Assembly: GCA_030528555.1 (NCBI GenBank)
Contig: JAUMYQ010000007.1
Location: forward strand, 1 to 64,000
Reading direction: 5' to 3'
DNA: 64,000 nucleotides
Source: Porphyromonadaceae bacterium
GTDB taxonomy: Bacteria > Bacteroidota > Bacteroidia > Bacteroidales > Porphyromonadaceae
Part shown: positions 1-64,000 of the stretch, piece by piece
Numbering within the stretch: the stretch's first letter is position 1
Layout: each line of letters begins with the position of its first letter
Made by a program: the position numbers and the translations under genes
The notes under the pieces: generated by a model
Told to the model about the DNA's origin: nothing
Seen by the model: only the letters and a program-made list of their open reading frames with translations
Databases searched by the model: none

Positions 1-403
1 CCCCCTTGCTACCTGCCTCGGCTCGCTTGCGGCTTAGTTCTGCCTTGCGCTCGTCTTCCTCCTCGGTGGGTGGCTCGTCCGCCAGCGTGGGGGGCTGGTA
101 CTTGTGGCGCATCAGCTGCATCCGCTCGATGAGCCCAGGGCTGTAGAAGACCTCTCGCTCCTCGTCTATAACGAACAAGCCGAAGCCCTCGACAATGCCC
201 TTTATCTTCTTGGCAGGCACGCCAAAGGCAGCCTTGAGGGCGTTGTAGTCGAGGGGCAGCGTATAGCCATCGCCATCCTCCTCTCGGAGCAGCTCGAGTA
301 TCGCCCAGTACAAGCCGTAGCCTGCCCAGCCGTGCGCCCCTCTGAGCCGCCTAATCTTTCGGTGATAATGCGCCCCGACATCGTGGCTGAAGTATCTACA
401 CAT
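1..403 (-). CDS. Phage replication-associated protein, DUF4373/Lin1244-like, truncated by window edge
   Basis: A reading frame of 134 codons runs leftward from an ATG at 403-401 and is still open at base 1, so the C-terminus is missing. The translation begins MCRYFSHDVGAHYHRKIRRL and continues with GWAGYGLYWAILELLRE, LPLDYNALKAAFGVP and KGIVEGFGLF. This resembles the N-terminal winged-helix-like domain of Lin1244/DUF4373 proteins, which occur in phage and plasmid replication modules (recalled, not searched). The region after about residue 100 is acidic and charged, like a linker to a second domain. It lies 22 bp after the NinB-like gene on the same strand and is probably the last visible gene of the leftward early operon. 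Other frames over this stretch encode Arg/Ser/Thr-rich nonsense. Confidence 0.75.
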   Translation of the reverse strand, partial: MCRYFSHDVGAHYHRKIRRLRGAHGWAGYGLYWAILELLREEDGDGYTLPLDYNALKAAFGVPAKKIKGIVEGFGLFVIDEEREVFYSPGLIERMQLMRHKYQPPTLADEPPTEEEDERKAELSRKRAEAGSKG

Positions 404-425
404 ATTATATATGGTGTTTTAATCT

Positions 426-875
426 CTACTCTATCCATCTGCGCCCCTGCTCGACCTCTCGCTCTATGGTGCGCAGCCTCGTCTGCTCATCGGGCGAGGG
501 GAGGTACAAGCCCAGCTCACGGAGCGACCAATCCCTTAGCCGCTCGATGCACTCGGTTAGCTCCCTCGTGGTGAGATCTCGGCTGGAGCGCAATGCCTCG
601 ACCCTGCCGTAGACCCTATCGGTGTGCGCCTCGACAAAGTAGGGGGCGTTGATCCTGCGCTTGAATAGCTCGGTCTTGACGTAGTCCAGCGTCTCGCCCA
701 GCTGCAAGCCAATGTAGCCCAAGAGCAGATGCAGGTAGCGGTTTTGGCGGAGCGTGCGCCTCCTCGGCACTACGCCTATCTTAATCTCTCGCCCAAGGCG
801 CAGGAGGAAGTCTACGTGCTGGCGGAATGCCTCACGCTCCGCCTCCTGCCTAAGGTCGAACCGTAGCTCGCTCAT
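426..875 (-). CDS. NinB-like phage recombination protein
   Basis: The product is 149 residues. It opens with FDLRQEAEREAFRQHVDFLL, followed by a basic stretch and RRTLRQNRYLHLLLGYIGLQ, then VKTELFKRRINAPYF. The pattern of a basic strand, a Q-N-x-Y-L-H-L-L-L-G-Y helix and a KR-rich segment matches what I remember of NinB/Orf-type proteins that help load recombinases on phage DNA. It has no signal peptide or membrane segment. It follows the YqaJ exonuclease gene after 12 bp, which supports a role in phage recombination or replication. The family name is an inference from motif and context, and an HNH or other phage accessory protein is possible. Confidence 0.6.
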   Translation of the reverse strand: MSELRFDLRQEAEREAFRQHVDFLLRLGREIKIGVVPRRRTLRQNRYLHLLLGYIGLQLGETLDYVKTELFKRRINAPYFVEAHTDRVYGRVEALRSSRDLTTRELTECIERLRDWSLRELGLYLPSPDEQTRLRTIEREVEQGRRWIE

Positions 876-887
876 AGGCTCGTGGGC

Positions 888-1844
888 TTACTTAAGGACG
901 AACCGCCTACTGCCCTCGGTCTGCTTCATAAAGCCAGCACATAGCTCGGGGTGAGCTGCACGGAGTGCTTTCGTATCGAGGCGTGCGCCCCCCTCGGTAG
1001 TGCGCCAAGTGGCGAGCGTGCTGCCGTCCGTGGCGATGAGTGCCTCAGCGTCCGCCATCGCTGCCTTGATGCTTAGCTCTAGATCCGCCTCCTGTGCCTC
1101 TAGCTCCTTGATCTGCGCTCGCAGCGTCTTGAGGTCTAGGACGGTCTGCTCGATGAGGCTATCGGCACGGAGTGTCTTGCCCTCACGGCTAGCGAAGAAC
1201 TTGGTCAGCACATCGCTCGTGGTGGTCAGCTCAGGCTCGTTGCGCCCCTCGATGTTGTGCGTCCAGAACCGCTCTGCCTCGTCCTGCATTAGGGCGAAGA
1301 ACTCAGCGTTGAACGCCACGTCTACCCAGCCGAAGTCCCGTCCGCTCGATAGCCAAGCGATGCTGCCCTGCTGCATCCCTGCGATGCCGAGCTGCCACTG
1401 AAGCTGGCAGAACCAGTAGGGCGGCAGCTCCTCGGCATCGATACGCTTTTGGGTGCTTTTGCATTCGAGGATTGCCTTGTTGGCTGGGGCGTTCTTGCCG
1501 TGCTTCGCCCCATTCGGGTCAATCCAATAGAGGCGGTCGGGGCTAGCCATTAGATAGGGCTTCTCCTCGTGCTGATACATCCAGTCGCCCGCCGAGGAGG
1601 CGATGATGCCTCGCCCTGTGGTGCGCTCGAAGTAGTCCGCCACTGCCAGCTCGAGGCTATGCCCTAGCTCCATAAGAGGGGTGGTCTCCTTGGGCGGCTC
1701 AAGCCCGAGCTTACGCTTGTAGAGCATAAAGGGGCTGTCGTAGGGGTTAAGCCCTAGGAGGGTGGCAACATCGCTGCTGCCTATCCCCCTAGAGCGTACA
1801 TCGAGCCAAGCCTCACGGCTCTCTGGTCGGATGATGCGTGCCAT
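888..1844 (-). CDS. YqaJ-like viral recombinase exonuclease
   Basis: The product has 318 residues. The N-terminus REAWLDVRSRGIGSSDVATL is the YqaJ signature, followed by LGLNPYDSPFMLYKRKLG, MELGHSLELAVADYFE and an AILECKSTQ core. These give the PD-(D/E)XK pattern: Glu in the GHSLE helix, a central Asp in MASPDRLYW, and E-C-K in LECKS. The enzyme is expected to resect double-stranded DNA 5' to 3' in the cytoplasm. The C-terminal third, after about residue 220, has a short coiled coil (LKTLRAQIKELEAQEADLEL). It lies 23 bp downstream of the RecT-like gene, making the usual exonuclease plus annealing-protein pair. Confidence 0.88.
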   Translation of the reverse strand: MARIIRPESREAWLDVRSRGIGSSDVATLLGLNPYDSPFMLYKRKLGLEPPKETTPLMELGHSLELAVADYFERTTGRGIIASSAGDWMYQHEEKPYLMASPDRLYWIDPNGAKHGKNAPANKAILECKSTQKRIDAEELPPYWFCQLQWQLGIAGMQQGSIAWLSSGRDFGWVDVAFNAEFFALMQDEAERFWTHNIEGRNEPELTTTSDVLTKFFASREGKTLRADSLIEQTVLDLKTLRAQIKELEAQEADLELSIKAAMADAEALIATDGSTLATWRTTEGGARLDTKALRAAHPELCAGFMKQTEGSRRFVLK

Positions 1845-1867
1845 AGTCGTCTACATTATATATAGGG

Positions 1868-2908
1868 TTAGTCTTGTGGGGGAAATATCTCGCCCGTCGT
1901 GGGGTCTACCGTCTGCACCTCGCCCTCGGCTGCCTTGTGCGCTGGGGCGGTTGCTTCGGGCGTTGCTGCTGGAGCTGCTTCGCCCTGCGCCTCCTCGAGC
2001 GGATACTCCTCATAGTCCGTATAGTCGTGGTCAATGGCGGCTGTATTGAGCTGCCCATCCTTACCGAAGTCCTCCAGCTTGATGATGGCGCTGTCGGTGC
2101 TTACCGCCTCGGCTTGGTCAATGCTGAGGGGGAGGTACTTGGAGAGCTGCTTGAGGGCTTTCGCCTTAGCCATCGCCTCGTAGTCCGAAGCCCACGCTCC
2201 GCTAGGCGTTGCTCCTTGACCTGGGCTGCGCATACGCAGCCGCTCGACCTCGTCTCGTGACAGCACTACGAAGTTGAAGCCACCATCGATCAGGTGGCAC
2301 ACGGCATAGGCGTGGGTAATGGGGCGGCTGGTATTGCCCGAGGGCTTGTGCTGGAGGTCGGGGTACAGCCCGAGGCAGTGGGTAAATTCGTCCCCCTCAC
2401 GCACGACCTCGGCATAGACCATCTTGATCTTACCGCTGCGGCGTGCTAGGTCGATGAAGCCCTTATAGCCGATTTGGAACTGCACCTCCTTGACCTTAAA
2501 CTCTCGCCCTGTAGCGGGGTCATGCTTCTTGTTGAAGTAAGGGACGAAGTAGCAATATCCTAGAGCATCCACTGGAGGGAAGCCGAGGATGGAGGCTTGC
2601 ATTACCGACCCCATTAGGCTGCCCGTGCTGCACTCGGCAATGGCGGGGTTCTTGCTGATGGTCGTTGCCGCCATCTGAATGATGCGCTCGGGGGTAAGGT
2701 GCTTGGGCAGTGCCATCGCTATCCTGTCCTTCATCGAGGCGAGGAGGTCGCCTATTTGTCCCTGCTTCATCCCTGCGAGCGTGGGAGGTGCTGCGGCTCG
2801 CTGGGGTCCTGAGGCATTGGTGGTGCTGGGGGCGGGCTGCGTCGTGGTGCGCCCTACGCTCTGTGCCATAGCGTCTGCTACGGCTGTCTTGGCTGCTTGC
2901 TGTGTCAT
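1868..2908 (-). CDS. recT: RecT-family single-strand annealing protein
   Basis: The product has 346 residues. A low-complexity Ala/Thr/Pro N-terminus of about 40 residues precedes the RecT core: ALPKHLTPERIIQMAATTIS, then GSVMQASILGFPPVDALGYC, VQFQIGYKGFIDLARRSG and ASDYEAMAKAKALKQLSKYL. These match the conserved blocks of RecT/Bet-like annealases. The protein is expected to coat single strands made by the YqaJ exonuclease and anneal them for phage recombination. The C-terminus (about 300-346) is acidic and Pro/Ala-rich and probably disordered. The order RecT then YqaJ then NinB-like on one strand suggests one transcript from the phage early promoter. Confidence 0.9.
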   Translation of the reverse strand: MTQQAAKTAVADAMAQSVGRTTTQPAPSTTNASGPQRAAAPPTLAGMKQGQIGDLLASMKDRIAMALPKHLTPERIIQMAATTISKNPAIAECSTGSLMGSVMQASILGFPPVDALGYCYFVPYFNKKHDPATGREFKVKEVQFQIGYKGFIDLARRSGKIKMVYAEVVREGDEFTHCLGLYPDLQHKPSGNTSRPITHAYAVCHLIDGGFNFVVLSRDEVERLRMRSPGQGATPSGAWASDYEAMAKAKALKQLSKYLPLSIDQAEAVSTDSAIIKLEDFGKDGQLNTAAIDHDYTDYEEYPLEEAQGEAAPAATPEATAPAHKAAEGEVQTVDPTTGEIFPPQD

Positions 2909-2945
2909 TGTTTTGTTTGTTTAGGGGTTGATATAATGTTTGTCT

Positions 2946-3353
2946 TTAGGCAAAGAGGGGCATCGAGCCGTACCAATAGTAGGGGTCGCTGTCGTCTTGG
3001 TAGGCTGCACCGCCCTCCGTCCACTCGTGGTAGAGGTCGATCGCCCCCTCTAGCTCCGTGCCATCCTCAAGGCAGATATGCACCTGGAGGTCGGCAAGCG
3101 TCTCGCCATCTTCGTCACGGCTCACGCTACCCTCGAAGTACAAAAAGCCGTAAGGCTCAAGGGGGAGGGGTGTGTACTCGAAGCTCGCATTGCGGTAATA
3201 CTCATCGCAAGGCATATCGTAGAACTCTTCCTCCACGATGGCGTGTAGCGTGTGGATGCTGATGCCGAGGGCGGCTAGGAAGGCTTCGGGGTCTTGTGCC
3301 GTGAGGGGTGTAATGGTGGCGGTCTCTGCCGTAAGGCTCATTGTCGTACTCAT
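2946..3353 (-). CDS. Acidic small phage protein of unknown function
   Basis: The product is 135 residues and strongly acidic, with runs such as EEEFYDMPCDEYY and DEDGETLADLQVHICLEDGT and an aromatic, acidic tail ending YYWYGSMPLFA. I do not recognise the family. It lacks a signal peptide or membrane helix. It sits in the leftward phage operon, 37 bp upstream of recT and 45 bp downstream of the next small gene. Its acidity is compatible with a DNA-mimic or inhibitor, but nothing in the sequence proves this. Confidence 0.6.
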   Translation of the reverse strand: MSTTMSLTAETATITPLTAQDPEAFLAALGISIHTLHAIVEEEFYDMPCDEYYRNASFEYTPLPLEPYGFLYFEGSVSRDEDGETLADLQVHICLEDGTELEGAIDLYHEWTEGGAAYQDDSDPYYWYGSMPLFA

Positions 3354-3398
3354 TGCTTGGTGGGTTGTTGTTGGTGGATTGGTGGTAAGGTGTGTGGC

Positions 3399-3758
3399 TT
3401 AGCCGAGGGTGCGTGCCTTGGGGTTGTAGTGCCGCTTGGGGGTCGGCTTGTACTCGCCAAGGCAATAGGCGGTGTAACGCTCACGCAGCGCACGGGGGAA
3501 TGCCGTAAAGGTGCGCGGCTCGCTGGCGTGGTTCAGCACAACGCCCTCGAAGACCCCCTCGTCGTACAGCTTGCAGAAAGCCTTGTCTCCGATACCGAGG
3601 AACTCCGCCATTGAGTGCTTCGTCCGTATGGCTGGAGCTTCGTCCGTGATGAGGAGCTTGCCCTTTTGCGTAAAGCTCGCAATGAGATCCTCCAGCTGCA
3701 TCTTCACCAGGAAGCCCAGCTGCCCTGCGTTCATATCTTTTACTGTTAGCTCTGACAT
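3399..3758 (-). CDS. Small phage protein with an excisionase-like helix-turn-helix
   Basis: The product is 119 residues. The N-terminal 30 residues (LTVKDMNAGQLGFLVKMQLE) are helical. A central segment, AEFLGIGDKAFCKLYDEGVF followed by FEGVVLNHASEPRTFTAFPR, looks like the MerR/excisionase fold in which a helix-turn-helix is followed by a wing. The tail KPTPKRHYNPKARTL is basic. A role as DNA-binding or accessory recombination protein is inferred. It is the first gene after the 225-bp operator-rich gap at 3759-3983 and may head a separate leftward transcript covering the recombination genes. Confidence 0.6.
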   Translation of the reverse strand: MSELTVKDMNAGQLGFLVKMQLEDLIASFTQKGKLLITDEAPAIRTKHSMAEFLGIGDKAFCKLYDEGVFEGVVLNHASEPRTFTAFPRALRERYTAYCLGEYKPTPKRHYNPKARTLG

Positions 3759-3803
3759 AGTCTTGTCGTTTTGTTGGGTGATTTCCTTGGGTGGAACTGA
3801 ATT

Positions 3804-3841
3804 ATTCCATTCGTGGAATTGTTTCGTTCCGCTCTTGGAAC
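3804..3841. promoter_or_regulatory. Two spaced inverted repeats, candidate operators
   Basis: ATTCCATTCGTGGAAT at 3804-3819 and GTTCCGCTCTTGGAAC at 3826-3841 are two TTCC/GGAA dyads with centres 22 bp apart, about two helical turns. They lie 46 bp upstream of the leftward gene starting at 3758. The placement suits a dimeric regulator binding cooperatively, perhaps the 90-residue protein encoded next door; this is inference. Confidence 0.5.
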
Positions 3842-3870
3842 TTTTGCGTCCCCCCTTGTTCGCCTCTCTA

Positions 3871-3960
3871 GTCGTCGTACTTAAACGTCCTCGGCTTACA
3901 TACTATGTCGTCTAGGGCTTACATACTATGTTGTCCTCGGTCGTCATACTTGAACGACTT
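3871..3960. repeat. Cluster of short direct repeats in phage intergenic region
   Basis: GGCTTACATACTATGT followed by C or T and GTC occurs at 3893-3912 and again at 3916-3935 (period 23). The cluster is flanked by two further related units, GTCGTCGTACTTAAACG near 3871 and GTCGTCATACTTGAACG near 3940. The arrangement resembles iterons or tandem binding sites between two leftward genes. No coding frame fits the stretch. Confidence 0.6.
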
Positions 3961-3983
3961 TCGGGGTTAAAAGGGGCGGTGGG

Positions 3984-4256
3984 TTAGGCTTCGCCCTCGA
4001 TGGGGTCGAACATCAGCTCGAGTGGCACGCCGTACTTGCGGAAGATGCGCTTCATCGCCTGCAGCTGCGAGGCGGTCGGCTCTGTGCCACGCTTGGCTCG
4101 TTGGTTGAGGAGGGCGGTCTTGTTCGCCCCCTCGCAGCCGAGTGCCTCGCACAGCTCTAGGCGCATCAGCCGCCTGTACGCCCCCTCGGGGATGTACTCT
4201 CGTAGTCGGTAGTCTAGGATGATGGTGAATTTGTGTCGCTTCATTGTCTTAATCAT
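3984..4256 (-). CDS. Small helix-turn-helix phage regulator
   Basis: The product is 90 residues. After a basic N-terminus, residues about 30-80 (LCEALGCEGANKTALLNQRA, then SQLQAMKRIFRKYGVPLELM) resemble a Cro/CI-type helix-turn-helix with a final helix. A second ATG at 4244 would remove four residues. The start at 4256 overlaps the end of the upstream membrane-protein gene by 8 bp, which suggests translational coupling. Given its position just upstream of two dyads and a repeat cluster, it may regulate the recombination operon; that link is inferred. Confidence 0.6.
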   Translation of the reverse strand: MIKTMKRHKFTIILDYRLREYIPEGAYRRLMRLELCEALGCEGANKTALLNQRAKRGTEPTASQLQAMKRIFRKYGVPLELMFDPIEGEA

Positions 4257-4527
4257 TGGTTTTGTTTGCTGCTCTGGCGGCTCGCTCGGCTGCCGCCCTC
4301 TCCTCTTTGCGCCTTAGCTCATCGAGGAAGCGTTGGTAGCGTTCGTTGTTCTCCTTCCACTGCTTATGCTCCCTTGCGCTGTCGTACATAATGTAACACA
4401 GCAGCGGAAAGAGGCACGCCACAAGCAGCTGGCTTAGCCCGAAGCCCCACGAGGCGAACATGCAGTACACGCTCCACAGGACGCTCAGCCCAGCGAGGGC
4501 GGAGCAAATAATCTTCATCGCTTTCAT
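4249..4527 (-). CDS. Small two-helix membrane protein of the prophage
   Basis: The product is 92 residues. Two hydrophobic segments lie at about residues 5-26 and 31-50, separated by GFGLSQ. They are followed by a highly charged tail (KQWKENNERYQRFLDELRRK, then Ala/Arg-rich) that should form a cytoplasmic coiled coil. I do not recognise the family. Small two-helix membrane proteins in phage early regions include superinfection-exclusion proteins and lysis accessories, but no specific motif supports either. Confidence 0.6.
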   Translation of the reverse strand: MKAMKIICSALAGLSVLWSVYCMFASWGFGLSQLLVACLFPLLCYIMYDSAREHKQWKENNERYQRFLDELRRKEERAAAERAARAANKTND

Positions 4528-4620
4528 TGTCTTGTTGGTTTTGTTGTTGGTTCTTGATTAGTGCCGTGGGCGGTGTCGCTCCGCCTAAACGCTGCGTCAG
4601 CCACGGCTGGGGCTGGAGGA

Positions 4621-4710
4621 TTTGCCACAATCACATCACGAAGTATTAGCCCCTTGATTTATCGCTATCTTTACCTTGCCACAATTACTCTAAGTCTTAC
4701 GAAGTATGGA
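4621..4710. repeat. Paired direct repeat around the start of a small rightward gene
   Basis: TTGCCACAAT followed by ACGAAGTAT occurs twice, about 55 bp apart: near 4622-4647 with a short spacer, and near 4677-4708 with a longer spacer. The second copy ends at the ATG at 4706. TATCTTTA near 4668 lies between the copies and is one base from the Bacteroidota -7 box. This could be a promoter with duplicated control sites. Confidence 0.45.
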
Positions 4711-4873
4711 ACAGAAAATCGTTATCCTCCCCGATGTCCTCTGTGACACGCAAATGCTACACGAAACGTTCGGCATAGGCTGGATGATTAAGCAGGTCTT
4801 TGTCGTGCCTGGCAGTCAGCCCAACCACTTTACTACTTATGCTCTGCTAGAGCGGGAAACTCGCCAGTCTTGA
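4706..4873 (+). CDS. Possible 55-residue phage protein, DUF4177-like pattern
   Basis: A 55-codon frame opens at ATG 4706 and stops at TGA 4871-4873. It is opposite in direction to its neighbours and fills an otherwise empty gap. The peptide runs MEQKIVILPDVLCDTQML, then FGIGWMIKQVFVVPG and ends with a YALLERE-like segment. The strand, G-x-G-W turn, strand and L-E-R ending recall small DUF4177-like beta-alpha-beta proteins. Composition is protein-like, and a near-consensus promoter element precedes it. Its last 41 bases overlap the end of the converging gene at 4833-5105. No search was possible. Confidence 0.45.
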   Translation: MEQKIVILPDVLCDTQMLHETFGIGWMIKQVFVVPGSQPNHFTTYALLERETRQS

Positions 4874-5105
4874 CGAACTGATAAGCGAGGAGCATATCAT
4901 CAAACGAGTGAGAGTGGTAGCGGGACATTAGCTCCTTGCGTATCTCTAGGTCTATCTCATCCTCGGCGGACATCACCCATTGGACGGTGTCCTGCAACCG
5001 CTGCGTGCGCATCCGAATGGCTGGGCATACAAGGCTGAGCCGTAGCCCGACCTCACCGCCATAGCCGAATAGCTCCTCGAGCTTGGCTCTTACTGCGTCT
5101 GTCAT
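4833..5105 (-). CDS. Small phage protein of unknown function
   Basis: The product is 90 residues, soluble and helical, beginning MTDAVRAKLEELFGYGGEV and ending with a helix-rich segment (SFDDMLLAYQFVKTGEFPAL). I do not recognise the family. It is the first leftward gene after the candidate early promoter at 5467-5498, with a long untranslated leader between them. First genes of phage early operons are often antirepressors or host-takeover proteins; nothing here identifies which. Confidence 0.55.
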   Translation of the reverse strand: MTDAVRAKLEELFGYGGEVGLRLSLVCPAIRMRTQRLQDTVQWVMSAEDEIDLEIRKELMSRYHSHSFDDMLLAYQFVKTGEFPALAEHK

Positions 5106-5466
5106 TGTCTTGTCTTGTTTTGTTGTTAATAGTCCGTAGTGCCGTCAGAGGCTTGCGAAGCCCGAATGGCGTGGCGGCTGTTTCAGTCGTTATGGCAAAC
5201 ACTTATTCATTCACTCGCCCCACGCTTTACCCCTCGTTCGTTCTCGTCTTTCTTATCGACCAGCCGAGGGCTGACGGCTATTATAATGGGTTAATTACTT
5301 GCTCGGCGGCTGCCCATCGGGCTAGCTCCGAGCCTAATAACTCTCTATCTTATAGCTCTGTATCAAATATGTCAAAGACCGCTCTTGCGTTTGCTTAGCC
5401 TTTTCGCTAGCTTTGCAAGTCCGAAGCACTCGGCTCTCTTAGCCTCGTTGGTTCGCTTCGGTAATG
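5106..5466. other. Long leader between early promoter and first leftward gene
   Basis: About 360 bases with no convincing gene on either strand. The rightward frame at 5105-5398 has poor composition, and leftward frames are under ten codons. The leftward strand carries CTTTGACATATTTGATACAG near 5360, which looks like a second promoter element. The stretch may hold a leader RNA or small RNA, but I see no clear structure. Confidence 0.4.
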
Positions 5467-5498
5467 CAAAGGTAAAGCAAATTAAAGCAACTGGCAAA
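5467..5498 (-). promoter_or_regulatory. Leftward phage early promoter with overlapping repressor sites
   Basis: On the minus strand, TTTG (5498-5495) is followed after 20 bases by TACCTTTG (5474-5467), a full match to the Bacteroidota -7 consensus with near-ideal spacing. AAGCAA occurs at 5475-5480, 5485-5490 and 5505-5510, offset by 10 and 20 bp, so all three fall on one face of the helix and overlap the core promoter. Control by the divergent repressor gene is the natural reading. Confidence 0.65.
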
Positions 5499-5530
5499 AT
5501 TTTTAAGCAAATAATTTAAGCTTTAGACTT

Positions 5531-6274
5531 ATGAGTGCTTTAATAACAACTGATTTTCAAGAGTTTATCAAGGTGAACGCCTTGAAAAAAAAAGACATTG
5601 CAGAGTATCTTGGAGTATCGAATGCCTTTATAACTCAGCTATCAAATGGCCTTAGGGGTGTGCCTGAAGATAAGATTGCCTTAATTAAAGCAAATGAGAA
5701 AGGCTGGGATGTTTCTATGTTCTTAGTGAACGAGGATGTAGAGGCGGAAGAAGATCGAGAGGAACTGGTAGGTGTACCGAAGCTGTCGGCTGTAGAGATC
5801 ACGGACGAGGAGGACTACGAAAAGGCTATGGCCACGGGCGTTCGGCTCATCCCCGAGTACGACCAAGACTTTAGGGGCGGAGATATGGGAGAGCTGCTGA
5901 GCAACGTTCATCCGATAGGCTTTTGGCAGATTCCTACGGGCAAAGCAGAGTTCGTAGTGTCGGTATCGGGCGATAGTATGGCACCAGTGCTACCCTCGGG
6001 GTCGAGGATAGCGGTACGTTCACTCGGCTTCGACAAGAGGCACCCCAATAGCATCCCCTTTGGTAGCATTTTCGCCGTGTCGGTCGAAGACCCAGTCACG
6101 GGCGAAAGCGTTGGCTACGTTAAGTACCTGCGTAGGCATAGCGACCCTACACTCGCCAAACGCTACTGGATAGCTCGCAGTGCAAACGCAGAGTGCTATG
6201 ACGACTTCGACATCGAGATAGAGCGTGTGCGTGCGCTCTTCATCGTTGAGTGTATGATGAATAGGTTAGTATAA
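5531..6274 (+). CDS. LexA/CI-type phage repressor (HTH plus S24 peptidase)
   Basis: The product is 247 residues. An N-terminal helix-turn-helix spans about 17-45 (KKDIAEYLGVSNAFITQLSN). A C-terminal S24 self-cleavage domain has the nucleophile in SGDSMAPVLPSG (Ser149) and the general base in GYVKYLRR (Lys198). Such repressors hold a prophage dormant and cleave themselves when RecA is activated by DNA damage. The gene diverges from the leftward early promoter and starts 21 bp from the last AAGCAA repeat. Base composition changes inside the gene: a sampled 60 bases of the DNA-binding part are about 35% GC, and 60 bases of the peptidase part about 62%. This suggests domain-level recombination. 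Confidence 0.9.
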   Translation: MSALITTDFQEFIKVNALKKKDIAEYLGVSNAFITQLSNGLRGVPEDKIALIKANEKGWDVSMFLVNEDVEAEEDREELVGVPKLSAVEITDEEDYEKAMATGVRLIPEYDQDFRGGDMGELLSNVHPIGFWQIPTGKAEFVVSVSGDSMAPVLPSGSRIAVRSLGFDKRHPNSIPFGSIFAVSVEDPVTGESVGYVKYLRRHSDPTLAKRYWIARSANAECYDDFDIEIERVRALFIVECMMNRLV

Positions 6275-6293
6275 TTAGATAGAGGATATAGTT

Positions 6294-6803
6294 ATGGAAA
6301 GCGTAGAGCAAAAGAAGACTTCTTCGATGACTATTTTCAGATGGGTTATGATGTTCCCAGCAGGGCTGCTAGGCGTTGGTCTGTTTTGGATATTGATACA
6401 ATACCCACTAACACGCTTCGTTATGCCAGAGCTTGTTGGATATGGATGGGAGGATTCGTGGGTTTATCTACTGACACACGTCCTATGTGAGATTGGTATG
6501 GTGTACAGCTACTATTTTATTGGGGCTAGAGTTGCTCCTGGCAAGAAAAAGGGGCTTGAGATTTTAAGCCTTATCCTGCTCTTCTACTTTTTCAGAAATC
6601 TTATTCGGACTGCAACCTTTTTCTTAGATGAAACGCTTATGGTTGCCGTTACCTATGCTTTAATGACATTGGTACAGCTGCTGTATGCAGGCTTCGTCCT
6701 CTACCACGTTTCCAATACAGATGAAAGTAAACTCAATAGAGTTGCGAAGTTTTTCCGTCTCTCGCTACCCAAGGAAGAGCAGGCTCTGGGGATAGTCAAT
6801 TAG
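6294..6803 (+). CDS. Four-helix membrane protein, prophage cargo
   Basis: The product is 169 residues with about four hydrophobic segments: near 17-38, 58-77, 88-106 and 112-137. Short charged ends should lie in the cytoplasm. I recognise no catalytic motif or family with confidence. The gene begins 19 bp after the repressor stop and ends 31 bp before the membrane-anchored nuclease gene on the same strand. Base composition is AT-rich like the nuclease gene and unlike the flanking genes. A partner role with the nuclease, such as sensor or membrane anchor, is inferred from this pairing; an independent superinfection-exclusion protein is the alternative. Confidence 0.75.
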   Translation: MESVEQKKTSSMTIFRWVMMFPAGLLGVGLFWILIQYPLTRFVMPELVGYGWEDSWVYLLTHVLCEIGMVYSYYFIGARVAPGKKKGLEILSLILLFYFFRNLIRTATFFLDETLMVAVTYALMTLVQLLYAGFVLYHVSNTDESKLNRVAKFFRLSLPKEEQALGIVN

Positions 6804-6834
6804 GGAGAACCTCGGGTAATTCCTACAGATTGTT

Positions 6835-8304
6835 ATGAATTTGTTTTTTGAGTATATCCAAAATTCTCCTGGCGCAATTATCTTGCTTGTATTGACAATC
6901 CCGATATGCGTATATCTATATCATTCTGTCAAAGACACCCTCTCTTCAGAGATTGATGCCCCAAGAACGAGAACCGCAAACTCAACGAAACTGATGGATG
7001 CGTTTCGTGCTACTGGCTGCGTCTTGTTTTTGACTTTTATAGGATTGATAAGTTACATCGCTTTTCCTGTAATTCTCGTAATCACATTTGGGGAACTTCG
7101 TAACTATGAGGCTAAATTCGACGATATATTTATTATGTCGATAGTTATAGCCATACTCTATATCTTCATTGGTTATATAGTAAATACTGTTCGAGGTCGG
7201 TATCTGTGGAAAGTTAGATCCTTAACAGCAAATTATGAGAAAAGAGAGCGAACCTTAGCAGCAGACTATGAAAAAAAGGTGGTCGCTTGCGAGAAGCGAG
7301 AGAAAGAGTGTGCCGTACGAGAGCATAAGGTCTTATCTTCCGTAGTTAATAAATATCCTTTTCAGGGCTTAGCAGAAGCATCAGCTGACCTTAAGATGGT
7401 TATGTATGATGAGGCTATCCGTTGGCTGGAGAATAAGAGTAGACCAGCCTATACTTCGGCAGAGGTAGTCAAGGAGTTAAGGGGTAAGACAAAAGTGTTT
7501 CAGACACAATACAAGCTAATGCTGTATAAATATGAGTTTCTGCTGAATAAGTTTCCCGAACTAGAGAAATATGTAGAAACTATTGACGAAATGAAGCAGC
7601 TCCAAGATTACACTAGCTTGTCAGAGTTAGAAGAAGATTACGACAGAACAAGGGACTGGCTAACTAGGGAGGAATACGAACGTCTTAGTGTTGATGCTCG
7701 TAATCAGCTCGCTCTAGATAACTACATCAAGTCTTTTAAGAAAAGCAATTGGCAAATCGGACGAGACTACGAACTTTATATCGGGTACTTATACCGAAAG
7801 CGCGGATGGACTGTTGTGCAGTTTGGCATAGAAGAAAGCCTAGGTGATATGGGTAGGGATATTATTGCCTCCGATGGGACGACAACGCATATAGTGCAGT
7901 GTAAATGCTGGAGTACAGAGAAAGTAATACACGAAAATGTAATCTGTCAGCTATATGGCACTGCGGTTCAATATGAGCTAGAGGCATTATCACGACCAAG
8001 TCTCTTTATGTCAAAGGTTATGCCAGTGCTATTTTCAACCACGGCTCTTAGCGACACTGCTCAGCGTTTCGCCGATAGGTTAGGTGTTGAAGTCCGAGTT
8101 GTACCTATGTCCGAAAATTATCCTAGAATTAAGTGCAATATCAACAATGGTAGTAAAATTTACCACCTACCATTTGATCAGCAGTATGACAGAGTGAAGA
8201 TAGACAAGCCTGGAGAGTTTTATGCGCAAAGCGTGCAAGAAGCAACTGCAAAGGGATTTCGTAGAGCGTTTCGCTTCACAGGGTTAAAGGGAAGAACTAA
8301 TTAA
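6835..8304 (+). CDS. Membrane-anchored coiled-coil Mrr-type nuclease
   Basis: The product is 489 residues. Three membrane helices lie at about 14-32, 58-86 and 97-119. A charged coiled coil (about 125-170) and a helical linker to about 300 follow. The Mrr-like restriction endonuclease domain (about 303-425) carries Glu313, GDMGRDII with Asp342, and QCKCW with Gln355 and Lys357, the D-QxK core of the family. The last 60 residues (KIYHLPFDQQYDRVKI, then QEATAKGFRRA) resemble the small Ada-like domain found at the C-terminus of some nucleases, but without its usual cysteines. The architecture predicts a nuclease held at the inner membrane. It is AT-rich and sits between repressor and integrase, fitting an anti-phage cargo gene; function is inferred. 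Confidence 0.85.
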   Translation: MNLFFEYIQNSPGAIILLVLTIPICVYLYHSVKDTLSSEIDAPRTRTANSTKLMDAFRATGCVLFLTFIGLISYIAFPVILVITFGELRNYEAKFDDIFIMSIVIAILYIFIGYIVNTVRGRYLWKVRSLTANYEKRERTLAADYEKKVVACEKREKECAVREHKVLSSVVNKYPFQGLAEASADLKMVMYDEAIRWLENKSRPAYTSAEVVKELRGKTKVFQTQYKLMLYKYEFLLNKFPELEKYVETIDEMKQLQDYTSLSELEEDYDRTRDWLTREEYERLSVDARNQLALDNYIKSFKKSNWQIGRDYELYIGYLYRKRGWTVVQFGIEESLGDMGRDIIASDGTTTHIVQCKCWSTEKVIHENVICQLYGTAVQYELEALSRPSLFMSKVMPVLFSTTALSDTAQRFADRLGVEVRVVPMSENYPRIKCNINNGSKIYHLPFDQQYDRVKIDKPGEFYAQSVQEATAKGFRRAFRFTGLKGRTN

Positions 8305-8370
8305 CAAGACGCACATCCAAATTATGGCAAATTCGCCGTAATTAGATTGTAATATAATCTACATCACACT

Positions 8371-9630
8371 ATGACCATCAAGAGGCATTGCCAGTTCCTC
8401 GTCTGTAAGCGAAAGAAAGACGAGGCACACGGCTACGTTCGTTACTTCGTGCGCTGGGCAGGCGAGATGCTTACCCTCAATGCTGGCTATGCCGTAGAGC
8501 CTGATAAATGGAGCTTAGAAACCCAACGCTGCAAGAACAACACCACCCACGGCACGAAGCGCACACCCTCCTCAACCATCAACCGAGCTATCGGCGAAAT
8601 GGAGCGTGCAATGGACGCAGCTTTTGCCTACTTCGAGGCTTCGGACAAAATCCCCACGAAGGAGCAGCTCAAGACAGAGTTCCTCAAGCGTTCGGGGGCG
8701 AAGATTAAGACCAAGTCCGACCTCTCGTTTTTCGAGGTCTTCGATAGGTTCTTAGAAAGCCAAACCCTAGAGCAACAATGGGAGCGAGGGACACGCCAGA
8801 AGTTCAAACAACTGCGCAACGACCTCTACGACTACAACAAGCATCTTACGTTTAATTCGCTCGACAAGGAGCGTCTGCTGGGCTTCGTCCTCTTTCTTCG
8901 TGATGATAAAGAGTTTCGCAACTCGACCATCCTCAAAAAGATTACTTTCCTCAAGTGGTTTCTCAATTGGTCTACAGCTGAGGGGTATAACTCCAATATG
9001 GCTTACAAAGCCTATAGACCAAGCCTCAAGAATGTACCTAAGGCGGTGATTTTCCTCGAATGGGAGGAACTAATGGCGGTTTGGGAACTAAAAGGCTTAT
9101 CCGAGCCTCTCGCACAGACGAGAGATGTGTTTTGCTTCTGCTGCTTTACAGGGCTACGTTACTCCGATGTGGCAAACCTCAAGCGTGCCAACGTATTCCC
9201 CAATTACATCCAAGTTACCACGATTAAGACCATCGACAACCTCATTATCGAGCTGAATGACTACTCTCGTGAGATACTCGACAGATACAAGGATGCAGAC
9301 CTCGCCAAAGGTAAAGCCCTCCCAGTGGTCGCCAACCAAAAGATGAACCTCAACCTAAAAAAGGTCTGTCAGCTGGCAGGGCTGGATAAGCCAACGCAAA
9401 TAACCTACTACAAGGCGGACGAACGCATCGAGGAGATACATCCCAAGTACGAACTCATCACGACCCACGCTGGCAGGCGTACATTCATCTGTAACGCCCT
9501 AGCCCTCGGTATCAATCCCGAAACGATAATGCAATGGACGGGACACAGCGACTACGATGCAATGAAGCCCTACATAGCCGTGGCCGATAAGACGAAAGCC
9601 AAAGCGATGACCCTCTTCAACAAACGCTAA
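8371..9630 (+). CDS. int: Tyrosine-type integrase of the prophage
   Basis: The product is 419 residues. It has an N-terminal arm-binding domain (about 1-110), a SAM-like core-binding domain (about 115-215) and a catalytic domain. The catalytic residues are visible: Arg263 in CFTGLRYSDV, His366 and Arg369 in THAGRRTF, His392 in WTGHSD and nucleophile Tyr401 in PYIAV. It would integrate and excise the element by recombining attachment sites. It is the last gene before the chromosomal tilS operon, which places the right end of the element in the 228-bp gap that follows. The GC content is back to that of most other genes here, unlike the AT-rich cargo upstream. Confidence 0.95.
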   Translation: MTIKRHCQFLVCKRKKDEAHGYVRYFVRWAGEMLTLNAGYAVEPDKWSLETQRCKNNTTHGTKRTPSSTINRAIGEMERAMDAAFAYFEASDKIPTKEQLKTEFLKRSGAKIKTKSDLSFFEVFDRFLESQTLEQQWERGTRQKFKQLRNDLYDYNKHLTFNSLDKERLLGFVLFLRDDKEFRNSTILKKITFLKWFLNWSTAEGYNSNMAYKAYRPSLKNVPKAVIFLEWEELMAVWELKGLSEPLAQTRDVFCFCCFTGLRYSDVANLKRANVFPNYIQVTTIKTIDNLIIELNDYSREILDRYKDADLAKGKALPVVANQKMNLNLKKVCQLAGLDKPTQITYYKADERIEEIHPKYELITTHAGRRTFICNALALGINPETIMQWTGHSDYDAMKPYIAVADKTKAKAMTLFNKR

Positions 9631-9858
9631 AAAGTGGTAGTAAATTCGAGGTGCTTCAATACCGCTCAATATCTCTTAAAGCAGCTAGATCCTGCTCGTA
9701 TCAAGCACTGCTAATACTCGGTACGTCTTAAATACCACTTAATACATCTTGTTTTTGGTGCTGGTGGTACCACAATGAGGTGCAGGCTATTTAGCTTGCA
9801 CTTCGTTGTTTCCAGGACTAAAAGAACTGATTTTTATCTTTACTTTTAAGGAAAAGAC
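9631..9858. other. Probable right end of the prophage, attachment region
   Basis: No gene is visible between the integrase stop and the end of tilS. The stretch contains GTGGTACCAC (9764-9773, perfect palindrome) and an adjacent imperfect hairpin at 9772-9809. I see no tRNA gene, so integration would be intergenic or in the 3' end of tilS. The core attachment sequence cannot be fixed without the left junction. Confidence 0.5.
9772..9809. repeat. Imperfect inverted repeat, terminator of tilS or attachment site
   Basis: GTGCAGGC, TATTTA loop, GCTTGCAC (9780-9801) pairs with one mismatch. Outer ACAATGAG/CTTCGTTGT arms extend the stem. No T-run follows on the minus strand, so it is a weak terminator at best. 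Its place beside the integrase makes an integrase binding site plausible. Confidence 0.45.
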
Positions 9859-11223
9859 TTAGTTAGGTTCAATGTTAGAAGGCTCTAAACACAGAGCCAA
9901 CATCTGCTGAGTATTGTTCGTCAAAGCGTAACGCCTATCTGCCACTCGCCCAATAAGCCAAAGCACCTCCTCCTTCAGTGTTAAGAGCAGTGCCTCCCTC
10001 CTCTCCCGATGGCTGAAGCCACCATCGATGAAGATGCGCCGTAGTAGCTTACCACCTTTCATTCCGAAAGGATAGATCTTATCGCCCGAGGCTCGTGGAC
10101 GAATGATAAGAAGCGAAGACCGAGCCACCACCCTACTCCAATCGAAGAGTGCCTCATGTGGCTGGCACTTGAGAGGTGGTCCCTCTCTCCTCTCCACAAT
10201 GCGCCAACGCAGCATGCCCATAGGCAAACACACCTCGCCATCTTTACTAATATCTATCGTACAGCCCTCAAAGGGTCGCTCACTGAGCGAATAAACCTCA
10301 AGATACTCCCCACCACGCACCACGCCATAGTCACGACTAAAGTAACGCCCCCCAGAGGGTAAGTCCACCAAATACTGGGCAATACTAGAGCATTGCACCG
10401 AACTAAAGCCGTAGGGCGTGAGCAACTCATAGAGCAAGGTGGCAGGGTATGGACTAGAGAGTATTGAGGGGATGTGTAATCGCTCGGGGCTTGGGGAGAT
10501 GCGCTGCCGCTCTCGAGCCACAGCATCGAGATACACAGCCTCCGCCTCCCTCAGATGTTCAATGGTACGCCTCGCCCCTTGACGAAAGGAGGGATTCAAC
10601 TCCTCGAAGAGAGGGATGAGCCGATGGCGTATAACGTTACGCTTATAGATTAGCTCGCTATTGCTACTATCCTCCCTATAAGGCTGCCCTAGAGCCTGCA
10701 AGTAAGCCTCCACTTCGTCTCGGGTGCAGTCCATCAGGGGGCGCACTACCCTATCGTGCCGCTTGTAGGGCATACCGCTCAGACCTCGCAGCCCTGTACC
10801 CATAGAGAGGTTGAGCAGCATCGTCTCGACCTCATCGTCGGCGTTGTGTGCCACGGCTACGACCGCATCAGCTCTATCCTCTAGCACGCTCATAAACCAG
10901 CTGTAGCGTAGTCTCCGAGCCGCCATCTCGATGGAAGCCTTAGTCTCTACGGCATACTCTCGAGTATCGAACCGCTGCACACGCAGCGACACGCCTAGCG
11001 AGGTACAAAGGATACGCACAAAAGCTTCGTCGGCATCGCTCTCCTCCCCTCGCAGAGCGAAGTTACAGTGCAGAGCCTCCACCCGATAGCCTAGAGCACA
11101 AGTAGCCCTAAGCAGGGCCACAGAGTCTGCGCCACCACTTAGGGCTACATATATTGTCTGCGACCTAGTCAGCAACTCGTGACGATCAATGATCGCCGCC
11201 ACCGCTGCCTCTAGAGGTTGCAT
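9859..11223 (-). CDS. tilS: tRNA(Ile)-lysidine synthetase TilS
   Basis: The PP-loop SGGADSVAL near residue 30, then the conserved blocks RVEALHCNFALRGEESDADE, AVAHNADDEVETMLLNL and GMPYKRHDRVVRPLMDCTRDEVE, identify the ATP-dependent ligase that puts lysine on C34 of tRNA-Ile2. This lets the tRNA read AUA. The C-terminal TilS domain is also present (IRPRASGDKIYPFGMKGGKL, then FIDGGF). I start at the ATG at 11223 because it puts MQPLEAAV about 25 residues before the PP-loop and avoids overlap with the upstream gene; an in-frame start at 11289 is less likely. The product is about 454 residues, normal for the family. It is the last gene of a leftward run with the zinc-ribbon and NIF3-like genes. 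Confidence 0.93.
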   Translation of the reverse strand: MQPLEAAVAAIIDRHELLTRSQTIYVALSGGADSVALLRATCALGYRVEALHCNFALRGEESDADEAFVRILCTSLGVSLRVQRFDTREYAVETKASIEMAARRLRYSWFMSVLEDRADAVVAVAHNADDEVETMLLNLSMGTGLRGLSGMPYKRHDRVVRPLMDCTRDEVEAYLQALGQPYREDSSNSELIYKRNVIRHRLIPLFEELNPSFRQGARRTIEHLREAEAVYLDAVARERQRISPSPERLHIPSILSSPYPATLLYELLTPYGFSSVQCSSIAQYLVDLPSGGRYFSRDYGVVRGGEYLEVYSLSERPFEGCTIDISKDGEVCLPMGMLRWRIVERREGPPLKCQPHEALFDWSRVVARSSLLIIRPRASGDKIYPFGMKGGKLLRRIFIDGGFSHRERREALLLTLKEEVLWLIGRVADRRYALTNNTQQMLALCLEPSNIEPN

Positions 11224-11240
11224 AGACAGAGAAAACGAGG

Positions 11241-11993
11241 TTAGAGACCTAGCTCGGGGTCTACCATAATACGTCCGCAGTATTCGCACACAAGCACCTT
11301 CTTATGGAGCTTGATATCGAGCTGACGCTGGGGAGGAATCTTATTGAAGCAACCGCCACAAGCGTCACGATCTACGCTCACGACAGCCATACCATTACGT
11401 GCACCCTCACGGATGCGGTGGAAAGCCTTAAGCAGTCGCTCCTCTATCTGCCCTTCGACCCCAAGGATACGCTTACGCAAGCTCTCCTCCTCGGCACGAG
11501 TTTCCGTCTTAATCTGCTCAAGGTCTTGACGCTTCATATTAAGGTCAATGCCACGGTCTTCGATATTTGCCTTAAGCGTCTTGATGCGCTCCTTACGCTC
11601 CTCCACCTCGATAGTGAACTCACGGATACGCTTCTGCGATAACTCTATCTCTAGCCTTTGAAAGTCGATCTCCTTAGAGAGATTATCATACTCACGATTG
11701 TTCTTCACCTGCTCCAACTGTCCCTTGTACTGCTCGATAAGCGTCTCGGCATGCTGAATCTTAGACTTCTCTGCCCCCATCATCTGGGTATACTTCTTTA
11801 CCTCCTCCTCAAAGTTCATAAGGCGTGTCTGCATCCCTTCGATCTCGTCCTCAAGGTCTTGCACCTCAAGGGGCAGCTCCCCTCGAAGCGTCTTGATGCG
11901 GTCTACCTCGGAGTAGAGGTCTTGCAGATTACGAAGCTCGATGAGCTTCCGCTCTATAGTCTTTTCTTGCTGATCTGCTACTTTCTTAGCCAT
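11241..11993 (-). CDS. Coiled-coil protein with C4-type zinc ribbon
   Basis: The product is 250 residues. A long antiparallel coiled coil covers about residues 5-190, rich in Glu, Lys and Leu heptads. The C-terminus carries a zinc ribbon: CGGC at the start (DACGGCFNKIPP) and CEYCGRIM near the end. This matches the bacterial family of CT398/FlgZ-like zinc-ribbon proteins, whose exact role is unsettled; binding to RNA, DNA or export factors has been proposed. It lies 6 bp downstream of the NIF3-like gene, a pairing common in Bacteroidota. It is soluble and cytoplasmic. Confidence 0.85.
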   Translation of the reverse strand: MAKKVADQQEKTIERKLIELRNLQDLYSEVDRIKTLRGELPLEVQDLEDEIEGMQTRLMNFEEEVKKYTQMMGAEKSKIQHAETLIEQYKGQLEQVKNNREYDNLSKEIDFQRLEIELSQKRIREFTIEVEERKERIKTLKANIEDRGIDLNMKRQDLEQIKTETRAEEESLRKRILGVEGQIEERLLKAFHRIREGARNGMAVVSVDRDACGGCFNKIPPQRQLDIKLHKKVLVCEYCGRIMVDPELGL

Positions 11994-11999
11994 ATTTTA

Positions 12000-13106
12000 T
12001 TAGATGGATTTTATCGGATTGCTATTGAGTTTGCTATCGTGGAGGACAAAGTTAGGGAAATTATGCGAAATGATATCCCTAAACACTCTGACACAGACTG
12101 CTTCGCTCTCGTAGTGACCTACAGTAGCCAAGATGGGGCATGCCTCCACATCAAAGTAGTCGTTGTACTTCGCCTCACCCGTAATGAAAATATCTGCCCC
12201 TGCCCTACGAGCTGCCCTCCAGAGGAACGCTCCAGAACCAGAGCAGATAGCCACACGGCGCACACGGCGTGCGTCCTCGCCTAGGGGTAGCGGTGTATAG
12301 CTGAGCTTCTCCGTACCAAAGTAAGCCTTAACGCTCTCTAGGAACACCTCAAGGTCTAGCTCCTCGATAAGGTCGCCCACGATGCCACTACCAGCCGAGA
12401 GGTAATCGTTCGCTAGAGGGTAGAGGCTGTAAGCAGGTGTTTCGTAGGGGTGCGCCCCGAGCATTGCCTCCACAATGGTGTAGGTATCGGCACTGGGAAA
12501 GATGACACTTAGCCTCGCCTCCGCCTCGTGATGTAGCTGCCCCTCCTCTCCCACAAAGGGAGATGAGCCAGCCAAGGCTCGGAACGTCCCCACTCCCTCG
12601 TGGCTAAAGCTACAGCTATCGTACGCTCCAATCCTGCCAGCCCCAGCTGCCCACAGGGCCTGCTGCACTGCCTCAAGCTGCTTCGTGGGAACGTAGGTCA
12701 CCAGCTCGGTGAGCTTGCCCACAAGTGAGACGAGCGGACGTGTATTCATCAGCCCAAGGTCTTTCGCCAGATACGCATTCAGCCCCCGAGGTGCATTGTC
12801 GGCATTGGTATGGGCAGCATAAATGCAAAGGTCCGCCTTGAGGGCAAGACTCACGCACCGCTCGATGTAGCTGCCTGTGCCTACACGCTTCAGCCCCTTG
12901 AAGAGCAGAGGATGGTGCACCACAATCAGGTTGCACCCTCGCTGCACCGCCTCATAGATGACCTCCTCGGTCACATCTACGCAGAGCAATGCCCCCATAG
13001 CCTCTTGGTCGGCATCGCCCACTTGCAAGCCACAGTTGTCATACTCCTCCTGAAGCCACAGCGGCAGCTCCGCCTCAAGAGCTTCGATGATTTGCTTGAT
13101 CGTCAT
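12000..13106 (-). CDS. NIF3-like dinuclear metal protein (GTP cyclohydrolase I type 2 family)
   Basis: The product is 368 residues with both halves of the NIF3/DUF34 fold and the inserted PII-like domain seen in long members. Metal ligands are visible in LIVVHHPLLFKG, AAHTNADNAPRGLN and the C-terminal ITGEAKYND, followed by ATVGHYESE. The biochemical role is uncertain; members are often annotated as GTP cyclohydrolase I type 2, but evidence for that activity is limited. It starts the leftward run NIF3-like, zinc ribbon, tilS, with only 6 bp to the next gene. A terminator for the upstream aspS gene separates it from that unit. Confidence 0.9.
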   Translation of the reverse strand: MTIKQIIEALEAELPLWLQEEYDNCGLQVGDADQEAMGALLCVDVTEEVIYEAVQRGCNLIVVHHPLLFKGLKRVGTGSYIERCVSLALKADLCIYAAHTNADNAPRGLNAYLAKDLGLMNTRPLVSLVGKLTELVTYVPTKQLEAVQQALWAAGAGRIGAYDSCSFSHEGVGTFRALAGSSPFVGEEGQLHHEAEARLSVIFPSADTYTIVEAMLGAHPYETPAYSLYPLANDYLSAGSGIVGDLIEELDLEVFLESVKAYFGTEKLSYTPLPLGEDARRVRRVAICSGSGAFLWRAARRAGADIFITGEAKYNDYFDVEACPILATVGHYESEAVCVRVFRDIISHNFPNFVLHDSKLNSNPIKSI

Positions 13107-13164
13107 AGTTTATCCTAATTATTGTACCATAGTCAAGACCGCAGTGCGATCATTTTACAAAATT

Positions 13165-13206
13165 ATTGGGCTGCAACGAAACCAAGCGTTCCGTCCGCAG
13201 CCCAAT
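13165..13206 (-). terminator. Terminator of aspS
   Basis: ATTGGGCTGC (13165-13174) and GCAGCCCAAT (13197-13206) form a perfect 10-bp stem with a 22-base loop that can pair further. On the minus strand AATTTTG follows. It lies 91 bp after the aspS stop, before the NIF3-like gene. Confidence 0.65.
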
Positions 13207-13296
13207 TCCTTTATTTCGGCGTAAACGCCTACTTAGAGAAAAGTCCTATGCTCCCCAAGTAATCTAGCCGAGGAAGCATCTATATCCATCCACCGA

Positions 13297-15057
13297 CTAC
13301 CGAGCCACTGGGCGAATGTCGAGGAAAAGCTCATCCAGCTGTTCCTCGTCAATCAGAGAGGGAGCATCAATCATCACATCACGCCCAGAGTTGTTCTTCG
13401 GAAAAGCGATGCAGTCTCGGATGCTATCCAGCCCAGCGAAGAGGGAAACGAGACGATCCAGCCCATAGGCAATACCACCATGAGGGGGAGCCCCATAGCG
13501 GAAAGCATTCATCAGGAAGCCAAACTGCTCCTGAGCCTTCTCGGGCGTGAAGCCGAGGAGGTCAAACATCGCTGCCTGTAGCTCTCTGTCGTGAATACGG
13601 ATAGAGCCGCCACCGACCTCCACACCGTTAATCACCATGTCATAAGCGTTAGCTCGCACCTCGGCGGGGTTGGTCTTAAGCAGATGTATATCCTCTGGCT
13701 TAGGTGAGGTAAACGGATGGTGCATCGCGTAGAAACGAGCGGTCTCTTCGTCCCACTCCACGAGTGGGAAGTCCACCACCCAAAGACAGCTAAAGGTATT
13801 CTTGTCCCTCAAGCCGAGCTGTGAGCCAAGCTCTAGGCGAAGTTCGCAGAGCTGCTTGCGAGTCTTGGTCGTCTCTCCACACATCAGGAGAATTAGGTCG
13901 CCTGCCACTGCGCCTACCCTAGCCTTGAGCTGCTGGAGGTCTTCCTGAGTGTAGAACTTATCCACGCTACTCTTGACCGTGCCATCCACCTCTACACGAG
14001 CATATATCAGCCCCGAAGCCCCAACCTGCGGACGCTTGACGAAGTCCGTGAGGGCATCGATCTGCTTGCGTGTGTAGGTCGCGGCTCCCTTGGCACAAAT
14101 TGCCCCCACATACTCCGCACCATCGAAGACGAGAAAGCCCTTGCCCTGCATCACGTCCATCACCTCAACAAACTCCATACCAAAGCGCGTGTCGGGCTTA
14201 TCCGAACCATACAGACGCATCGCATCGGCAAAGCTCATACGAGGCAGGGGCAGAGGAATATCTACGCTAAGGAGGGTCTTGAAAAGGTGTGCCGTAAGTC
14301 CCTCGAAAACAGTCAAAACATCGTCCTGATCCACGAAGCTCATCTCGCAGTCGATCTGCGTAAACTCGGGCTGACGGTCGGCTCTCAGGTCCTCATCACG
14401 GAAGCACTTCACAATTTGGAAATACTTATCGAAGCCACTGACCATCAGCAGCTGCTTGAAGGTCTGTGGGCTTTGAGGCAAAGCATAGAACTGATTTGGA
14501 TTCATACGGCTAGGCACGACAAAATCTCTCGCCCCCTCGGGCGTAGACTTAATGAGCACTGGGGTCTCGACCTCAAGGAAGCCTTGGGCATCGAGGTAGC
14601 GACGCACCTCGAAAGCACACTTATGCCTTAGCTCTAGGTTTCTGCGCACAGCCGTACGGCGTAGGTCGAGGTAGCGGTACTTCATCCGCAAGTCGTCCCC
14701 CCCATCCGTGTCATCCTCGATGGTAAAGGGAGGCGTTTCGGATGCGTTCAGCACCTTAAGCTCCTCTACCTCGATCTCAATATGGCCCGTAGGGATGTTT
14801 TTGTTTTTGTTGGAACGCTCAGACACACGCCCACGCACTTGGATGACGAACTCTCGCCCAAGCTTCTGCGCCTCGGCCGACAGAGCCTCTCCCGTATGCT
14901 CCTCATTGAAAACAAGCTGTGTAATGCCATAGCGGTCACGCAAATCCACGAAGGTCATCCCACCCATACGGCGAGACCGCTGCACCCAACCTGCGAGGAG
15001 AACCGATTGTCCCACATGCTCTAGGCGCAGCTCTCCACAAGTTTTATCTCTATACAT
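13297..15057 (-). CDS. aspS: Aspartyl-tRNA synthetase
   Basis: The product is 586 residues, typical for bacterial AspRS. An N-terminal OB-fold anticodon-binding domain ([20 protein letters not shown]) is followed by class II motif 2 ([18 protein letters not shown]) and motif 3 ([16 protein letters not shown]), with the GAD insertion domain between. It charges tRNA-Asp in the cytoplasm. This form has the large insertion of bacterial enzymes. It lies 75 bp downstream of infB on the same strand, with a terminator after it. Whether it charges tRNA-Asn as well depends on asparaginyl-tRNA synthetase elsewhere in the genome. Confidence 0.96.
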
Positions 15058-15132
15058 GTTGCTTCTACTCTATTGTTGTGCCACCTGGAGGGGGCTACCC
15101 TCCCTCTGCGACCGCCCCCCTCAGATAAGCGA

Positions 15133-18015
15133 CTAATCCAATGTCTTCTTGATCTCGACCTCTTCGTAAGCCTCGATGATATCGCCCACAATGATGTCGT
15201 TGTAGCCATCGATGTTCAGACCACAGTCTTGCCCCATTACAACCTCCTTGGCATCGTCCTTGAATCGCTTGAGTGAGCCGAGCGCACCAGCGTACTTCAC
15301 GATACCATCACGAATGAGGCGGATCTTATTCGTCCGCTTGATCTTACCCTCGATGACCATACAGCCAGCGATCGTACCAACCTTACTGATCTTGAACGTC
15401 TGCTGCACCTCGAGGTTCGCCACTACGTTCTCCTTGATCTCCGGCGAGAGCATACCCTCCATAGCACTCTTAATATCCTCGATAGTATCGTAGATAATGG
15501 AATATGTACGGATCTCTACTCCCTCACGATCAGCCTGACGTTTAGCGGCTTGGCTAGGACGCACCTGAAAGCCAATAATGATGGCAGACGAAGCCGCAGC
15601 CAGCACAACATCACTCTCGGAGATAGCCCCCACACCCTTGTGGATGACATTGACTTGGATTTCCTCAGTCGAGAGGCGGATGAGCGAATCGCCCAAGGCC
15701 TCTACTGATCCATCCACGTCCCCCTTGATGATAACGTTAAGCTCTTGGAAGTTGCCCAAAGCTCGCCGTCGAGCCAGCTCATCGAGGGTAAGCCCCTTCT
15801 TGGTACGGCTATCTTGCTCACGCTTAAGCTGCTCACGCTTGCCGGCAATGCTGCGAGCCTCCTGTTCGGAGTCCATCACGTTGAATATCTCACCAGCCGT
15901 AGGTGCACCATCCAAACCAAGGATCAGCACTGGCTCACTAGGGCCTGCCATCTTGAGGCGTTGGTTACGCTCGTTGAACATCGCCTTAACCTTACCATAG
16001 TGCGTACCCACGAGGACAACATCGCCCATAGACAGCGTACCATTCTGCACCATAACCGTGGCCACATAACCACGTCCCTTGTCTAGCGAGGACTCGATTA
16101 CCGAGCCGACTGCCTTACGCTTGGGGTTCGCCTTAAGCTCCAGCAGCTCAGCCTCGAGGAGAACCTTCTCGAGCAGCTCATCAATGTTGATGCCCTGCTT
16201 AGCCGAAATCTCTTGACACTGATACTTACCGCCCCACTCCTCCACGAGGTAGTTCATAGCAGCTAGCTGCTCCCGGATGCGGTCTGGGTTCGCCCCTTGC
16301 CTATCTATCTTATTGATAGCAAAGACTATAGGCACACCAGCTGCGGCAGCGTGGTTGATCGCCTCCTTGGTTTGAGGCATCACATCGTCGTCCGCTGCTA
16401 CGATGATGATAGCAATGTCCGTGATCTTCGCACCTCTAGCACGCATAGCCGTAAACGCCTCGTGACCTGGAGTATCGAGGAAGGTGATGCGCTTACCACT
16501 AGGGAGCTTGAGGCTGTATGCCCCGATGTGCTGAGTAATCCCCCCAGCCTCACCATCGATCACGTTGGAGTTGCGCAGGCGGTCGAGCAACGAAGTCTTA
16601 CCATGATCTACATGTCCCATCACAGTCACAATAGGAGGGCGGCTTACAAGGTCTTCCTCTCTGTCTTCCTCTTCGTCCTGCGAGATAGACTCCACCACAT
16701 CGGCACTTACGAAATCAGTCGTAAAGCCAAACTCCTCGGCCACAATATCAATAGTCTCAGCATCAAGGCGCATATTGATGGACACCATCAGCCCGAGACT
16801 CATGCACGTCCCGATAACCTGAGTCACGGGTACGTCCATCATATTGGCCAGATCGCTCACCGTTACGAACTCGGTCAATTTGAGCACCCTGCTCTCCTGC
16901 TCGTCACGCTCTCTTGCCTCCTCGGCAGCGTTGCGCACGGCTGTACGCTTCTCCTTGCGGTACTTCGCTCCCTTTGCAGCACTTTGCTTTCCACTGGTTA
17001 GGCGAGCTAGGGTCTCCTTTACCTGCCTCTGTACATCCTCATCCGTTACAATGGGCTTTACTTCGGCTTTCTTCTTTTTCTTTTTACCTGTATCTTGAGA
17101 GTTGGCTGTCTTACCTTGTACCGAAACGTTGAGGTTTGAGCCGTTAGACTTCTGTCCATTCTTTTTACTGGAAGCATTTACCTTGGCTACCTCTGCCTTA
17201 ACATCCACAGCATTTTTGTTGATGCGTTGACGTTTCTTCCTCTCTTCTTTAAGCTCACTACGACTTTTCTTAGCAGGACGCATAGAGTCATTGATGGTAG
17301 AGAGATCGATCTTATCTACCACCTTAAATTGGATATTGACCGATGCCGTAGAAGGACGAAAGATCCCATCGTCCTTCTTATCCTCTTCTGGCTGATCGAC
17401 AGGCTTAGCCTCACTTAAGATTGGCTTAGGTCCTACCTCTTTAACTTCCTCAACTTTGGGAGCAACAAGCTCACTCTTGGACACTACCTGCTTGATTTCG
17501 CTCTTTGAAACTTCAACTTCGGGTGCTGGTACAGGCTTCACATCCACCTTGGTCTCAGCTTTGGGAGCTTCGCCCTCGGAGGGTAAGGCTTGAGGTTTTG
17601 ACTTTGCTACACTTTGTTTCTCCGCCTTGGGAGACTCCTTTTTTTTCTTCGCAGTCTCTTCCTTGGGCCCAGGGGTCTCGAGCTTACCAAGTATCTTGAA
17701 CTGTGGCTTCAGGTCTTTTGGCACAGCTGTCTCGATAAACTGTTCTTTGCTCTCGAGCTTAACCTCTACTTTTGTCCCAACCTTGGGCGAGGATTCAGTG
17801 ACAGCATCAATAAGATCACTACGGATTCCGTCAGCGACATCACGCCTTACCTCCGCCCCAAGAGCCTTAAATATGGTCTCCACAATTTCCAACCCCACTC
17901 GTGTATTAGGACTAGGCTTATCGTGAATAGCCTTGTCTGCAATGAGCGCCTTAAGCGAACCAAACCCCATATTGAGCTTGGCGGCCAAATCTATTAACTT
18001 AATCTCTTTAGGCAT
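15133..18015 (-). CDS. infB: Translation initiation factor IF-2
   Basis: The product is 960 residues. The N-terminal 360 residues are charged and Lys/Glu/Pro-rich, as in other long IF-2 proteins. An IF2_N-like segment ([20 protein letters not shown]) precedes the GTPase domain, which has [15 protein letters not shown] (G1), [12 protein letters not shown] (G3) and AINKIDR (G4). Beta-barrel and fMet-tRNA-binding domains follow ([11 protein letters not shown] and [13 protein letters not shown] in the last part). It brings fMet-tRNA to the 30S subunit and joins the subunits. It lies 17 bp after nusA in the conserved rimP-nusA-infB order. Confidence 0.97.
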
Positions 18016-18032
18016 ACATGATTATTTATAGG

Positions 18033-19343
18033 TTAATACGAAGCCTCAGAGATTTCCTCCGCAGCCTGATTTGCTATCTCGGTTTCATCAGCATCAAACT
18101 CGCTACTAAGCACACCCAATACATGATCTACAGTGTCCTCCTCTAGATCTAGCTCCTCAACGAGCTCTTCACGTGTCTTATTCAATACAGACTTGGCTGT
18201 GGTATAACCAGACGTCTTGAAGAGGTCAATAACCCAAGCATCAATCTCGTCATCAAACTCATCCAAATAGATGTCCTCCTCACCAGCGTCACCGTCTCTA
18301 AAGACCTCTATACGGTAGCCCGTCAGCAATGAAGCCAGCCGCAGGTTGGCAGCATTCTTACCAATAGCCAACGGCACCTCTTCAGGGCGCATGTAGACCT
18401 CAGCCTGACGCTCTTCGCCCTCCTCATTAAGAGTAATGGCTGAGATCTTGGCAGGGCTAAGCGCACGCTGAATAAACAGCACATGATTACTCGTATAAGT
18501 CGTGATATCTATATTCTCTCCTCTCAACTCACGCACTACACCACGGATGCGCCCTCCATTGACTCCAACACAAGCTCCTACGGGGTCAATACGATCATCA
18601 TAGCTCTCAACTGCCACCTTAGCTCTCTCTCCAGGCATACGAGCAATGGCACGGATAGTTATCAGACCATCTGCAATTTCTGGCACATTCAACTCCATGA
18701 GGCGTTTGAGAAACTCTCCACTCACACGTGATAGTATCACCTTGGGGTTGCTGCCATTGTCTTCCACATCCTTAATAACGGCACGCACGGTATCACCCTT
18801 ACGGAGGTAATCGCCAGGTATCTGCTCATTCTTGGGCATATGTAACTCGTTGCCCTCATCATCGACTAGCAACGTCTCTCGCTTCCAAACCTGATACACC
18901 TCTGCAGTGATAATCTCGCCAATACGCGCCCTAAACTTATCTCTAAAGTTGTTCTTTTGTAGCTCTAAAATTTTGCTTGCCAAAGCTTGGCGAAGGTTGA
19001 TGACGGCCCTACGTCCAAAGGCATTGAAATTAACCTCCTCGGTCACATCATCACCAATCTCTGCGGCTGGATCTATGAGCTGTGCATCTTTGAGAGCGAC
19101 CTCTCGTGCCTCGATCACTACCTCTCCATTACCTACCACCTGACGCGTGCGCCAAATCTCAAAGTCGCCACGCTCGGGGTTAATGATCACGGTGCAATTT
19201 TCATCCGTACCGTAAATCTTGGAGAGCACATTGCGAAACGACTCCTCGAGCACATGGATCATCGTTTCCTTATCGATGTTCTTCAGATCTTTAAACTCGG
19301 CCAGCGAGTCGATCATACTAACCTGTTCTTTCTTCTTAGCCAT
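18033..19343 (-). CDS. nusA: Transcription termination/antitermination factor NusA
   Basis: The product is 436 residues. It has the N-terminal RNA-polymerase-binding domain (SLAEFKDLKNIDKETMIHVL), an S1 domain (GEIITAEVYQVWKRETLLVD) and two KH domains, with the marks DPVGACVGVNGGRIRGVVRE and PLAIGKNAANLRLASLL. After about residue 370 an acidic C-terminal segment replaces the repeated AR domains of enterobacterial NusA, usual for this phylum. It controls pausing, termination and antitermination. It sits 3 bp after rimP and 17 bp before infB. Confidence 0.97.
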   Translation of the reverse strand: MAKKKEQVSMIDSLAEFKDLKNIDKETMIHVLEESFRNVLSKIYGTDENCTVIINPERGDFEIWRTRQVVGNGEVVIEAREVALKDAQLIDPAAEIGDDVTEEVNFNAFGRRAVINLRQALASKILELQKNNFRDKFRARIGEIITAEVYQVWKRETLLVDDEGNELHMPKNEQIPGDYLRKGDTVRAVIKDVEDNGSNPKVILSRVSGEFLKRLMELNVPEIADGLITIRAIARMPGERAKVAVESYDDRIDPVGACVGVNGGRIRGVVRELRGENIDITTYTSNHVLFIQRALSPAKISAITLNEEGEERQAEVYMRPEEVPLAIGKNAANLRLASLLTGYRIEVFRDGDAGEEDIYLDEFDDEIDAWVIDLFKTSGYTTAKSVLNKTREELVEELDLEEDTVDHVLGVLSSEFDADETEIANQAAEEISEASY

Positions 19344-19346
19344 ATT

Positions 19347-19817
19347 CTATATTCTTATTACTCTCTTTGTCTGTAATACCTCGCTCATCGAAAGAGTGAG
19401 TACCTGTTCTACATCCTGCTTACGCTTAGCACCCTCAGGCTTGATGCAACGCACCACCGAAATAGCAATCTCTCGCTCCGTAGCACTAAGCAGTATCCCT
19501 CTCTCCTTCATCCCCCCGCGACACAACACCTCTACCTCATGACCTATAGTCGCCACATACTGTCGCAGCACTTTTAGGGGAGAAGTCAGTCCCGCAGATC
19601 CTACCTCTAGCTCGTAGTCCTCTATATCTCTGTCTAACCGCTCTTCGATATGCTTGGTCAGACGCACACAATCATCAATAGCCACTCCCTCATCAGAGTC
19701 CAGCTCTACAACTATCCTATTACCAGGGTGAACTACCACATCTACCAAATATAAGTCACCACTCGTACCTTGAAGATGGCTAACTACAATATCCTCTACT
19801 ACTTGCCTCTCGATCAC
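19347..19817 (-). CDS. rimP: Ribosome maturation factor RimP
   Basis: The product is 156 residues. Conserved blocks include VDVVVHPGNRIVVELDSDEG, then DDCVRLTKHIEERLDRDIED and YELEVGSAGLTSPLK, the family signature. RimP helps assemble the 30S subunit. It is the first gene of rimP-nusA-infB, and the leader upstream contains a candidate promoter at 19974-19981. The 4-bp linkage to nusA suggests coupled translation. Confidence 0.94.
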   Translation of the reverse strand: MIERQVVEDIVVSHLQGTSGDLYLVDVVVHPGNRIVVELDSDEGVAIDDCVRLTKHIEERLDRDIEDYELEVGSAGLTSPLKVLRQYVATIGHEVEVLCRGGMKERGILLSATEREIAISVVRCIKPEGAKRKQDVEQVLTLSMSEVLQTKRVIRI

Positions 19818-20155
19818 GAAGTTTAGTTTAAATTATGACGAGACATCTCTGAAAGCAAATCCTACCCCACTGAAGCTGTCTCTAAATATCCATATACAAC
19901 AAAGGGCTGCCCAAGCAACCATCAAAAGCAAAAGGAGGAAGCCCCTCGCCTCCTCCATACCCTCTCGATGTTGCAAAGATATAAATAAATCTCAAACTTG
20001 CCTCCTCCCCAAAGCAAAAACATCTCTCAACCTGACAACTCAAACAGAAAAAGACATAAAAGGTCTTCGAGAGCTCTGAAAGATAAAGATCGGGAACTCC
20101 AAAATGAAAGCTTCCAATCTTTTTTCTTTCTCTCAAGGCTAATACTTCTAGGCGC
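19818..20155. other. Leader and intergenic region upstream of rimP
   Basis: No convincing gene; a leftward frame here has poor composition. TATCTTTG lies on the minus strand at 19981-19974 and would give a leader of about 150 bases. Within the leader, AGGAGG and CCTCCT (about 19932-19955) are complementary and could mask a Shine-Dalgarno-like sequence. Near 20095-20135 there is GATCGGGAACTCC followed by TTCCAATCTTTTTTCT, faintly like the TTCCCGA repeat family. Confidence 0.4.
19974..19981 (-). promoter_or_regulatory. Candidate promoter of rimP-nusA-infB
   Basis: CAAAGATA on the plus strand reads TATCTTTG on the minus strand, a full match to the Bacteroidota -7 box. A TTTG lies only 11 bases upstream rather than the usual 19-20, so the -33 element is unclear. 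Confidence 0.45.
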
Positions 20156-21061
20156 TTAATCAAGAACGACAGATTGACGACCAATAAGGTTACCTCCTTC
20201 AAAAAGGCCTAACCTATAAGTACCTGGAATAAGACTCTCTCCTATCTGCCAATACATACTTATGGGGGTCTCTTCACCATTGTACTCTACCGATCGGCTT
20301 ATAGAGTAAGGTATACTCTTACCCTCAAATATAAACATTCCTCTACCCTGATCTAACAATTCATCATTTGGAGCAAGAATACGCGCATAGATAACCTTAT
20401 TACCTACCTCAGCTGTAATATTTCGAGCAAGCGTGAAGTTAATAGCGATCACCTGCATCCTACTTAACTTATTTGTAACCTTGCCACGCTTATCCAACCC
20501 ATTCAATCGAATAGCTATGGCATCGAGCTTGGCCGCTAGGTCTACTTTGCTAGCTAACTCACTCTTCTCGCTAACGAGCAGACGCACCTCATTGGCCGCA
20601 CGGTGATAATTTTCCTTGATGGTTTTGTTTTCGGCCTGGAGTAATTCATTGCGTGCATGCAACGAGTCTATCTGCTCCACATAGCTCCTAAGCACCCGAC
20701 GCAGCGTGCCTATTTCCTTACTTAAACGAACTATTTGATCTGTACTAGCGGCCTTGACCTGTCTCAATTCCTCAAGAAGACGACTTACCTTGACACGCTC
20801 TGCATCAAGTTGCCTGATGAGACTATCGTTACTAAGGGTAAACGAACTCTCTCGCCCATCAATAGTAAGCTTATTATACTGGCTAGTAAACTCATCCGAG
20901 AGGTTATCTAGCTCTTCCTGCATAGCTATGCGCTGCAATTCTACCAGCTCTGCCTTCTCTGCCTCGGCCGCAGAACGCTCCTGATAAAGAAGGACGGCAA
21001 AGATACCCGATAGAGCAAGGACAACCATCCCTAGGACAATGATAACTTGCTTTAACTTCAT
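20156..21061 (-). CDS. Inner-membrane-anchored coiled-coil protein of unknown function
   Basis: The product is 301 residues. One N-terminal membrane helix (about 5-25, VIIVLGMVVLALSGIFAVLL) anchors it. Residues about 28-185 form a long coiled coil with Leu and Glu/Lys heptads. The last 100 residues form a beta-rich domain (AINFTLARNITAEVGNKVIY, then GTYRLGLFEGGNLIGRQSVV). The fold suggests a periplasmic scaffold or sensor. I recall similar conserved proteins in Bacteroidota without an assigned role. It lies 39 bp downstream of the next gene in the leftward direction, after kdsA. Confidence 0.75.
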   Translation of the reverse strand: MKLKQVIIVLGMVVLALSGIFAVLLYQERSAAEAEKAELVELQRIAMQEELDNLSDEFTSQYNKLTIDGRESSFTLSNDSLIRQLDAERVKVSRLLEELRQVKAASTDQIVRLSKEIGTLRRVLRSYVEQIDSLHARNELLQAENKTIKENYHRAANEVRLLVSEKSELASKVDLAAKLDAIAIRLNGLDKRGKVTNKLSRMQVIAINFTLARNITAEVGNKVIYARILAPNDELLDQGRGMFIFEGKSIPYSISRSVEYNGEETPISMYWQIGESLIPGTYRLGLFEGGNLIGRQSVVLD

Positions 21062-21100
21062 ATTTGGTTTCGTTCAAATAATTCTAGATATTCTTAAGAC

Positions 21101-21706
21101 CTATTTCATCGCTTCGAAGCGATAATTCTTCCACTCAAACTTATATTTAGGCAGGCGATCTATCAAATCTTTGAGCGCTTCGCTCTGCTTATCCTCTTGA
21201 GATAAGCTCAGGCTAGCGGTAATAATCACGGAGCCTTCATCACTCCAACTAATGTCATAATGCAATGGATAGAGCAACTGCCTCAACCGAGCTGCCTCAA
21301 CCGAGCCATTACCCTCAAAGTGACTTAGGAAGTCCTCCCCTTGGGGCAGGCGGATCAGAGCCTCTGGCTCGATGGGCACCCACTCAGGCGTATAGAAACT
21401 TAGACCACAGTCAAGACTCGGCTCTGTGATCCGCTCAATCACTGCTATCAGAGGGGTGCCATTGACCATTGGATAGAGGCGAATATAACAGGAAGACAAG
21501 CTACTTGTAGGAGTAGAGAATACCGCATCTAGTGTCCGAGGCTCCTGTTCCTCTCTAATAATCAGCGACTTCTTATTTGCCTCACTCAAGAAGGGACAGC
21601 TCTCAAGATAGTGCCCAAGCGATGACATCTGAGCATAAATCCTGGTGGAAACAAAAATGAGGAGAGCAAGCAGTACAATTCCTAGCTTCTTCATACTCTT
21701 AGTCAT
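21101..21706 (-). CDS. Exported protein of unknown function
   Basis: The likely start is the ATG at 21706, which shares one base with the TGA of kdsA (TGATG), a typical coupled arrangement. A GTG at 21730 and an ATG at 21694 are alternatives. The signal peptide is clear: MTKSMKKLGIVLLALLIFVS ending near IYAQ. The mature part has about 175 residues with mixed alpha/beta pattern and two cysteines (SCPF, SSCYI). I recognise no family. Linkage to kdsA suggests an envelope role; this is inference. Confidence 0.75.
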   Translation of the reverse strand: MTKSMKKLGIVLLALLIFVSTRIYAQMSSLGHYLESCPFLSEANKKSLIIREEQEPRTLDAVFSTPTSSLSSCYIRLYPMVNGTPLIAVIERITEPSLDCGLSFYTPEWVPIEPEALIRLPQGEDFLSHFEGNGSVEAARLRQLLYPLHYDISWSDEGSVIITASLSLSQEDKQSEALKDLIDRLPKYKFEWKNYRFEAMK

Positions 21707-22509
21707 CAGATTACAGCCTGACGCAAGCACACAAGTCGCTCCAACAGCCCTTGTAAAAGATCAAGGCGAAGCATATTAGCCCCATCGCTCTTAGCTGTAG
21801 ATGGCTCTGGATGGGTTTCAATAAACAAACCATCAGCTCCAACAGCTACAGCTGCCCTAGCTATAGTCTCAATAAGCTCAGGCTTGCCACCCGTCACCCC
21901 ACTAGATTGGTTGGGACGCTGCAGCGCATGTGTCACATCCATCACAACAGGGAAGCCCGTAGAGCGCATCTCAGGAATATTGGTAAAGTCCACTACAAGC
22001 TCATTGTAACCAAAACTATTACCTCGCTCCGTCAAAATAACCTGTTCATTGGCACACTCGGTCACCTTGGCCGCAGCGTGCACCATTCCACTTGCACTAA
22101 GAAATTGGCCTTTCTTGATATTGACCATCCGTCCCGTACGAGCAGCAGCAGCAATGAGGTCAGTTTGACGACACAAAAAAGCTGGTATCTGCAGCACATC
22201 TACATACTCAGCTGCCATTGCAGCCTCGCTCGTCTCATGGATATCCGTCACCACAGGGACATCAAAAGTTTGGCGTATCTTGGCAAGTACTCCAAGAGCC
22301 TTCTCATCCCCAATGCCAGTGAATGAGTCTACACGAGAGCGGTTCGCCTTGCGGTATGAGCCTTTGAAGATATAAGGAATGCCTAGCCGATCGGTCAAAT
22401 GAACAACATGTTCGGCTATGCGCAGTGCCATTGTCTCATCTTCAATGGCACAAGGGCCTGCCATAAGAAAGAAGTTATCCCCTGCCGTGAGATCTTGATA
22501 TTTGATCAT
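21706..22509 (-). CDS. kdsA: 3-deoxy-8-phosphooctulonate synthase (KDO-8-P synthase)
   Basis: The product is 267 residues. Conserved blocks are LMAGPCAIEDETMALRIAEH, IFKGSYRKANRSRVDSFTG, PVVTDIHETSEAAMAAEYVD, DVLQIPAFLCRQTDLI and the C-terminal FIETHPEPSTAKSDG. It condenses phosphoenolpyruvate and arabinose-5-phosphate to KDO-8-phosphate in the cytoplasm, a step to the lipopolysaccharide inner core. It starts a leftward run with two exported or anchored proteins of unknown role. Confidence 0.96.
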   Translation of the reverse strand: MIKYQDLTAGDNFFLMAGPCAIEDETMALRIAEHVVHLTDRLGIPYIFKGSYRKANRSRVDSFTGIGDEKALGVLAKIRQTFDVPVVTDIHETSEAAMAAEYVDVLQIPAFLCRQTDLIAAAARTGRMVNIKKGQFLSASGMVHAAAKVTECANEQVILTERGNSFGYNELVVDFTNIPEMRSTGFPVVMDVTHALQRPNQSSGVTGGKPELIETIARAAVAVGADGLFIETHPEPSTAKSDGANMLRLDLLQGLLERLVCLRQAVI

Positions 22510-22576
22510 CGCGATGCTTCGTCCAATTAAGTAGTGAGTAGTCTATTTTTAGGCCTATCTAGGCCACAATATGGGG

Positions 22577-22584
22577 CAAAGATA
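22577..22584 (-). promoter_or_regulatory. Candidate kdsA promoter
   Basis: CAAAGATA on the plus strand reads TATCTTTG on the minus strand, a full match to the -7 consensus, 68 bp upstream of the kdsA ATG. On the plus strand TATCTTTA near 22603-22610 is a near match that could serve the divergent epimerase gene. Confidence 0.5.
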
Positions 22585-22652
22585 CAAAGAGACTAGGGTT
22601 TCTTTATATCTTTAGGCGTAGAATTTACATTACGATACACCCATTGAGACTT

Positions 22653-23606
22653 ATGGAACAGCAACAACAAAAAACAATACTCATCACTGGAGGCGAGACT
22701 CTTGTAGGCAAACGTCTGACGCGCCACCTCTTGCGCCAAGGCTACGAAGTACTATGGCTAGGCGGTACCTCAAGGATGCGAGCACAACAAGCTCCCGACA
22801 CCCTACCCTGGGACTGGGAGCAGGGGATAGTTAGCATTGAGGCTCTTGAACGAGCAGATATAGTCATCCATCTGGAGGGAGCCAATCTCTTGGATGCACG
22901 CTGGACGAGCGAGCACATGCGCCATATAGTACGCAGTCGCATTGTCTCCGCCAAAGTACTTCTAGACGCCCTCGCCAAGCTAACGGATGGCAAGGGGCGC
23001 ACATTCATCTGCGCTTCATCCATCTATTACTATGGCCTAGAAACTAGCCGAGATTGGCTCACCGAGCAGTCAGAGGCGGGAGCGGACTTCCTCGCTCAGA
23101 CCTTCGGTCTACTAGAAGAACGCGTAGCACATTGGGGGGCAATGGCTAGGGTGCGTACCGTGGCTCTGAGACATGGATTCATTCTAGATGAACTAGGAGG
23201 CGGTCTGCACAACATGCTCTTGCCAATTCGCCTGCATCTAATTACCCCTCTAGGCAAGGGCAATCAATACATCAATTGGATACACATCGAGGATCTCTGC
23301 CGGATCTACCAGCAAGCCATAGTACAACCTCAGATGGTGGGGGCGTACAACGCCTGCTCCGTAGCTCCACTAACGAATGAGCAGTTTGCCAGCGCGCTCT
23401 CGGTTGCACAGTTTGGCTATCTAGTTCCTCCCATCAAGGTGGCCATATCGAGCAAAATACTGCGTACAGCCATTGGGCCAAGAGCTCACTATTTACTTAG
23501 AGGTCGTCCCGTATCGGTCGACAAGCTACTCGATACGGGCTTCTTATTCCGCTTCAATAGCCTAAACCAAGCTTTGAGAGATTTGAAGCTCAGCGCCATT
23601 TCGTAG
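22653..23606 (+). CDS. Atypical SDR nucleotide-sugar epimerase (TIGR01777 type)
   Basis: The product is 317 residues from the ATG at 22653; an upstream in-frame TTG at 22644 is less likely. The Rossmann glycine motif is ILITGGETLVGKRL. ADIVIHLEGANLLDARW, then FICASSIYYYG and the C-terminal block INWIHIEDLCRIY match the SDR39U1-like family usually annotated as TIGR01777 epimerase. The active-site YxxxK motif of classical SDRs is replaced, as is usual here. Substrate unknown. It diverges from kdsA and is followed after 30 bp by the aminopeptidase gene. Confidence 0.88.
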   Translation: MEQQQQKTILITGGETLVGKRLTRHLLRQGYEVLWLGGTSRMRAQQAPDTLPWDWEQGIVSIEALERADIVIHLEGANLLDARWTSEHMRHIVRSRIVSAKVLLDALAKLTDGKGRTFICASSIYYYGLETSRDWLTEQSEAGADFLAQTFGLLEERVAHWGAMARVRTVALRHGFILDELGGGLHNMLLPIRLHLITPLGKGNQYINWIHIEDLCRIYQQAIVQPQMVGAYNACSVAPLTNEQFASALSVAQFGYLVPPIKVAISSKILRTAIGPRAHYLLRGRPVSVDKLLDTGFLFRFNSLNQALRDLKLSAIS

Positions 23607-23636
23607 AATAATGACAATAAATCAAACAATAAGCAT

Positions 23637-25424
23637 ATGAACAAAACAATCATAAATCGCCTAGAAGCACTGCGTACCTCTATGAAGCGAGAAGGCATTG
23701 CGGCCTACATCATCCCCTCGGCCGATGCTCACCTGAGTGAATACACTCCCGAACGTTGGACGGGACGCACCTGGATAAGCGGTTTCACTGGTTCAGCAGG
23801 CACGATGCTCGTCACCCTCTCCGGAGCATATCTTTGGACCGACTCACGCTACTTCATTCAAGCAGCCGATGAGCTACAGGGAACTACTATCGAACTTATG
23901 AAGATGGGGCAGCCCGATGTACCAAGCATTGAGGATTTCATCTCTACAGAGCTCTCATCGGGAAGTATAGTGGCTGCCGATGGAGCCTGCATAAGCTATG
24001 CGGAGGCAAAAGATACTGCAGATAGTCTGGCCAACTTCGGCATCAACTACCGTCTAGACACCGACCTCTTGAACGAAGTATGGACAGACCGCCCAAACAT
24101 CCCTAGCAAAGAGCTATTCCTTCAACCCTCAGAATATAGTGGACAGACCGCAGCCGATAGGATAAAGCTCGTACGAGAGAAACTTAGAACCAAGGGGGCA
24201 AATGCAACCCTTATCACCATGCTGTGCGAACTAGCTTGGGTCTTCAATATTCGAGGGTACGATGTAGAGTACAACCCTGTGGCCGTAGGCTTTGGCTATA
24301 TCAGCCAGGAGGAGGCAGTACTTTTCGTCCTTCCCGAGAAACTAACAGATGAGGTACGCTCCTCGCTCCTGAACAATGGCGTACGTTTGGCGCACTACAG
24401 TGATATCGGAGCCTTCGTCTCTGCGCTCCCCACCACGACCAAGCTCTATATAGACCCCAGGAGACTAACGCACCGCCTCTATACCTATATCCCTAGCCAC
24501 TGTAAGCTGATACAGGGGGTTTCCATTCTTACAAGCCTCAAAGCCGTCAAAACTCCCACCGAGCTAGAGGGCGTACGCCGAGCTATGGTTAGAGATGGTG
24601 TGTCTCTGACTCGTTTCTTCATCTGGCTCGAGAATCTGCTAAACTCGGGAGGTAGCATCAGCGAATATAATCTCGGACTAAAGCTTAACGAGTTTCGCCG
24701 GAAAGGCGGACACTTCTATGGAGATAGCTTTGGTACAATTGCGGGTTATTTGGGACATGGTGCCATTGTACACTACAAGGCCGAGCCTACGACCTCATAT
24801 GAAATCAAGAGCGAGGGTGTACTACTCCTCGATAGCGGTGGTCAGTACTTCGATGGCACTACAGACATTACCCGTACCCTTGCCCTAAGTCCCCCTAGCG
24901 ATCAGCTTCGCACGGACTATACCTTGGTACTGAAAGGGCATATTGCCATCGCTACAGCGCAGTTCCCCGAGGGCACTCGTGGCAGTCAAATTGACATTCT
25001 AGCTCGCAAAGCACTTTGGGACAAGGGCATGAACTATGGGCATGGTACCGGTCACGGTGTGGGATACTTCCTCAATGTCCATGAAGGCCCCCAGAATATC
25101 CGTACAGAGGTCAACCCAACACCTCTGGAGATTGGCATGATTACTAGTAACGAGCCAGGACTATACCGTGCAAACGAATATGGCATCCGTATAGAAAACC
25201 TCATAGTAACAGAGCTAAAAGCAGAAACACCTTTCGGACGTTTCCTAGGCTTCGAGACCGTAACTCTCTGCTACTTGGACAATAGTCTTGTGGACAAAAC
25301 TCTACTCTCTGCAGACGAAATAGCCTGGTACAATAGCTACCAAGAGCGTGTATATCAGTCCCTCAGTCCGCACCTTACTGAGACTGAGGCAGCTTGGCTC
25401 AGGGCTAAGACTGAGGCAATCTAA
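23637..25424 (+). CDS. Xaa-Pro aminopeptidase, three-domain M24 type
   Basis: The product is 595 residues, close to eukaryotic-type aminopeptidase P with two creatinase-like domains before the catalytic one. Metal ligands are visible: Asp in LLLDSGGQYFDGTTDITRT (two), His in GTGHGVGYFLNVHEGP, and Glu in TSNEPGLY and GIRIENL. It removes the N-terminal residue before proline. No signal peptide is seen, so it is likely cytoplasmic. In an amino-acid-fermenting organism it would assist peptide use. It is 39 bp upstream of the carbonic-anhydrase-like gene. Confidence 0.94.
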   Translation: MNKTIINRLEALRTSMKREGIAAYIIPSADAHLSEYTPERWTGRTWISGFTGSAGTMLVTLSGAYLWTDSRYFIQAADELQGTTIELMKMGQPDVPSIEDFISTELSSGSIVAADGACISYAEAKDTADSLANFGINYRLDTDLLNEVWTDRPNIPSKELFLQPSEYSGQTAADRIKLVREKLRTKGANATLITMLCELAWVFNIRGYDVEYNPVAVGFGYISQEEAVLFVLPEKLTDEVRSSLLNNGVRLAHYSDIGAFVSALPTTTKLYIDPRRLTHRLYTYIPSHCKLIQGVSILTSLKAVKTPTELEGVRRAMVRDGVSLTRFFIWLENLLNSGGSISEYNLGLKLNEFRRKGGHFYGDSFGTIAGYLGHGAIVHYKAEPTTSYEIKSEGVLLLDSGGQYFDGTTDITRTLALSPPSDQLRTDYTLVLKGHIAIATAQFPEGTRGSQIDILARKALWDKGMNYGHGTGHGVGYFLNVHEGPQNIRTEVNPTPLEIGMITSNEPGLYRANEYGIRIENLIVTELKAETPFGRFLGFETVTLCYLDNSLVDKTLLSADEIAWYNSYQERVYQSLSPHLTETEAAWLRAKTEAI

Positions 25425-25463
25425 CATAGCAAAGTGAAGATAAAGCAATTTTAAAGACAACAA

Positions 25464-25994
25464 ATGGCATATATACAAGATGTTAGGGGCATTTGTCCCA
25501 AGATGGGAACGGGATGTTTCCTCGCTGTTAATGCAACGATTGTGGGAGATGTGATCATGGGGGATGGGTGTAGCATATGGTTCAATACGGTCATTCGCGG
25601 AGATGTCAACTCGATCCGCATCGGTAACAATGTCAATATCCAAGACGGCTCGGTACTCCATACTCTGTATCAGAAGTCTACAATCGAGATTGGGAACAAT
25701 GTCTCAGTAGGGCACAACGTAACGCTCCACGGCTGTAAGGTACACGACCTCGCTCTCATAGGCATGGGTTCGGTGGTGATGGACGATGCTGTGGTAGGCG
25801 AAGGGGCTATCGTTGCTGCTGGCAGTGTGGTACTTGCTAAGACAGAGATAGGTCCTTATGAACTATGGGCTGGCGTACCTGCCAAATTCGTCAAGAAAGT
25901 AGCACCTGAGCAGAGCCGAGAGCTCAATGAGCGCATCGCCAACAACTATCAAATGTATGCCTCTTGGTTCGGTCCTCAAGACGAAACCAACTAA
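25464..25994 (+). CDS. Gamma-carbonic-anhydrase-like hexapeptide protein
   Basis: The product is 176 residues. Repeated hexapeptide units (VNATIVGDVIMGDGCSIWFN, NNVNIQDGSVLH, NNVSVGHNVTLHGC) build a left-handed beta-helix. Three histidines in the usual positions (VLH, VGHN, TLHGC) could bind the metal. Family members include carbonic anhydrases and many of unproven activity (YrdA/PaaY type), so activity is not certain. A perfect terminator hairpin follows 32 bp after the stop. Confidence 0.92.
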   Translation: MAYIQDVRGICPKMGTGCFLAVNATIVGDVIMGDGCSIWFNTVIRGDVNSIRIGNNVNIQDGSVLHTLYQKSTIEIGNNVSVGHNVTLHGCKVHDLALIGMGSVVMDDAVVGEGAIVAAGSVVLAKTEIGPYELWAGVPAKFVKKVAPEQSRELNERIANNYQMYASWFGPQDETN

Positions 25995-26025
25995 AATTAC
26001 TATCAGAAATATCTCTAGCTAAATC

Positions 26026-26064
26026 AGTTTTGCCTGATTCTCTTAAAGAGAATCAGGCAAAACT
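26026..26064 (+). terminator. Terminator of carbonic-anhydrase-like gene
   Basis: A 19-base arm beginning AGTTTTGCCTGATTC and its exact complement flank one A, giving a near-perfect 39-base palindrome. A-rich and T-rich ends let it work in both directions. Confidence 0.85.
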
Positions 26065-26140
26065 CTATTCTAACCTTATCGGTTCTCTATCCCTCTCCCT
26101 TCCAATGGATGACCTAGTCTCAGAGAGGGGCAAAAATTTC

Positions 26141-26260
26141 TCCAGGAATACCCGAAAAAATGTTCCCGATCTTTTTTCTCGGAGTTCCCGAACTTTTTGG
26201 AAAAAGTTCGGGAAGTTTTTTTTGAAAGTTCCCGAAGATTTTTTGGAGACATCAGGGCTT
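26141..26260. repeat. TTCCCGAA repeat element, copy A
   Basis: First of three similar elements. It holds GTTCCCGAT, GTTCCCGAA, an inverted GTTCGGGAA and another GTTCCCGAA. The centre CCCGAACTTTTTGG/AAAAAGTTCGGG is a perfect 12-bp hairpin. It ends with ACATCAGGG, shared with copy B. It lies between converging genes, separated from both by their terminators. Confidence 0.8.
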
Positions 26261-26310
26261 GTGCTAAAAGCATAGGAACCAACAAATTAAATACCTCATT
26301 ACAAACAAAA

Positions 26311-26340
26311 AAGGAGTGCCACATATGTGGCACTCCTTTG
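26311..26340 (-). terminator. Terminator of pepD
   Basis: AAAGGAGTGCCACAT and ATGTGGCACTCCTTT form a perfect 30-base palindrome. On the minus strand the run TTTTTTGTTTG follows, so it should stop transcription from pepD, whose stop codon is 27 bp upstream. Confidence 0.85.
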
Positions 26341-26366
26341 CTTATATCTATTTAAAAAGATAAGGG

Positions 26367-27824
26367 TTACTTCGCCTTAGGTATGGAACGCAGTACCTCA
26401 AGAAGGTGCTGCCACCAAAGGTCTACCGTCTTGATCTCGATACGCTCATCAGGAGAGTGTACATCGCGTAGGGTTGGTCCAAAGGAAACCATGTCTAGCC
26501 CAGGATAAACACTCAGGATTAGTCCACACTCGAGACCTGCATGAATAGCCTTGACGGCTGGCTCACGATTGAACAGACGACGGTAAGCATCTGCCGAGAC
26601 CTTGAGGATTTGCGAATCGGCATTAGGCTTCCAACCTGGATAAGGATCGCGAATATCGGCCACAGCGCCTGCCAACTCAAAGACAGACTTCACCATCTGT
26701 GAGGTACTGTTGCGGAGAGACTCTGTAGAGCTACGCTGGCTAGTCTCCACCCTAATCTTGCCATCGACCATCTTAATCGAAGCGAGGTTGTTGGACGTCT
26801 CCACAAGATTTTCCAGCTCGTGGCTCATACCAAGCACACCGTGGGGACAAGCATAGAGAGCGCGCACGAGGTTCGCCTGAGTCTTCTTGTCAATGATCTG
26901 CTTAGGCGCGGCAACCACCTCAATAGTTAGGTCTACCTTAGGATCTACTCGCTTGAGTTCCTCCTTGATCTCGGCACGAAGTGTCTGGAGCAGCTCCTCA
27001 GCCTTCGTCCTATCTATAGCTTTTATCCCGAAGATGGCCTGCGCCTCACGAGGGATCGCATTATGCAAGTTGCCCCCCGTAATCTCTGCAAGAGACCAAT
27101 CAAGGCTCGTCTCCAGAGCATATAGATAGCGAGTTAGGAGCTTATTGGCATTGCCCAGACCCACGTGGATGTCACCACCAGAGTGACCGCCCTTGAGGCC
27201 AAAGACCTTGACCTGTAGATAGGTGAGGTCAGCTGGTGCGGGGCTATACTCGGGGGTAAACTTAGCGATTACCCCCATACCACCAGCGCAGCCGATGAAG
27301 AGCTCGCCCTCATCTTCGCTATCGAGATTGATCAGTATTTTGCCATTGAAGAAGCCAGGCTTGAGGCTCATCGCTCCAGTCATACCCGTCTCTTCGTCCA
27401 CGGTAAAGAGGCACTCAATGGGGCCGTGCTCAAGATCGTTGGAGGCAAGGATGGCTAGCTCGGCGGCACAGCCAATACCGTTATCTGCTCCAAGAGTCGT
27501 GCCATCGGCCTTCATCCACTCCCCCTCAATGACCGTACGGATAGGGTCATTATCGAAATCATGCTGCGTACCAGCATTCTTCTCACAAACCATATCCACG
27601 TGGCTCTGCAACACCACAGTCTCTCGGTCTTCGTAGCCAGGTGTGGCGGGCTTGGAGATAACGAGGTTACCCACCTCATCCTGCTTATAGCTCAGGTTAT
27701 GCTTCTTGGCAAAGTCCAACAAATAGGCCAAAATCTTGCCCTCCTTCTTGGATGGACGAGGCACTTGAGTAATTTCGTGGAAGTACTTCCACACTACCTG
27801 GGGCTTCAGAGATGTTATATCCAT
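26367..27824 (-). CDS. pepD: Aminoacyl-histidine dipeptidase (M20 family)
   Basis: The product is 485 residues. Metal and catalytic motifs of PepD/M20C are present: LQSHVDMVCEKN, ADGTTLGADNGIGC, TVDEETGMTGA, LINLDSEDEGELFIGCAGG and GGHSGGDIH. It cleaves dipeptides, including Xaa-His, in the cytoplasm. Such peptidases are prominent in Porphyromonas, which lives on peptides. It diverges from the small membrane protein gene at 27908 and has its own terminator. Confidence 0.95.
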   Translation of the reverse strand: MDITSLKPQVVWKYFHEITQVPRPSKKEGKILAYLLDFAKKHNLSYKQDEVGNLVISKPATPGYEDRETVVLQSHVDMVCEKNAGTQHDFDNDPIRTVIEGEWMKADGTTLGADNGIGCAAELAILASNDLEHGPIECLFTVDEETGMTGAMSLKPGFFNGKILINLDSEDEGELFIGCAGGMGVIAKFTPEYSPAPADLTYLQVKVFGLKGGHSGGDIHVGLGNANKLLTRYLYALETSLDWSLAEITGGNLHNAIPREAQAIFGIKAIDRTKAEELLQTLRAEIKEELKRVDPKVDLTIEVVAAPKQIIDKKTQANLVRALYACPHGVLGMSHELENLVETSNNLASIKMVDGKIRVETSQRSSTESLRNSTSQMVKSVFELAGAVADIRDPYPGWKPNADSQILKVSADAYRRLFNREPAVKAIHAGLECGLILSVYPGLDMVSFGPTLRDVHSPDERIEIKTVDLWWQHLLEVLRSIPKAK

Positions 27825-27850
27825 TGCTTCTGTCGTTATTTAATGAATGA

Positions 27851-27882
27851 TTTAGAATGAATGTGGAAAAGTTTTACCTTTG
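27851..27882 (+). promoter_or_regulatory. Promoter for the 27908 gene
   Basis: TTTAG at 27851-27855, 19 bases, then TACCTTTG at 27875-27882: a full -7 match with one-off -33 element and ideal spacing. Transcription would start about 15-20 bases before the ATG at 27908. Confidence 0.65.
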
Positions 27883-27907
27883 TCCCACACAAATATAGCA
27901 AGAAAAG

Positions 27908-28123
27908 ATGAAAATGCTATTCCTATCGGCACTTATACTAGTCGCCTTTGCCGTTGTCCTGCTTGCCATTAGGATATTGTTTGTCAAGAATGGACGCTTC
28001 CCTAACACTCACGTTGGGGGACAGAAGGCTATGAGAGAGCGTGGTATCTCATGCCACACCTCACAACATAGAGATGCATTGAGGCATCGCTCACTAGCCG
28101 AACGTACCGCTCAAGAAGAGTAG
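27908..28123 (+). CDS. Small single-pass membrane protein conserved in Bacteroidota
   Basis: The product is 71 residues. One membrane helix (about 4-25, LFLSALILVAFAVVLLAIRI) is followed by LFVKNGRFPNTHVGGQKAMR, then GISCHTSQHRDA. I recall short proteins with this FP-N-T-H-V/I-G-G pattern throughout Bacteroidota, without known function. The Cys/His in CHTSQH could bind metal, but no evidence exists. It is 30 bp upstream of the OmpH-like gene and probably co-transcribed. Confidence 0.75.
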   Translation: MKMLFLSALILVAFAVVLLAIRILFVKNGRFPNTHVGGQKAMRERGISCHTSQHRDALRHRSLAERTAQEE

Positions 28124-28153
28124 CCCTATCAGGAGTAATAATAATCTCAAAAT

Positions 28154-28801
28154 ATGATGACTAAGAAAGCTTATTTTCTATCGGCTCTAGCCACAGTAGG
28201 TTGTGCTGCAGCCCTTACACTCACCTCTTGTCAGGGTAGAGCGAGCAGCAGTGCCACAGTACCAACGACGACCAATCAGGGAGGTACGACCGAGGTCGTT
28301 CTGCCCGTGGCGTACGTACGTATGGACTCTGTACTCTCTCAGTACAAGTATGCCCAAGACGTACAGACTACGCTAGAGAAAGAATCGCAAGCACACCGCA
28401 CACGCCTACAAGGACGTGCTGCCGCCCTACAGAAGGCTGCGGAAGACTTTCAGCGCAGGGCACAGATCAACGCCTTCGTTTCGCAAGAAGCAGCACAGAA
28501 AGAACAAAATAAGGTGATGAACTTACAGCAGGAGGTGCAAAACCTTGAGTTGCAACTCACACAACAATTCGCCATGAAGCAGCAGCTCATGCAGGAGGAT
28601 ATCCTCAAAGAGATCCAAGCCCAAATCAAGGAATACAACAAGGATGGCAAGTACAAGCTCATCTTGACGAATGCAGGCGTGCTATTTGCCGATGAGGCGA
28701 TGGACATTACAGCTGGCTTTATCGAGCACCTCAATACAGCCTACAATCCAGATGCCCTGAAGACTAGTGCCGACTCTACAAAGACGAAAACCAATCAATA
28801 G
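28154..28801 (+). CDS. OmpH/Skp-family periplasmic chaperone-like lipoprotein
   Basis: The product is 215 residues, with the signal peptide ending at a lipobox LTSC (Cys about residue 26). ATG codons at 28154 and 28157 are both usable. The mature part has a short beta strand (VAYVRMDSVLSQY), a long coiled coil about 75-150 rich in Gln/Glu/Leu, and a closing strand (YKLILTNAGVLFADEAMDIT), the Skp fold. Skp-like proteins hold outer-membrane proteins in the periplasm. Being lipidated is an unusual but known variant in Bacteroidota. A terminator follows. Confidence 0.85.
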   Translation: MMTKKAYFLSALATVGCAAALTLTSCQGRASSSATVPTTTNQGGTTEVVLPVAYVRMDSVLSQYKYAQDVQTTLEKESQAHRTRLQGRAAALQKAAEDFQRRAQINAFVSQEAAQKEQNKVMNLQQEVQNLELQLTQQFAMKQQLMQEDILKEIQAQIKEYNKDGKYKLILTNAGVLFADEAMDITAGFIEHLNTAYNPDALKTSADSTKTKTNQ

Positions 28802-28824
28802 GCAACCCGCCCCATAATAATAAC

Positions 28825-28867
28825 AGACCAGTAGAGAGGCCCCCGAGGTGCTTCCTACTGGTCTTTT
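28825..28867 (+). terminator. Terminator after the OmpH-like gene
   Basis: AGACCAGTAG (28825-28834) pairs with CTACTGGTCT (28855-28864), a perfect 10-bp stem with a 20-base loop, followed by TTT. It ends 32 bp before the nuclease gene. Confidence 0.65.
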
Positions 28868-28898
28868 GCTATCCTCAGAACTCCTTATCCAAAAGAAA

Positions 28899-29879
28899 AT
28901 GAAGAACATTAGCTCTCCCACCAGAAGAAGTCTCCAAAGAGCTCTCTTCCTACTCCTTCTATTCGTCCCTCTATACTACATCATTGGAGAAATACGACCC
29001 GAACGCAACCAGAGCTCTACGAAGGAAGTCACCGAGGCAAAGCCACATCTCGAAGAACACAAGGAGCAAGAAAACAATTTTGCCACCAAAAGCTTAGAGA
29101 ACAAAAGGGAGAACAGCTTGGCTGATTCGGAGGTAGAAATCAAACGACTAGAGCTTCCTCAACGTATGGAAGGAGCTAACAATCTTTTCGTTGTCCACAA
29201 ATCAGGTGATCGGGTCAATTATTCTTTGGAGTACGATACCGAACGACGACACGCTCGCTGGGTCGCTTTTACTCTAGACAACGACAACTCCTCCTCTCGA
29301 GTACGACGCTCTGATGCCTGGAGCTGGGATCCTAAGCTTCCGAAACGATACAGCACAGAGAATTGGTTTCGAGGATCTGGCTATAGCCGAGGGCATTTGG
29401 TCGCCTCAGAAGATCGGGCCTACAGCCAAGAGGCCAACGAACAAACCTTTTACTACAGTAATATCAGCCCTCAACTACAAGAGCACAACGGGGGTATTTG
29501 GGTAAAGCTGGAACGCAAAATCCAAGCCTGGGGACGAGATGCTTCGCTGCGCGATATCCTCTACGTCACGAAGGGCGGAACTATCCGAGAAGATCAGATC
29601 GAAACGCAGCGTATCAGAGGCAAAATGGTCATCCCTCGCTACTACTGGGCAGCCCTACTCCTAGAGAAAAATGGCGTATATCACAGCATAGCCTTCCTCA
29701 CTGAGCACAGAGCCTACTCCAAAGATGAGGGAAAACTACGTGACCTTGCACTCTCAGTAGACGCTTTGGAGGAATTCACTGGATTAGATTTTTTCCATAA
29801 CTTACCTGATGACATTGAGCGAAGCGTAGAGGCAGAAGACCCCAATGCGCGCTTAGCCCGTACTATTTGGTGGAGCTAA
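28899..29879 (+). CDS. DNA/RNA non-specific endonuclease, membrane-anchored
   Basis: The product is 326 residues from the ATG at 28899, chosen because it begins directly with MKNISSPTRRSLQRAL and a membrane helix about 13-28 (ALFLLLLFVPLYYIIG). The frame is open to 28848, but that puts extra residues before the helix and lies in the terminator. The NUC1-type domain has YSRGHLVASEDRAYSQEANE, then TFYYSNISPQLQEHNGGIW; His in RGH is the general base and Asn in EHNGG binds the metal. The family motif is DRGH, but here Ser replaces Asp. The enzyme would act in the periplasm or outside, perhaps in nucleotide scavenging. The ChrA gene starts 5 bp after its stop. Confidence 0.88.
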   Translation: MKNISSPTRRSLQRALFLLLLFVPLYYIIGEIRPERNQSSTKEVTEAKPHLEEHKEQENNFATKSLENKRENSLADSEVEIKRLELPQRMEGANNLFVVHKSGDRVNYSLEYDTERRHARWVAFTLDNDNSSSRVRRSDAWSWDPKLPKRYSTENWFRGSGYSRGHLVASEDRAYSQEANEQTFYYSNISPQLQEHNGGIWVKLERKIQAWGRDASLRDILYVTKGGTIREDQIETQRIRGKMVIPRYYWAALLLEKNGVYHSIAFLTEHRAYSKDEGKLRDLALSVDALEEFTGLDFFHNLPDDIERSVEAEDPNARLARTIWWS

Positions 29880-29884
29880 AACCC

Positions 29885-30448
29885 ATGCAACAAGACAAAC
29901 AAAACCCTGATGGAAAGATCACATGGCTAGTCTTTGTCATCTTCTTCAAGATAGGCATTGGAACGATTGGAGGTGGCTATGCCATGATCCCTATGATGGA
30001 ACGTGAGCTGGTAGAGCGCAGAGGCTGGATTAATCGTGAGAGCTTCCTCGATGTCATTGCTATTGCCCAAACCTCACCTGGCATCTTTGCCGTTAACATG
30101 GCTAGCCACATCGGGCTAAAACTCGGTGGGCTCCGACTTGCTGTCGTAGCTACCGTGGCTAACATCTTGCCCCCATTCCTCATCATCCTAACCCTTGCCC
30201 TCACACTCGGTTATATACGTGACATCGTCTGGATAGAGCACGCTTTCAAAGGTGTCCGGCCAGTCGTAGTTGCCCTCATCGCTGCTCCTGTTTTCACCAT
30301 GGCTCGCTCAGCAGGGCTTCGAGGATGGCTGTGGCTCGTGCCAATAATCGTGGCTTCGGCTATATACTATCTAGGCATTTCGCCTGTTTATCTGATATTT
30401 TTTGCGATAAGTGGTGGAATTATTTACTCCCTATGGCACAGTAAATAG
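29885..30448 (+). CDS. ChrA-family transporter, first half
   Basis: The product is about 187 residues from the ATG at 29885. About five or six membrane segments are visible. Family marks are FFKIGIGTIGGGYAMIPMME, RGWINRESFLDVIAIAQTSP and GIFAVNMASHIGLKLGG. Short ChrA proteins work as pairs of half-transporters and export chromate; in anaerobes the true substrate may differ. The second half follows after 30 bp, giving a two-gene transporter. Confidence 0.9.
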   Translation: MQQDKQNPDGKITWLVFVIFFKIGIGTIGGGYAMIPMMERELVERRGWINRESFLDVIAIAQTSPGIFAVNMASHIGLKLGGLRLAVVATVANILPPFLIILTLALTLGYIRDIVWIEHAFKGVRPVVVALIAAPVFTMARSAGLRGWLWLVPIIVASAIYYLGISPVYLIFFAISGGIIYSLWHSK

Positions 30449-30478
30449 TCAATCTCCTTCCAAAAACGACAGGCTCAC

Positions 30479-31066
30479 ATGATATTCCTAAAGCTTTTTT
30501 GGGTATTTACGAAGATTGGCATCGTCAATTTTGGCGGTGGCTACGCCATGCTCTCTCTTATCCAAGCGGAGGTTGTACAACGACAAGGCTGGTTAACGGC
30601 TGGAGAGTTCACCGACATCGTTGCCATCAGCCAAATGACCCCAGGCCCAATTGGCATCAATGCCGCCACCTACATAGGCTATAGTGCAGTTGTCTCGGCT
30701 GGCTACCCCCATATACTGGGCATTCTCGGGTCTACCATAGCCACACTTTCTGTAGTATGGTTGCCCTTTATACTCATGTTCTTCCTCAGTTATCTTTTAT
30801 TACGCTACAAAAATAAACCCTGGATACGTAGCGTATTCTCTACACTACGACCTACTATCATCGGACTAATCGCCTCGGCTGCCCTGCTCCTCATGACAGA
30901 GGACAATTTTGGTAATCCCAATACCTCTCTCGGACAGTTTGTCGTAAGTGCCCTAATCTTTACCTCTGGCTTTGTCGCTGTCTACCGCTATCGAGCCAAT
31001 CCTCTACTCGTTCTGAGCTGTGCCGCTGGCTTAGGGATACTCATCTACGGCTTAGTTTTACAGTAG
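30479..31066 (+). CDS. ChrA-family transporter, second half
   Basis: The product is 195 residues, also with about six membrane segments and the family blocks FTKIGIVNFGGGYAMLSLIQ, QGWLTAGEFTDIVAISQMTP and GPIGINAATYIGY. Its sequence is related to the first half but clearly distinct. Together they should make an antiparallel pair. It is followed after 36 bp by recQ, possibly in one transcript. Confidence 0.9.
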   Translation: MIFLKLFWVFTKIGIVNFGGGYAMLSLIQAEVVQRQGWLTAGEFTDIVAISQMTPGPIGINAATYIGYSAVVSAGYPHILGILGSTIATLSVVWLPFILMFFLSYLLLRYKNKPWIRSVFSTLRPTIIGLIASAALLLMTEDNFGNPNTSLGQFVVSALIFTSGFVAVYRYRANPLLVLSCAAGLGILIYGLVLQ

Positions 31067-31102
31067 TGTATTCCAGATCTACCTCCCTCAACCTCTTTAT
31101 CT

Positions 31103-33160
31103 ATGGATGATGATATGCTCAATAGCCTAGGATCGGGCCTAGCGTTTACCACGCTCGACAACGAAGAGAGCAACGAAGAGCGCCTACTATGGCCCGAGAC
31201 TTGGGCAAACCGAGTAGAGAAAGCCCTCGCTACGCCCCCAACCCTCCCCCCTACGGAAGGACTTACGCCAAAAGAAGTGCTACGCCTCATTTGGGGATAC
31301 GATAGCTTCCGATCGAAACAACAAGAGATCATAGACTCGGTACTTGCCAAGCAAGACACCTTGGGGTTGCTCCCCACAGGTGGAGGCAAAAGTCTGACCT
31401 TCCAGATACCTGGGCTAATACTCCCAGGTCTAACACTCGTGGTCACACCGCTGATATCCCTCATGAAAGACCAAGTAGATCACCTGCACAGGCGAGGGAT
31501 AAAAGCTGCTGCTATACACTCAGGTATGGGTGGCGAACGCATCCGACAAACATTGGAGAACTGTATCTTTGGTCGCTACAAATTTCTGTACGTCTCACCA
31601 GAACGCCTCTCCAGTCCCACCTTTCTCTCTCGCCTTGAAGAACTGAAAGTCAACCTTATCGTCGTTGATGAGTGCCACTGCATCTGCCAATGGGGATACG
31701 ACTTCCGTCCCTCCTACCTCAATATCATTACCCTACGCAACCTCTTGCCCTCGGTGCCAGTTCTCGCCCTTACGGCAACAGCCACGCCCGAGGTAGCACG
31801 AGAGATTACTCGCACACTCGGCTTCGGCACTGGACATAGAGTATTCCAAAATAGTTTCTTCCGTCCAAACCTCTCCTATTCTTTGCGACGCACGGAAGAC
31901 AGGGAGCAGATGCTCTTACACATCCTCTCCCATGTACCTGGCTCAGCTATAGTCTACTGCCGTAGCCGCGATCGGTGCGAACTAATCGCTCAATACCTAG
32001 TCCAGAATGGGATCACAGCAGCTCACTTTCATGCTGGACTAACACATACAGAGCGAGAAATGAGACAAAACCGCTGGATGAGCGATGAAGTCCGCGTAAT
32101 GGTGGCCACCAACGCCTTCGGCATGGGCATCGACAAGCCCAACGTACGCCTCGTCATGCACATAAATATGCCGAACTCGCTCGAAGAGTACTTCCAAGAG
32201 GCAGGGCGTGCAGGCCGAGATGGATCTAAAGCTTATGCCGTAATGATAACAAGCCAAGACGATATAACGACTCTTAAGCGTAGACTGGCAGACTCATTCC
32301 CCGAAAAAGAATATATATATAAGGTATACAACTCGATGTGCAACTATCTTGGTATCGGAGAGGGAGAGGGATATCAGCGGAGCTATGACTTTGACATAGA
32401 GCAATTCGTGCGCACTTTCAAGATGCGCCCCGTACAGACGACTTCAGCTATCGACATCATGCAGGTGGCTGGTTGGCTAGACTATCATCGGGACGACACA
32501 CGCTCTCGCCTGATGATTCTCTATACTCGTGAGGAGCTCTATGGAGAACATGTCGGTCACGATGCCCTATTTCGCATCCTACTTCGCCTATACACGGGCC
32601 TTTTTGCCAACTATATCTTCATCTCTGAGACGGACATCGCACTACAAATGGGCCTAGAAGCGGACGATGTCTACGCTATGCTCAGCTATCTGAGCCATCA
32701 AGGTATCGTACATTACATACCCAAAAAACAGATACCTCGTATCTACTTCCACATCCGCCGTGAAGACACAGATCACTTACGCCTCCCATCCTCTGCCTAC
32801 GAAGAACGCAAAGATAGACTTGAGGAACGTATCAGCTCGAGTATTGCCTATCTACAAACAGACAACGTCTGTCGCTCATCCATGCTATTGAGCTACTTTG
32901 GAGAGCAAGCGACAAGCTCATGTGGCATGTGCGATGTCTGCCTCAAACGTACCCCGCAAGGTCTGAAGCAATTTATCGTAGAAGACACGCACATCAAGGT
33001 GCTAGATCTGCTCAAAAAGAGTGAACGTGGCTACATCAAGGTAGCCGACCTTGTACACTCCCTATCCTTCATCCCAGAGGACACGATACTAGCCCTAAGA
33101 TACTGCGCCCAAGCTCATGAGCAATATCGCCTCGATGGGGAATATATCCTCCTCATCTAA
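31103..33160 (+). CDS. recQ: ATP-dependent DNA helicase RecQ
   Basis: The product is 685 residues. A 55-residue N-terminal extension, acidic and Pro-rich, precedes the helicase core. Walker A is LPTGGGKSL (about 90-98), the DEAH-like box is VVDECHCICQWGYDFRPSYL (Cys in place of Ala), and motif VI is YFQEAGRAGRDG. The zinc-binding Cys appear in the RecQ C-terminal region (CGMCDVC). It unwinds DNA 3' to 5' in recombination and repair. The absence of an obvious HRDC domain at the end is common in shorter types. Start could be downstream, since the extension is not needed for the core. Confidence 0.95.
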   Translation: MDDDMLNSLGSGLAFTTLDNEESNEERLLWPETWANRVEKALATPPTLPPTEGLTPKEVLRLIWGYDSFRSKQQEIIDSVLAKQDTLGLLPTGGGKSLTFQIPGLILPGLTLVVTPLISLMKDQVDHLHRRGIKAAAIHSGMGGERIRQTLENCIFGRYKFLYVSPERLSSPTFLSRLEELKVNLIVVDECHCICQWGYDFRPSYLNIITLRNLLPSVPVLALTATATPEVAREITRTLGFGTGHRVFQNSFFRPNLSYSLRRTEDREQMLLHILSHVPGSAIVYCRSRDRCELIAQYLVQNGITAAHFHAGLTHTEREMRQNRWMSDEVRVMVATNAFGMGIDKPNVRLVMHINMPNSLEEYFQEAGRAGRDGSKAYAVMITSQDDITTLKRRLADSFPEKEYIYKVYNSMCNYLGIGEGEGYQRSYDFDIEQFVRTFKMRPVQTTSAIDIMQVAGWLDYHRDDTRSRLMILYTREELYGEHVGHDALFRILLRLYTGLFANYIFISETDIALQMGLEADDVYAMLSYLSHQGIVHYIPKKQIPRIYFHIRREDTDHLRLPSSAYEERKDRLEERISSSIAYLQTDNVCRSSMLLSYFGEQATSSCGMCDVCLKRTPQGLKQFIVEDTHIKVLDLLKKSERGYIKVADLVHSLSFIPEDTILALRYCAQAHEQYRLDGEYILLI

Positions 33161-33621
33161 GCTATGAAAAGCAGCCATATCAAGATCCATCAAGACAACG
33201 TAATTTTCCAACATAATCCAGCCCTAGGATACTGTTCTTAACGAGCAAACGTAATAGGCAAGACCACAGTTGGCACATGAGGCCAGAACATCAGGTCGCC
33301 TCACTACTGCATTCTATAACAAAACACGCCACAACTCCTCCAAGCTAATCTTTTTTATACCCAGTGATCTACCTGACGATCTCTTATTCCCTGAACTAAA
33401 ACGTCCTCTATCGTTCGAGCTGTAGCCCACCTACGAGCCTATATTCAATAGATATAACAGACAAAATATGACTAAAAACTTGGCAACATTGTAATAAAAT
33501 GATAACTTTCGCCTCTGATAACTATGCAAAATCTCCACACTACTGGCATATCTCCCCCTAAATGTGTCATACGAAACGGAGATGCACGTGCGTTATCCAG
33601 ATACAATAACAACTTAAAATA
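33161..33621. other. Intergenic region with a promoter, no gene
   Basis: A 25-codon frame begins at 33164 but has no recognisable content. The rest is AT-rich. TTGG (33480-33483), 19 bases, TAACTTTC (33503-33510) fits the Bacteroidota promoter with one mismatch in the -7 box and would drive the gene at 33622, leaving a leader of about 105 bases. Confidence 0.5.
33480..33510 (+). promoter_or_regulatory. Candidate promoter of the 33622 gene
   Basis: TTGG, 19-base spacer, TAACTTTC (seven of eight bases of TAnnTTTG). No clear alternative lies nearer the start codon. Confidence 0.5.
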
Positions 33622-34773
33622 ATGAAGAAAATGAAAGCGTTTAGAAGATTTGTACTGGCTCTTGGGTTGGCCTCTGCAAGCCTAGGAGTCTATGCGCAGA
33701 GCGATAACCCATATATCGACGATGCCTATCTCTCTCCAAAGGAGGTTGAGCTACGCCATGCCAAGGCCAAAGCAGAGGCAGAGGCCCGCTATCGTGAAGC
33801 CCTCGAGCAGGAAAGACGGTACGAAGCCGAAAGGCAAAAGCGACTTGATGCCTACAAAGCACAACAACGAGACCGCGAGATAGATGCCTACAATGGTCGC
33901 TCATCGAATGGTGAGTATTATCAAAATGAGCAGCAGTACGGACAGACTAGCCATTCTCTCAAAAAGGGGAGTACCGAGATACATATCTATGGACCCTACT
34001 CGGAACGACTAGCACGCTTCCATGGAGAGGGTACACTGCTAGTAACTTCGCCCAGAGTGTACGTAGACAGAGACTACTACTCTGACGAACACACTACGCT
34101 CAGCTTACACATCGGTAACGGATCGTGGTATCCCTGGTATGATCCTTTCTACCTGTCTACCTATCCCTATGGAGGTCACTATCGTTCTCGCCATTGGTAT
34201 AGGCATGGCTCTTATTGGGGCTGGCATCCCTATGATCCATTCTATAGCCCTTACTACTACGACAGCTGGACGTGGGGCTACTACGGAGGCTACTACGGAG
34301 GCCTATATGGCTACTATGATGGTTATTATAGGGGGCTTGCTGATAGAGCTTACACAGATCACTACTACCGTAACCCCTATAGACATGGCAGCCGATCTAG
34401 CAGCCATCAGCATTCGTCTAGAGTAGAGCGATCAGCCTATGGAGCATATCGCTCAGCGAGCTCCTCAAACTATGAGCGCAATAGTTATGGAAGTAGTGGC
34501 TATCACTCGGATAGCCATACTGGTGGATCATATAGGGAGGTGGGACGCAGCTATGGTGGCAGCACACGCTACCAAGGGGCAGCACGCCTGCCTCAGCAAG
34601 GTAGGGATAGCTATAGTACACCACAGGGCAACAACAACTCTGGCAACAGTTACGAACGGAGCTACTCTCGCCCCTCCACATCAAGTGGAACTACAAACTA
34701 TAGCTCACCCTCACCTATATCAAGCCCCTCACCTACCTCTCGTGGTACGGGCATACGTTCTAGACATCGCTAA
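33622..34773 (+). CDS. Exported Tyr/Ser/Gly/His-rich low-complexity protein
   Basis: The product is 383 residues with a signal peptide (about 1-26, ending GVYAQ). Residues about 30-90 form a charged Ala/Glu/Arg helix. A region about 110-165 has strands (STEIHIYGPYSERLARFHGE). From about 170 the sequence is dominated by Tyr, Gly, Ser, His and Arg, with segments such as YDSWTWGYYGGYYGG, and from about 330 by Ser/Pro/Thr. This composition predicts a disordered, prion-like or adhesive domain outside the cell or in the periplasm. I do not recognise a family name. It is 38 bp upstream of the OmpP1/FadL-like gene. Confidence 0.85.
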   Translation: MKKMKAFRRFVLALGLASASLGVYAQSDNPYIDDAYLSPKEVELRHAKAKAEAEARYREALEQERRYEAERQKRLDAYKAQQRDREIDAYNGRSSNGEYYQNEQQYGQTSHSLKKGSTEIHIYGPYSERLARFHGEGTLLVTSPRVYVDRDYYSDEHTTLSLHIGNGSWYPWYDPFYLSTYPYGGHYRSRHWYRHGSYWGWHPYDPFYSPYYYDSWTWGYYGGYYGGLYGYYDGYYRGLADRAYTDHYYRNPYRHGSRSSSHQHSSRVERSAYGAYRSASSSNYERNSYGSSGYHSDSHTGGSYREVGRSYGGSTRYQGAARLPQQGRDSYSTPQGNNNSGNSYERSYSRPSTSSGTTNYSSPSPISSPSPTSRGTGIRSRHR

Positions 34774-34811
34774 ACTCTGCCAGTACCTTCAGAACTTAGA
34801 CAAACACTGAT

Positions 34812-36470
34812 ATGAAGAAGAAAGCATTGCTCGCCACGGCCCTTATCTACTCCACCCTCGGGGCAATGGCTCAAGATGAGATGAAAGTCATCGCCCTAAG
34901 CCATGGACACAGAGATCTCGGTTCGGCACGCTATCAAGCCCTCTCAGGGGCTATGGGAGCTATAGGAGCGGACTTTAGCTCCGTGAGCCAAAACCCAGCT
35001 GGTATCGCCCTCTTCCGCTCGAGTGGCAAAATTAGTCTAACAGGCAGTGGCAAGATCGCTGGTGGAGCTAAAGATTTGTGGTATGGCTCGCGTGCCACGC
35101 TCGCCGATGACAATAAGTTTTCACTCACAGAATTTTCTTACCTCACCAGCTGGGGTACGGCAGCTCGAGGGGTAACTTTCGGCCTTGGCGTAAGTCACGG
35201 TGGCAGCTTTGAGAGAGAACTCGATGCCTCAGCTCTGAAAGATAGTCGCACAGGCACCTCTCTGGCAGATTATGCCGCAGCACAGCTCAACAATGCTGAT
35301 ATATCTCATAGCGTCTGGGGCGAGAAGCGCGACCTCTATGCCGATGCCAACATCCCTTGGATAGGAACACTCGGCATGAAAGCTGGTTGGCTAGAACCAG
35401 TAAGTGGGCAGGATGGGACCTATCAAACAGCCTTTGCCTACCCCAACGCACAAGGAGAACTGGTAAACTATGCACCCAATAGCACAGCCTTCGTTAGTCG
35501 AGAGCGTGGCGGTGTGACCAATATGGACTTCGCTCTCGGCTTCCGCCTCTCTCCTGAGATCAATCTTGGGCTACTCATACGTGGGCAGTCACTCAGCTAC
35601 GACATCTACACATCGTACAAAGAGGGCTTCAAGCCTAGCGAAACTGCAGCTCTAGACTACCTTGGTCTCGACAACTGGCTCTCCATCTCAGGTATGGGTG
35701 TAGGCTTTGGCTTCGGCTTCTTAGGACAAATCGGTCAGGGACTACGTTTGGGAGCATCGGTATATACCCCAACGTTCTACCATCTCAAGCAAGACTTCTC
35801 GGCCATCGCTACGGGCTACAACGAGCTATTTCGGCAAGACACGGGCAGAGGTAGTAGCACAGAGTATCTGGCTCAGACACCTAAGGATGCCGCTAATGCC
35901 TTCCGCCTCAATACCCCTTGGCGATTAGGGGTGAATGCAGCCTACATCTTCGGGCATAAAGCCATTGCTAGCCTCGACTATGAGTTTATTTACACAGCCT
36001 CGGCACGTCTGGGCAACGATGGCTATAGTACAGGAGCAGGCTTCTCCGAGGATAATCGTGCCCTGCGTAGACACTTCCGTGGAATGGGACGTTTGCGTCT
36101 TGGGCTAGAATACAGCATAACACCGCGAGTAGCCCTACGCGCGGGCTACCGACATGAGACGCCTATCTCTCAGACGAAGCTCTTCCGCACCCCTGGCTAC
36201 TCAGAGCTACTCGGTGGTACGCTCGTGCACTATCGCTTACCTAAGGGGACAAATGCCTTATCGCTCGGTACAGGCTTACGCCTCTCACGTAGTTGGACGC
36301 TCGATATAGCCTACGCGTATACCACGCAAAAAAGTGAGTATACAGCCATACCCAGCATCACAGACAGTGCGATACCTTCCCCCAGCGAAAGCTACATGAA
36401 TGGTCTAGAAGCCATCAGGGAAGAGCACTCAAGCCACACAATGAGTGCAACGCTAAGTCTCCGCTTCTGA
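34812..36470 (+). CDS. OmpP1/FadL-family outer membrane transporter
   Basis: The product is 552 residues with a signal peptide ending MAQ near residue 21. The N-terminal hatch motif (DLGSARYQALSGAMGAIGAD, then FSSVSQNPAGIALFRSSG) is typical of OmpP1/FadL proteins. The remainder has alternating strands of a large beta-barrel and ends in SLRF, an outer-membrane C-terminal signature. Members import long-chain fatty acids or other hydrophobic molecules; in Bacteroidota they are sometimes annotated as hemin receptors without proof. A strong terminator follows. The acyl-CoA ligase at 38027 could act on imported acids. Confidence 0.9.
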   Translation: MKKKALLATALIYSTLGAMAQDEMKVIALSHGHRDLGSARYQALSGAMGAIGADFSSVSQNPAGIALFRSSGKISLTGSGKIAGGAKDLWYGSRATLADDNKFSLTEFSYLTSWGTAARGVTFGLGVSHGGSFERELDASALKDSRTGTSLADYAAAQLNNADISHSVWGEKRDLYADANIPWIGTLGMKAGWLEPVSGQDGTYQTAFAYPNAQGELVNYAPNSTAFVSRERGGVTNMDFALGFRLSPEINLGLLIRGQSLSYDIYTSYKEGFKPSETAALDYLGLDNWLSISGMGVGFGFGFLGQIGQGLRLGASVYTPTFYHLKQDFSAIATGYNELFRQDTGRGSSTEYLAQTPKDAANAFRLNTPWRLGVNAAYIFGHKAIASLDYEFIYTASARLGNDGYSTGAGFSEDNRALRRHFRGMGRLRLGLEYSITPRVALRAGYRHETPISQTKLFRTPGYSELLGGTLVHYRLPKGTNALSLGTGLRLSRSWTLDIAYAYTTQKSEYTAIPSITDSAIPSPSESYMNGLEAIREEHSSHTMSATLSLRF

Positions 36471-36538
36471 GCTAGCGTACCAGTCTCTACCGCAGAAATG
36501 ACGCGGTCCATAGAAAGCTTTCATTCTCTGACCAGCAT

Positions 36539-36577
36539 ATCGGGATAGCTCTAAAAGAGCTGTCCCGATAGTTTTTT
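36539..36577 (+). terminator. Terminator after the OmpP1/FadL-like gene
   Basis: ATCGGGATAGCTCT (36539-36552) pairs with AGAGCTGTCCCGAT (36556-36569) with one mismatch and a 3-base loop, followed by AGTTTTTT. The right arm can instead pair with a third arm at 36582-36592. Confidence 0.85.
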
Positions 36578-36592
36578 AAGGACTATCGGGAC
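36562..36592 (-). terminator. Alternative hairpin for the converging lipoprotein gene
   Basis: GTCCCGATAGT (36562-36572) and ACTATCGGGAC (36582-36592) form a perfect 11-bp stem around a 9-base loop. Read leftward it lies 52 bp after the lipoprotein stop. It competes with the rightward terminator for the middle arm. Confidence 0.55.
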
Positions 36593-36643
36593 AGAATAAG
36601 TAGCCTTGGCATTCGCCTCAAGCTACCGATACATGAACATAGA

Positions 36644-37570
36644 CTATCGCTCCACGTAAGTAAGTACAATTACCGAAACATCACCTTCATTCTGTATCGT
36701 GATACGTATAGGTCTCCCCTTAGCATCCAGATCGTACTTATAGGTAATCTGTCGATTCAGGTCGGCGCGCTCCTTAGAACTCCTCTCTAGACGACTCATC
36801 AAATGGTGAGAACGGATCCCCAACTGCTCTGTCCAGAGATATTGATATTCGGGGGCAAAGAGCAATCTACGCTGGAGAAAATTGAGATCAGGATAAACGT
36901 TATTCTTAACCTGAGAGTATGCTCTCATTTCTGTAACGGAGAACTCATCTCTCTCATAAAGTACCTTCTCCAGATTGTTCTCTCGCCACGTAAGGCTAAC
37001 GAGCCTCATAAATGGCGAGATGTAGGACGTCCTCCGACCGAAGTCGTCAAAAGTATTGTCTGCCTCCCTACGTACCTCAGGCTCCGAGCCTTCGAAGAAG
37101 ATAGTCTCCTCCAACTTAGTCGCACGCTTGCTCGCCTCATCTAGGAAGAGACGATACTCTGTAGGCTTCACCAGATTCTTCTGATGCTTATCATTGTCAT
37201 AGGTCATCAAGACAGAAGCAGCCTCATAGCTGAGCTTACCTGTATAGACATCGACATTAGTTCCTCCTGTGTAGACATCGACATTAGTTCCTCGGGAATA
37301 ATGCTCCTCAAGAGAAGAAAGGCGCATAGCTTCATCGTAGCTGTACTGTACCATATGATGAACCCTTTGTTGCTCATCAAGGAATTCTATTTTAGAGATA
37401 TAGTGTAACTCGGGGACATTAGGCTTCTCAGGATCAGGTTTCTGAGGTTTTTGGGGATCAGGATTGCTCGGGGTCTCCTGCACTGGAGGAGCTGGAGCTG
37501 GCTCTTGCCCTGTCTTGGAGCAAGCTGTCAGACAACCGAGAGCAAGCACTAGAACTAGGATTTTCTTCAT
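36644..37570 (-). CDS. Lipoprotein of unknown function
   Basis: The product is 308 residues, with a signal peptide and lipobox (CLTACSK, Cys about 17). A Pro/Asp/Glu/Lys linker (about 20-55) follows, as in many surface lipoproteins of this phylum. The rest is beta-rich with repeats like YSYDEAMRLSSLEEHY and YKYDLDAKGRPIRIT, resembling RHS/YD-like or DUF4595-type lipoproteins. GTNVDVYTG occurs twice in tandem near residues 94-111, from a 27-bp duplication. Likely at the outer membrane surface; role unknown. Confidence 0.8.
   Translation of the reverse strand: MKKILVLVLALGCLTACSKTGQEPAPAPPVQETPSNPDPQKPQKPDPEKPNVPELHYISKIEFLDEQQRVHHMVQYSYDEAMRLSSLEEHYSRGTNVDVYTGGTNVDVYTGKLSYEAASVLMTYDNDKHQKNLVKPTEYRLFLDEASKRATKLEETIFFEGSEPEVRREADNTFDDFGRRTSYISPFMRLVSLTWRENNLEKVLYERDEFSVTEMRAYSQVKNNVYPDLNFLQRRLLFAPEYQYLWTEQLGIRSHHLMSRLERSSKERADLNRQITYKYDLDAKGRPIRITIQNEGDVSVIVLTYVER
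37239..37292. repeat. 27-bp in-frame tandem duplication
   Basis: Two 27-base units (37239-37265 and 37266-37292) differ at one base. Each encodes nine residues of the lipoprotein, so the frame is kept. The near identity suggests a recent duplication or a slippage-prone site. Confidence 0.9.
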
Positions 37571-37622
37571 AACTCGAATAATTTATTTATTGTTAGTCAG
37601 CGTAGGCATGGCCCACGCACCA

Positions 37623-37630
37623 CAAAAGTA
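37623..37630 (-). promoter_or_regulatory. Candidate promoter of the lipoprotein gene
   Basis: CAAAAGTA reads TACTTTTG on the minus strand, a full -7 match, 53 bp upstream of the ATG. No clear -33 box. Confidence 0.45.
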
Positions 37631-37757
37631 ACCCAAATCGAGTAACCTAGGCAGCCCCTACACATAGTGACGGACAACTGAACCCACAATTTAACTTAAC
37701 AACTTTCTAGGCTCTCAAAGGAGAAAATGCAATCCACTTATATACAGTGACTTACAA

Positions 37758-37880
37758 AAGCCCCTGATGTACATAAAAAATATTCGGGAACTTTCGAAAA
37801 AAACTTCCCGATCTTTTTCCAAAAACTTCGGGAACTCCCAAAAAAAACTTCGGGAACTTTTTTTCGAGTATTCCCGAGCA
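37758..37880. repeat. TTCCCGAA repeat element, copy B (inverted)
   Basis: Same unit order as copy A, on the opposite strand. Its central hairpin has two mismatched pairs. The shared start GGAATACTCGAAAAAA and end ACATCAGGGG make it nearly full length. It lies upstream of both flanking genes, so it is not a simple terminator. Confidence 0.8.
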
Positions 37881-37954
37881 TTTTTTTGAGTGAAAGATCA
37901 GAGTGTTTTTGATACCACAAATAAAGCTATCGGGACTTATCCTCGCCTTTTTGA

Positions 37955-37962
37955 TACCTTTG
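37955..37962 (+). promoter_or_regulatory. Candidate promoter of the acyl-CoA ligase gene
   Basis: TACCTTTG matches the -7 consensus fully; the ATG is 64 bp downstream. The -33 region is T-rich without a perfect TTTG. Confidence 0.55.
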
Positions 37963-38026
37963 CGCAGTAGGGTGATCTATTTTGAGCACATAGGGGGAAG
38001 GATATACCAATCAAATAGGAGTAAGC

Positions 38027-39844
38027 ATGACAAATCCAATCATTCATTTGGCAGAGTATTCGCAACGGCTGCGTACAGTATTTGCACGCAAAACGATTAT
38101 TAGGTACTACAATACCAGCAAGTCGGCTTGGTCGGATCTCAACGGTGGGGAGGTGGCAGACCGCTGCCTAGATGCAGCCAAAGCTCTCGCGCGTGAAGGT
38201 ATACAGTTGGGCGATAAAGTAGGCTTCTACACACCCAATAATGTACATGCAACAATTGCAGAGCTCGGACTGTATATGATGCGTGGCATCTCGGTCCCCC
38301 TCTATGCTACGAGTACGCCTGAGCAAGTAGACTTCATCGTGCGCGATGCCCAGGTACGCCTCATCTTCGTAGGTGAACAGTTTCAGTACAACAATGCCTA
38401 CGAAGTGCAACGCACGATACCTGAGTTAGAACGCATCATCATCTTTGACAACAGCGTAGTACTTCATCCAGAAGACAAAACTTCGATGTACTATGACGAA
38501 TTCATTCGCAGGGGAGACTCCAAAGCTTCGGAGAACCAAGCCAACATCAGCTCCTCTCGAGCCTTGGGGCAAGACATCGCCCTTATTATATACACCTCTG
38601 GAACGTCTGGACGTAGCAAAGGAGTCGTACTAAGACACTCGAGCCTCATGTGCCAGATAGATGCCCATGTACGTATGTTCGACTTCATCTCTAGCCGAGA
38701 TGTGAGCATGAGCTTCCTACCACAGAGCCACATTTTCGAAAAGACTTGGGTATACTATTGCCTCTATATGGGCTGCACAGTAGCTATACTGAACGATCCC
38801 AAGCGCATCCTAGAGGCTCTGCCTCAAATCAAGCCCACTATGATGTGCAACGTACCGCGCTTTTGGGAGAAAGTCTATGCTGGTGTGCAGGACAAAATCA
38901 ACCAAGCTCCTCCCTTGCAACAGAAGGCCCTACGCCATGCCATTGAGGTGGGGCGCAGATACCGCCTAGAGTATGACAATGAGGGTAGGCCTGCCCCATG
39001 GCATCTGCGCCTGCTCTTCGGGCTATACAAACGGACACTCTTCGCCAAGCTCAAGAGCGTACTAGGGCTACAGCGAGGACGATTCTTCCCAGTAGCTGGC
39101 GCATCGCTCTCGGACGAGGTCAATCGCTTCTTACAGTCAGTAGACATCCCCATCTGCGTGGGCTATGGCCTCTCCGAATCTACGGCAACGGTGAGCTGCT
39201 TCCCTCAGAAGGGCTTTGTACTGAGCTCTATCGGTGAAGTACTAGAGCACGTAGACGTACGCATAGACCCCGAGACGAGCGAAATACAGCTCAAAGGGCC
39301 GAGTATCATTACCGAATATTACAATAACCCCGAGGCGAACGCCGAGAGCTTTACGCCCGATGGCTATTTCAAAACGGGCGATGCTGGCAGGTTAGAAGGG
39401 CGTGTGCTATACTTCACCGAGCGCATCAAAGATCTCTTCAAGACTGCCAATGGCAAATACATTGCCCCACAGATGCTTGAGGGGCTACTAGCTACCGATC
39501 CTATCTTTGAACAAGTTGCTATCATTGGTGATGGATATAAGTTCGTCAGCGCTCTCATCTTCCCCAACTGGGATATACTGCGCCGTGAAGCTCAAGAACG
39601 TGGTTTAAATCTAGAGCGTAGCAACGAAGCTCTAGCAGAAGACTACGAGGTGCACCGCTTGGTAATGACGCACGTAGAGCAGGCCCTAGGCAGTGTGGCG
39701 CAATACGAGAAGGTCAAAAAGTTTACCCTCCTATCCCGTCCCTTCACCATTGAGGATGGCGAGCTAACCTCTACAATGAAGATACGCCGTACCATCGTGG
39801 CGCAACACTATGCCCAAGAAATAGCCAAGATGTACGAACAGTGA
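38027..39844 (+). CDS. Long-chain acyl-CoA ligase (AMP-forming)
   Basis: The product is 605 residues. The AMP-binding P-loop is IIYTSGTSGRSKGV, followed by GYGLSESTATVSC and the hinge FKTGDAGRLEGRVLYFTER. These match the FadD/long-chain acyl-CoA synthetase group, which activates fatty acids with ATP and CoA at the inner face of the membrane. In this group the eukaryote-like FadD15 form of about 600 residues is common. A terminal Lys near the end (TMKIRRTIVAQHY) suits catalysis. ybeY follows after 20 bp. Confidence 0.92.
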   Translation: MTNPIIHLAEYSQRLRTVFARKTIIRYYNTSKSAWSDLNGGEVADRCLDAAKALAREGIQLGDKVGFYTPNNVHATIAELGLYMMRGISVPLYATSTPEQVDFIVRDAQVRLIFVGEQFQYNNAYEVQRTIPELERIIIFDNSVVLHPEDKTSMYYDEFIRRGDSKASENQANISSSRALGQDIALIIYTSGTSGRSKGVVLRHSSLMCQIDAHVRMFDFISSRDVSMSFLPQSHIFEKTWVYYCLYMGCTVAILNDPKRILEALPQIKPTMMCNVPRFWEKVYAGVQDKINQAPPLQQKALRHAIEVGRRYRLEYDNEGRPAPWHLRLLFGLYKRTLFAKLKSVLGLQRGRFFPVAGASLSDEVNRFLQSVDIPICVGYGLSESTATVSCFPQKGFVLSSIGEVLEHVDVRIDPETSEIQLKGPSIITEYYNNPEANAESFTPDGYFKTGDAGRLEGRVLYFTERIKDLFKTANGKYIAPQMLEGLLATDPIFEQVAIIGDGYKFVSALIFPNWDILRREAQERGLNLERSNEALAEDYEVHRLVMTHVEQALGSVAQYEKVKKFTLLSRPFTIEDGELTSTMKIRRTIVAQHYAQEIAKMYEQ

Positions 39845-39864
39845 TGAGTTAAACCAACAGCCCA

Positions 39865-40326
39865 ATGATTACATTCTACGCCGAGGAGGGTGTGCGTATG
39901 CCTGAGCTGCGCAGACGCATCGTGAAAGCATGGCTCAAGACCGTGGCCCTCAGCTATGGCAAGCGCATCGGGACGCTATGCTACCAGTTTTGCAATGATG
40001 AGCGAATACTGGAGGTCAATAAGCAGTTTCTCAATCACGATTATTATACAGATATCATTACTTTTGATGAGAGCTGGGATGACACGCTCTCGGGGGATAT
40101 GCTCATTAGCCTCGACACTGTGCGTAGCAATGCCGAGATGCTAGGCGCAACTCTTGAGGAAGAGCTACATCGAGTTATAGTACACGGGCTACTTCACCTA
40201 TCGGGATTGAGGGACAAAACAAAGAGTGAGGCCAAGCGGATGCGATCCGCCGAGGATGAAGCTCTTGGCGCTCTACGTAACTTATTGCCCGAAGGCGTCT
40301 CTCTACTAGCCAAACGATACAAATAA
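39865..40326 (+). CDS. ybeY: Endoribonuclease YbeY
   Basis: The product is 153 residues. CYQFCNDERILEVNKQFLNH, then YYTDIITFDES and the metal motif VIVHGLLHLSGLRDKTKSEA identify it. The two first histidines of the HGxLHLxGYDH motif are present, but the third is absent (GLRD); as I recall this variant is usual in Bacteroidota. YbeY matures 16S rRNA and takes part in ribosome quality control. The 96-residue gene follows after 25 bp. Confidence 0.92.
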   Translation: MITFYAEEGVRMPELRRRIVKAWLKTVALSYGKRIGTLCYQFCNDERILEVNKQFLNHDYYTDIITFDESWDDTLSGDMLISLDTVRSNAEMLGATLEEELHRVIVHGLLHLSGLRDKTKSEAKRMRSAEDEALGALRNLLPEGVSLLAKRYK

Positions 40327-40351
40327 CGATACTACAAACAACGACATTACT

Positions 40352-40642
40352 ATGGCAAGCAAACGTAAACTCAAGAAACAAGTAGTAGAACTATCCTCGT
40401 GGCTCTTCGCCGATGCCATGGTCATTCGCCTGGTCTCCGATGCAGACAAACAAGAGGCAGTAAACGAACTCATTGACGACATCATGGTCTGGACTGATGA
40501 TACCATTCGTCGCATAGCCCATCCCGATGGCAAAGACAACCCCAAGCTCGTGAAGGCTTACTACCGAGAGTTGCGTGCCGATATCGAGAAGAAGAGTAGT
40601 AAGCTAGAGGCACAGCTAACAAGCCTCGTAGAGCAACTTTAG
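40352..40642 (+). CDS. Small helical conserved protein of unknown function
   Basis: The product is 96 residues, basic at the start (MASKRKLKKQVVEL) and helical throughout, with ELIDDIMVWTDDTIRRIAHP in the middle and a coiled-coil-like end. No signal peptide. I recall similar short proteins after ybeY-like genes in this group without known function. Soluble, cytoplasmic. Confidence 0.7.
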   Translation: MASKRKLKKQVVELSSWLFADAMVIRLVSDADKQEAVNELIDDIMVWTDDTIRRIAHPDGKDNPKLVKAYYRELRADIEKKSSKLEAQLTSLVEQL

Positions 40643-40669
40643 TGTTGGTACCATAGAGCCCGACCCACG

Positions 40670-41629
40670 ATGAGGGAGAGCAGACATACTAGGGGAGAGC
40701 TAGCAGCGCTACTGACCATATCGCTACTCTCCATCCTCGCGCTCTCTCCATCGGGACAGGGAATGCGCTCGCTTCTTCTGAGCACACTCTCCCTCGAGGG
40801 GCAGGTTTTCTCATGGCAAAGTATTGGGGCAGCCTATCTGATCTCTCTCGTACTTACGCTCATCACCCAGAGATCTATAGACTACTATTTGCTGCTCAAA
40901 AAAAGCGAGCAGAGCCTGAGTCGTACCCTCTCTATCCTGATACTCTTTGCCCTTACGCTGCGCTTGCCATGGCAACTCTGGGTGCTGCCTCTAGGTTACA
41001 TCGTTGCCCTTTCGAGCCTCTTTGACATTTATCAAAAGAGAGACCAAGCGGTGCTCTTTCTCATCTTGGGGCTCGGATTGGGTGGCCTATCTCTATACAG
41101 TGCCAAAGCTATCCTTTTAGTACCACTCATCTGGGCGATAATGTACCAGCAACGTACGCTATACCTCCGACATCTTCTAGCCCTCATTCACGGTATAGTA
41201 CTGATAGCTCTAGGAGCCTTTGGTGTACTTGGCGTAGAGCCTAGCTTGCAACTAGGACAGTCTTGGTTGAGCCAGTGGCACGAGTGGCATTCCATCCCTT
41301 GGGGCGTGGAGGGTTATGCCCCTTACAGTTGGCTCGCCCTTGGACTCCTTGGCCTAGTATGCATTAGTCTGGTAATCTACGTTGTAAGCTCTTCATACAA
41401 TAGCGTACGCCATTCCGCTCAGCTACAGAGCCTCATCTCGATGCTATTTGTAGGGCTTGGCCTATGGGCGTTCGATGCCTCTTGCCCCATGCTCTTTGCC
41501 AGCCTACTACACTTGCCGCTGGTGGTACTACTATGCAAAGCTATCGTTCGACTACCGCACCTACGTTACCAGCGCTGGACGATCATCATCCTCATGATTG
41601 CCTTATTCATCATCCTATTTTTGTCCTAA
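40670..41629 (+). CDS. Multi-pass membrane protein of unknown function
   Basis: The product is 319 residues with about nine or ten hydrophobic segments spread over the whole length, for example about 11-27, 43-63, 79-99, 102-117 and 127-160. Loops are short. There is no catalytic motif I recognise. It resembles membrane proteins annotated as DUF6427-like in Bacteroidota (recalled). It lies between the helical protein gene and fhs. Confidence 0.7.
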   Translation: MRESRHTRGELAALLTISLLSILALSPSGQGMRSLLLSTLSLEGQVFSWQSIGAAYLISLVLTLITQRSIDYYLLLKKSEQSLSRTLSILILFALTLRLPWQLWVLPLGYIVALSSLFDIYQKRDQAVLFLILGLGLGGLSLYSAKAILLVPLIWAIMYQQRTLYLRHLLALIHGIVLIALGAFGVLGVEPSLQLGQSWLSQWHEWHSIPWGVEGYAPYSWLALGLLGLVCISLVIYVVSSSYNSVRHSAQLQSLISMLFVGLGLWAFDASCPMLFASLLHLPLVVLLCKAIVRLPHLRYQRWTIIILMIALFIILFLS

Positions 41630-41647
41630 CCATATTCTCCAATCAAC

Positions 41648-43312
41648 ATGAAGTCAGACATCGAAATTGCTCGCAGCATTGAGCTAAAACCTATTGTAGA
41701 TATTGCATCGCAAATCGGCCTTAGCCCCAAAGACCTAGAACCCTATGGGCATTATATCGCCAAAGCCCCCCTGAACCTTATCAAGGACACTTCTAAGAGT
41801 AAGCTCATTCTTGTCACAGCCATCACACCAACCAAGAGTGGCCTTGGTAAAACAACCGTCTCCATCGGCCTGGCTCTAGGGCTAAATAAAATTGGCAAGA
41901 AAGCAGTAGTAGCTCTAAGAGAGCCTTCTCTAGGGCCCTGCTTCGGCATGAAAGGCGGAGCAGCTGGCGGTGGCTATGCTCAGGTGCTGCCAATGGAGAA
42001 AATCAACCTCCACTTCACAGGCGACTTCCACGCCATCACCTCGGCGCACAACATGATTACAGCCCTCCTGGACAACTATATTTATCAGCACCGCAGCGAC
42101 AGCAGCAAGGGTCTTGCCGAGGTGCTTTGGAAGCGCGTCCTGGACGTAAACGACCGATCCCTCAGGAGTATAGTCACAGGCCTTGGGGGCAGTGCCAATG
42201 GTATCCCAACGGAGTCTGGCTTCGACATCACGCCAGCGAGCGAAATCATGGCCATTCTCTGCCTATCTAGAGACGAAGACGACCTGCATCGCCGAATAGA
42301 GAACATCCTACTCGGCTACACACACGAAGGCAAACCCTTCTACGTGCGAGACCTTGGCGTAGCTGGAGCCATTTGCGTCCTACTACGTGAGGCGATCAAT
42401 CCGAACCTCGTTCAGACTACCGAGCATACGCCAGCCTTCATACACGGTGGCCCCTTTGCCAACATTGCGCACGGCTGCAACTCCATCATTGCTACACGCA
42501 TGGCTATGAGCCACAGCGAATACACGATTACGGAGGCAGGATTCGGAGCTGACCTAGGGGCGGAGAAGTTCCTCAATATCAAATGCCGTGTGGCTGGCCT
42601 CCAACCTGCCCTAACTGTGCTGGTTGCCACCATCGGTGGCCTCAAGATGCACGGAGGAGTCCCCGAAACTGACCTCAAGGAGGAGCACCTAGAAGGCGTT
42701 CGCTCGGGGTTGGCTAACCTAGACCGCCACATCGACAACCTCCAAAGCTTCGGTCAGACGGTCGTGGTAGCCTTTAACCGCTTCGCCTCCGATACGGATG
42801 CCGAGATCGAAATTGTCCGTGCTCACTGCGCTACTCGAGGGGTAGGCTTCGCTGTAAACTCAGCTTTCGCTCAGGGAGGTGATGGAGCCGAAGAGCTAGC
42901 TCGGCTTGTAGTGGACACCATAACTAAGACCCCCTCGCAGCCCCTGCGCCACACCTACGCCCTAGAGGACGATGTGATAACCAAAGCCGAAGCGGTGGCC
43001 ACGAAGATCTATGGGGCAAGCAAGGTGGTCTTCTCATCTAAAGCTAAAAAGCAGCTCCATCGCATCGCCGAGCACGGCTGGGGGCGACTGCCTATTTGCA
43101 TAGCCAAGACGCAGTACTCGTTCTCACAAGATGCCACCGCCTATGGTAATACTCGAGACTTTACCCTCGAGGTGGCAGACATCGTCATCAACACAGGAGC
43201 TGAGATGATCGTCCTTATCATGGGTAATATCATGCGGATGCCTGGCCTACCCAAGAGCCCACAAGCCCTGCGCATCGACATCGTTGACGGAGAGATTGAA
43301 GGGCTAAGCTAA
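41648..43312 (+). CDS. fhs: Formate-tetrahydrofolate ligase
   Basis: The product is 554 residues. The ATP-binding motif [16 protein letters not shown], then [20 protein letters not shown] and the block [14 protein letters not shown] mark the family. It joins formate to tetrahydrofolate using ATP, giving 10-formyl-THF for purine and formyl-Met synthesis and linking formate from amino-acid fermentation to one-carbon metabolism. It is followed by a hairpin terminator. Confidence 0.96.
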
Positions 43313-43340
43313 GTCCGCTCCTCATCTATTAACTGCTGCC

Positions 43341-43389
43341 CCCAACAGATGCAGTGCACCTCCCCACGGAAGCCACTACATCTGTTGGG
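43341..43389 (+). terminator. Terminator of fhs
   Basis: CCCAACAGATGCAGTG (43341-43356) pairs with CACTACATCTGTTGGG (43374-43389) over 16 bp with one mismatch and a 17-base loop. Only GTTTT follows, so termination may be partial. Confidence 0.7.
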
Positions 43390-43415
43390 AGCTATGTTTT
43401 AAACTTAGCGGATAT

Positions 43416-43423
43416 TACTTTTG
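43416..43423 (+). promoter_or_regulatory. Candidate promoter overlapping the start of the GNAT gene
   Basis: TACTTTTG matches the -7 box fully but ends 4 bp before the ATG at 43428. If used, the RNA would start at or after that ATG, favouring the in-frame ATG at 43467 as the real start. Confidence 0.45.
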
Positions 43424-43427
43424 GACC

Positions 43428-44003
43428 ATGACTTATTCATATGAAGAGTACCTAAGCTTCTCCGACATGCCTCTCAACGAAGAGGAGCTTGAGCGACTAA
43501 GGCAAATGTATATAGAGAGCTTTCCGCCCGAGGAGCGCAGGCCTTGGGAGCAATTGCTCGGGGGGATAAACGAAGCCTTTGCTCTACGTCTCTTGCGTTA
43601 TAGGGGATGCCCCTGTGGCTTCCTCTCACTCTGGCGACTGAGGCATGCCGTCTTTGTGGAGCACTTAGTTATTTCTCCAGCCGTACGTGGGCGAGGAGTT
43701 GGCTCAGCCGCCATGAAGAGCCTCCTGACAGAGCTCAGGCATTGTCCCTTAATACTCGAGATTGAGCCCAGAGAGCTAAGCTCGGAAGCTCGGCGCAGGC
43801 AAGAATTTTACGAGCGGCTCGGCCTGACCCTCCTACCCTATCCCTATATCCAACCGCCTTATATAGCAGGGACAATGGGCGTTCGCCTACGTCTCATGAG
43901 CTGCCATCCTCTGCCCGAGACACAAATACAACCAATCATAGACGAGCTCCACCGAGTGGTCTATCGAACAAACGACCCGACACATGTTTCCATTCAAATT
44001 TAA
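43428..44003 (+). CDS. GNAT-family N-acetyltransferase
   Basis: The product is up to 191 residues. The acetyl-CoA site is FVEHLVISPAVRGRGVGSAA, with the V-x-x-x-x-R-G-x-G core. The N-terminus is acidic (NEEELERLRQMYIESFPPEE), as in a known subgroup of stand-alone acetyltransferases. Target unknown. A start at 43467 (MPLNEEELERLRQMY) is better placed relative to the promoter element. The last 20 bases overlap the alcohol dehydrogenase gene. Confidence 0.85.
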   Translation: MTYSYEEYLSFSDMPLNEEELERLRQMYIESFPPEERRPWEQLLGGINEAFALRLLRYRGCPCGFLSLWRLRHAVFVEHLVISPAVRGRGVGSAAMKSLLTELRHCPLILEIEPRELSSEARRRQEFYERLGLTLLPYPYIQPPYIAGTMGVRLRLMSCHPLPETQIQPIIDELHRVVYRTNDPTHVSIQI

Positions 44004-45135
44004 GAACCCTACTGAGCTTATCTTCGGCTCAGGCATGATCAAAGAACTGCCCAAGCGTATCCCACAGACAGAGCGCGTGCTCCTTGTATTTGGTGGTGGC
44101 AGCGTCCGTAGCAATGGCGTTTATGATGATGTCACAACTGCTCTCTCAGGGTATGACCTCATCGAGTTTTGGGGCATTGAGCCGAACCCTAAGGTCGAGA
44201 CCATACGCCATGCGGTGAAGCTAGGCAAAGAGTCTGGAGTGACTTTCGTCCTGGCCGTAGGTGGAGGCTCGGTACTAGACGCAGCTAAGCTCATTGCTAC
44301 AGCCATCCCCTCCGAGCATGACGCTTGGAAACTGGTTCTTAAGGGAATAGATCGCTCGATAGCCTCCCTGCCCCTCGGCACCATCCTCACCATCCCCGCC
44401 ACTGGGAGCGAAATGAACCGAGGGGCTGTCATCTCATCGGCCAAAACAAAAGAGAAGTTTAGCTTCGTGGGCAACTATCCTCTCTTCTCCATCCTCGACC
44501 CTACCTATACCTCGACCCTACCTCCCTACCAAATCGCCTGTGGCATAGCCGACACTTTCGTTCACGTGCTGGAGCAATATCTCTGCTTCACAGACGAAAG
44601 CCCCTTGATGGACCGCTGGGCAGAGGGCATTTTGCTAACGCTCATCGAGCAAGCCGAAGCTATTCATCGTGAGCCTGCCGACCTTAATGCCCGCTCCACC
44701 TTTATGCTCTGCGCCACAATGGCCTTAAATGGATTCATCTCTATGGGAGTAAGCCAAGACTGGGCGACCCACCGCATTGGGCACGAGCTAACGGCTCTCA
44801 CCGAGCTGACCCACGGACACACACTTGCTATCATCCTTCCAGCCCTCTTACGTACTGTTGGGCATACAGAGAAAAGAGCCAAGCTCCTCCAGTATGCCGA
44901 ACGCATCTGGCACATTGACAAGGGTAGCGATGAGGCTAACATTGATGAGGTAATAAGACGCACCGAGGACTTCTTCCGTAGTCTTGGGCTGGCAACTCGT
45001 CTGTCAGAGTGTGGCATCGGAGAGGACATAATAGACGAAGTCGTATATCGCCTCTCGGAGCGTGGCGCTAGTATCAGCTATTGCCACGAATACTCCCAAG
45101 AAATTATCGCGAGTATCCTGCGCTCAGCTCTCTAA
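43984..45135 (+). CDS. Iron-containing alcohol dehydrogenase (YqhD/butanol dehydrogenase type)
   Basis: The product is 383 residues. The NAD(P)-binding motif is LVFGGGSVRSNGVYD and LAVGGGSVLDAAK. Metal ligands appear in CGIADTFVHVLEQY, DWATHRIGHEL and LTHGHTLAIILP. GSEMNRGAVIS is the usual substrate-cleft block. It likely reduces aldehydes with NADPH in the cytoplasm, serving redox balance or aldehyde detoxification. It overlaps the GNAT gene by 20 bp. Confidence 0.93.
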   Translation: MFPFKFKNPTELIFGSGMIKELPKRIPQTERVLLVFGGGSVRSNGVYDDVTTALSGYDLIEFWGIEPNPKVETIRHAVKLGKESGVTFVLAVGGGSVLDAAKLIATAIPSEHDAWKLVLKGIDRSIASLPLGTILTIPATGSEMNRGAVISSAKTKEKFSFVGNYPLFSILDPTYTSTLPPYQIACGIADTFVHVLEQYLCFTDESPLMDRWAEGILLTLIEQAEAIHREPADLNARSTFMLCATMALNGFISMGVSQDWATHRIGHELTALTELTHGHTLAIILPALLRTVGHTEKRAKLLQYAERIWHIDKGSDEANIDEVIRRTEDFFRSLGLATRLSECGIGEDIIDEVVYRLSERGASISYCHEYSQEIIASILRSAL

Positions 45136-45269
45136 ATCCCCTCATCCTTCCTCGTAACAAAAGGATATCCCTATCAAAATCTCTACTATCCATCAACTAA
45201 ATTTTTCTCTGCTCCGAAGCACTGATAATCTACTCACCTTGATATAGTTAGAGACACCCCCCATCTTTT

Positions 45270-45378
45270 CGCAAAAACTTCCCGAACTTTTTTCTCGGAG
45301 TTCCCGAACTTTTTCTAAAAAGTTCGGGAAGTTTTTTTTGAAAGTTCCCGAAGATTTTTTGCGCACATCCTAGGGGTT
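45270..45378. repeat. TTCCCGAA repeat element, copy C
   Basis: It carries the central perfect hairpin CCCGAACTTTTT/AAAAAGTTCGGG with a CT loop, and the flanking GTTCCCGAA units. The GGAATAC start seen in A and B is missing, and the end (ACATCCTAGGGG) is altered, so this copy is partly eroded. Same orientation as copy A. Confidence 0.8.
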
Positions 45379-45475
45379 ATTTTCGGTAGTACTACAGAGC
45401 TACTGCAGAGAACGGATTGAAAGGCCTAGTAAACCTAAAAGTTGGGATAAATTAAACAACAAATTGGCGTACAGA

Positions 45476-45506
45476 TTTGGAAGTTTCGTCAAAGTGTTTA
45501 CCTTTG
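45476..45506 (+). promoter_or_regulatory. Promoter of the ABC/GntR/GIN operon
   Basis: TTTG (45476-45479), 19 bases, TACCTTTG (45499-45506): consensus at both boxes and ideal spacing. Transcription would start near 45513. Confidence 0.75.
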
Positions 45507-45560
45507 CTAGTGTAATACTTCGGTATCACAGTAGGCGTATATAGAAAAGACTCTGAAAAG

Positions 45561-46532
45561 ATGCGAATAGAGTACATAGACAGCCCCCCAAAAATGGATT
45601 TAAAACTTAAAGAAAGTACCGCTATGATAGAGATTAAAGATTTGAGATTTGGCTACAAGCGTTGTCCTCGTCTCTTCGATGGGCTAAACCTCCAAATACC
45701 AGCAGGACGTATCGTAGGACTACTTGGACGCAACGGTGAGGGAAAAAGTACGCTGATGAAACTTATTAATGGCCTCCTACTACCCAAAGGTGGCGAGCTG
45801 ACTGTCCTTGGGCGCGAGAGCAAGCAACGAAGTCTTGAGCTATTACAGAGTATCTATATACTTGGTGATGAAGTTCAATTACCCGAGATTAGTGTATCGG
45901 ACTACCTATCCTTATATAGTGCATTCTATCCAACCTACCAGGAGCATATCGCTCATGAACTCTTAGAGATGTTTGAGCTAAAGCATGCGATGCAACTCGG
46001 GCAAATGTCTTTCGGGCAGCGCAAGAAAGCTCAGATCACCCTTGCCCTTGCCCTACAAACACCCATACTTCTCTTAGACGAACCGACCAATGGGCTAGAT
46101 ATTCCATCAAAATCCATCTTTCGCCGTGCAATGGCTCAATACTGCCATTCCCAACAAACGATTATCATCAGCACACATCAGGTGCGAGACCTTGAGCAAA
46201 TTATCGACTATTTGATCTTGATGAATGAAAATCAAGTCGTGTGCAACGAACCAATTGCACGGCTAGATGACTGCTTCGTCATAGATACTATATCGGGCAC
46301 GCAGTCTGGAGAAGTACTCTATCGCGAGACCTCTATATTAGGTGAAGTTGGCATCTTCCCTCGTGGCAAACGGGGAGAGGGGCATCCCTTCTCCATCGAG
46401 TTGTTTTTCAATGCTATGATTAGCTCAACCGAGCCAATGATGGCTACTCTAGAACAGCATCATGCAGAGCATCCAGAGACAGAGTACTCCCATCTAATAG
46501 ACTGGTTGAAAGATCAGGAACAAACACAGTAA
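45561..46532 (+). CDS. ABC transporter ATP-binding protein
   Basis: The product is up to 323 residues; an ATG at 45624 (MIEIKDLRFGYKRC) matches the usual start of the domain. Walker A is LLGRNGEGKSTLM, the signature is MSFGQRKKAQITLAL (MSFGQ in place of LSGGQ), and Walker B is PILLLDEPTNGLD. His switch appears in IIISTHQVRDL. The last 90 residues are an extra domain. It pairs with the six-helix protein encoded 19 bp downstream; substrate unknown. Confidence 0.9.
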   Translation: MRIEYIDSPPKMDLKLKESTAMIEIKDLRFGYKRCPRLFDGLNLQIPAGRIVGLLGRNGEGKSTLMKLINGLLLPKGGELTVLGRESKQRSLELLQSIYILGDEVQLPEISVSDYLSLYSAFYPTYQEHIAHELLEMFELKHAMQLGQMSFGQRKKAQITLALALQTPILLLDEPTNGLDIPSKSIFRRAMAQYCHSQQTIIISTHQVRDLEQIIDYLILMNENQVVCNEPIARLDDCFVIDTISGTQSGEVLYRETSILGEVGIFPRGKRGEGHPFSIELFFNAMISSTEPMMATLEQHHAEHPETEYSHLIDWLKDQEQTQ

Positions 46533-46551
46533 CCCATAATATCGTTGACTT

Positions 46552-47346
46552 ATGAATACAAATGCTATCATACAATCGCGCAGCTCTTGGAGCCGTATCG
46601 TACAGATGCTCAAGGTGGATCTCTATGCCCAGCGCAGAGCTACGCTCTACGCACTCGGGGCGCTATTCATTCTCATCTTCATCTTCCCACGATTACCCCT
46701 TATCATTTGGGGCGTAAGTTACGAAGACTGGTCGCACGACATCAGCTTTGGAGGTCCTATCTATTCGGCTACCATGCTCGGTATAAGTGCCCTCTTCGGC
46801 ACATTTATGGGGATTATATACATCAATCGTAGAGTGCTACATGCTCGGCCCATACCCTTTGCTCTGCTACCAGCCAAACTCTGGGAGAAGATTGTCGCTC
46901 TGGCCCTCTTTGCCTTTGGCCTGTACATCAGTTCTATCCTAATCTTCGCCCTCTGTGATCTTCTCAACTTCGCCACCATAGCTAATTATAGGACAAGCAT
47001 AGGCAAAGGATTTTCACTACTCAATACTGGCTTTCTTACACCTAGTGAGCTCAGCATGGACAGCTTTGTCACCTTTCTGATTTACCTATGTGTTAGTCTC
47101 TCTATCGTTCTTTCTGCCATTAGCTTCCGACAGCTGAGGGTGGGGTTATTTGTTTGCCTCTTCGCTTGGGTCTTTGGGCTAATCATCTTCTTTACCCTAG
47201 GGATATATATTCTAACCCTCTTGGAGGCAGGTTCTAGTCTTGACGCACTCCATTGGATAAGCTACGGATCGATGGGGCTGCTTGCCCTCATCAATGGAAC
47301 GCTCATCTGGGGAATTTATCGCAGATTGAAGAGACTAGAATGTTGA
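46552..47346 (+). CDS. ABC transporter membrane subunit
   Basis: The product is 264 residues with about six membrane segments (for example about 33-50, 70-92, 110-137, 170-188, 198-222 and 232-252). It has no periplasmic binding domain, matching ABC-2-type exporters. It lies between the ATPase and the GntR regulator. Export of a lipid, peptide or antibiotic is possible; not determined. Confidence 0.8.
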   Translation: MNTNAIIQSRSSWSRIVQMLKVDLYAQRRATLYALGALFILIFIFPRLPLIIWGVSYEDWSHDISFGGPIYSATMLGISALFGTFMGIIYINRRVLHARPIPFALLPAKLWEKIVALALFAFGLYISSILIFALCDLLNFATIANYRTSIGKGFSLLNTGFLTPSELSMDSFVTFLIYLCVSLSIVLSAISFRQLRVGLFVCLFAWVFGLIIFFTLGIYILTLLEAGSSLDALHWISYGSMGLLALINGTLIWGIYRRLKRLEC

Positions 47347-47362
47347 TATTAAGATAGTAGCT

Positions 47363-47713
47363 ATGCAAAATAATCAAACATATCTAGGCTTTAGCCAGAT
47401 CATGGATTTGGTAGGCGACCGTATACTTCGAGGGCAATATGAAGCAAATGCTCGTATCCCCTCGGTACGAGAGATGGCTGTAGAGCTAGAGGTTAGCCCT
47501 CAAACTGTAGTGCGCGCCTACGAGAGGCTCACGCGCCTGGAGATTATCTACACGCAGCGAGGCTTAGGCTTCTTCGTTAGTAATGATGCGGTTGCTATCC
47601 TACGAAAGGATCGTACCGAGAGGCTCTATAGTGAGTTACTACCAAGCCTAAGTAAGGAACTAGAGCTTCTGGGGCTAGATGCCGAGGTAGTTGTAACGTA
47701 CTTCGGCAAATAA
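47363..47713 (+). CDS. GntR-family regulator, YtrA type
   Basis: The product is 116 residues. The winged helix-turn-helix is complete: ANARIPSVREMAVELEVSPQ, then TVVRAYERLTRLEIIYTQRG. The C-terminal tail of about 40 residues is too short for a ligand domain, the YtrA type. These small repressors usually control the ABC operon that encodes them. The GIN-domain gene follows after 41 bp. Confidence 0.9.
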   Translation: MQNNQTYLGFSQIMDLVGDRILRGQYEANARIPSVREMAVELEVSPQTVVRAYERLTRLEIIYTQRGLGFFVSNDAVAILRKDRTERLYSELLPSLSKELELLGLDAEVVVTYFGK

Positions 47714-47754
47714 ACCTGAGTTTTTCGATTTAACGAACTAAAATATCAAGTATT

Positions 47755-48627
47755 ATGAAAACAAATGTTTGGATTAAGCTCCTTGCTCCCCTTGTAGCAA
47801 TGGGCGGGTTACTAGGCCTTACTAGCTGCAATCGGATTGTTACATCTATGGCTGGTCTATCAGGACTAATGGCGGTTGGCAATACTCAGTCCGCTCGTTC
47901 TCTCAACGACAAAGAGCGAGTAACGATTGACCATACACTTACCGCAGTAAAAGAGGTCACTCTGTCTACTAACCTGGACTGCCACCTTTATCAAAGTAAG
48001 GAGGCACACCTAGAAGTAATTGCACCAAATGACGAACGGCTACAAGATTTACACTATGAAGTACAGGGCGATAGGCTAATCATCTATGACAAGAAGATTA
48101 AAGCACAAGGTAAACTAGATAGTGCGAATACCAACTACCATCTGGCCATCAACCTCTACCTACCTGAAGTCAAAGACATAACGCTTAGTGGGGCATGTGC
48201 ATTGGAGGTTAAGACTGACCTCAGCCCACATAAGCTAAGTATCGATTGCTCGGGAGCTAGCTCCATTACAGCGGGCAAGGTCAGCTGCAGTGACCTTGAT
48301 TTGGACCTCTCAGGAGCGGTCGCTTGCACAATGAAAGACATAGAGGCCAAACGTGTGACGGCAGACCTCTCGGGGGCCGTAAGTCTAACTCTATCAGGAC
48401 AGACAGAGAGCCTTATAGGCGACTTTTCGGGCGCAGTGAATGCGGACCTAAAGGACTTGAAGAGCTACACAGCAAAAGTAGAGGCATCAGGTGCATGTAA
48501 TGTAGAAATCTATGCAAGCGAAAGCCTGACATGTGACACTTCTGGTGTAGTCTCTCTCAGCTATTCAGGGAACCCCAAAGAGATAAAAATAGAGAAATCT
48601 GGCATGTCATCTGTACACAAACATTAG
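47755..48627 (+). CDS. GIN-domain (DUF2807) lipoprotein
   Basis: The product is 290 residues with a lipobox LTSCNR (Cys about 25). The mature part shows repeated beta-helix steps ending in Asp-x-Ser-Gly-Ala (IDCSGASSITAG, LDLSGAVACTM, ADLSGAVSLTL, GDFSGAVNADL, VEASGACNVEI), typical of the head-GIN/DUF2807 fold. Role unknown; often co-encoded with ABC exporters and regulators in Bacteroidota. Probably surface or periplasmic. A strong terminator follows. Confidence 0.88.
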   Translation: MKTNVWIKLLAPLVAMGGLLGLTSCNRIVTSMAGLSGLMAVGNTQSARSLNDKERVTIDHTLTAVKEVTLSTNLDCHLYQSKEAHLEVIAPNDERLQDLHYEVQGDRLIIYDKKIKAQGKLDSANTNYHLAINLYLPEVKDITLSGACALEVKTDLSPHKLSIDCSGASSITAGKVSCSDLDLDLSGAVACTMKDIEAKRVTADLSGAVSLTLSGQTESLIGDFSGAVNADLKDLKSYTAKVEASGACNVEIYASESLTCDTSGVVSLSYSGNPKEIKIEKSGMSSVHKH

Positions 48628-48657
48628 GGCCCTAACACTGTAAATACTAGTGTTCAG

Positions 48658-48703
48658 AAAAAGAGTGAGTAGACAAGGTTAGCTTTGTCTACTCACTCTT
48701 TTT
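48658..48703 (+). terminator. Terminator of the ABC/GIN operon
   Basis: AAAAAGAGTGAGTAGACAA (48658-48676) pairs perfectly with its complement at 48685-48703 across an 8-base loop, ending in TTTTT. Confidence 0.9.
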
Positions 48704-48863
48704 AATTTGACATATACACCCTATCAGGACATCAGATAGATCGGTCTTGGATACCTCTCAAGTAAATATGCAAGTCGGCCTCTATATCTCTAATACTTAG
48801 TCTGGCTCAGCTCGCATTTGTTGGAGCTCGAGAATAAACTATGAGTACACCCAATAAAATCTA

Positions 48864-48871
48864 TACCTTTG
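48864..48871 (+). promoter_or_regulatory. Promoter of the YceI-like gene
   Basis: TACCTTTG, full -7 match, 36 bp before the GTG at 48907. No clear TTTG at the expected distance. Confidence 0.5.
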
Positions 48872-48906
48872 CGAGCGGATTTTGTAACAGATATTACTAA
48901 CCTATT

Positions 48907-49584
48907 GTGAAACAACTCAAAATGACGAATTATCTAATTTGGGTAGGGCTGCTCGGTGGCCTACTCACACTAAATGCCTGCAACTCGGGCACAAAGTCGA
49001 ACAACACAGTATCGGCAGGCGACTCTGTCGCTGTGACAATGACAAACTCAGAGGTAGAAGTTGGGGTTGAAGTTGCTAGCTCCTTCGTTCAGTGGAAGGG
49101 CTTCAAGCCTGGAGGAGAACACTTTGGCAAGCTCCCTGTATCGGCTGGCTCAGTAGCTATCCAAGATGGCAAGCTCTATGGCGGTCACGTAGAGCTAGCA
49201 ATGAATGGAATCATTGTCGAAGACATCGAGGGCGAAATGGCAGCTATGCTCAAGGCACACCTAGAGAACGAAGACTTCTTCGAGGCAAGCAAGTACCCCA
49301 CAGCACGCTTCGAGCTAACAGACCTCCCCACCGAGGGGCTAGCGATCGAGAACGCTACCGAACTCAAGGGAAACCTCACCCTCAAGGATGTGACCAAGAA
49401 TATCAGCATCCCAGTAGAGGCGATCACGAGGGAGGGCGAAACCTATACGTTTGAGAGCAAGACCTTCCGCATCAATCGTGTAGATTGGAACGTAAAGTAC
49501 GGCTCGAAGACGCTCTTCGGCGACCTTGGTGACAAATTCATCGACGACGAAATCGAGCTCAAATTCGTCCTCAAAACTAAGTAA
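48907..49584 (+). CDS. YceI-family lipoprotein
   Basis: The product is 225 residues from GTG 48907 (ATG at 48922 possible). A lipobox LTLNACNS (Cys about 25) marks a lipoprotein. The mature part is a lipocalin-like barrel: SFVQWKGFKPGGEHFG, KLPVSAGSVAIQDGKL, ASKYPTARFELTDL, KGNLTLKDVTKNISIPVEAI and NRVDWNVKYG. YceI proteins bind isoprenoids such as polyprenols in the periplasm. Terminator follows. Confidence 0.92.
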   Translation: MKQLKMTNYLIWVGLLGGLLTLNACNSGTKSNNTVSAGDSVAVTMTNSEVEVGVEVASSFVQWKGFKPGGEHFGKLPVSAGSVAIQDGKLYGGHVELAMNGIIVEDIEGEMAAMLKAHLENEDFFEASKYPTARFELTDLPTEGLAIENATELKGNLTLKDVTKNISIPVEAITREGETYTFESKTFRINRVDWNVKYGSKTLFGDLGDKFIDDEIELKFVLKTK

Positions 49585-49608
49585 AGGACTTAGACCTACA
49601 AGCAAAAC

Positions 49609-49646
49609 TAAGGGGGGAGATGGCCGCTAGGCCATCTCCCCCCTTA
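49609..49646. terminator. Bidirectional terminator between YceI-like and GH92 genes
   Basis: TAAGGGGGGAGATGGCC (49609-49625), GCTA loop, GGCCATCTCCCCCCTTA (49630-49646): perfect 17-bp stem. It lies 24 bp after the rightward gene and 16 bp after the leftward GH92 stop, so it ends both. Confidence 0.8.
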
Positions 49647-49662
49647 TCTTCTCTATATGAGG

Positions 49663-51927
49663 TTAGTACCAACAGTGACCCCGCTCGGCTGTCATCTCTA
49701 GCTCGACCTCTGCCCCCGACATAATTTGCTCGTAGGTGAGGTAACTCACGCTGGAGGGCTTACCATCAATGCGTACCGCCTTGATGTAGGGCTTCTCGTG
49801 GCAGCCCTTAGCCTTTAGGCGGAAGGTCTTACCACTCGGCAGAGCTAGCTCGTAGCTCTCCACACGGGGCGTAACCAGTTCGTACCGACCGCTCACGGGA
49901 TCTAGAGGATAGAAACCAAGGGCAGCAAAGACATACCAAGCAGACATTTGCCCACAGTCCTCATTGCCACATAGCCCATCGGGCTTGTCGGTGTACAGCT
50001 CTCCGCAAACTTTGCGTACTAACTCGGAGGCACGCCAAGGTTGGCGAGCCAGATTGTACATAAATATAACGTGGTGGCTCGGCTCATTGCCGTGAGCGTA
50101 TTGCCCGATCATCCCCGTGGAGAAAATGGGCAGCGGAACATCCTCGGGCGTGGGATCGGAGAAGAAGCGATCGAGCCGTGCGGCTAAGCTATCCGCTCCC
50201 CCCATCAGACGCATTAGTCCCTCGGCATCGTGGTGCGCCCCGAAGAGGTACTGGTAGGCATTACTTTCGGTAACGTCCTTGGTGTAAGCAAAGGGAGAGA
50301 ATGGTTCACGCCACGCTCCACTCGAGAGGCGAGGACGGAAGAAGCCGCTAACTCCGTCCCACAGCCTATGGTGGCTCATTGATCTAGGCTCATAGTCCCG
50401 CACCAATACGCTATCGCCCCAATGCCGCCCAAGGGCAAGAATGGCAGCATCGTCATAGGCGTACTCAATCGTTTTACTTAGGCTCTCCTCCTCCCTATCG
50501 GCTGGCACATAGCCGAGGCTTCGGTAGTCGTCTAGCCCACGGTAGCCCTTGCGCTCGGCCGTGGAGCGTAGTAGGGCAATGAGGGCTGCTCTATCCTTCG
50601 GCTCATAAACGCCTCGCAGGATAGCCTCTACAATGACAGGCACAGAGTGGTAGCCGATCATCATATCCGTTTCGCACGCCCACATATTCCACACAGGGAG
50701 ATGACCGCTATTTTGCTGCCCAAAGTCGATGAGCGACTGCACCATTGCCCTATTGTCCTCGGAGTATAGGATGTTGTAGAGTGGATGGGCTGCACGATAG
50801 GTATCCCACAGAGAGAAGGTGCTGAAGTGTCGCCCCTCAGCTTCGAGCTGATGCACCACGCCATCCGCCCCAAGGTAGCGCCCATCGACATCGCTGTAGA
50901 GCGTGGGGCTGAGCTGCGAGCGATAGAGGGCAGTATAGAGCTTCGTTAGCTCGCCCCGACCGACCGAGGGGTCTGTGACCTTAATGCTGGAAAGGCGTTT
51001 GCGCCATAAGGAAGTATTTGCCTCAAGGTGGCGTTCGAAGTCCAAATGTGGGGCTTCGGCACGGAGGTTCATGGCTGCGCCCTCGGCATCCACACCCGAG
51101 AGGGCTGTGGCGAGGACGATTTGATCGCCTGCCTGCACCCGATAATAAAGCCGAGCATCGTGGCTGATGATGGTATCCGCCCCCTCGATACACTCATGGC
51201 GGACGATCGCTAGGCTATCGGGGCGGCGTGATAGTTGCGAACGGAAGTAGACCATTTGCCGAGAAGCCCAACCCGAGGAGAGGCGGTAGCCAGCGAGCGT
51301 TAGGCTATCGACTGCCTCGATCTGCGCCCCGAGTGTCCGATCCCAGTTCATTGCCTTGGTAAGGTTTAGCATAATGCAAGCCGAGTCCGAAGCACGCTCA
51401 AAGGTGTACCGCTGCACGCCCACCCGAGGCGAAGCCGTTAGCTCCACCCGAATATCGTAGCTATCGAGGCGTACCGAGTAGTAGCCAGCCCGAGCCTCTT
51501 CGCTCTCGTGACGGAAGCGTGAGTACACGCCAATGGGGGCTAGCTCCTCACCGTGGGGAGAGGTGCGGTGCAATGTATCAATGAAAGCAGGCAGCAAGAC
51601 GGGCATAAAGGAAATATCATACAGATCTCCTGCCCCAGTACCGCTCAAATGTGTATGGCTAAAGCCAGCGATCGTACTGTCGGGATAGTAGTAGCCCGAG
51701 ATCCTATCCCAGCCTGCCAGCCCATTGTCGGGGCTAAGCTGCACCATACCAAAGGGAGCGGACACCCCAGGATAGACATTGCCGACCCAATCCGTACCGA
51801 TCATTGGATCGACCAGATGCTCCAGCCCCTCCCCCTTAGGGTTTGTACAACTATCTCCCCCGAAGAGTATAGCCACGAGAGAGAGGAGTACCCCAAAACG
51901 CTTACCAATCTTTGTCTTCATATTCAT
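49663..51927 (-). CDS. Glycoside hydrolase family 92 alpha-mannosidase
   Basis: The product is 754 residues with a signal sequence and a possible lipobox (GGDSC, Asp at -2 is unusual). The GH92 marks are HLVDPMIGTDWVGNVYPG, TVLG-like barrel strands, WNMWACETDMMIGYHSV and GLCGNEDCGQMSAWYVFAAL. The family removes terminal alpha-linked mannose with calcium. Being at the outer membrane it would trim host glycans or the cell's own surface mannans. It is the last gene of the long leftward run and lies 4 bp after murI. Confidence 0.93.
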   Translation of the reverse strand: MNMKTKIGKRFGVLLSLVAILFGGDSCTNPKGEGLEHLVDPMIGTDWVGNVYPGVSAPFGMVQLSPDNGLAGWDRISGYYYPDSTIAGFSHTHLSGTGAGDLYDISFMPVLLPAFIDTLHRTSPHGEELAPIGVYSRFRHESEEARAGYYSVRLDSYDIRVELTASPRVGVQRYTFERASDSACIMLNLTKAMNWDRTLGAQIEAVDSLTLAGYRLSSGWASRQMVYFRSQLSRRPDSLAIVRHECIEGADTIISHDARLYYRVQAGDQIVLATALSGVDAEGAAMNLRAEAPHLDFERHLEANTSLWRKRLSSIKVTDPSVGRGELTKLYTALYRSQLSPTLYSDVDGRYLGADGVVHQLEAEGRHFSTFSLWDTYRAAHPLYNILYSEDNRAMVQSLIDFGQQNSGHLPVWNMWACETDMMIGYHSVPVIVEAILRGVYEPKDRAALIALLRSTAERKGYRGLDDYRSLGYVPADREEESLSKTIEYAYDDAAILALGRHWGDSVLVRDYEPRSMSHHRLWDGVSGFFRPRLSSGAWREPFSPFAYTKDVTESNAYQYLFGAHHDAEGLMRLMGGADSLAARLDRFFSDPTPEDVPLPIFSTGMIGQYAHGNEPSHHVIFMYNLARQPWRASELVRKVCGELYTDKPDGLCGNEDCGQMSAWYVFAALGFYPLDPVSGRYELVTPRVESYELALPSGKTFRLKAKGCHEKPYIKAVRIDGKPSSVSYLTYEQIMSGAEVELEMTAERGHCWY

Positions 51928-51931
51928 CTAA

Positions 51932-52831
51932 TTATAGAGATTCACCATCTATCTTAACTCTCTTTGCTTCGACCCTATCTGAGATAAATATCGAGGCCAA
52001 CCCCTCGAACTTGTCGGGGCATTCGGTCGTGAGGTAGCTCACACTACCGCCACGAGTGAGGCGCACATCTATCTCTGTATGGCGCATAAGGTAGTCCTTG
52101 AGCGAAGCCGCCACAAGGTCGCCCTGAGCTATGAGACGCACCCCCTCGGGCAAGCAAGCCTCGATCTTGGGGCGCAAGAGCGGATAGTGCGTGCAAGCTA
52201 GCACAAGCGTATCGATACGCTTGTCACGATCCAGCACCGCTTCGACCTCTTGGCGCACAAAGTAGTCTGCCCCTGCCGATGCGCTCTCGCCATACTCCAC
52301 GAGGGGTACCCACATTGGGCAGCCATGTTCGTAGACCTTCAGCGAGGGGAAGAGCTTCTCCACCTCGGCTTGGTACGAATGTGCCGACACCGTGCCTGGG
52401 GTTGCCAGCACGCCCACACGCCCGCTCTCGGTCATACCCTCCAGTACCTCCACGGTGGGGCGAATGACCCCCAGCACGCGCCTTGTAGGGTCTTCGCTCG
52501 TAGGTAGATAGTTCTGCTGAATCTCGCGCAAAGCCTTTGCCGATGCCGTATTGCAGGCAAGGATGACCAAGGGACATCCCTCGGCAAAGAGGTAGCGCAC
52601 CGCCTCGAGCGTAAAGTCCTTGATCACATCAAAGGAACGTGTACCGTAGGGCGAGCGTGCATTGTCGCCTAGGTAGATATAGTCGTACTCGGGGAGCAAC
52701 ACCCGCAGTGCCGAGAGGATGGTTAGCCCTCCATAGCCCGAGTCGAAGACCCCGATCGCCCCTCGCTTTATTGGAGTGCTGGGCTGAGGCTTGTTTTCGT
52801 CTTGTATGTTCATAGAGTTTGTTCGCTTCAA
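51932..52831 (-). CDS. murI: Glutamate racemase
   Basis: The product is 299 residues. GVFDSGYGGLTILSALR, then YLGDNARSPYG, the first catalytic Cys in VILACNTASAKAL and the second in LVLACTHYPLLRPKIE identify MurI. It makes D-glutamate for peptidoglycan. The N-terminus has about 27 extra residues (NIQDENKPQPSTP); a start at 52813 is possible. It lies between the glycosyltransferase and mannosidase genes. Confidence 0.95.
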   Translation of the reverse strand: MKRTNSMNIQDENKPQPSTPIKRGAIGVFDSGYGGLTILSALRVLLPEYDYIYLGDNARSPYGTRSFDVIKDFTLEAVRYLFAEGCPLVILACNTASAKALREIQQNYLPTSEDPTRRVLGVIRPTVEVLEGMTESGRVGVLATPGTVSAHSYQAEVEKLFPSLKVYEHGCPMWVPLVEYGESASAGADYFVRQEVEAVLDRDKRIDTLVLACTHYPLLRPKIEACLPEGVRLIAQGDLVAASLKDYLMRHTEIDVRLTRGGSVSYLTTECPDKFEGLASIFISDRVEAKRVKIDGESL

Positions 52832-52851
52832 TTGCTTGTCTACTGCGTTCC

Positions 52852-54024
52852 TCAGTTTGAAGTTTGCGCTTCGGAGAGCAATTGTATGTACAACTCTGTG
52901 TATCGCCTTGCCATCGTTTCTTGCGAGAATGTCGAGGCAACGACCGCCCGCTCTGCTTCTGTCAACCTTAGTCCTCTGGCTTGCTGCATTGACAGCCCTA
53001 GGGCGTGGGTGTCACCTGGGGGGAAAGTCAGCGAGGCAAAGCGAGGCAAGCCCCCGAGCAGCTCCAGATGGGCTGGTATGCTGGAGGTGATCGGCACAAG
53101 ACCAGAGAGTAGTGCCTCAACCACATTCAGCCCAAAGCCCTCACTGTGGGAGGGAGCAAGGAGATAGTCCGCCACAGCCACATACTCCGCCACATTGGAG
53201 CAGAAGCCTAGAAATTGGATGCGCCCCCGAAGCAGCGCCCCAACCTCACGCTCAAGTTCCGCCCTCAGCGGTCCATCACCTAGGAAGAGGAGATAGTCCC
53301 TATCCGTTAGTTCCCCCACAGAGAGGAGCTGAATGAAGGTTCTTAGGGCAGTCATAGGGTCTTTGCGTCGAGAGAGCGATCCGCAGACGAGCCATAGCAC
53401 GGCATCGGGTGGCAGGTCAGGCAGGAGACGAAGTCGCAAAACTGCTCGCTCCTCAGCCTCGAGGGGCGCAAAGCGAGCCGTATCTACCCCATTATGTATA
53501 GTATATATCCTCCCCGAGGAGTGCTGCACACGCGCAAAGGCACTCACATGCTCCGTAATGCCTACGAGGGCGGTTTGCTTTCGGAGCGCACGCCATAGGC
53601 GAGCATTCATATAAGAGCCGAGCAGCCTCCCCTTACCGAGGAGATAGTCCTCACGGCTGATGTTGTGCTGCGTCGAGATGGTTACATAACCTTCCGAGAG
53701 CAGCCCACCGATGAGGTCGGGATGGTAGCCGTGCAGGTGTAGGATCTGCGCCCCGACCTCATCGGCATACCCAGCTACACGCTGGGCAACCGAGCGAGTA
53801 CGCAGCTCCAGCTCCCAATGGCTGCAACGGAGGTAGCCGACACGCACCCCAAGGGCGACGAAAACAGCATCATGCCCCGAGGGATCTTCGCCCCGCAGCA
53901 CCAAGATGTGTGGCTCGACAAGCTGCCTATCCAGCCCCCGAATGAGGCTCTCAAGAACATTGACTGGCCCTACCTGCGGCAGAGAATTAATCAGATATAG
54001 TACTCTCAATCGCCCTAGGAACAT
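52852..54024 (-). CDS. GT4-family glycosyltransferase
   Basis: The product is 390 residues from the ATG at 54024; the frame is open to 54069, but that overlaps the EpsG-like gene more. The N-domain begins LRVLYLINSLPQVGPVNVLE. The sugar-donor site has LICGSLSRRKDPMTAL-like text (VCGSLSRRKDPMTALRTF) and the EX7E motif ADYLLAPSHSEGFGLNVVEA. It transfers a sugar from a nucleotide donor to surface polysaccharide. It follows the EpsG-like polymerase and probably acts in the same pathway. Confidence 0.88.
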   Translation of the reverse strand: MFLGRLRVLYLINSLPQVGPVNVLESLIRGLDRQLVEPHILVLRGEDPSGHDAVFVALGVRVGYLRCSHWELELRTRSVAQRVAGYADEVGAQILHLHGYHPDLIGGLLSEGYVTISTQHNISREDYLLGKGRLLGSYMNARLWRALRKQTALVGITEHVSAFARVQHSSGRIYTIHNGVDTARFAPLEAEERAVLRLRLLPDLPPDAVLWLVCGSLSRRKDPMTALRTFIQLLSVGELTDRDYLLFLGDGPLRAELEREVGALLRGRIQFLGFCSNVAEYVAVADYLLAPSHSEGFGLNVVEALLSGLVPITSSIPAHLELLGGLPRFASLTFPPGDTHALGLSMQQARGLRLTEAERAVVASTFSQETMARRYTELYIQLLSEAQTSN

Positions 54025-55090
54025 CAGGTAGAGGTAATGATTGATCAAATACCGTTTGGTAACTAGCATAAGGCTCTTTCGGATCCAACACCGTTTTGAA
54101 CGAAAATGTAATCAGTCCAAGAAGGAAGCCTAGGGCAAACCACAATTTCTGTCCTCTCAACCTCTCGACATAAAGCGTAAAAATGAAGAAGACAGCTGTA
54201 AAAGGGTAGAGCATCAAACGCACCCCTGGTTCGAAAATGTAGAGAGCATTATAGATGAAAATAGCAAAAATCATCATCTGGGTGTAAAACTTCAATCGCT
54301 CCGAAGTCTGCACTGATGGCCATCCAAGGGAGCGAATAAGGAAGACTGCAAAGGCACATAGGAATACACGATACAACCCTGTAGTTGCCTCTGTAGGGAA
54401 GTCTCCTTCTAGATAGAGAGCATACTTTCCCAACGACAATTCCTTGAGCAACTCCACAAGCGAAGGAAAAAGGTAGAGACCAGTAAGCAAACTTACGAGT
54501 AACCCTACGTAGAGCAGACGTGGCGACCACCGCCATCGGCACAATATGAGAAGGCCTCCCCCTATAATAGCCGACGAATGCAGGAGAAAACCAACTATTA
54601 CCCATGGTATAAATCGCCAGTACCTACGCTCCAGAAGATGATATGCCCCAGCAAAAACGATAGCTGAAGCAAGAGTTTGGCGTATGGTATTCATCGACTC
54701 GAAAAAACCTTTATAAATCAGAACATAACAAAGGATCCCTCCAATCCAATGGATACGCCACTTCTCAAAACTGTAGAAAATAAAGAAATAGGTTAACCCA
54801 GCTATGGCCATCAACCAAAAATGCAAGGGGACATCGAAGTGACGAAATACAGGATTAATAACACTCCATAGTGGCTCAATGTATTGGTTAGTCGGGCTAA
54901 AGACATTGGTATATACATCAACATACACCATATAGTCGCGCCCAACCCCCACACGTAATCCAGAAAAGAGCGTGAGCAACAACCACACCAAGATGCGGCA
55001 GATCTGCTCCAAGGCACGGTAGCGATAAGCAACGAAGAGGAGTGAGGCGAAGAGGAAGTAGAACGCCCCATAGTAGCTCAAGGGACTCAT
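53987..55090 (-). CDS. EpsG-like polysaccharide polymerase, multi-pass membrane protein
   Basis: The product is 367 residues with about ten membrane segments. The pattern of early short loops, GLRVGVGRDYMVYVDVYTN after the second helix and IRQTLASAIVFAGAYHLLE in the middle match the EpsG family of exopolysaccharide/O-antigen polymerases (Wzy-like). It would join repeat units at the periplasmic face. The 5' end shares four bases with the stop of the GNAT-AlkD gene (ATGA type overlap), and the 3' end overlaps the glycosyltransferase gene by 38 bp. Confidence 0.85.
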   Translation of the reverse strand: MSPLSYYGAFYFLFASLLFVAYRYRALEQICRILVWLLLTLFSGLRVGVGRDYMVYVDVYTNVFSPTNQYIEPLWSVINPVFRHFDVPLHFWLMAIAGLTYFFIFYSFEKWRIHWIGGILCYVLIYKGFFESMNTIRQTLASAIVFAGAYHLLERRYWRFIPWVIVGFLLHSSAIIGGGLLILCRWRWSPRLLYVGLLVSLLTGLYLFPSLVELLKELSLGKYALYLEGDFPTEATTGLYRVFLCAFAVFLIRSLGWPSVQTSERLKFYTQMMIFAIFIYNALYIFEPGVRLMLYPFTAVFFIFTLYVERLRGQKLWFALGFLLGLITFSFKTVLDPKEPYASYQTVFDQSLPLPDVPRAIESTISD

Positions 55091-56094
55091 AGCCTGCGCA
55101 AGGCTTGGTAATGCCTACGCTCCTCAGGCGTAAGATGCTCCGTGGCGTAGCTCAACGTAATGCTAGACATCTGCTGCACATATTCGTCCAAGAAGTCCGT
55201 GAGGAGCTGCCTCGAGATGCGCTTACCTACCTCACGCAGCATCCAGCCCACCGCCTTACGGATAAGGTCGTGCGGATGAGGGAGCAAGTGACGTGCCAAG
55301 GTTAGGGCTTCGGTCGCCTCCTTCGCGGACACCAAACCCAGCGTACCCACGATGGCCACACGCTCTTGCCACAGCTCGCCACTCATAGCGAGCGACATCA
55401 ACACCTGCATCCGCTCCTCTCCCTCTTTATCTAGGAGATATTTACCCACGAGCGTTGGGGCGGAGTTATCTACTATATCCCAGTTATTGCAGTAGGGCAG
55501 ATGCTCTAGGTAGAGCTTATGCAGCTGCTCCCTATCTTGATCCTTGGTAGAGCGAGCGAACCAGTCGACTAGCACGAGGAAGCCACAGAGGCGCACCTCG
55601 TGATAGGGGCTTGTAAGGCACGAACGCACAGTCGCCTCCGACCACAAGCCAACCTGCTTGATGTGCCGACGAATATCAGGGACAGGCACCCCAAGAAAGA
55701 CATCGCCAGCTCCATACCCCCCAGGGGCTGTCTTGAAGAATGAGCGTACCTGCACGGCTCGTTCCTCGGAGGCTAACGCCCTAAACGCCTCCAGCGTAGC
55801 AACACTCGCATCGTAACCCTCAAGATAAGGCTGATACTCGGGATGCCGCTCTACAAAACGCTGGGTATAGCCACATAGAGGCTGGAGCGAGAGCCTTCGC
55901 TCCCTCATCCACTCTAGGAGGGCTTCGGTCATCAGCTCGGCAATGCCCTGCCCTCGATAGGCAGGCACAACCTCAGTAGACAGCACGACAAGTCTATGCC
56001 CTGCCTGAACCTCGAAGCGGATGCACCCCTCCTCCTCTCGCCCACGCTTGCTTGTAAGCAAGCCGAGCCTAGATCTAATCGCAATCTTCCTCAT
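55087..56094 (-). CDS. Fusion of GNAT acetyltransferase-like and AlkD DNA-alkylation-repair domains
   Basis: The product is 335 residues. The first about 95 residues form a small GNAT domain (HRLVVLSTEVVPAYRGQGIA, with V-x-x-x-x-R-G-x-G, then ELMTEALLEWM and LCGYTQRFVERHPEY) like YjdJ-type acetyltransferases. After about 120, HEAT-like helices of the DNA_alkylation/AlkD family follow (GVPVPDIRRHIKQVGLWSEA, LVDWFARSTKD, CNNWDIVDNSAPTLVGKYLL, DLIRKAVGWMLREVGKR). Typical AlkD proteins remove alkylated bases. The two domains are usually separate, so the fusion is noteworthy. It is in an envelope operon, which is an odd place. Confidence 0.88.
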   Translation of the reverse strand: MRKIAIRSRLGLLTSKRGREEEGCIRFEVQAGHRLVVLSTEVVPAYRGQGIAELMTEALLEWMRERRLSLQPLCGYTQRFVERHPEYQPYLEGYDASVATLEAFRALASEERAVQVRSFFKTAPGGYGAGDVFLGVPVPDIRRHIKQVGLWSEATVRSCLTSPYHEVRLCGFLVLVDWFARSTKDQDREQLHKLYLEHLPYCNNWDIVDNSAPTLVGKYLLDKEGEERMQVLMSLAMSGELWQERVAIVGTLGLVSAKEATEALTLARHLLPHPHDLIRKAVGWMLREVGKRISRQLLTDFLDEYVQQMSSITLSYATEHLTPEERRHYQALRRL

Positions 56095-56106
56095 ATCCTA
56101 GCGAAC

Positions 56107-56874
56107 TTACTTAGTCCAACGCCCCTCTGGCTCACGAGGCAGTACCGACCCCACGACACGCTGTGCCTCAGCAGCAAGCAGCATAATAGAGCGTGGTGGC
56201 TCGCCAAAGGTCTTAGGGTCGATGGGCGGATGAATGGTCAGCTTGATGCGATGGGGGTAGGCTAGCTTGTCGCCACGCTTGAGGACATCGAAAGCACCAT
56301 CTATCGACACGGGTAGCACCGGCACGCCCAGCTGGCTGGCCATAACAAACGCTCCTTTCTTAAAGCGCATCATCTGCCCCGTAAGTGTTCGACTTCCCTC
56401 AGGAAAGATAAAGATCGAGCTGCCCTCCAGTAGAGCTTTATTTGCATCCGAAAGGGTCTGATTAATAGATGAAGGTCGCTTATCATCTACAAAAATGAAT
56501 CCAGCCGCCTCACAAGCCCAACCAACAAAGGGCATTCTCCGTAGTTCTTCCTTGAGTACCCATTTAAACGGAAGGTCAATGTATCCATATAGAGCATAAA
56601 TATCGAAAGCACTTTGATGATTTGCCACAACGACATACACTCCTCCCTCTTCAGAAAGATATTCACGACCTGAAACACTTACTGGTGAGCAATGTAAGAT
56701 AAGCACTACACGAGCCCATATCTTACCAAGATACCGGCTAGACCACGCCCCATAGCCAAGGAGACAGCCTACCACAATACTCCCCGAGAGTACAGCTGTC
56801 ACCAGGACAAAAAGAGGTAAGCCAATAGGAATGTAATAGAGGAGGAACAGTATGCGAAGTAATAAACACTTCAT
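56107..56874 (-). CDS. 1-acylglycerol-3-phosphate O-acyltransferase (PlsC family)
   Basis: The product is 255 residues. N-terminal membrane helix or helices (about 5-37), then the catalytic NHQSAFD (HX4D), then IFVDDKRPSSINQT and FPEGSRTLTG, the second conserved box. It makes phosphatidic acid or acylates a related lipid at the membrane. It starts 11 bp downstream of the porZ stop, in the leftward run. Confidence 0.92.
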   Translation of the reverse strand: MKCLLLRILFLLYYIPIGLPLFVLVTAVLSGSIVVGCLLGYGAWSSRYLGKIWARVVLILHCSPVSVSGREYLSEEGGVYVVVANHQSAFDIYALYGYIDLPFKWVLKEELRRMPFVGWACEAAGFIFVDDKRPSSINQTLSDANKALLEGSSIFIFPEGSRTLTGQMMRFKKGAFVMASQLGVPVLPVSIDGAFDVLKRGDKLAYPHRIKLTIHPPIDPKTFGEPPRSIMLLAAEAQRVVGSVLPREPEGRWTK

Positions 56875-56885
56875 ATGCTATATAT

Positions 56886-59195
56886 CTAATCGTTTGAAAC
56901 AATCGAAACCTTGATCAGTCCTAGCTTCTTCTGCTTCTGGCTATGAACCACAATTGTATACACGCCACTAGGCAGTCGCCTACCATCACGCCCATAGGCA
57001 GGCCACTCATAGGCATAATCAACTATTTGATCACGATGTACGAGACGCCCAGAAGCATCACTCACTTCAATGACACTTCCCGCAGGTAGTCCCTCTACAG
57101 TAATAACATTGGGATACTCTGGGCGTAACGGATTGGGATAAGCTACGAGCTTAACTTGCTCCGAGATATGCTCTCGGGCCGTACGCGTATCCAAGACATT
57201 CAGTCCCATAGGAGTACCAATGAATAGCCGCCCTCCCACTTCATCTACTGCAAGGCTAAGGATATGATTACTAAGCAAAGGACTATTCTCAGTGGTGTAG
57301 TGACGCAACACTGTCATCCCGTCTTCTGAGAGAAGGTACAGACCAGTTGCAGCTGTACCCATCCACTTACGATTGAGACCATCCACGGCTATAGTACTAA
57401 CCGTTACATTGTCTAACACGTAATACGAACTCCCCTCGTCATTAGTAGCCACAGGACGTACCGCTATCGGTGCCCTATCGTGACGTGGCAGTTCATCTGG
57501 TCTCTGAACGTAAAAAAATCCAATGTTCGCTCCCAGCCAAAGCGCTCCTTTCTTGTCCACAGCCATAGCTGTTACCTTAGAGAAGGTAATGAGCTTCCCA
57601 CTACTCTCACGCAGAGAGGTATAGTGGGCGTAGACATCATCTGAAAGGTCATCCGTTCCTCGGTCATTGTAGACAAACACACCCTCACCGTGATCAGCAA
57701 GATGATTATCCAACAACCATTTTGTCCCATCAGGTAGCGCGATGTGCGTATGAAAGGAGTTACTCGCCTTGATGGGCTGATAGTCAAAAGCTTGCCATTG
57801 CCCCGAGGGACTAAGGCGTACAACGCTACCGCCCCCCGAGTCCTTTGTCAGGCCCTGAGCCATCCACAGATTACCTTGAGCATCGTAACAAAGACTACCC
57901 ACACGAGTATAACCCTCGCTTCCTGGAATGGCGGAGACAAGAGCACTATTATCCACATCATAGCGAGCAAGTACTCGCCCATCTTCCAACTCATATAATC
58001 CCTCCCCCCAAGTGGCAACATAATAGTGGTGAGGCTTACCGTCTCTGTGAGGAATAATGTCTATAGGATCAAGAAAAAGCTTACCTGTTTGGGCTTGAAT
58101 ATCCTTATCCAAGAGGGATGTCCAACGCTTACCATCGAAAATCTGAATAATCCCTGGGATACGGAAGCGGTCTTTGTCTCGACCACCACCAACGACATAG
58201 AGTCGCCCTCCCTGATAACGCATCGCGTACATATTATTGCCTCGTGGAGCATCTTGCACACCAGGAATAGGAGACTCATGCCAATCATCTCCTTTCCTTC
58301 GGAGAAGCATCAACCCACCTTCTCCCTTGGCAAGCCAGATACCTCGTCCCAAAGTTCCTGTCAGGGACCGAGCGGAAACAGATGAGAGGAGCTGCATCTC
58401 ATCCCTTACTAAATGATAGAGTCTATCGGAAGTCTGCAGAACAACCCCATCAGAGAGCACATGAATTTGTCTAACTAATCCTATGTCGCTGATAGGCTGC
58501 ACCTCATTATTCATAATCTTCACAGCCCGCCCTCTACGTAGGCCTATCAATTCCCCATGGCTACTAAACACTTGCTCCCATCCATCTCCGAGCTCAGTTC
58601 GGTCCCTCCACGCACTAGGATCTTGAAGATTATCACTAAGCCACCCCTCATAGATTTGTCCCGAAAGTAATGCTATAAGCTGACCTCCATCCGTCTTTGT
58701 AGCGAACTGTACAGCACTATTCACCAGATAAGTCCCCTCCACAAGAGCCCGAGCAAGATCAATCTGCATAATACCACAGGCTCCAGAAAGCCAAGCCCTA
58801 TGCCCCTGAATGGAAATAGTATAGATATCTTTCTTAGGGATATGCGCAGCCTCCCTAAGTGCAGGAATATGTTCTATATCCCCACTACTGAGCAGGTCAA
58901 TCATTCCAGAGCGATAGACAATGAGTAATTTTTTAATCTCTGATGCCCAAGCTATATGACTGATACCTACATCTGACAATCCATTAGAACGGTCGTAAAG
59001 CCGAATACTGTAATCAACCTTGTCCAATGAATGCAATGCCCCATTAGCCAGAATAAAGAGATGACTATCTGCCTCAATTACTTGCTCTACATCGTATCGA
59101 GCCACCCATGTCTGCCACAAGCTATTAGCCCTAAGATCCAGGACGAATAACGCCTGGAACAAGCAGAAAAAAAAGGCTACTCTTCGCATAACCAT
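56886..59195 (-). CDS. porZ: PorZ-like type IX secretion component
   Basis: The product is 769 residues, with a signal peptide (about 1-24). Two beta-propellers are predicted from repeats such as [43 protein letters not shown] and [17 protein letters not shown]. The last 85 residues form a type IX C-terminal domain ([20 protein letters not shown], then SGRLVHRDQ and [13 protein letters not shown]). This matches PorZ of Porphyromonas gingivalis, which is about 776 residues, sits on the cell surface and delivers A-LPS to the PorU sortase complex. The start overlaps rdgB by 19 bp; a start at 59189 would shorten this. Confidence 0.88.
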
Positions 59196-59755
59196 GCTAC
59201 GAGTTTCCTAACAGCCAGAGCACGATGACTAATTTTATTCTTCACCTCAGCTCCCAACTCTGAAAAGGTCTTAGTATACCCCTCGGGACAAAATATAGGG
59301 TCATACCCAAAACCATCTTGCCCCGCCCGCTCCATAGCAATGCGACCCCACACCACTCCTTCAAAGAACTGCTCTCTACCCTCTTGGATCAAAGCTATAA
59401 CCGTACGAAAGACTGCGGATCTGTTGGGCTCGCCTTGCATACATGAGAGCAATTTGACCGTATTATCCTCAGCAGAGCAGTGCTCCCCTGCATAACGAGC
59501 TGAGTACACTCCAGGAGCTCCTTTCAGAGCCTCAACTTCCAGCCCCGTATCATCAGCAAAGCAATCAAGACCATACCTCTCATAAATATACCGAGCCTTG
59601 AGGAGTGCATTCCCTTCCAGCGTATTTGCCGTCTCTGGAATCTCCTCTACGCAATTGATATCAGAGAGACTTAGAACTTCCATCTTAGATCCCAGGAGGG
59701 CTCTAACCTCTTGAAGCTTATGAACATTATTTGTAACAAAAACAAGCTTTCTCAT
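59177..59755 (-). CDS. rdgB: RdgB/HAM1 non-canonical purine NTP pyrophosphatase
   Basis: The product is 192 residues. [65 protein letters not shown] and [12 protein letters not shown] are the family blocks. It hydrolyses dITP, XTP and similar nucleotides to monophosphates. It is the first gene of the long leftward run, overlapping porZ. Confidence 0.95.
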
Positions 59756-59765
59756 TCCTTTTGTT

Positions 59766-59849
59766 TACATTTGAATTCAAAAGACTTTCATATTCATATG
59801 GGGATAAACGCTATCATAAATCTGACAAGCACCACCCTAAACAAATGTA
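59766..59849. promoter_or_regulatory. Face-to-face -7 boxes in the rdgB/yjbR-like divergence
   Basis: TACATTTG at 59766-59773 on the plus strand and TACATTTG (from CAAATGTA at 59842-59849) on the minus strand face each other. Each matches TAnnTTTG fully. The two would start overlapping, complementary leaders toward the genes at 59859 and 59755. -33 boxes are not clear. Confidence 0.4.
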
Positions 59850-59858
59850 AGTAAAATA

Positions 59859-60236
59859 ATGGATATTGAACAAGTTCGCCAATTCTACCTCACGCTCCCC
59901 TATGTGAGCGAGAGCTTTCCTTTCGACGAAAGTACGCTCGTCTTTAAGGTCGGTAGCAAGATGTTTGGATACATCTCCCTAGATCATCCCGAGCCTTACA
60001 TTTGTCTCAAGTGCGATCCCGAGCGAGCTATCGATCTGCGAGAGCATTATACCGCTGTCGAGGAGGCTTACCACATGAACAAGACCCACTGGAATGGTGT
60101 CTTCCTTGATAGAGATCTCTCCTCGGATCAGGTCCTTGACCTCGTACGCCACTCCTACGAACTAGTCTACGGAAAGCTCACGCGCAAAGAACGGCTACTG
60201 CTAGAGGGAAATGCCCAAAAGTCAAACACAAAATAA
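59859..60236 (+). CDS. MmcQ/YjbR-family protein
   Basis: The product is 125 residues. DIEQVRQFYLTLPYVSESFP, then LVFKVGSKMFGYISLDHPEP, LKCDPERAIDLREHY and KTHWNGVFLD are the YjbR pattern. The fold is related to CyaY and may bind DNA; the role is not established. The frame overlaps birA slightly if an upstream start is used for birA, but not with the start chosen. Confidence 0.88.
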   Translation: MDIEQVRQFYLTLPYVSESFPFDESTLVFKVGSKMFGYISLDHPEPYICLKCDPERAIDLREHYTAVEEAYHMNKTHWNGVFLDRDLSSDQVLDLVRHSYELVYGKLTRKERLLLEGNAQKSNTK

Positions 60237-60246
60237 TTGCCCTTTT

Positions 60247-61011
60247 ATGAATACTACGCCAAACACTCTTGTCATCTTAAACGAAGTGGATAGCACCAAT
60301 AGCTACCTGATGAATATGCTCTCGCAAAATAGAGACCTGCCACAGCTATTCACCATAATGGCTCGTAGCCAGTTCTCTGGTCGTGGACAGCGAGGTAACA
60401 GCTGGATTACTCGCCCCAATAGCGAGCTGACCTGCTCGATCCTCCTACGTGATGGCAGCCTTAGCCCGAGTGAGCAGTATACCGTGAGCGAACTGGCAGC
60501 CTACGGACTACTCAAGACGATCGCTCGCTACCTCCCCGAGGAAAACAAGCACAATCTCTCCATCAAATGGCCCAACGACATCTACTACGGAGACAAAAAG
60601 ATTGCTGGTATCCTCATTGAGCACAGCATCACTGGAGAAAACATTGACTACTCGATTATTGGTATTGGATTAAATCTCAACGAAACTGACTTCCCTTCAG
60701 ATCTACCCAACCCCATATCCCTCAAACAGATTACAGGAGAAGACTATGAGCCAGAAGAAGTTATGCTACGCTTACGTAAACGCTTCCATTTCATGCTCGA
60801 AGAGTTTCTCATTGGCAACTACGCAGAAATCCATCGCAACTATATGCTTCACCTATACCGACGAGAGGGACTACATCCTTTTTCTGACAGAGATGGTAGC
60901 TTCTTAGCTTACATCAAGAATGTCCTCCCCACAGGACAAATCGTGCTCGAACGTGAAGATGGCACGATATCCACCTATGCCTTCAAAGAAGTACAGTTCG
61001 ATGTTCACTAA
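60247..61011 (+). CDS. birA: Biotin-[acetyl-CoA-carboxylase] ligase BirA
   Basis: The product is 254 residues from the ATG at 60247, which starts directly before the ligase domain. RSQFSGRGQRGNSWITRP is the biotinoyl-AMP motif, then IKWPNDIYYGDKKIAGILIE and IGIGLNLNE. It lacks the N-terminal helix-turn-helix, so it is a ligase only, not a repressor. It attaches biotin to carboxylase subunits. The next gene's ATG (61001) overlaps its end by 11 bp. Confidence 0.93.
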   Translation: MNTTPNTLVILNEVDSTNSYLMNMLSQNRDLPQLFTIMARSQFSGRGQRGNSWITRPNSELTCSILLRDGSLSPSEQYTVSELAAYGLLKTIARYLPEENKHNLSIKWPNDIYYGDKKIAGILIEHSITGENIDYSIIGIGLNLNETDFPSDLPNPISLKQITGEDYEPEEVMLRLRKRFHFMLEEFLIGNYAEIHRNYMLHLYRREGLHPFSDRDGSFLAYIKNVLPTGQIVLEREDGTISTYAFKEVQFDVH

Positions 61012-61795
61012 GGCAGACATTGCACGCATCAGAGGGCTGCACAAAGCATCGGAGCGGAGAAGACAAGGCTTGTTCATCTGTGAAGGGCTCAAGCTTGTAC
61101 GAGACATGCTCGGTCATTTCTTCTGTGATACACTCATTCTCTCGAAGACATTACACAACGAACTTAAACCTCTACTTGATAGGCTCACTCCCACATACTT
61201 TCCTCTGCATGTGAAAGAGGTTCCAGATAGCTTTGCTTTTGACCGAATAAGCTCACTGCATACGCCCCAACCTATTTTGGCTCTATTCGCTATCCCCGAG
61301 AGCAAGCCAGAACATCTACATGCCCAACCAGGGCTTATGGTTATGCTGGACAACGTTCAAGATCCAGGAAATGTAGGCACGATTATACGCACAGCGAACT
61401 GGTTTGGTGTTGAGCATCTAATCCTTACACCAGGTTGTGCAGATCCCTTCTCGACCAAAGTAGTACAAGCTTCCATGGGAGCCCTCGCCAAAGTCACAAT
61501 CACTAAGCTTGAGAATGCCACCGATTTCCTTCAAAGGTACAAGGGAAGTGTTTATGGTACCTTTCTGGATGGAACGAACATTTACTCAGAACCTTATCTC
61601 CCCATCCCATCTTCTGCTCTTCTCATCATGGGCAATGAGGGAAGTGGTATCGGTCAAGAGCTTAAGCCATACATCACTCATAAACTATTTATTCCCCCTC
61701 ACCAAGATAATCCAGCAACCGAGTCGCTCAACGTTGGCGTTGCTACAGCTATCTGTCTCTCGGAGTTTAGGCGATCTTCCTATGCTCTTGATTAA
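61001..61795 (+). CDS. SpoU/TrmH-family rRNA or tRNA 2'-O-methyltransferase
   Basis: The product is 264 residues from ATG 61001 (the frame is open to 60920 but enters birA). RRQGLFICEGLKLVRDML is the substrate-binding start. The knotted SAM domain has MLDNVQDPGNVGTIIRTANW, QASMGALAKV, LLIMGNEGSGIG and PATESLNVGVATAI. It methylates a ribose in RNA; rRNA is likely from the N-terminal domain. Confidence 0.93.
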   Translation: MFTKADIARIRGLHKASERRRQGLFICEGLKLVRDMLGHFFCDTLILSKTLHNELKPLLDRLTPTYFPLHVKEVPDSFAFDRISSLHTPQPILALFAIPESKPEHLHAQPGLMVMLDNVQDPGNVGTIIRTANWFGVEHLILTPGCADPFSTKVVQASMGALAKVTITKLENATDFLQRYKGSVYGTFLDGTNIYSEPYLPIPSSALLIMGNEGSGIGQELKPYITHKLFIPPHQDNPATESLNVGVATAICLSEFRRSSYALD

Positions 61796-61818
61796 TATCT
61801 CCGCCATAAAATAAACTC

Positions 61819-63786
61819 ATGATTGTTTGCATTGCCGAGAAGCCCAGTGTAGCTCGTGACATCGCCTCCATCCTAGGAGCTAATAAGCGCATAGTACACC
61901 AAGGTGCAGGTTACATAGAGGGCAACGGCTACCAAGTTACATGGACCTTTGGACACCTATGTACACTCAAAGAACCACACGACTACACCTCTGACTGGAA
62001 GGAGTGGCGACTAAATAGCCTCCCTCTCATCCCCGAACGGTTCGGCATCAAGAGCATCAATATTGACCTCTATAAACGACAGCTAGCCATCATCAAGAGG
62101 CTACTGCATACAGCCATGATGGTCATCAATTGTGGTGATGCTGGTCAAGAGGGAGAGCTTATACAACGTTGGGTACTACAGAAAGCAGGTTGTAACGTAC
62201 CTATCAAGCGTCTATGGATATCGTCTCTGACAGACGAGGCCCTCCGAGAGGGCTTCTCTAATCTGCGAGAGGAGGAGGAGTTTCGGTCGCTCTATGAGGC
62301 TGGTCTAGCTCGTTCTATCGGTGACTGGCTTCTCGGCATCAATGCCACACGGCTTTACTCTATTCGCTATGGGGGGCGAGGACAGGTGTTATCCATCGGG
62401 CGCGTACAGACCCCAACCTTAGCTCTCATTGTCCAGAGGCAAGACGAGATTGAGCGTTTCTCTCCCGAAAGGTATTGGGAGCTAAAGACCGTCTATCGGG
62501 ATACCCTCTTTACGGCAGAGAAGAGCAAGTACAAAGACAGAGAGAAAGCCGAACAAATACTTGCGAATATCACAAATTCACCAATACAAATTACCTCTGT
62601 AAAGAAGAAAATTAGCAAAGAACTTCCTCCACGGCTCTTCGATCTGACAAGCCTACAGGTGGCATGTAATAAAAAGTTTGGCATGACAGCCGAACAGACC
62701 CTCTCAACGATCCAACTACTCTACGAAAAGAAGATCACCACCTACCCTCGTGTCGATAGTACCTACCTCAGTGACGACATATACCCCAAGATAAAAAATA
62801 TACTCCTCGGGCTAGTCACCTATCGCCCACTAGTCGAGCCAATCCTCGCAAATAAGACCATACGAAAAAGCAAAAAGGTCTTCGATAGCAGCAAGGTAAC
62901 CGATCACCACGCTATCATTCCTACAGGACAACCTGCACATGGGTTAACGGATATGGAGACTAAGGTGTTTGACCTGGTAACGAAGCACTTCATTGCAGCT
63001 TTCTATCCCGACTGCTGCATCAGCACAACCACCATACTAGGCAAGGTTAATCAAGTAAATTTCAAGACCTCAGGTAAAGAAGTGCTCGAACCTGGCTGGC
63101 GAGAGGTCTTTGAAAGTCTAAACAAGACCTCAAAGTCCGAGACGCAAAGCAAGGACGAAGAGAACGAGCAGGACGAGGTGGAGTATACCCTACCAGCCTT
63201 CATAGAAGGAGAGAGTGGAGAGCATAGTCCGAGCCTCAAGGAGCGCCAAACTCAGCCTCCCAAACCATACACCGAAGCTACACTCCTAAGGGCGATGGAA
63301 ACAGCAGGCAAGCTCATTGACAACGATGAACTGCGTGATGCGCTCAAAGAAAATGGGATCGGCCGCCCCTCTACTCGAGCCAGCATCATCGAAACACTAT
63401 TCAAACGAGGTTATATAACCAAAGAAAAACGCAAAGAACTATGGGCCACCCCTACAGGAGTAAGATTAATACGTACTATCAACTATGACCTACTCAAGAG
63501 TGCTGAGCTAACGGGACAGTGGGAACGCAAGCTTCGGCAAATAGAACGCAAGGAGCTAGAAGCAAAAACGTTCTTAGATGAGCTCAAAGCATTGGTACGG
63601 CATCTGACTACCTCAGTACTCATGCCACAACATACCCTCTCTACTCCCAACCTCCCCACATGCCCCAAATGTGGGGCTGGGCAAATCATCCGTGGACGTA
63701 CTGCCTACGGATGCAATCGCTATGCTGAGGGCTGTGACTACCGCCTCAGCTACGACGAATATGCTCAAACCTATCCAGGGCAATAA
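61819..63786 (+). CDS. topB: DNA topoisomerase III
   Basis: The product is 655 residues. The Toprim domain begins IVCIAEKPSVARDIASILGA. DAGQEGELIQRWVL follows, and the catalytic Tyr is in TTYPRVDSTYLSDD. VTDHHAIIPTG and NGIGRPSTRASIIE mark the type IA fold. A C-terminal zinc finger (CPKCGAGQIIRGRTAYGCNR) completes it. It decatenates and relaxes DNA, often with RecQ. A small gap separates it from the next gene. Confidence 0.96.
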   Translation: MIVCIAEKPSVARDIASILGANKRIVHQGAGYIEGNGYQVTWTFGHLCTLKEPHDYTSDWKEWRLNSLPLIPERFGIKSINIDLYKRQLAIIKRLLHTAMMVINCGDAGQEGELIQRWVLQKAGCNVPIKRLWISSLTDEALREGFSNLREEEEFRSLYEAGLARSIGDWLLGINATRLYSIRYGGRGQVLSIGRVQTPTLALIVQRQDEIERFSPERYWELKTVYRDTLFTAEKSKYKDREKAEQILANITNSPIQITSVKKKISKELPPRLFDLTSLQVACNKKFGMTAEQTLSTIQLLYEKKITTYPRVDSTYLSDDIYPKIKNILLGLVTYRPLVEPILANKTIRKSKKVFDSSKVTDHHAIIPTGQPAHGLTDMETKVFDLVTKHFIAAFYPDCCISTTTILGKVNQVNFKTSGKEVLEPGWREVFESLNKTSKSETQSKDEENEQDEVEYTLPAFIEGESGEHSPSLKERQTQPPKPYTEATLLRAMETAGKLIDNDELRDALKENGIGRPSTRASIIETLFKRGYITKEKRKELWATPTGVRLIRTINYDLLKSAELTGQWERKLRQIERKELEAKTFLDELKALVRHLTTSVLMPQHTLSTPNLPTCPKCGAGQIIRGRTAYGCNRYAEGCDYRLSYDEYAQTYPGQ

Positions 63787-63811
63787 CCTTCACCCTCAAA
63801 AGTATCACGAC

Positions 63812-64000
63812 ATGGCAAATAACATCATCATATCCTCCACGAGCAAGGCTGACAAATACAAAGAGCTTCTCCCCCAGATAGAGACGCTCATAGCACATGA
63901 AGAGGACCAAATAGCCAACTTAGCCAATGTTACAGCCGCCCTAAAGACTACTTTCAACTTCTTTTGGGTCGGCTTTTATCTGGTGCGAGAAGGTTCTCTA
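63812..64000 (+). CDS. GAF-domain free methionine-R-sulfoxide reductase, truncated by window edge
   Basis: The frame opens at ATG 63812, 25 bp after topB, and runs 63 codons to the window end. It reads ISSTSKADKYKELLPQIETL, then ANLANVTAALKTTFNFFWVG and FYLVREG. The N-terminal helix plus F-F-W-V-G-F-Y strand is the fRMsr/YebR signature. The catalytic cysteines lie beyond the window. It would reduce free methionine sulfoxide. Confidence 0.85.
   Translation, partial: MANNIIISSTSKADKYKELLPQIETLIAHEEDQIANLANVTAALKTTFNFFWVGFYLVREGSL

What the first reader, a model, noticed from the sequence alone, without database searches (positions are those of the whole stretch)
6294..8304. Membrane protein plus membrane-anchored Mrr nuclease as prophage defence cargo
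A four-helix membrane protein and a three-helix, coiled-coil, Mrr-type nuclease with a C-terminal Ada-like domain form a tight pair (31 bp apart), AT-rich compared with the flanks, between repressor and integrase. The nuclease keeps Glu313, Asp342 and Gln355-x-Lys357. A nuclease fixed to the inner membrane could cut phage DNA as it enters. I do not recall this exact two-gene layout as a named system.
Basis: partly seen in the sequence, partly recalled or inferred. Interest (0 to 1): 0.8.

Follow-up and report, generated by a model that had tools for sequence, protein, structure and literature searches.

The report
Membrane-tethered prophage DNA-cutting enzyme
A dormant virus in this bacterium carries, next to its own repressor gene, a DNA-cutting enzyme anchored in the cell membrane; relatives of the same build sit in the same place in many other dormant viruses, which suggests that they cut the DNA of rival viruses as it enters the cell.

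Summary
Both genes are real and the coordinates are right, but the finding is the nuclease, not the pair. The 489-aa protein has three N-terminal membrane helices, a predicted coiled coil, a conserved helical segment, an Mrr-type nuclease domain with intact E313/D342/Q355-x-K357, and a C-terminal NCBIfam "sunset" domain. I found 27 distinct readable relatives. In the 24-row alignment (window plus 23), all 24 have an N-terminal membrane segment, all four catalytic residues and a sunset match. In 14 of 17 IMG/VR contigs a phage-type repressor lies upstream on the same strand; in 11 of 17 a recombinase lies downstream. Lactococcal superinfection-exclusion genes occupy the same slot. The 169-aa membrane protein has no credible relative in the collections searched and accompanies none of the other nucleases. 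Best reading: a single-gene prophage defence that cuts incoming phage DNA at the inner membrane and spares host DNA by location. It works like SNIPE (Nature 2026) but is not a SNIPE: no GIY-YIG or DUF4041 detected, profile-profile probability 5%. No PADLOC-DB 2023 family fits it, and three members queried against 50,697 phage records gave no match. It would be a convergent new variant of a very recently described kind.

The parts
6835..8304 (+). Membrane-tethered Mrr-type nuclease (489 aa)
   Evidence: ORF; Mrr_cat E 1.5e-6; 24 of 24 aligned rows keep an N-terminal membrane segment and E/D/Q/K.
6874..7182 (+). Three membrane helices, residues 14-32, 65-83 and 98-116; positive-inside rule suggests N-out, C-terminal part in the cytoplasm
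   Evidence: Hydropathy; K+R 2 before and 4 after the last helix; 22 of 24 rows more positive on the C-terminal side.
7195..7380 (+). Charged, predicted coiled-coil stalk (residues about 121-182)
   Evidence: Sequence; profile matches to coiled-coil and stalk chains in the PDB, such as ATP synthase b, E 0.004-1, by composition only. No dedicated coiled-coil program was run.
7381..7743 (+). Conserved helical middle segment ending in the family signature LSxxERNQLALDRY (residues about 183-303)
   Evidence: Mean column identity 0.39 for 183-268 and 0.61 for 269-303; no Pfam domain above cut-off for the window protein.
7744..8109 (+). Mrr-type PD-(D/E)XK nuclease domain (residues about 304-425) with E313, D342, Q355, K357
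   Evidence: Pfam Mrr_cat 310-382; invariant residues 24 of 24; PDB profile match 1y88 E 0.0059 and Holliday junction resolvase 1ob8 E 0.057 (on 8 of the 24 rows).
8116..8274 (+). Sunset domain (residues about 428-480), the most conserved part of the family (mean column identity 0.75)
   Evidence: NCBIfam NF051437; no PDB relative for a profile of 10 of the 24 rows.
6294..6803 (+). Orphan membrane protein, 169 aa, 31 bp upstream; neighbour, probably not a conserved partner
   Evidence: no credible relatives; no PADLOC, PHROG or NCBIfam model.
5531..6274 (+). Prophage repressor with an S24-type C-terminal part; first gene of the apparent lysogeny operon
   Evidence: Peptidase_S24 E 1.9e-4; PHROG transcriptional repressor E 2.4e-7.
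8371..9630 (+). Tyrosine integrase, end of the prophage
   Evidence: Phage_integrase E 6.7e-9; PHROG integrase E 5.9e-35.

Best explanation
The nuclease is a one-gene, prophage-encoded defence (superinfection exclusion by DNA cleavage). It is made in the lysogen from the repressor operon. The N-terminal helices hold it in the inner membrane and a helical stalk carries the Mrr-type nuclease and the sunset domain into the cytoplasm. There it cuts double-stranded DNA of other phages as it comes through the membrane; host DNA is spared because the enzyme is confined to the membrane and probably held inactive until it meets the injection machinery or the entering DNA. Shown by sequence: membrane segments, predicted topology, nuclease motif, sunset domain, gene position. 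Inferred: membrane location in the cell, catalytic activity, expression in the lysogen, cutting at entry, self-sparing by location, any role of the middle or sunset domain in recognising injection.
For: All 24 aligned rows have an N-terminal membrane segment (16 with one, 6 with two, 1 with three, 1 with four) and all keep E/D/Q/K; 24 of 24 match sunset; 22 of 24 are predicted with the nuclease in the cytoplasm. The N-terminal region varies in length and sequence while nuclease and sunset are conserved (part of the low N-terminal figure is due to gaps), as described for SNIPE homologues (PMC13190303, section 9). Same-strand repressor upstream above Pfam cut-offs in 14 of 17 IMG/VR contigs; recombinase within 2.2 kb downstream in 11 of 17. 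A mechanical count has the nuclease directly 3' of an HTH gene in 11 of 17, against 5 of 258 other ORFs of the same loci. Genes between integrase and repressor in lactococcal prophages include proven superinfection-exclusion genes, membrane association being common among them (PMC7693887, passages). The repressor-to-nuclease gaps of 19 and 31 bp suggest one operon. Sparse occurrence: 0 of 36 other genomes of genus and family, scattered across the order, as expected of mobile defence cargo. SNIPE shows the mechanism is feasible: a membrane-bound nuclease cuts phage DNA during injection, and removing its membrane segment makes it toxic (PMC13190303, passages).
Against: No experiment. The viral contigs are virus-labelled by the collection, so their phage context is partly by selection: of 9 distinct cellular or plasmid copies with readable upstream sequence only 3 (L008, L012, L019) have a repressor next to them; 6 (Hymenobacter plasmids, L007, L009, L010, L011, L016) do not. 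The HTH profile was built partly from the repressors it counts. No hit to known defence models shared by more than one of 24 rows. L016 has no membrane segment in the nuclease frame (an adjacent 112-aa ORF has one) and the remote L015 shows none. The sunset domain has no known function that I could find (one paper in the library holds the phrase, unrelated). No structure could be predicted.
Confidence: 0.6

Rival explanations
1. A membrane-tethered type IV restriction enzyme: it recognises modified bases, as E. coli Mrr-type enzymes do, and the membrane anchor is secondary.
For: Mrr_cat is the best domain match; Mrr_cat matched 9 of 11 rows of A1; one of 24 rows matches the PADLOC type IV model mREase_IV at E 7.7e-4.
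Against: No separate DNA-reading domain such as a winged helix was called by Pfam on the window protein, although the middle and sunset segments are unassigned; this reading does not explain a membrane segment in 24 of 24 rows.
Confidence: 0.15
2. An abortive-infection effector: the membrane part senses damage by an infecting phage and releases the nuclease onto host DNA, killing the cell.
For: Membrane segments plus a nuclease of no evident sequence specificity; many phage defences with membrane proteins are thought to act by cell suicide (PMC9122126, passages).
Against: A single polypeptide stays anchored, and nothing in the sequence suggests release; the nearest working analogue, SNIPE, cuts incoming DNA directly (PMC13190303).
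Confidence: 0.12
3. A true two-gene system: the 169-aa membrane protein senses infection (Kiwa- or Zorya-like) and activates the nuclease.
For: 31-bp spacing, same strand, both AT-rich. L008 and L026 have a different multi-helix membrane protein downstream of the nuclease.
Against: No relative of the 169-aa protein beside any other nuclease or in the searched collections; no PADLOC model, Kiwa included, at E<=1.
Confidence: 0.07
4. A gene of the phage's own life cycle, for example DNA processing at excision or breakdown of host DNA after induction.
For: Sits next to the integrase.
Against: Scattered presence in otherwise unlike phages, with tyrosine and serine recombinases; copies outside an evident phage context; placed with the repressor, which is normally on in the lysogen.
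Confidence: 0.06

Closest known systems
SNIPE (PD-lambda-1; Saxton et al., Nature 2026, PMC13190303)
   Same: Single protein; variable N-terminal membrane part, helical middle domain, C-terminal nuclease in the cytoplasm; N-terminal region the least conserved, nuclease highly conserved.
   Different: SNIPE has DUF4041 and a GIY-YIG nuclease; here DUF4041 is not detected, the nuclease is Mrr-type PD-(D/E)XK, and a sunset domain follows. Profile-profile probability 5.0 over 43 columns, outside the nuclease domains. One of 24 rows hits the PADLOC PD-Lambda-1 model at E 0.0038.
Mrr and related type IV restriction enzymes
   Same: Catalytic domain and E...D...QxK motif.
   Different: Membrane anchor, coiled coil, sunset domain and lysogeny-module position.
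Lactococcal superinfection-exclusion proteins (Sie2009 type; PMC7693887, passages)
   Same: Encoded between repressor and integrase in prophages; membrane-associated; act on DNA entry.
   Different: Sie2009 is described as a small membrane-associated protein; this is a large protein with a nuclease.
Kiwa (KwaA/KwaB) and Zorya (review PMC12904381, passages)
   Same: Membrane-located action on entering phage DNA.
   Different: Multi-protein systems; no PADLOC match of either window protein to them at E<=1.

Membership tests
SNIPE | N-terminal membrane segment with the rest in the cytoplasm | tested here: met
   24 of 24 rows with a segment; 22 of 24 positive-inside. Prediction only.
SNIPE | DUF4041 domain (PF13250) | tested here: not met
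   No DUF4041 at E<=1 in the window protein and not among the 25 of 33 families shown for 11 rows; hhalign of A2 with 5 Bacteroidota DUF4041 proteins: probability 5.0, E 0.0078.
SNIPE | GIY-YIG nuclease domain | tested here: not met
   Window protein has Mrr_cat and no GIY-YIG model at E<=1.
[quoted passage not shown]
   Needs phage assays.
Mrr-type (PD-(D/E)XK) nuclease domain | Mrr_cat profile above its cut-off | tested here: met
   28.7 bits against 21.
Mrr-type (PD-(D/E)XK) nuclease domain | E, D and QxK catalytic residues (motif recalled from general knowledge) | tested here: met
   Invariant in 24 of 24.
Type IV (modification-dependent) restriction enzyme | Cuts only modified DNA | not testable with these tools
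   -
Lysogeny-module superinfection exclusion | Gene between repressor and integrase | tested here: met
   Window. In relatives: repressor upstream 14 of 17 and recombinase downstream 11 of 17 viral contigs (for L035 all integrase models fall below cut-off). Cellular or plasmid copies: repressor in 3 of 9.
Lysogeny-module superinfection exclusion | Blocks entry of other phages' DNA | not testable with these tools
   -
Kiwa | KwaA-like membrane protein next to KwaB | tested here: not met
   No PADLOC Kiwa model for either window protein at E<=1.
   62 loci searched with the membrane protein: the window's own 2 copies and 1 chance hit.

The most novel reading that the evidence does not exclude
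Membrane-tethered nucleases that kill phage DNA on entry evolved at least twice. This family is a second, unrelated invention of the SNIPE principle, built on an Mrr-type nuclease and carried by temperate phages in the repressor-integrase slot, with the strongly conserved sunset domain (not DUF4041) as the part that recognises entering DNA or the injection machinery. Temperate phages would thus use location, not sequence or modification, to tell rival DNA from their own integrated DNA.
Probability: 0.4. Interest if true: 0.8.

Novelty: new variant of a known kind. Interest (0 to 1): 0.6.

Why it matters
Telling self from non-self by place in the cell was described for one nuclease family, SNIPE, in 2026 (PMC13190303). 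An unrelated nuclease with the same build, found again and again in the lysogeny slot of temperate phages, would make that strategy a general one, explain how a prophage can carry an unspecific nuclease without cutting itself, give a first testable role to the sunset domain, and add a candidate defence for Bacteroidota, where few are tested (last point recalled).

Tried and rejected
Two-gene system: rejected for want of any linked relative. The one distant hit, L045, lies in an ORF that I read as a sodium/calcium exchanger (not run against Pfam). A weak Ceramidase match of the membrane protein (15.3 bits against a cut-off of 32.5) was not pursued.

SNIPE membership: tested with 5 Bacteroidota DUF4041 proteins and rejected.

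Ada domain: no Pfam support in the window protein. PDB search with the sunset profile gave nothing.

Single-sequence nuclease query in viral contigs gave nothing: 6 stretches matched a pattern, none a relative. The family only appeared with alignments: 16 relatives among 92 stretches, 17 among 88 (the same 16 contigs plus L055). No match in phages for three members, window, L028 and L034; L034 not in E. coli genomes at megablast level. Plasmids: the same 4 Hymenobacter records for two queries.

Rows left out of the 24-row alignment A2: L002/L003, L016 and L019 (kept out so that the alignment met the structure tool's source rule), L004 (fragment), L013 (no open frame across the match; not read through), L014 (nuclease identical to L012), L015 (remote, start unclear), L055 (found later; it has one N-terminal membrane segment). 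L009/L017 and L011/L018 are the same contigs seen twice. Three weak genome hits (G505, G759, G626) were not counted as relatives.

Promoter: no full Bacteroidetes-type -33/-7 match in 4901-9700, one -7-like site at 5408 (pattern recalled).

Full report
What is there. On the + strand lie, in order, a repressor (5531-6274), a 169-aa membrane protein (6294-6803), a 489-aa nuclease (6835-8304) and a tyrosine integrase (8371-9630), with gaps of 19, 31 and 66 bp. Upstream on the - strand are RecT (1868-2908), a YqaJ-type exonuclease (888-1844) and a weak NinB match (426-875), as in a temperate phage. The integrase is followed by host genes. The prophage is cut off by the start of its contig: the window begins at base 1 of contig C5. 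The nuclease gene is the most AT-rich 1470-bp stretch of the window among 626 sampled.

The nuclease. Hydropathy gives three helices at 14-32, 65-83 and 98-116. Pfam places Mrr_cat at 310-382 (E 1.5e-6, above cut-off), and NCBIfam places 'sunset' at 432-478 (26.1 bits against 27). A single-sequence PDB search finds nothing at E<=1. A profile of the nuclease domain (8 of 24 rows) finds 1y88 (E 0.0059) and a Holliday junction resolvase (E 0.057), weak but in keeping with the PD-(D/E)XK fold (fold assignment of those entries recalled).

Relatives. The own genome has one copy. Among 61 related genomes only the window's own and one fragment match; none of 25 others of the genus and 11 of the family do. 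In the order 8 of 393 match, three of them only weakly; in the phylum 2 of 395. Genome contigs gave 10 loci, plasmids 4 Hymenobacter records, viral contigs 16 and then 17 loci. Counting identical or repeated copies once, and the Hymenobacter plasmids once, I have 27 relatives with a readable frame. For 23 of them plus the window (alignment A2), all 24 rows have one to four membrane segments before the middle segment; E313, D342, Q355 and K357 are invariant; mean column identity rises from 0.14 (residues 1-120, gaps counted as differences) to 0.55 (nuclease) and 0.75 (sunset). Every row matches sunset at E<=0.01. Twenty-two of 24 are more positive on the C-terminal side of the last helix; L008 (equal) and L026 (reverse) are the exceptions.

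Position. In the 16 viral contigs first found, the gene or near neighbour upstream on the same strand is a repressor above Pfam cut-off in 14 (not L034; in L036 the upstream neighbour is on the other strand and was not run against Pfam). The seventeenth, L055, has no Pfam family in its two upstream genes. In L025 and L028 a mechanical opposite-strand ORF, and in L032 an IrrE-type peptidase, lies between. Within 2.2 kb downstream there is a recombinase in 11 of 17: eight tyrosine on the same strand, one serine (L037), two tyrosine on the other strand (L035, where all models are below cut-off, and L038). L024 and L055 run out of contig; L023, L025, L033 and L034 show none. A mechanical count on 17 loci has the nuclease directly 3' of an HTH gene in 11 of 17 and other ORFs in 5 of 258 (Fisher p 3.5e-12). 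That HTH profile was built from 13 of the upstream proteins, and the rows are related (pairwise identity over residues 269-480: median 0.50, highest 0.75), so the p value overstates. The independent support is the Pfam scan. Among 9 distinct cellular or plasmid copies with readable upstream sequence, L008, L012 and L019 have a repressor next door, and L008 and L012 also an integrase further on; L012's HTH match is below its cut-off. The Hymenobacter plasmids, L007, L009, L010, L011 and L016 have none; L006 begins at a contig edge.

The membrane protein. It has no relative in 61 related genomes besides itself, one chance-like hit in 384 genomes of the order, none in phages, plasmids or viral contigs, none in PADLOC, PHROGs or NCBIfam at E<=1, none in the PDB, and none in 62 fetched loci except its own two copies and the same chance hit. 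Genome contigs was not searched with it. It may be a separate exclusion gene in the same slot; L008 and L026 carry other multi-helix membrane proteins downstream of their nuclease.

Mechanism. A nuclease with no sign of a partner, held in the membrane, in the repressor operon of prophages, points to cutting of incoming phage DNA. The model is SNIPE, for which cutting during injection, need for the nuclease and middle domain, and toxicity without the membrane segment are reported (PMC13190303: abstract, passages and sections 9 and 10 seen). The slot between integrase and repressor holds proven superinfection-exclusion genes in lactococcal phages (PMC7693887, passages), and the region beside the repressor is a known accessory site in lambdoid prophages (PMC7067206, passages). 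All steps from expression to cutting remain inferred.

Comparison. It is not a SNIPE: no DUF4041, no GIY-YIG, hhalign probability 5 with 5 DUF4041 proteins. Among PADLOC models, ten match one row each of 24 at E<=0.01, the best CARF4--CARF_PDDEXK at 8.9e-6, and none matches more than one row. Vassallo et al. 2022 mention an Mrr-family nuclease fused to a beta propeller and the DUF4041 protein, not this build (PMC9519451, passages); Rousset et al. 2022 mention Mrr_cat on STAND proteins (PMC9122126, passages). Ten paper searches listed nothing that names this build; the library holds open-licence papers only, and listings were capped at 20.

Verdict. A real, recurrent, undescribed (within these searches) family of membrane-tethered Mrr-type nucleases carried largely by temperate phages; the pair claim falls, and the entry-cutting reading is the best supported.

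Noticed in passing
L036:4660-6771: This 703-aa relative holds an extra cysteine/histidine-rich stretch (CxC...CxH, SWIM-like by recall) between coiled coil and nuclease; Pfam did not call it.
   Followed up: partly
L016:947-2487: The membrane helix is in a separate 112-aa ORF that ends 2 bp before the nuclease ORF: a split gene, a frameshift or a two-gene form.
   Followed up: partly
L033:6867-7040 and 8450-8635: Two short ORFs with the same first 30 residues flank the gene downstream of the nuclease, suggesting a duplicated stretch beside it.
   Followed up: no
L008:7469-8215 and L026:7172-8044: Multi-helix membrane proteins downstream of the nuclease, the latter with zinc ribbons; unlike the window's 169-aa protein.
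   Followed up: partly
L002 and L003: In Hymenobacter plasmids the nuclease sits between a 415-aa protein of no Pfam family and an arsenic gene cluster, with no repressor seen.
   Followed up: partly
L013:6001-6729: The relative in this bacterial bin has no open frame spanning the match; probably decayed or an assembly error. Not read through.
   Followed up: no
window:1-9630: The prophage is cut by the contig start, so its structural genes are not in the window.
   Followed up: no
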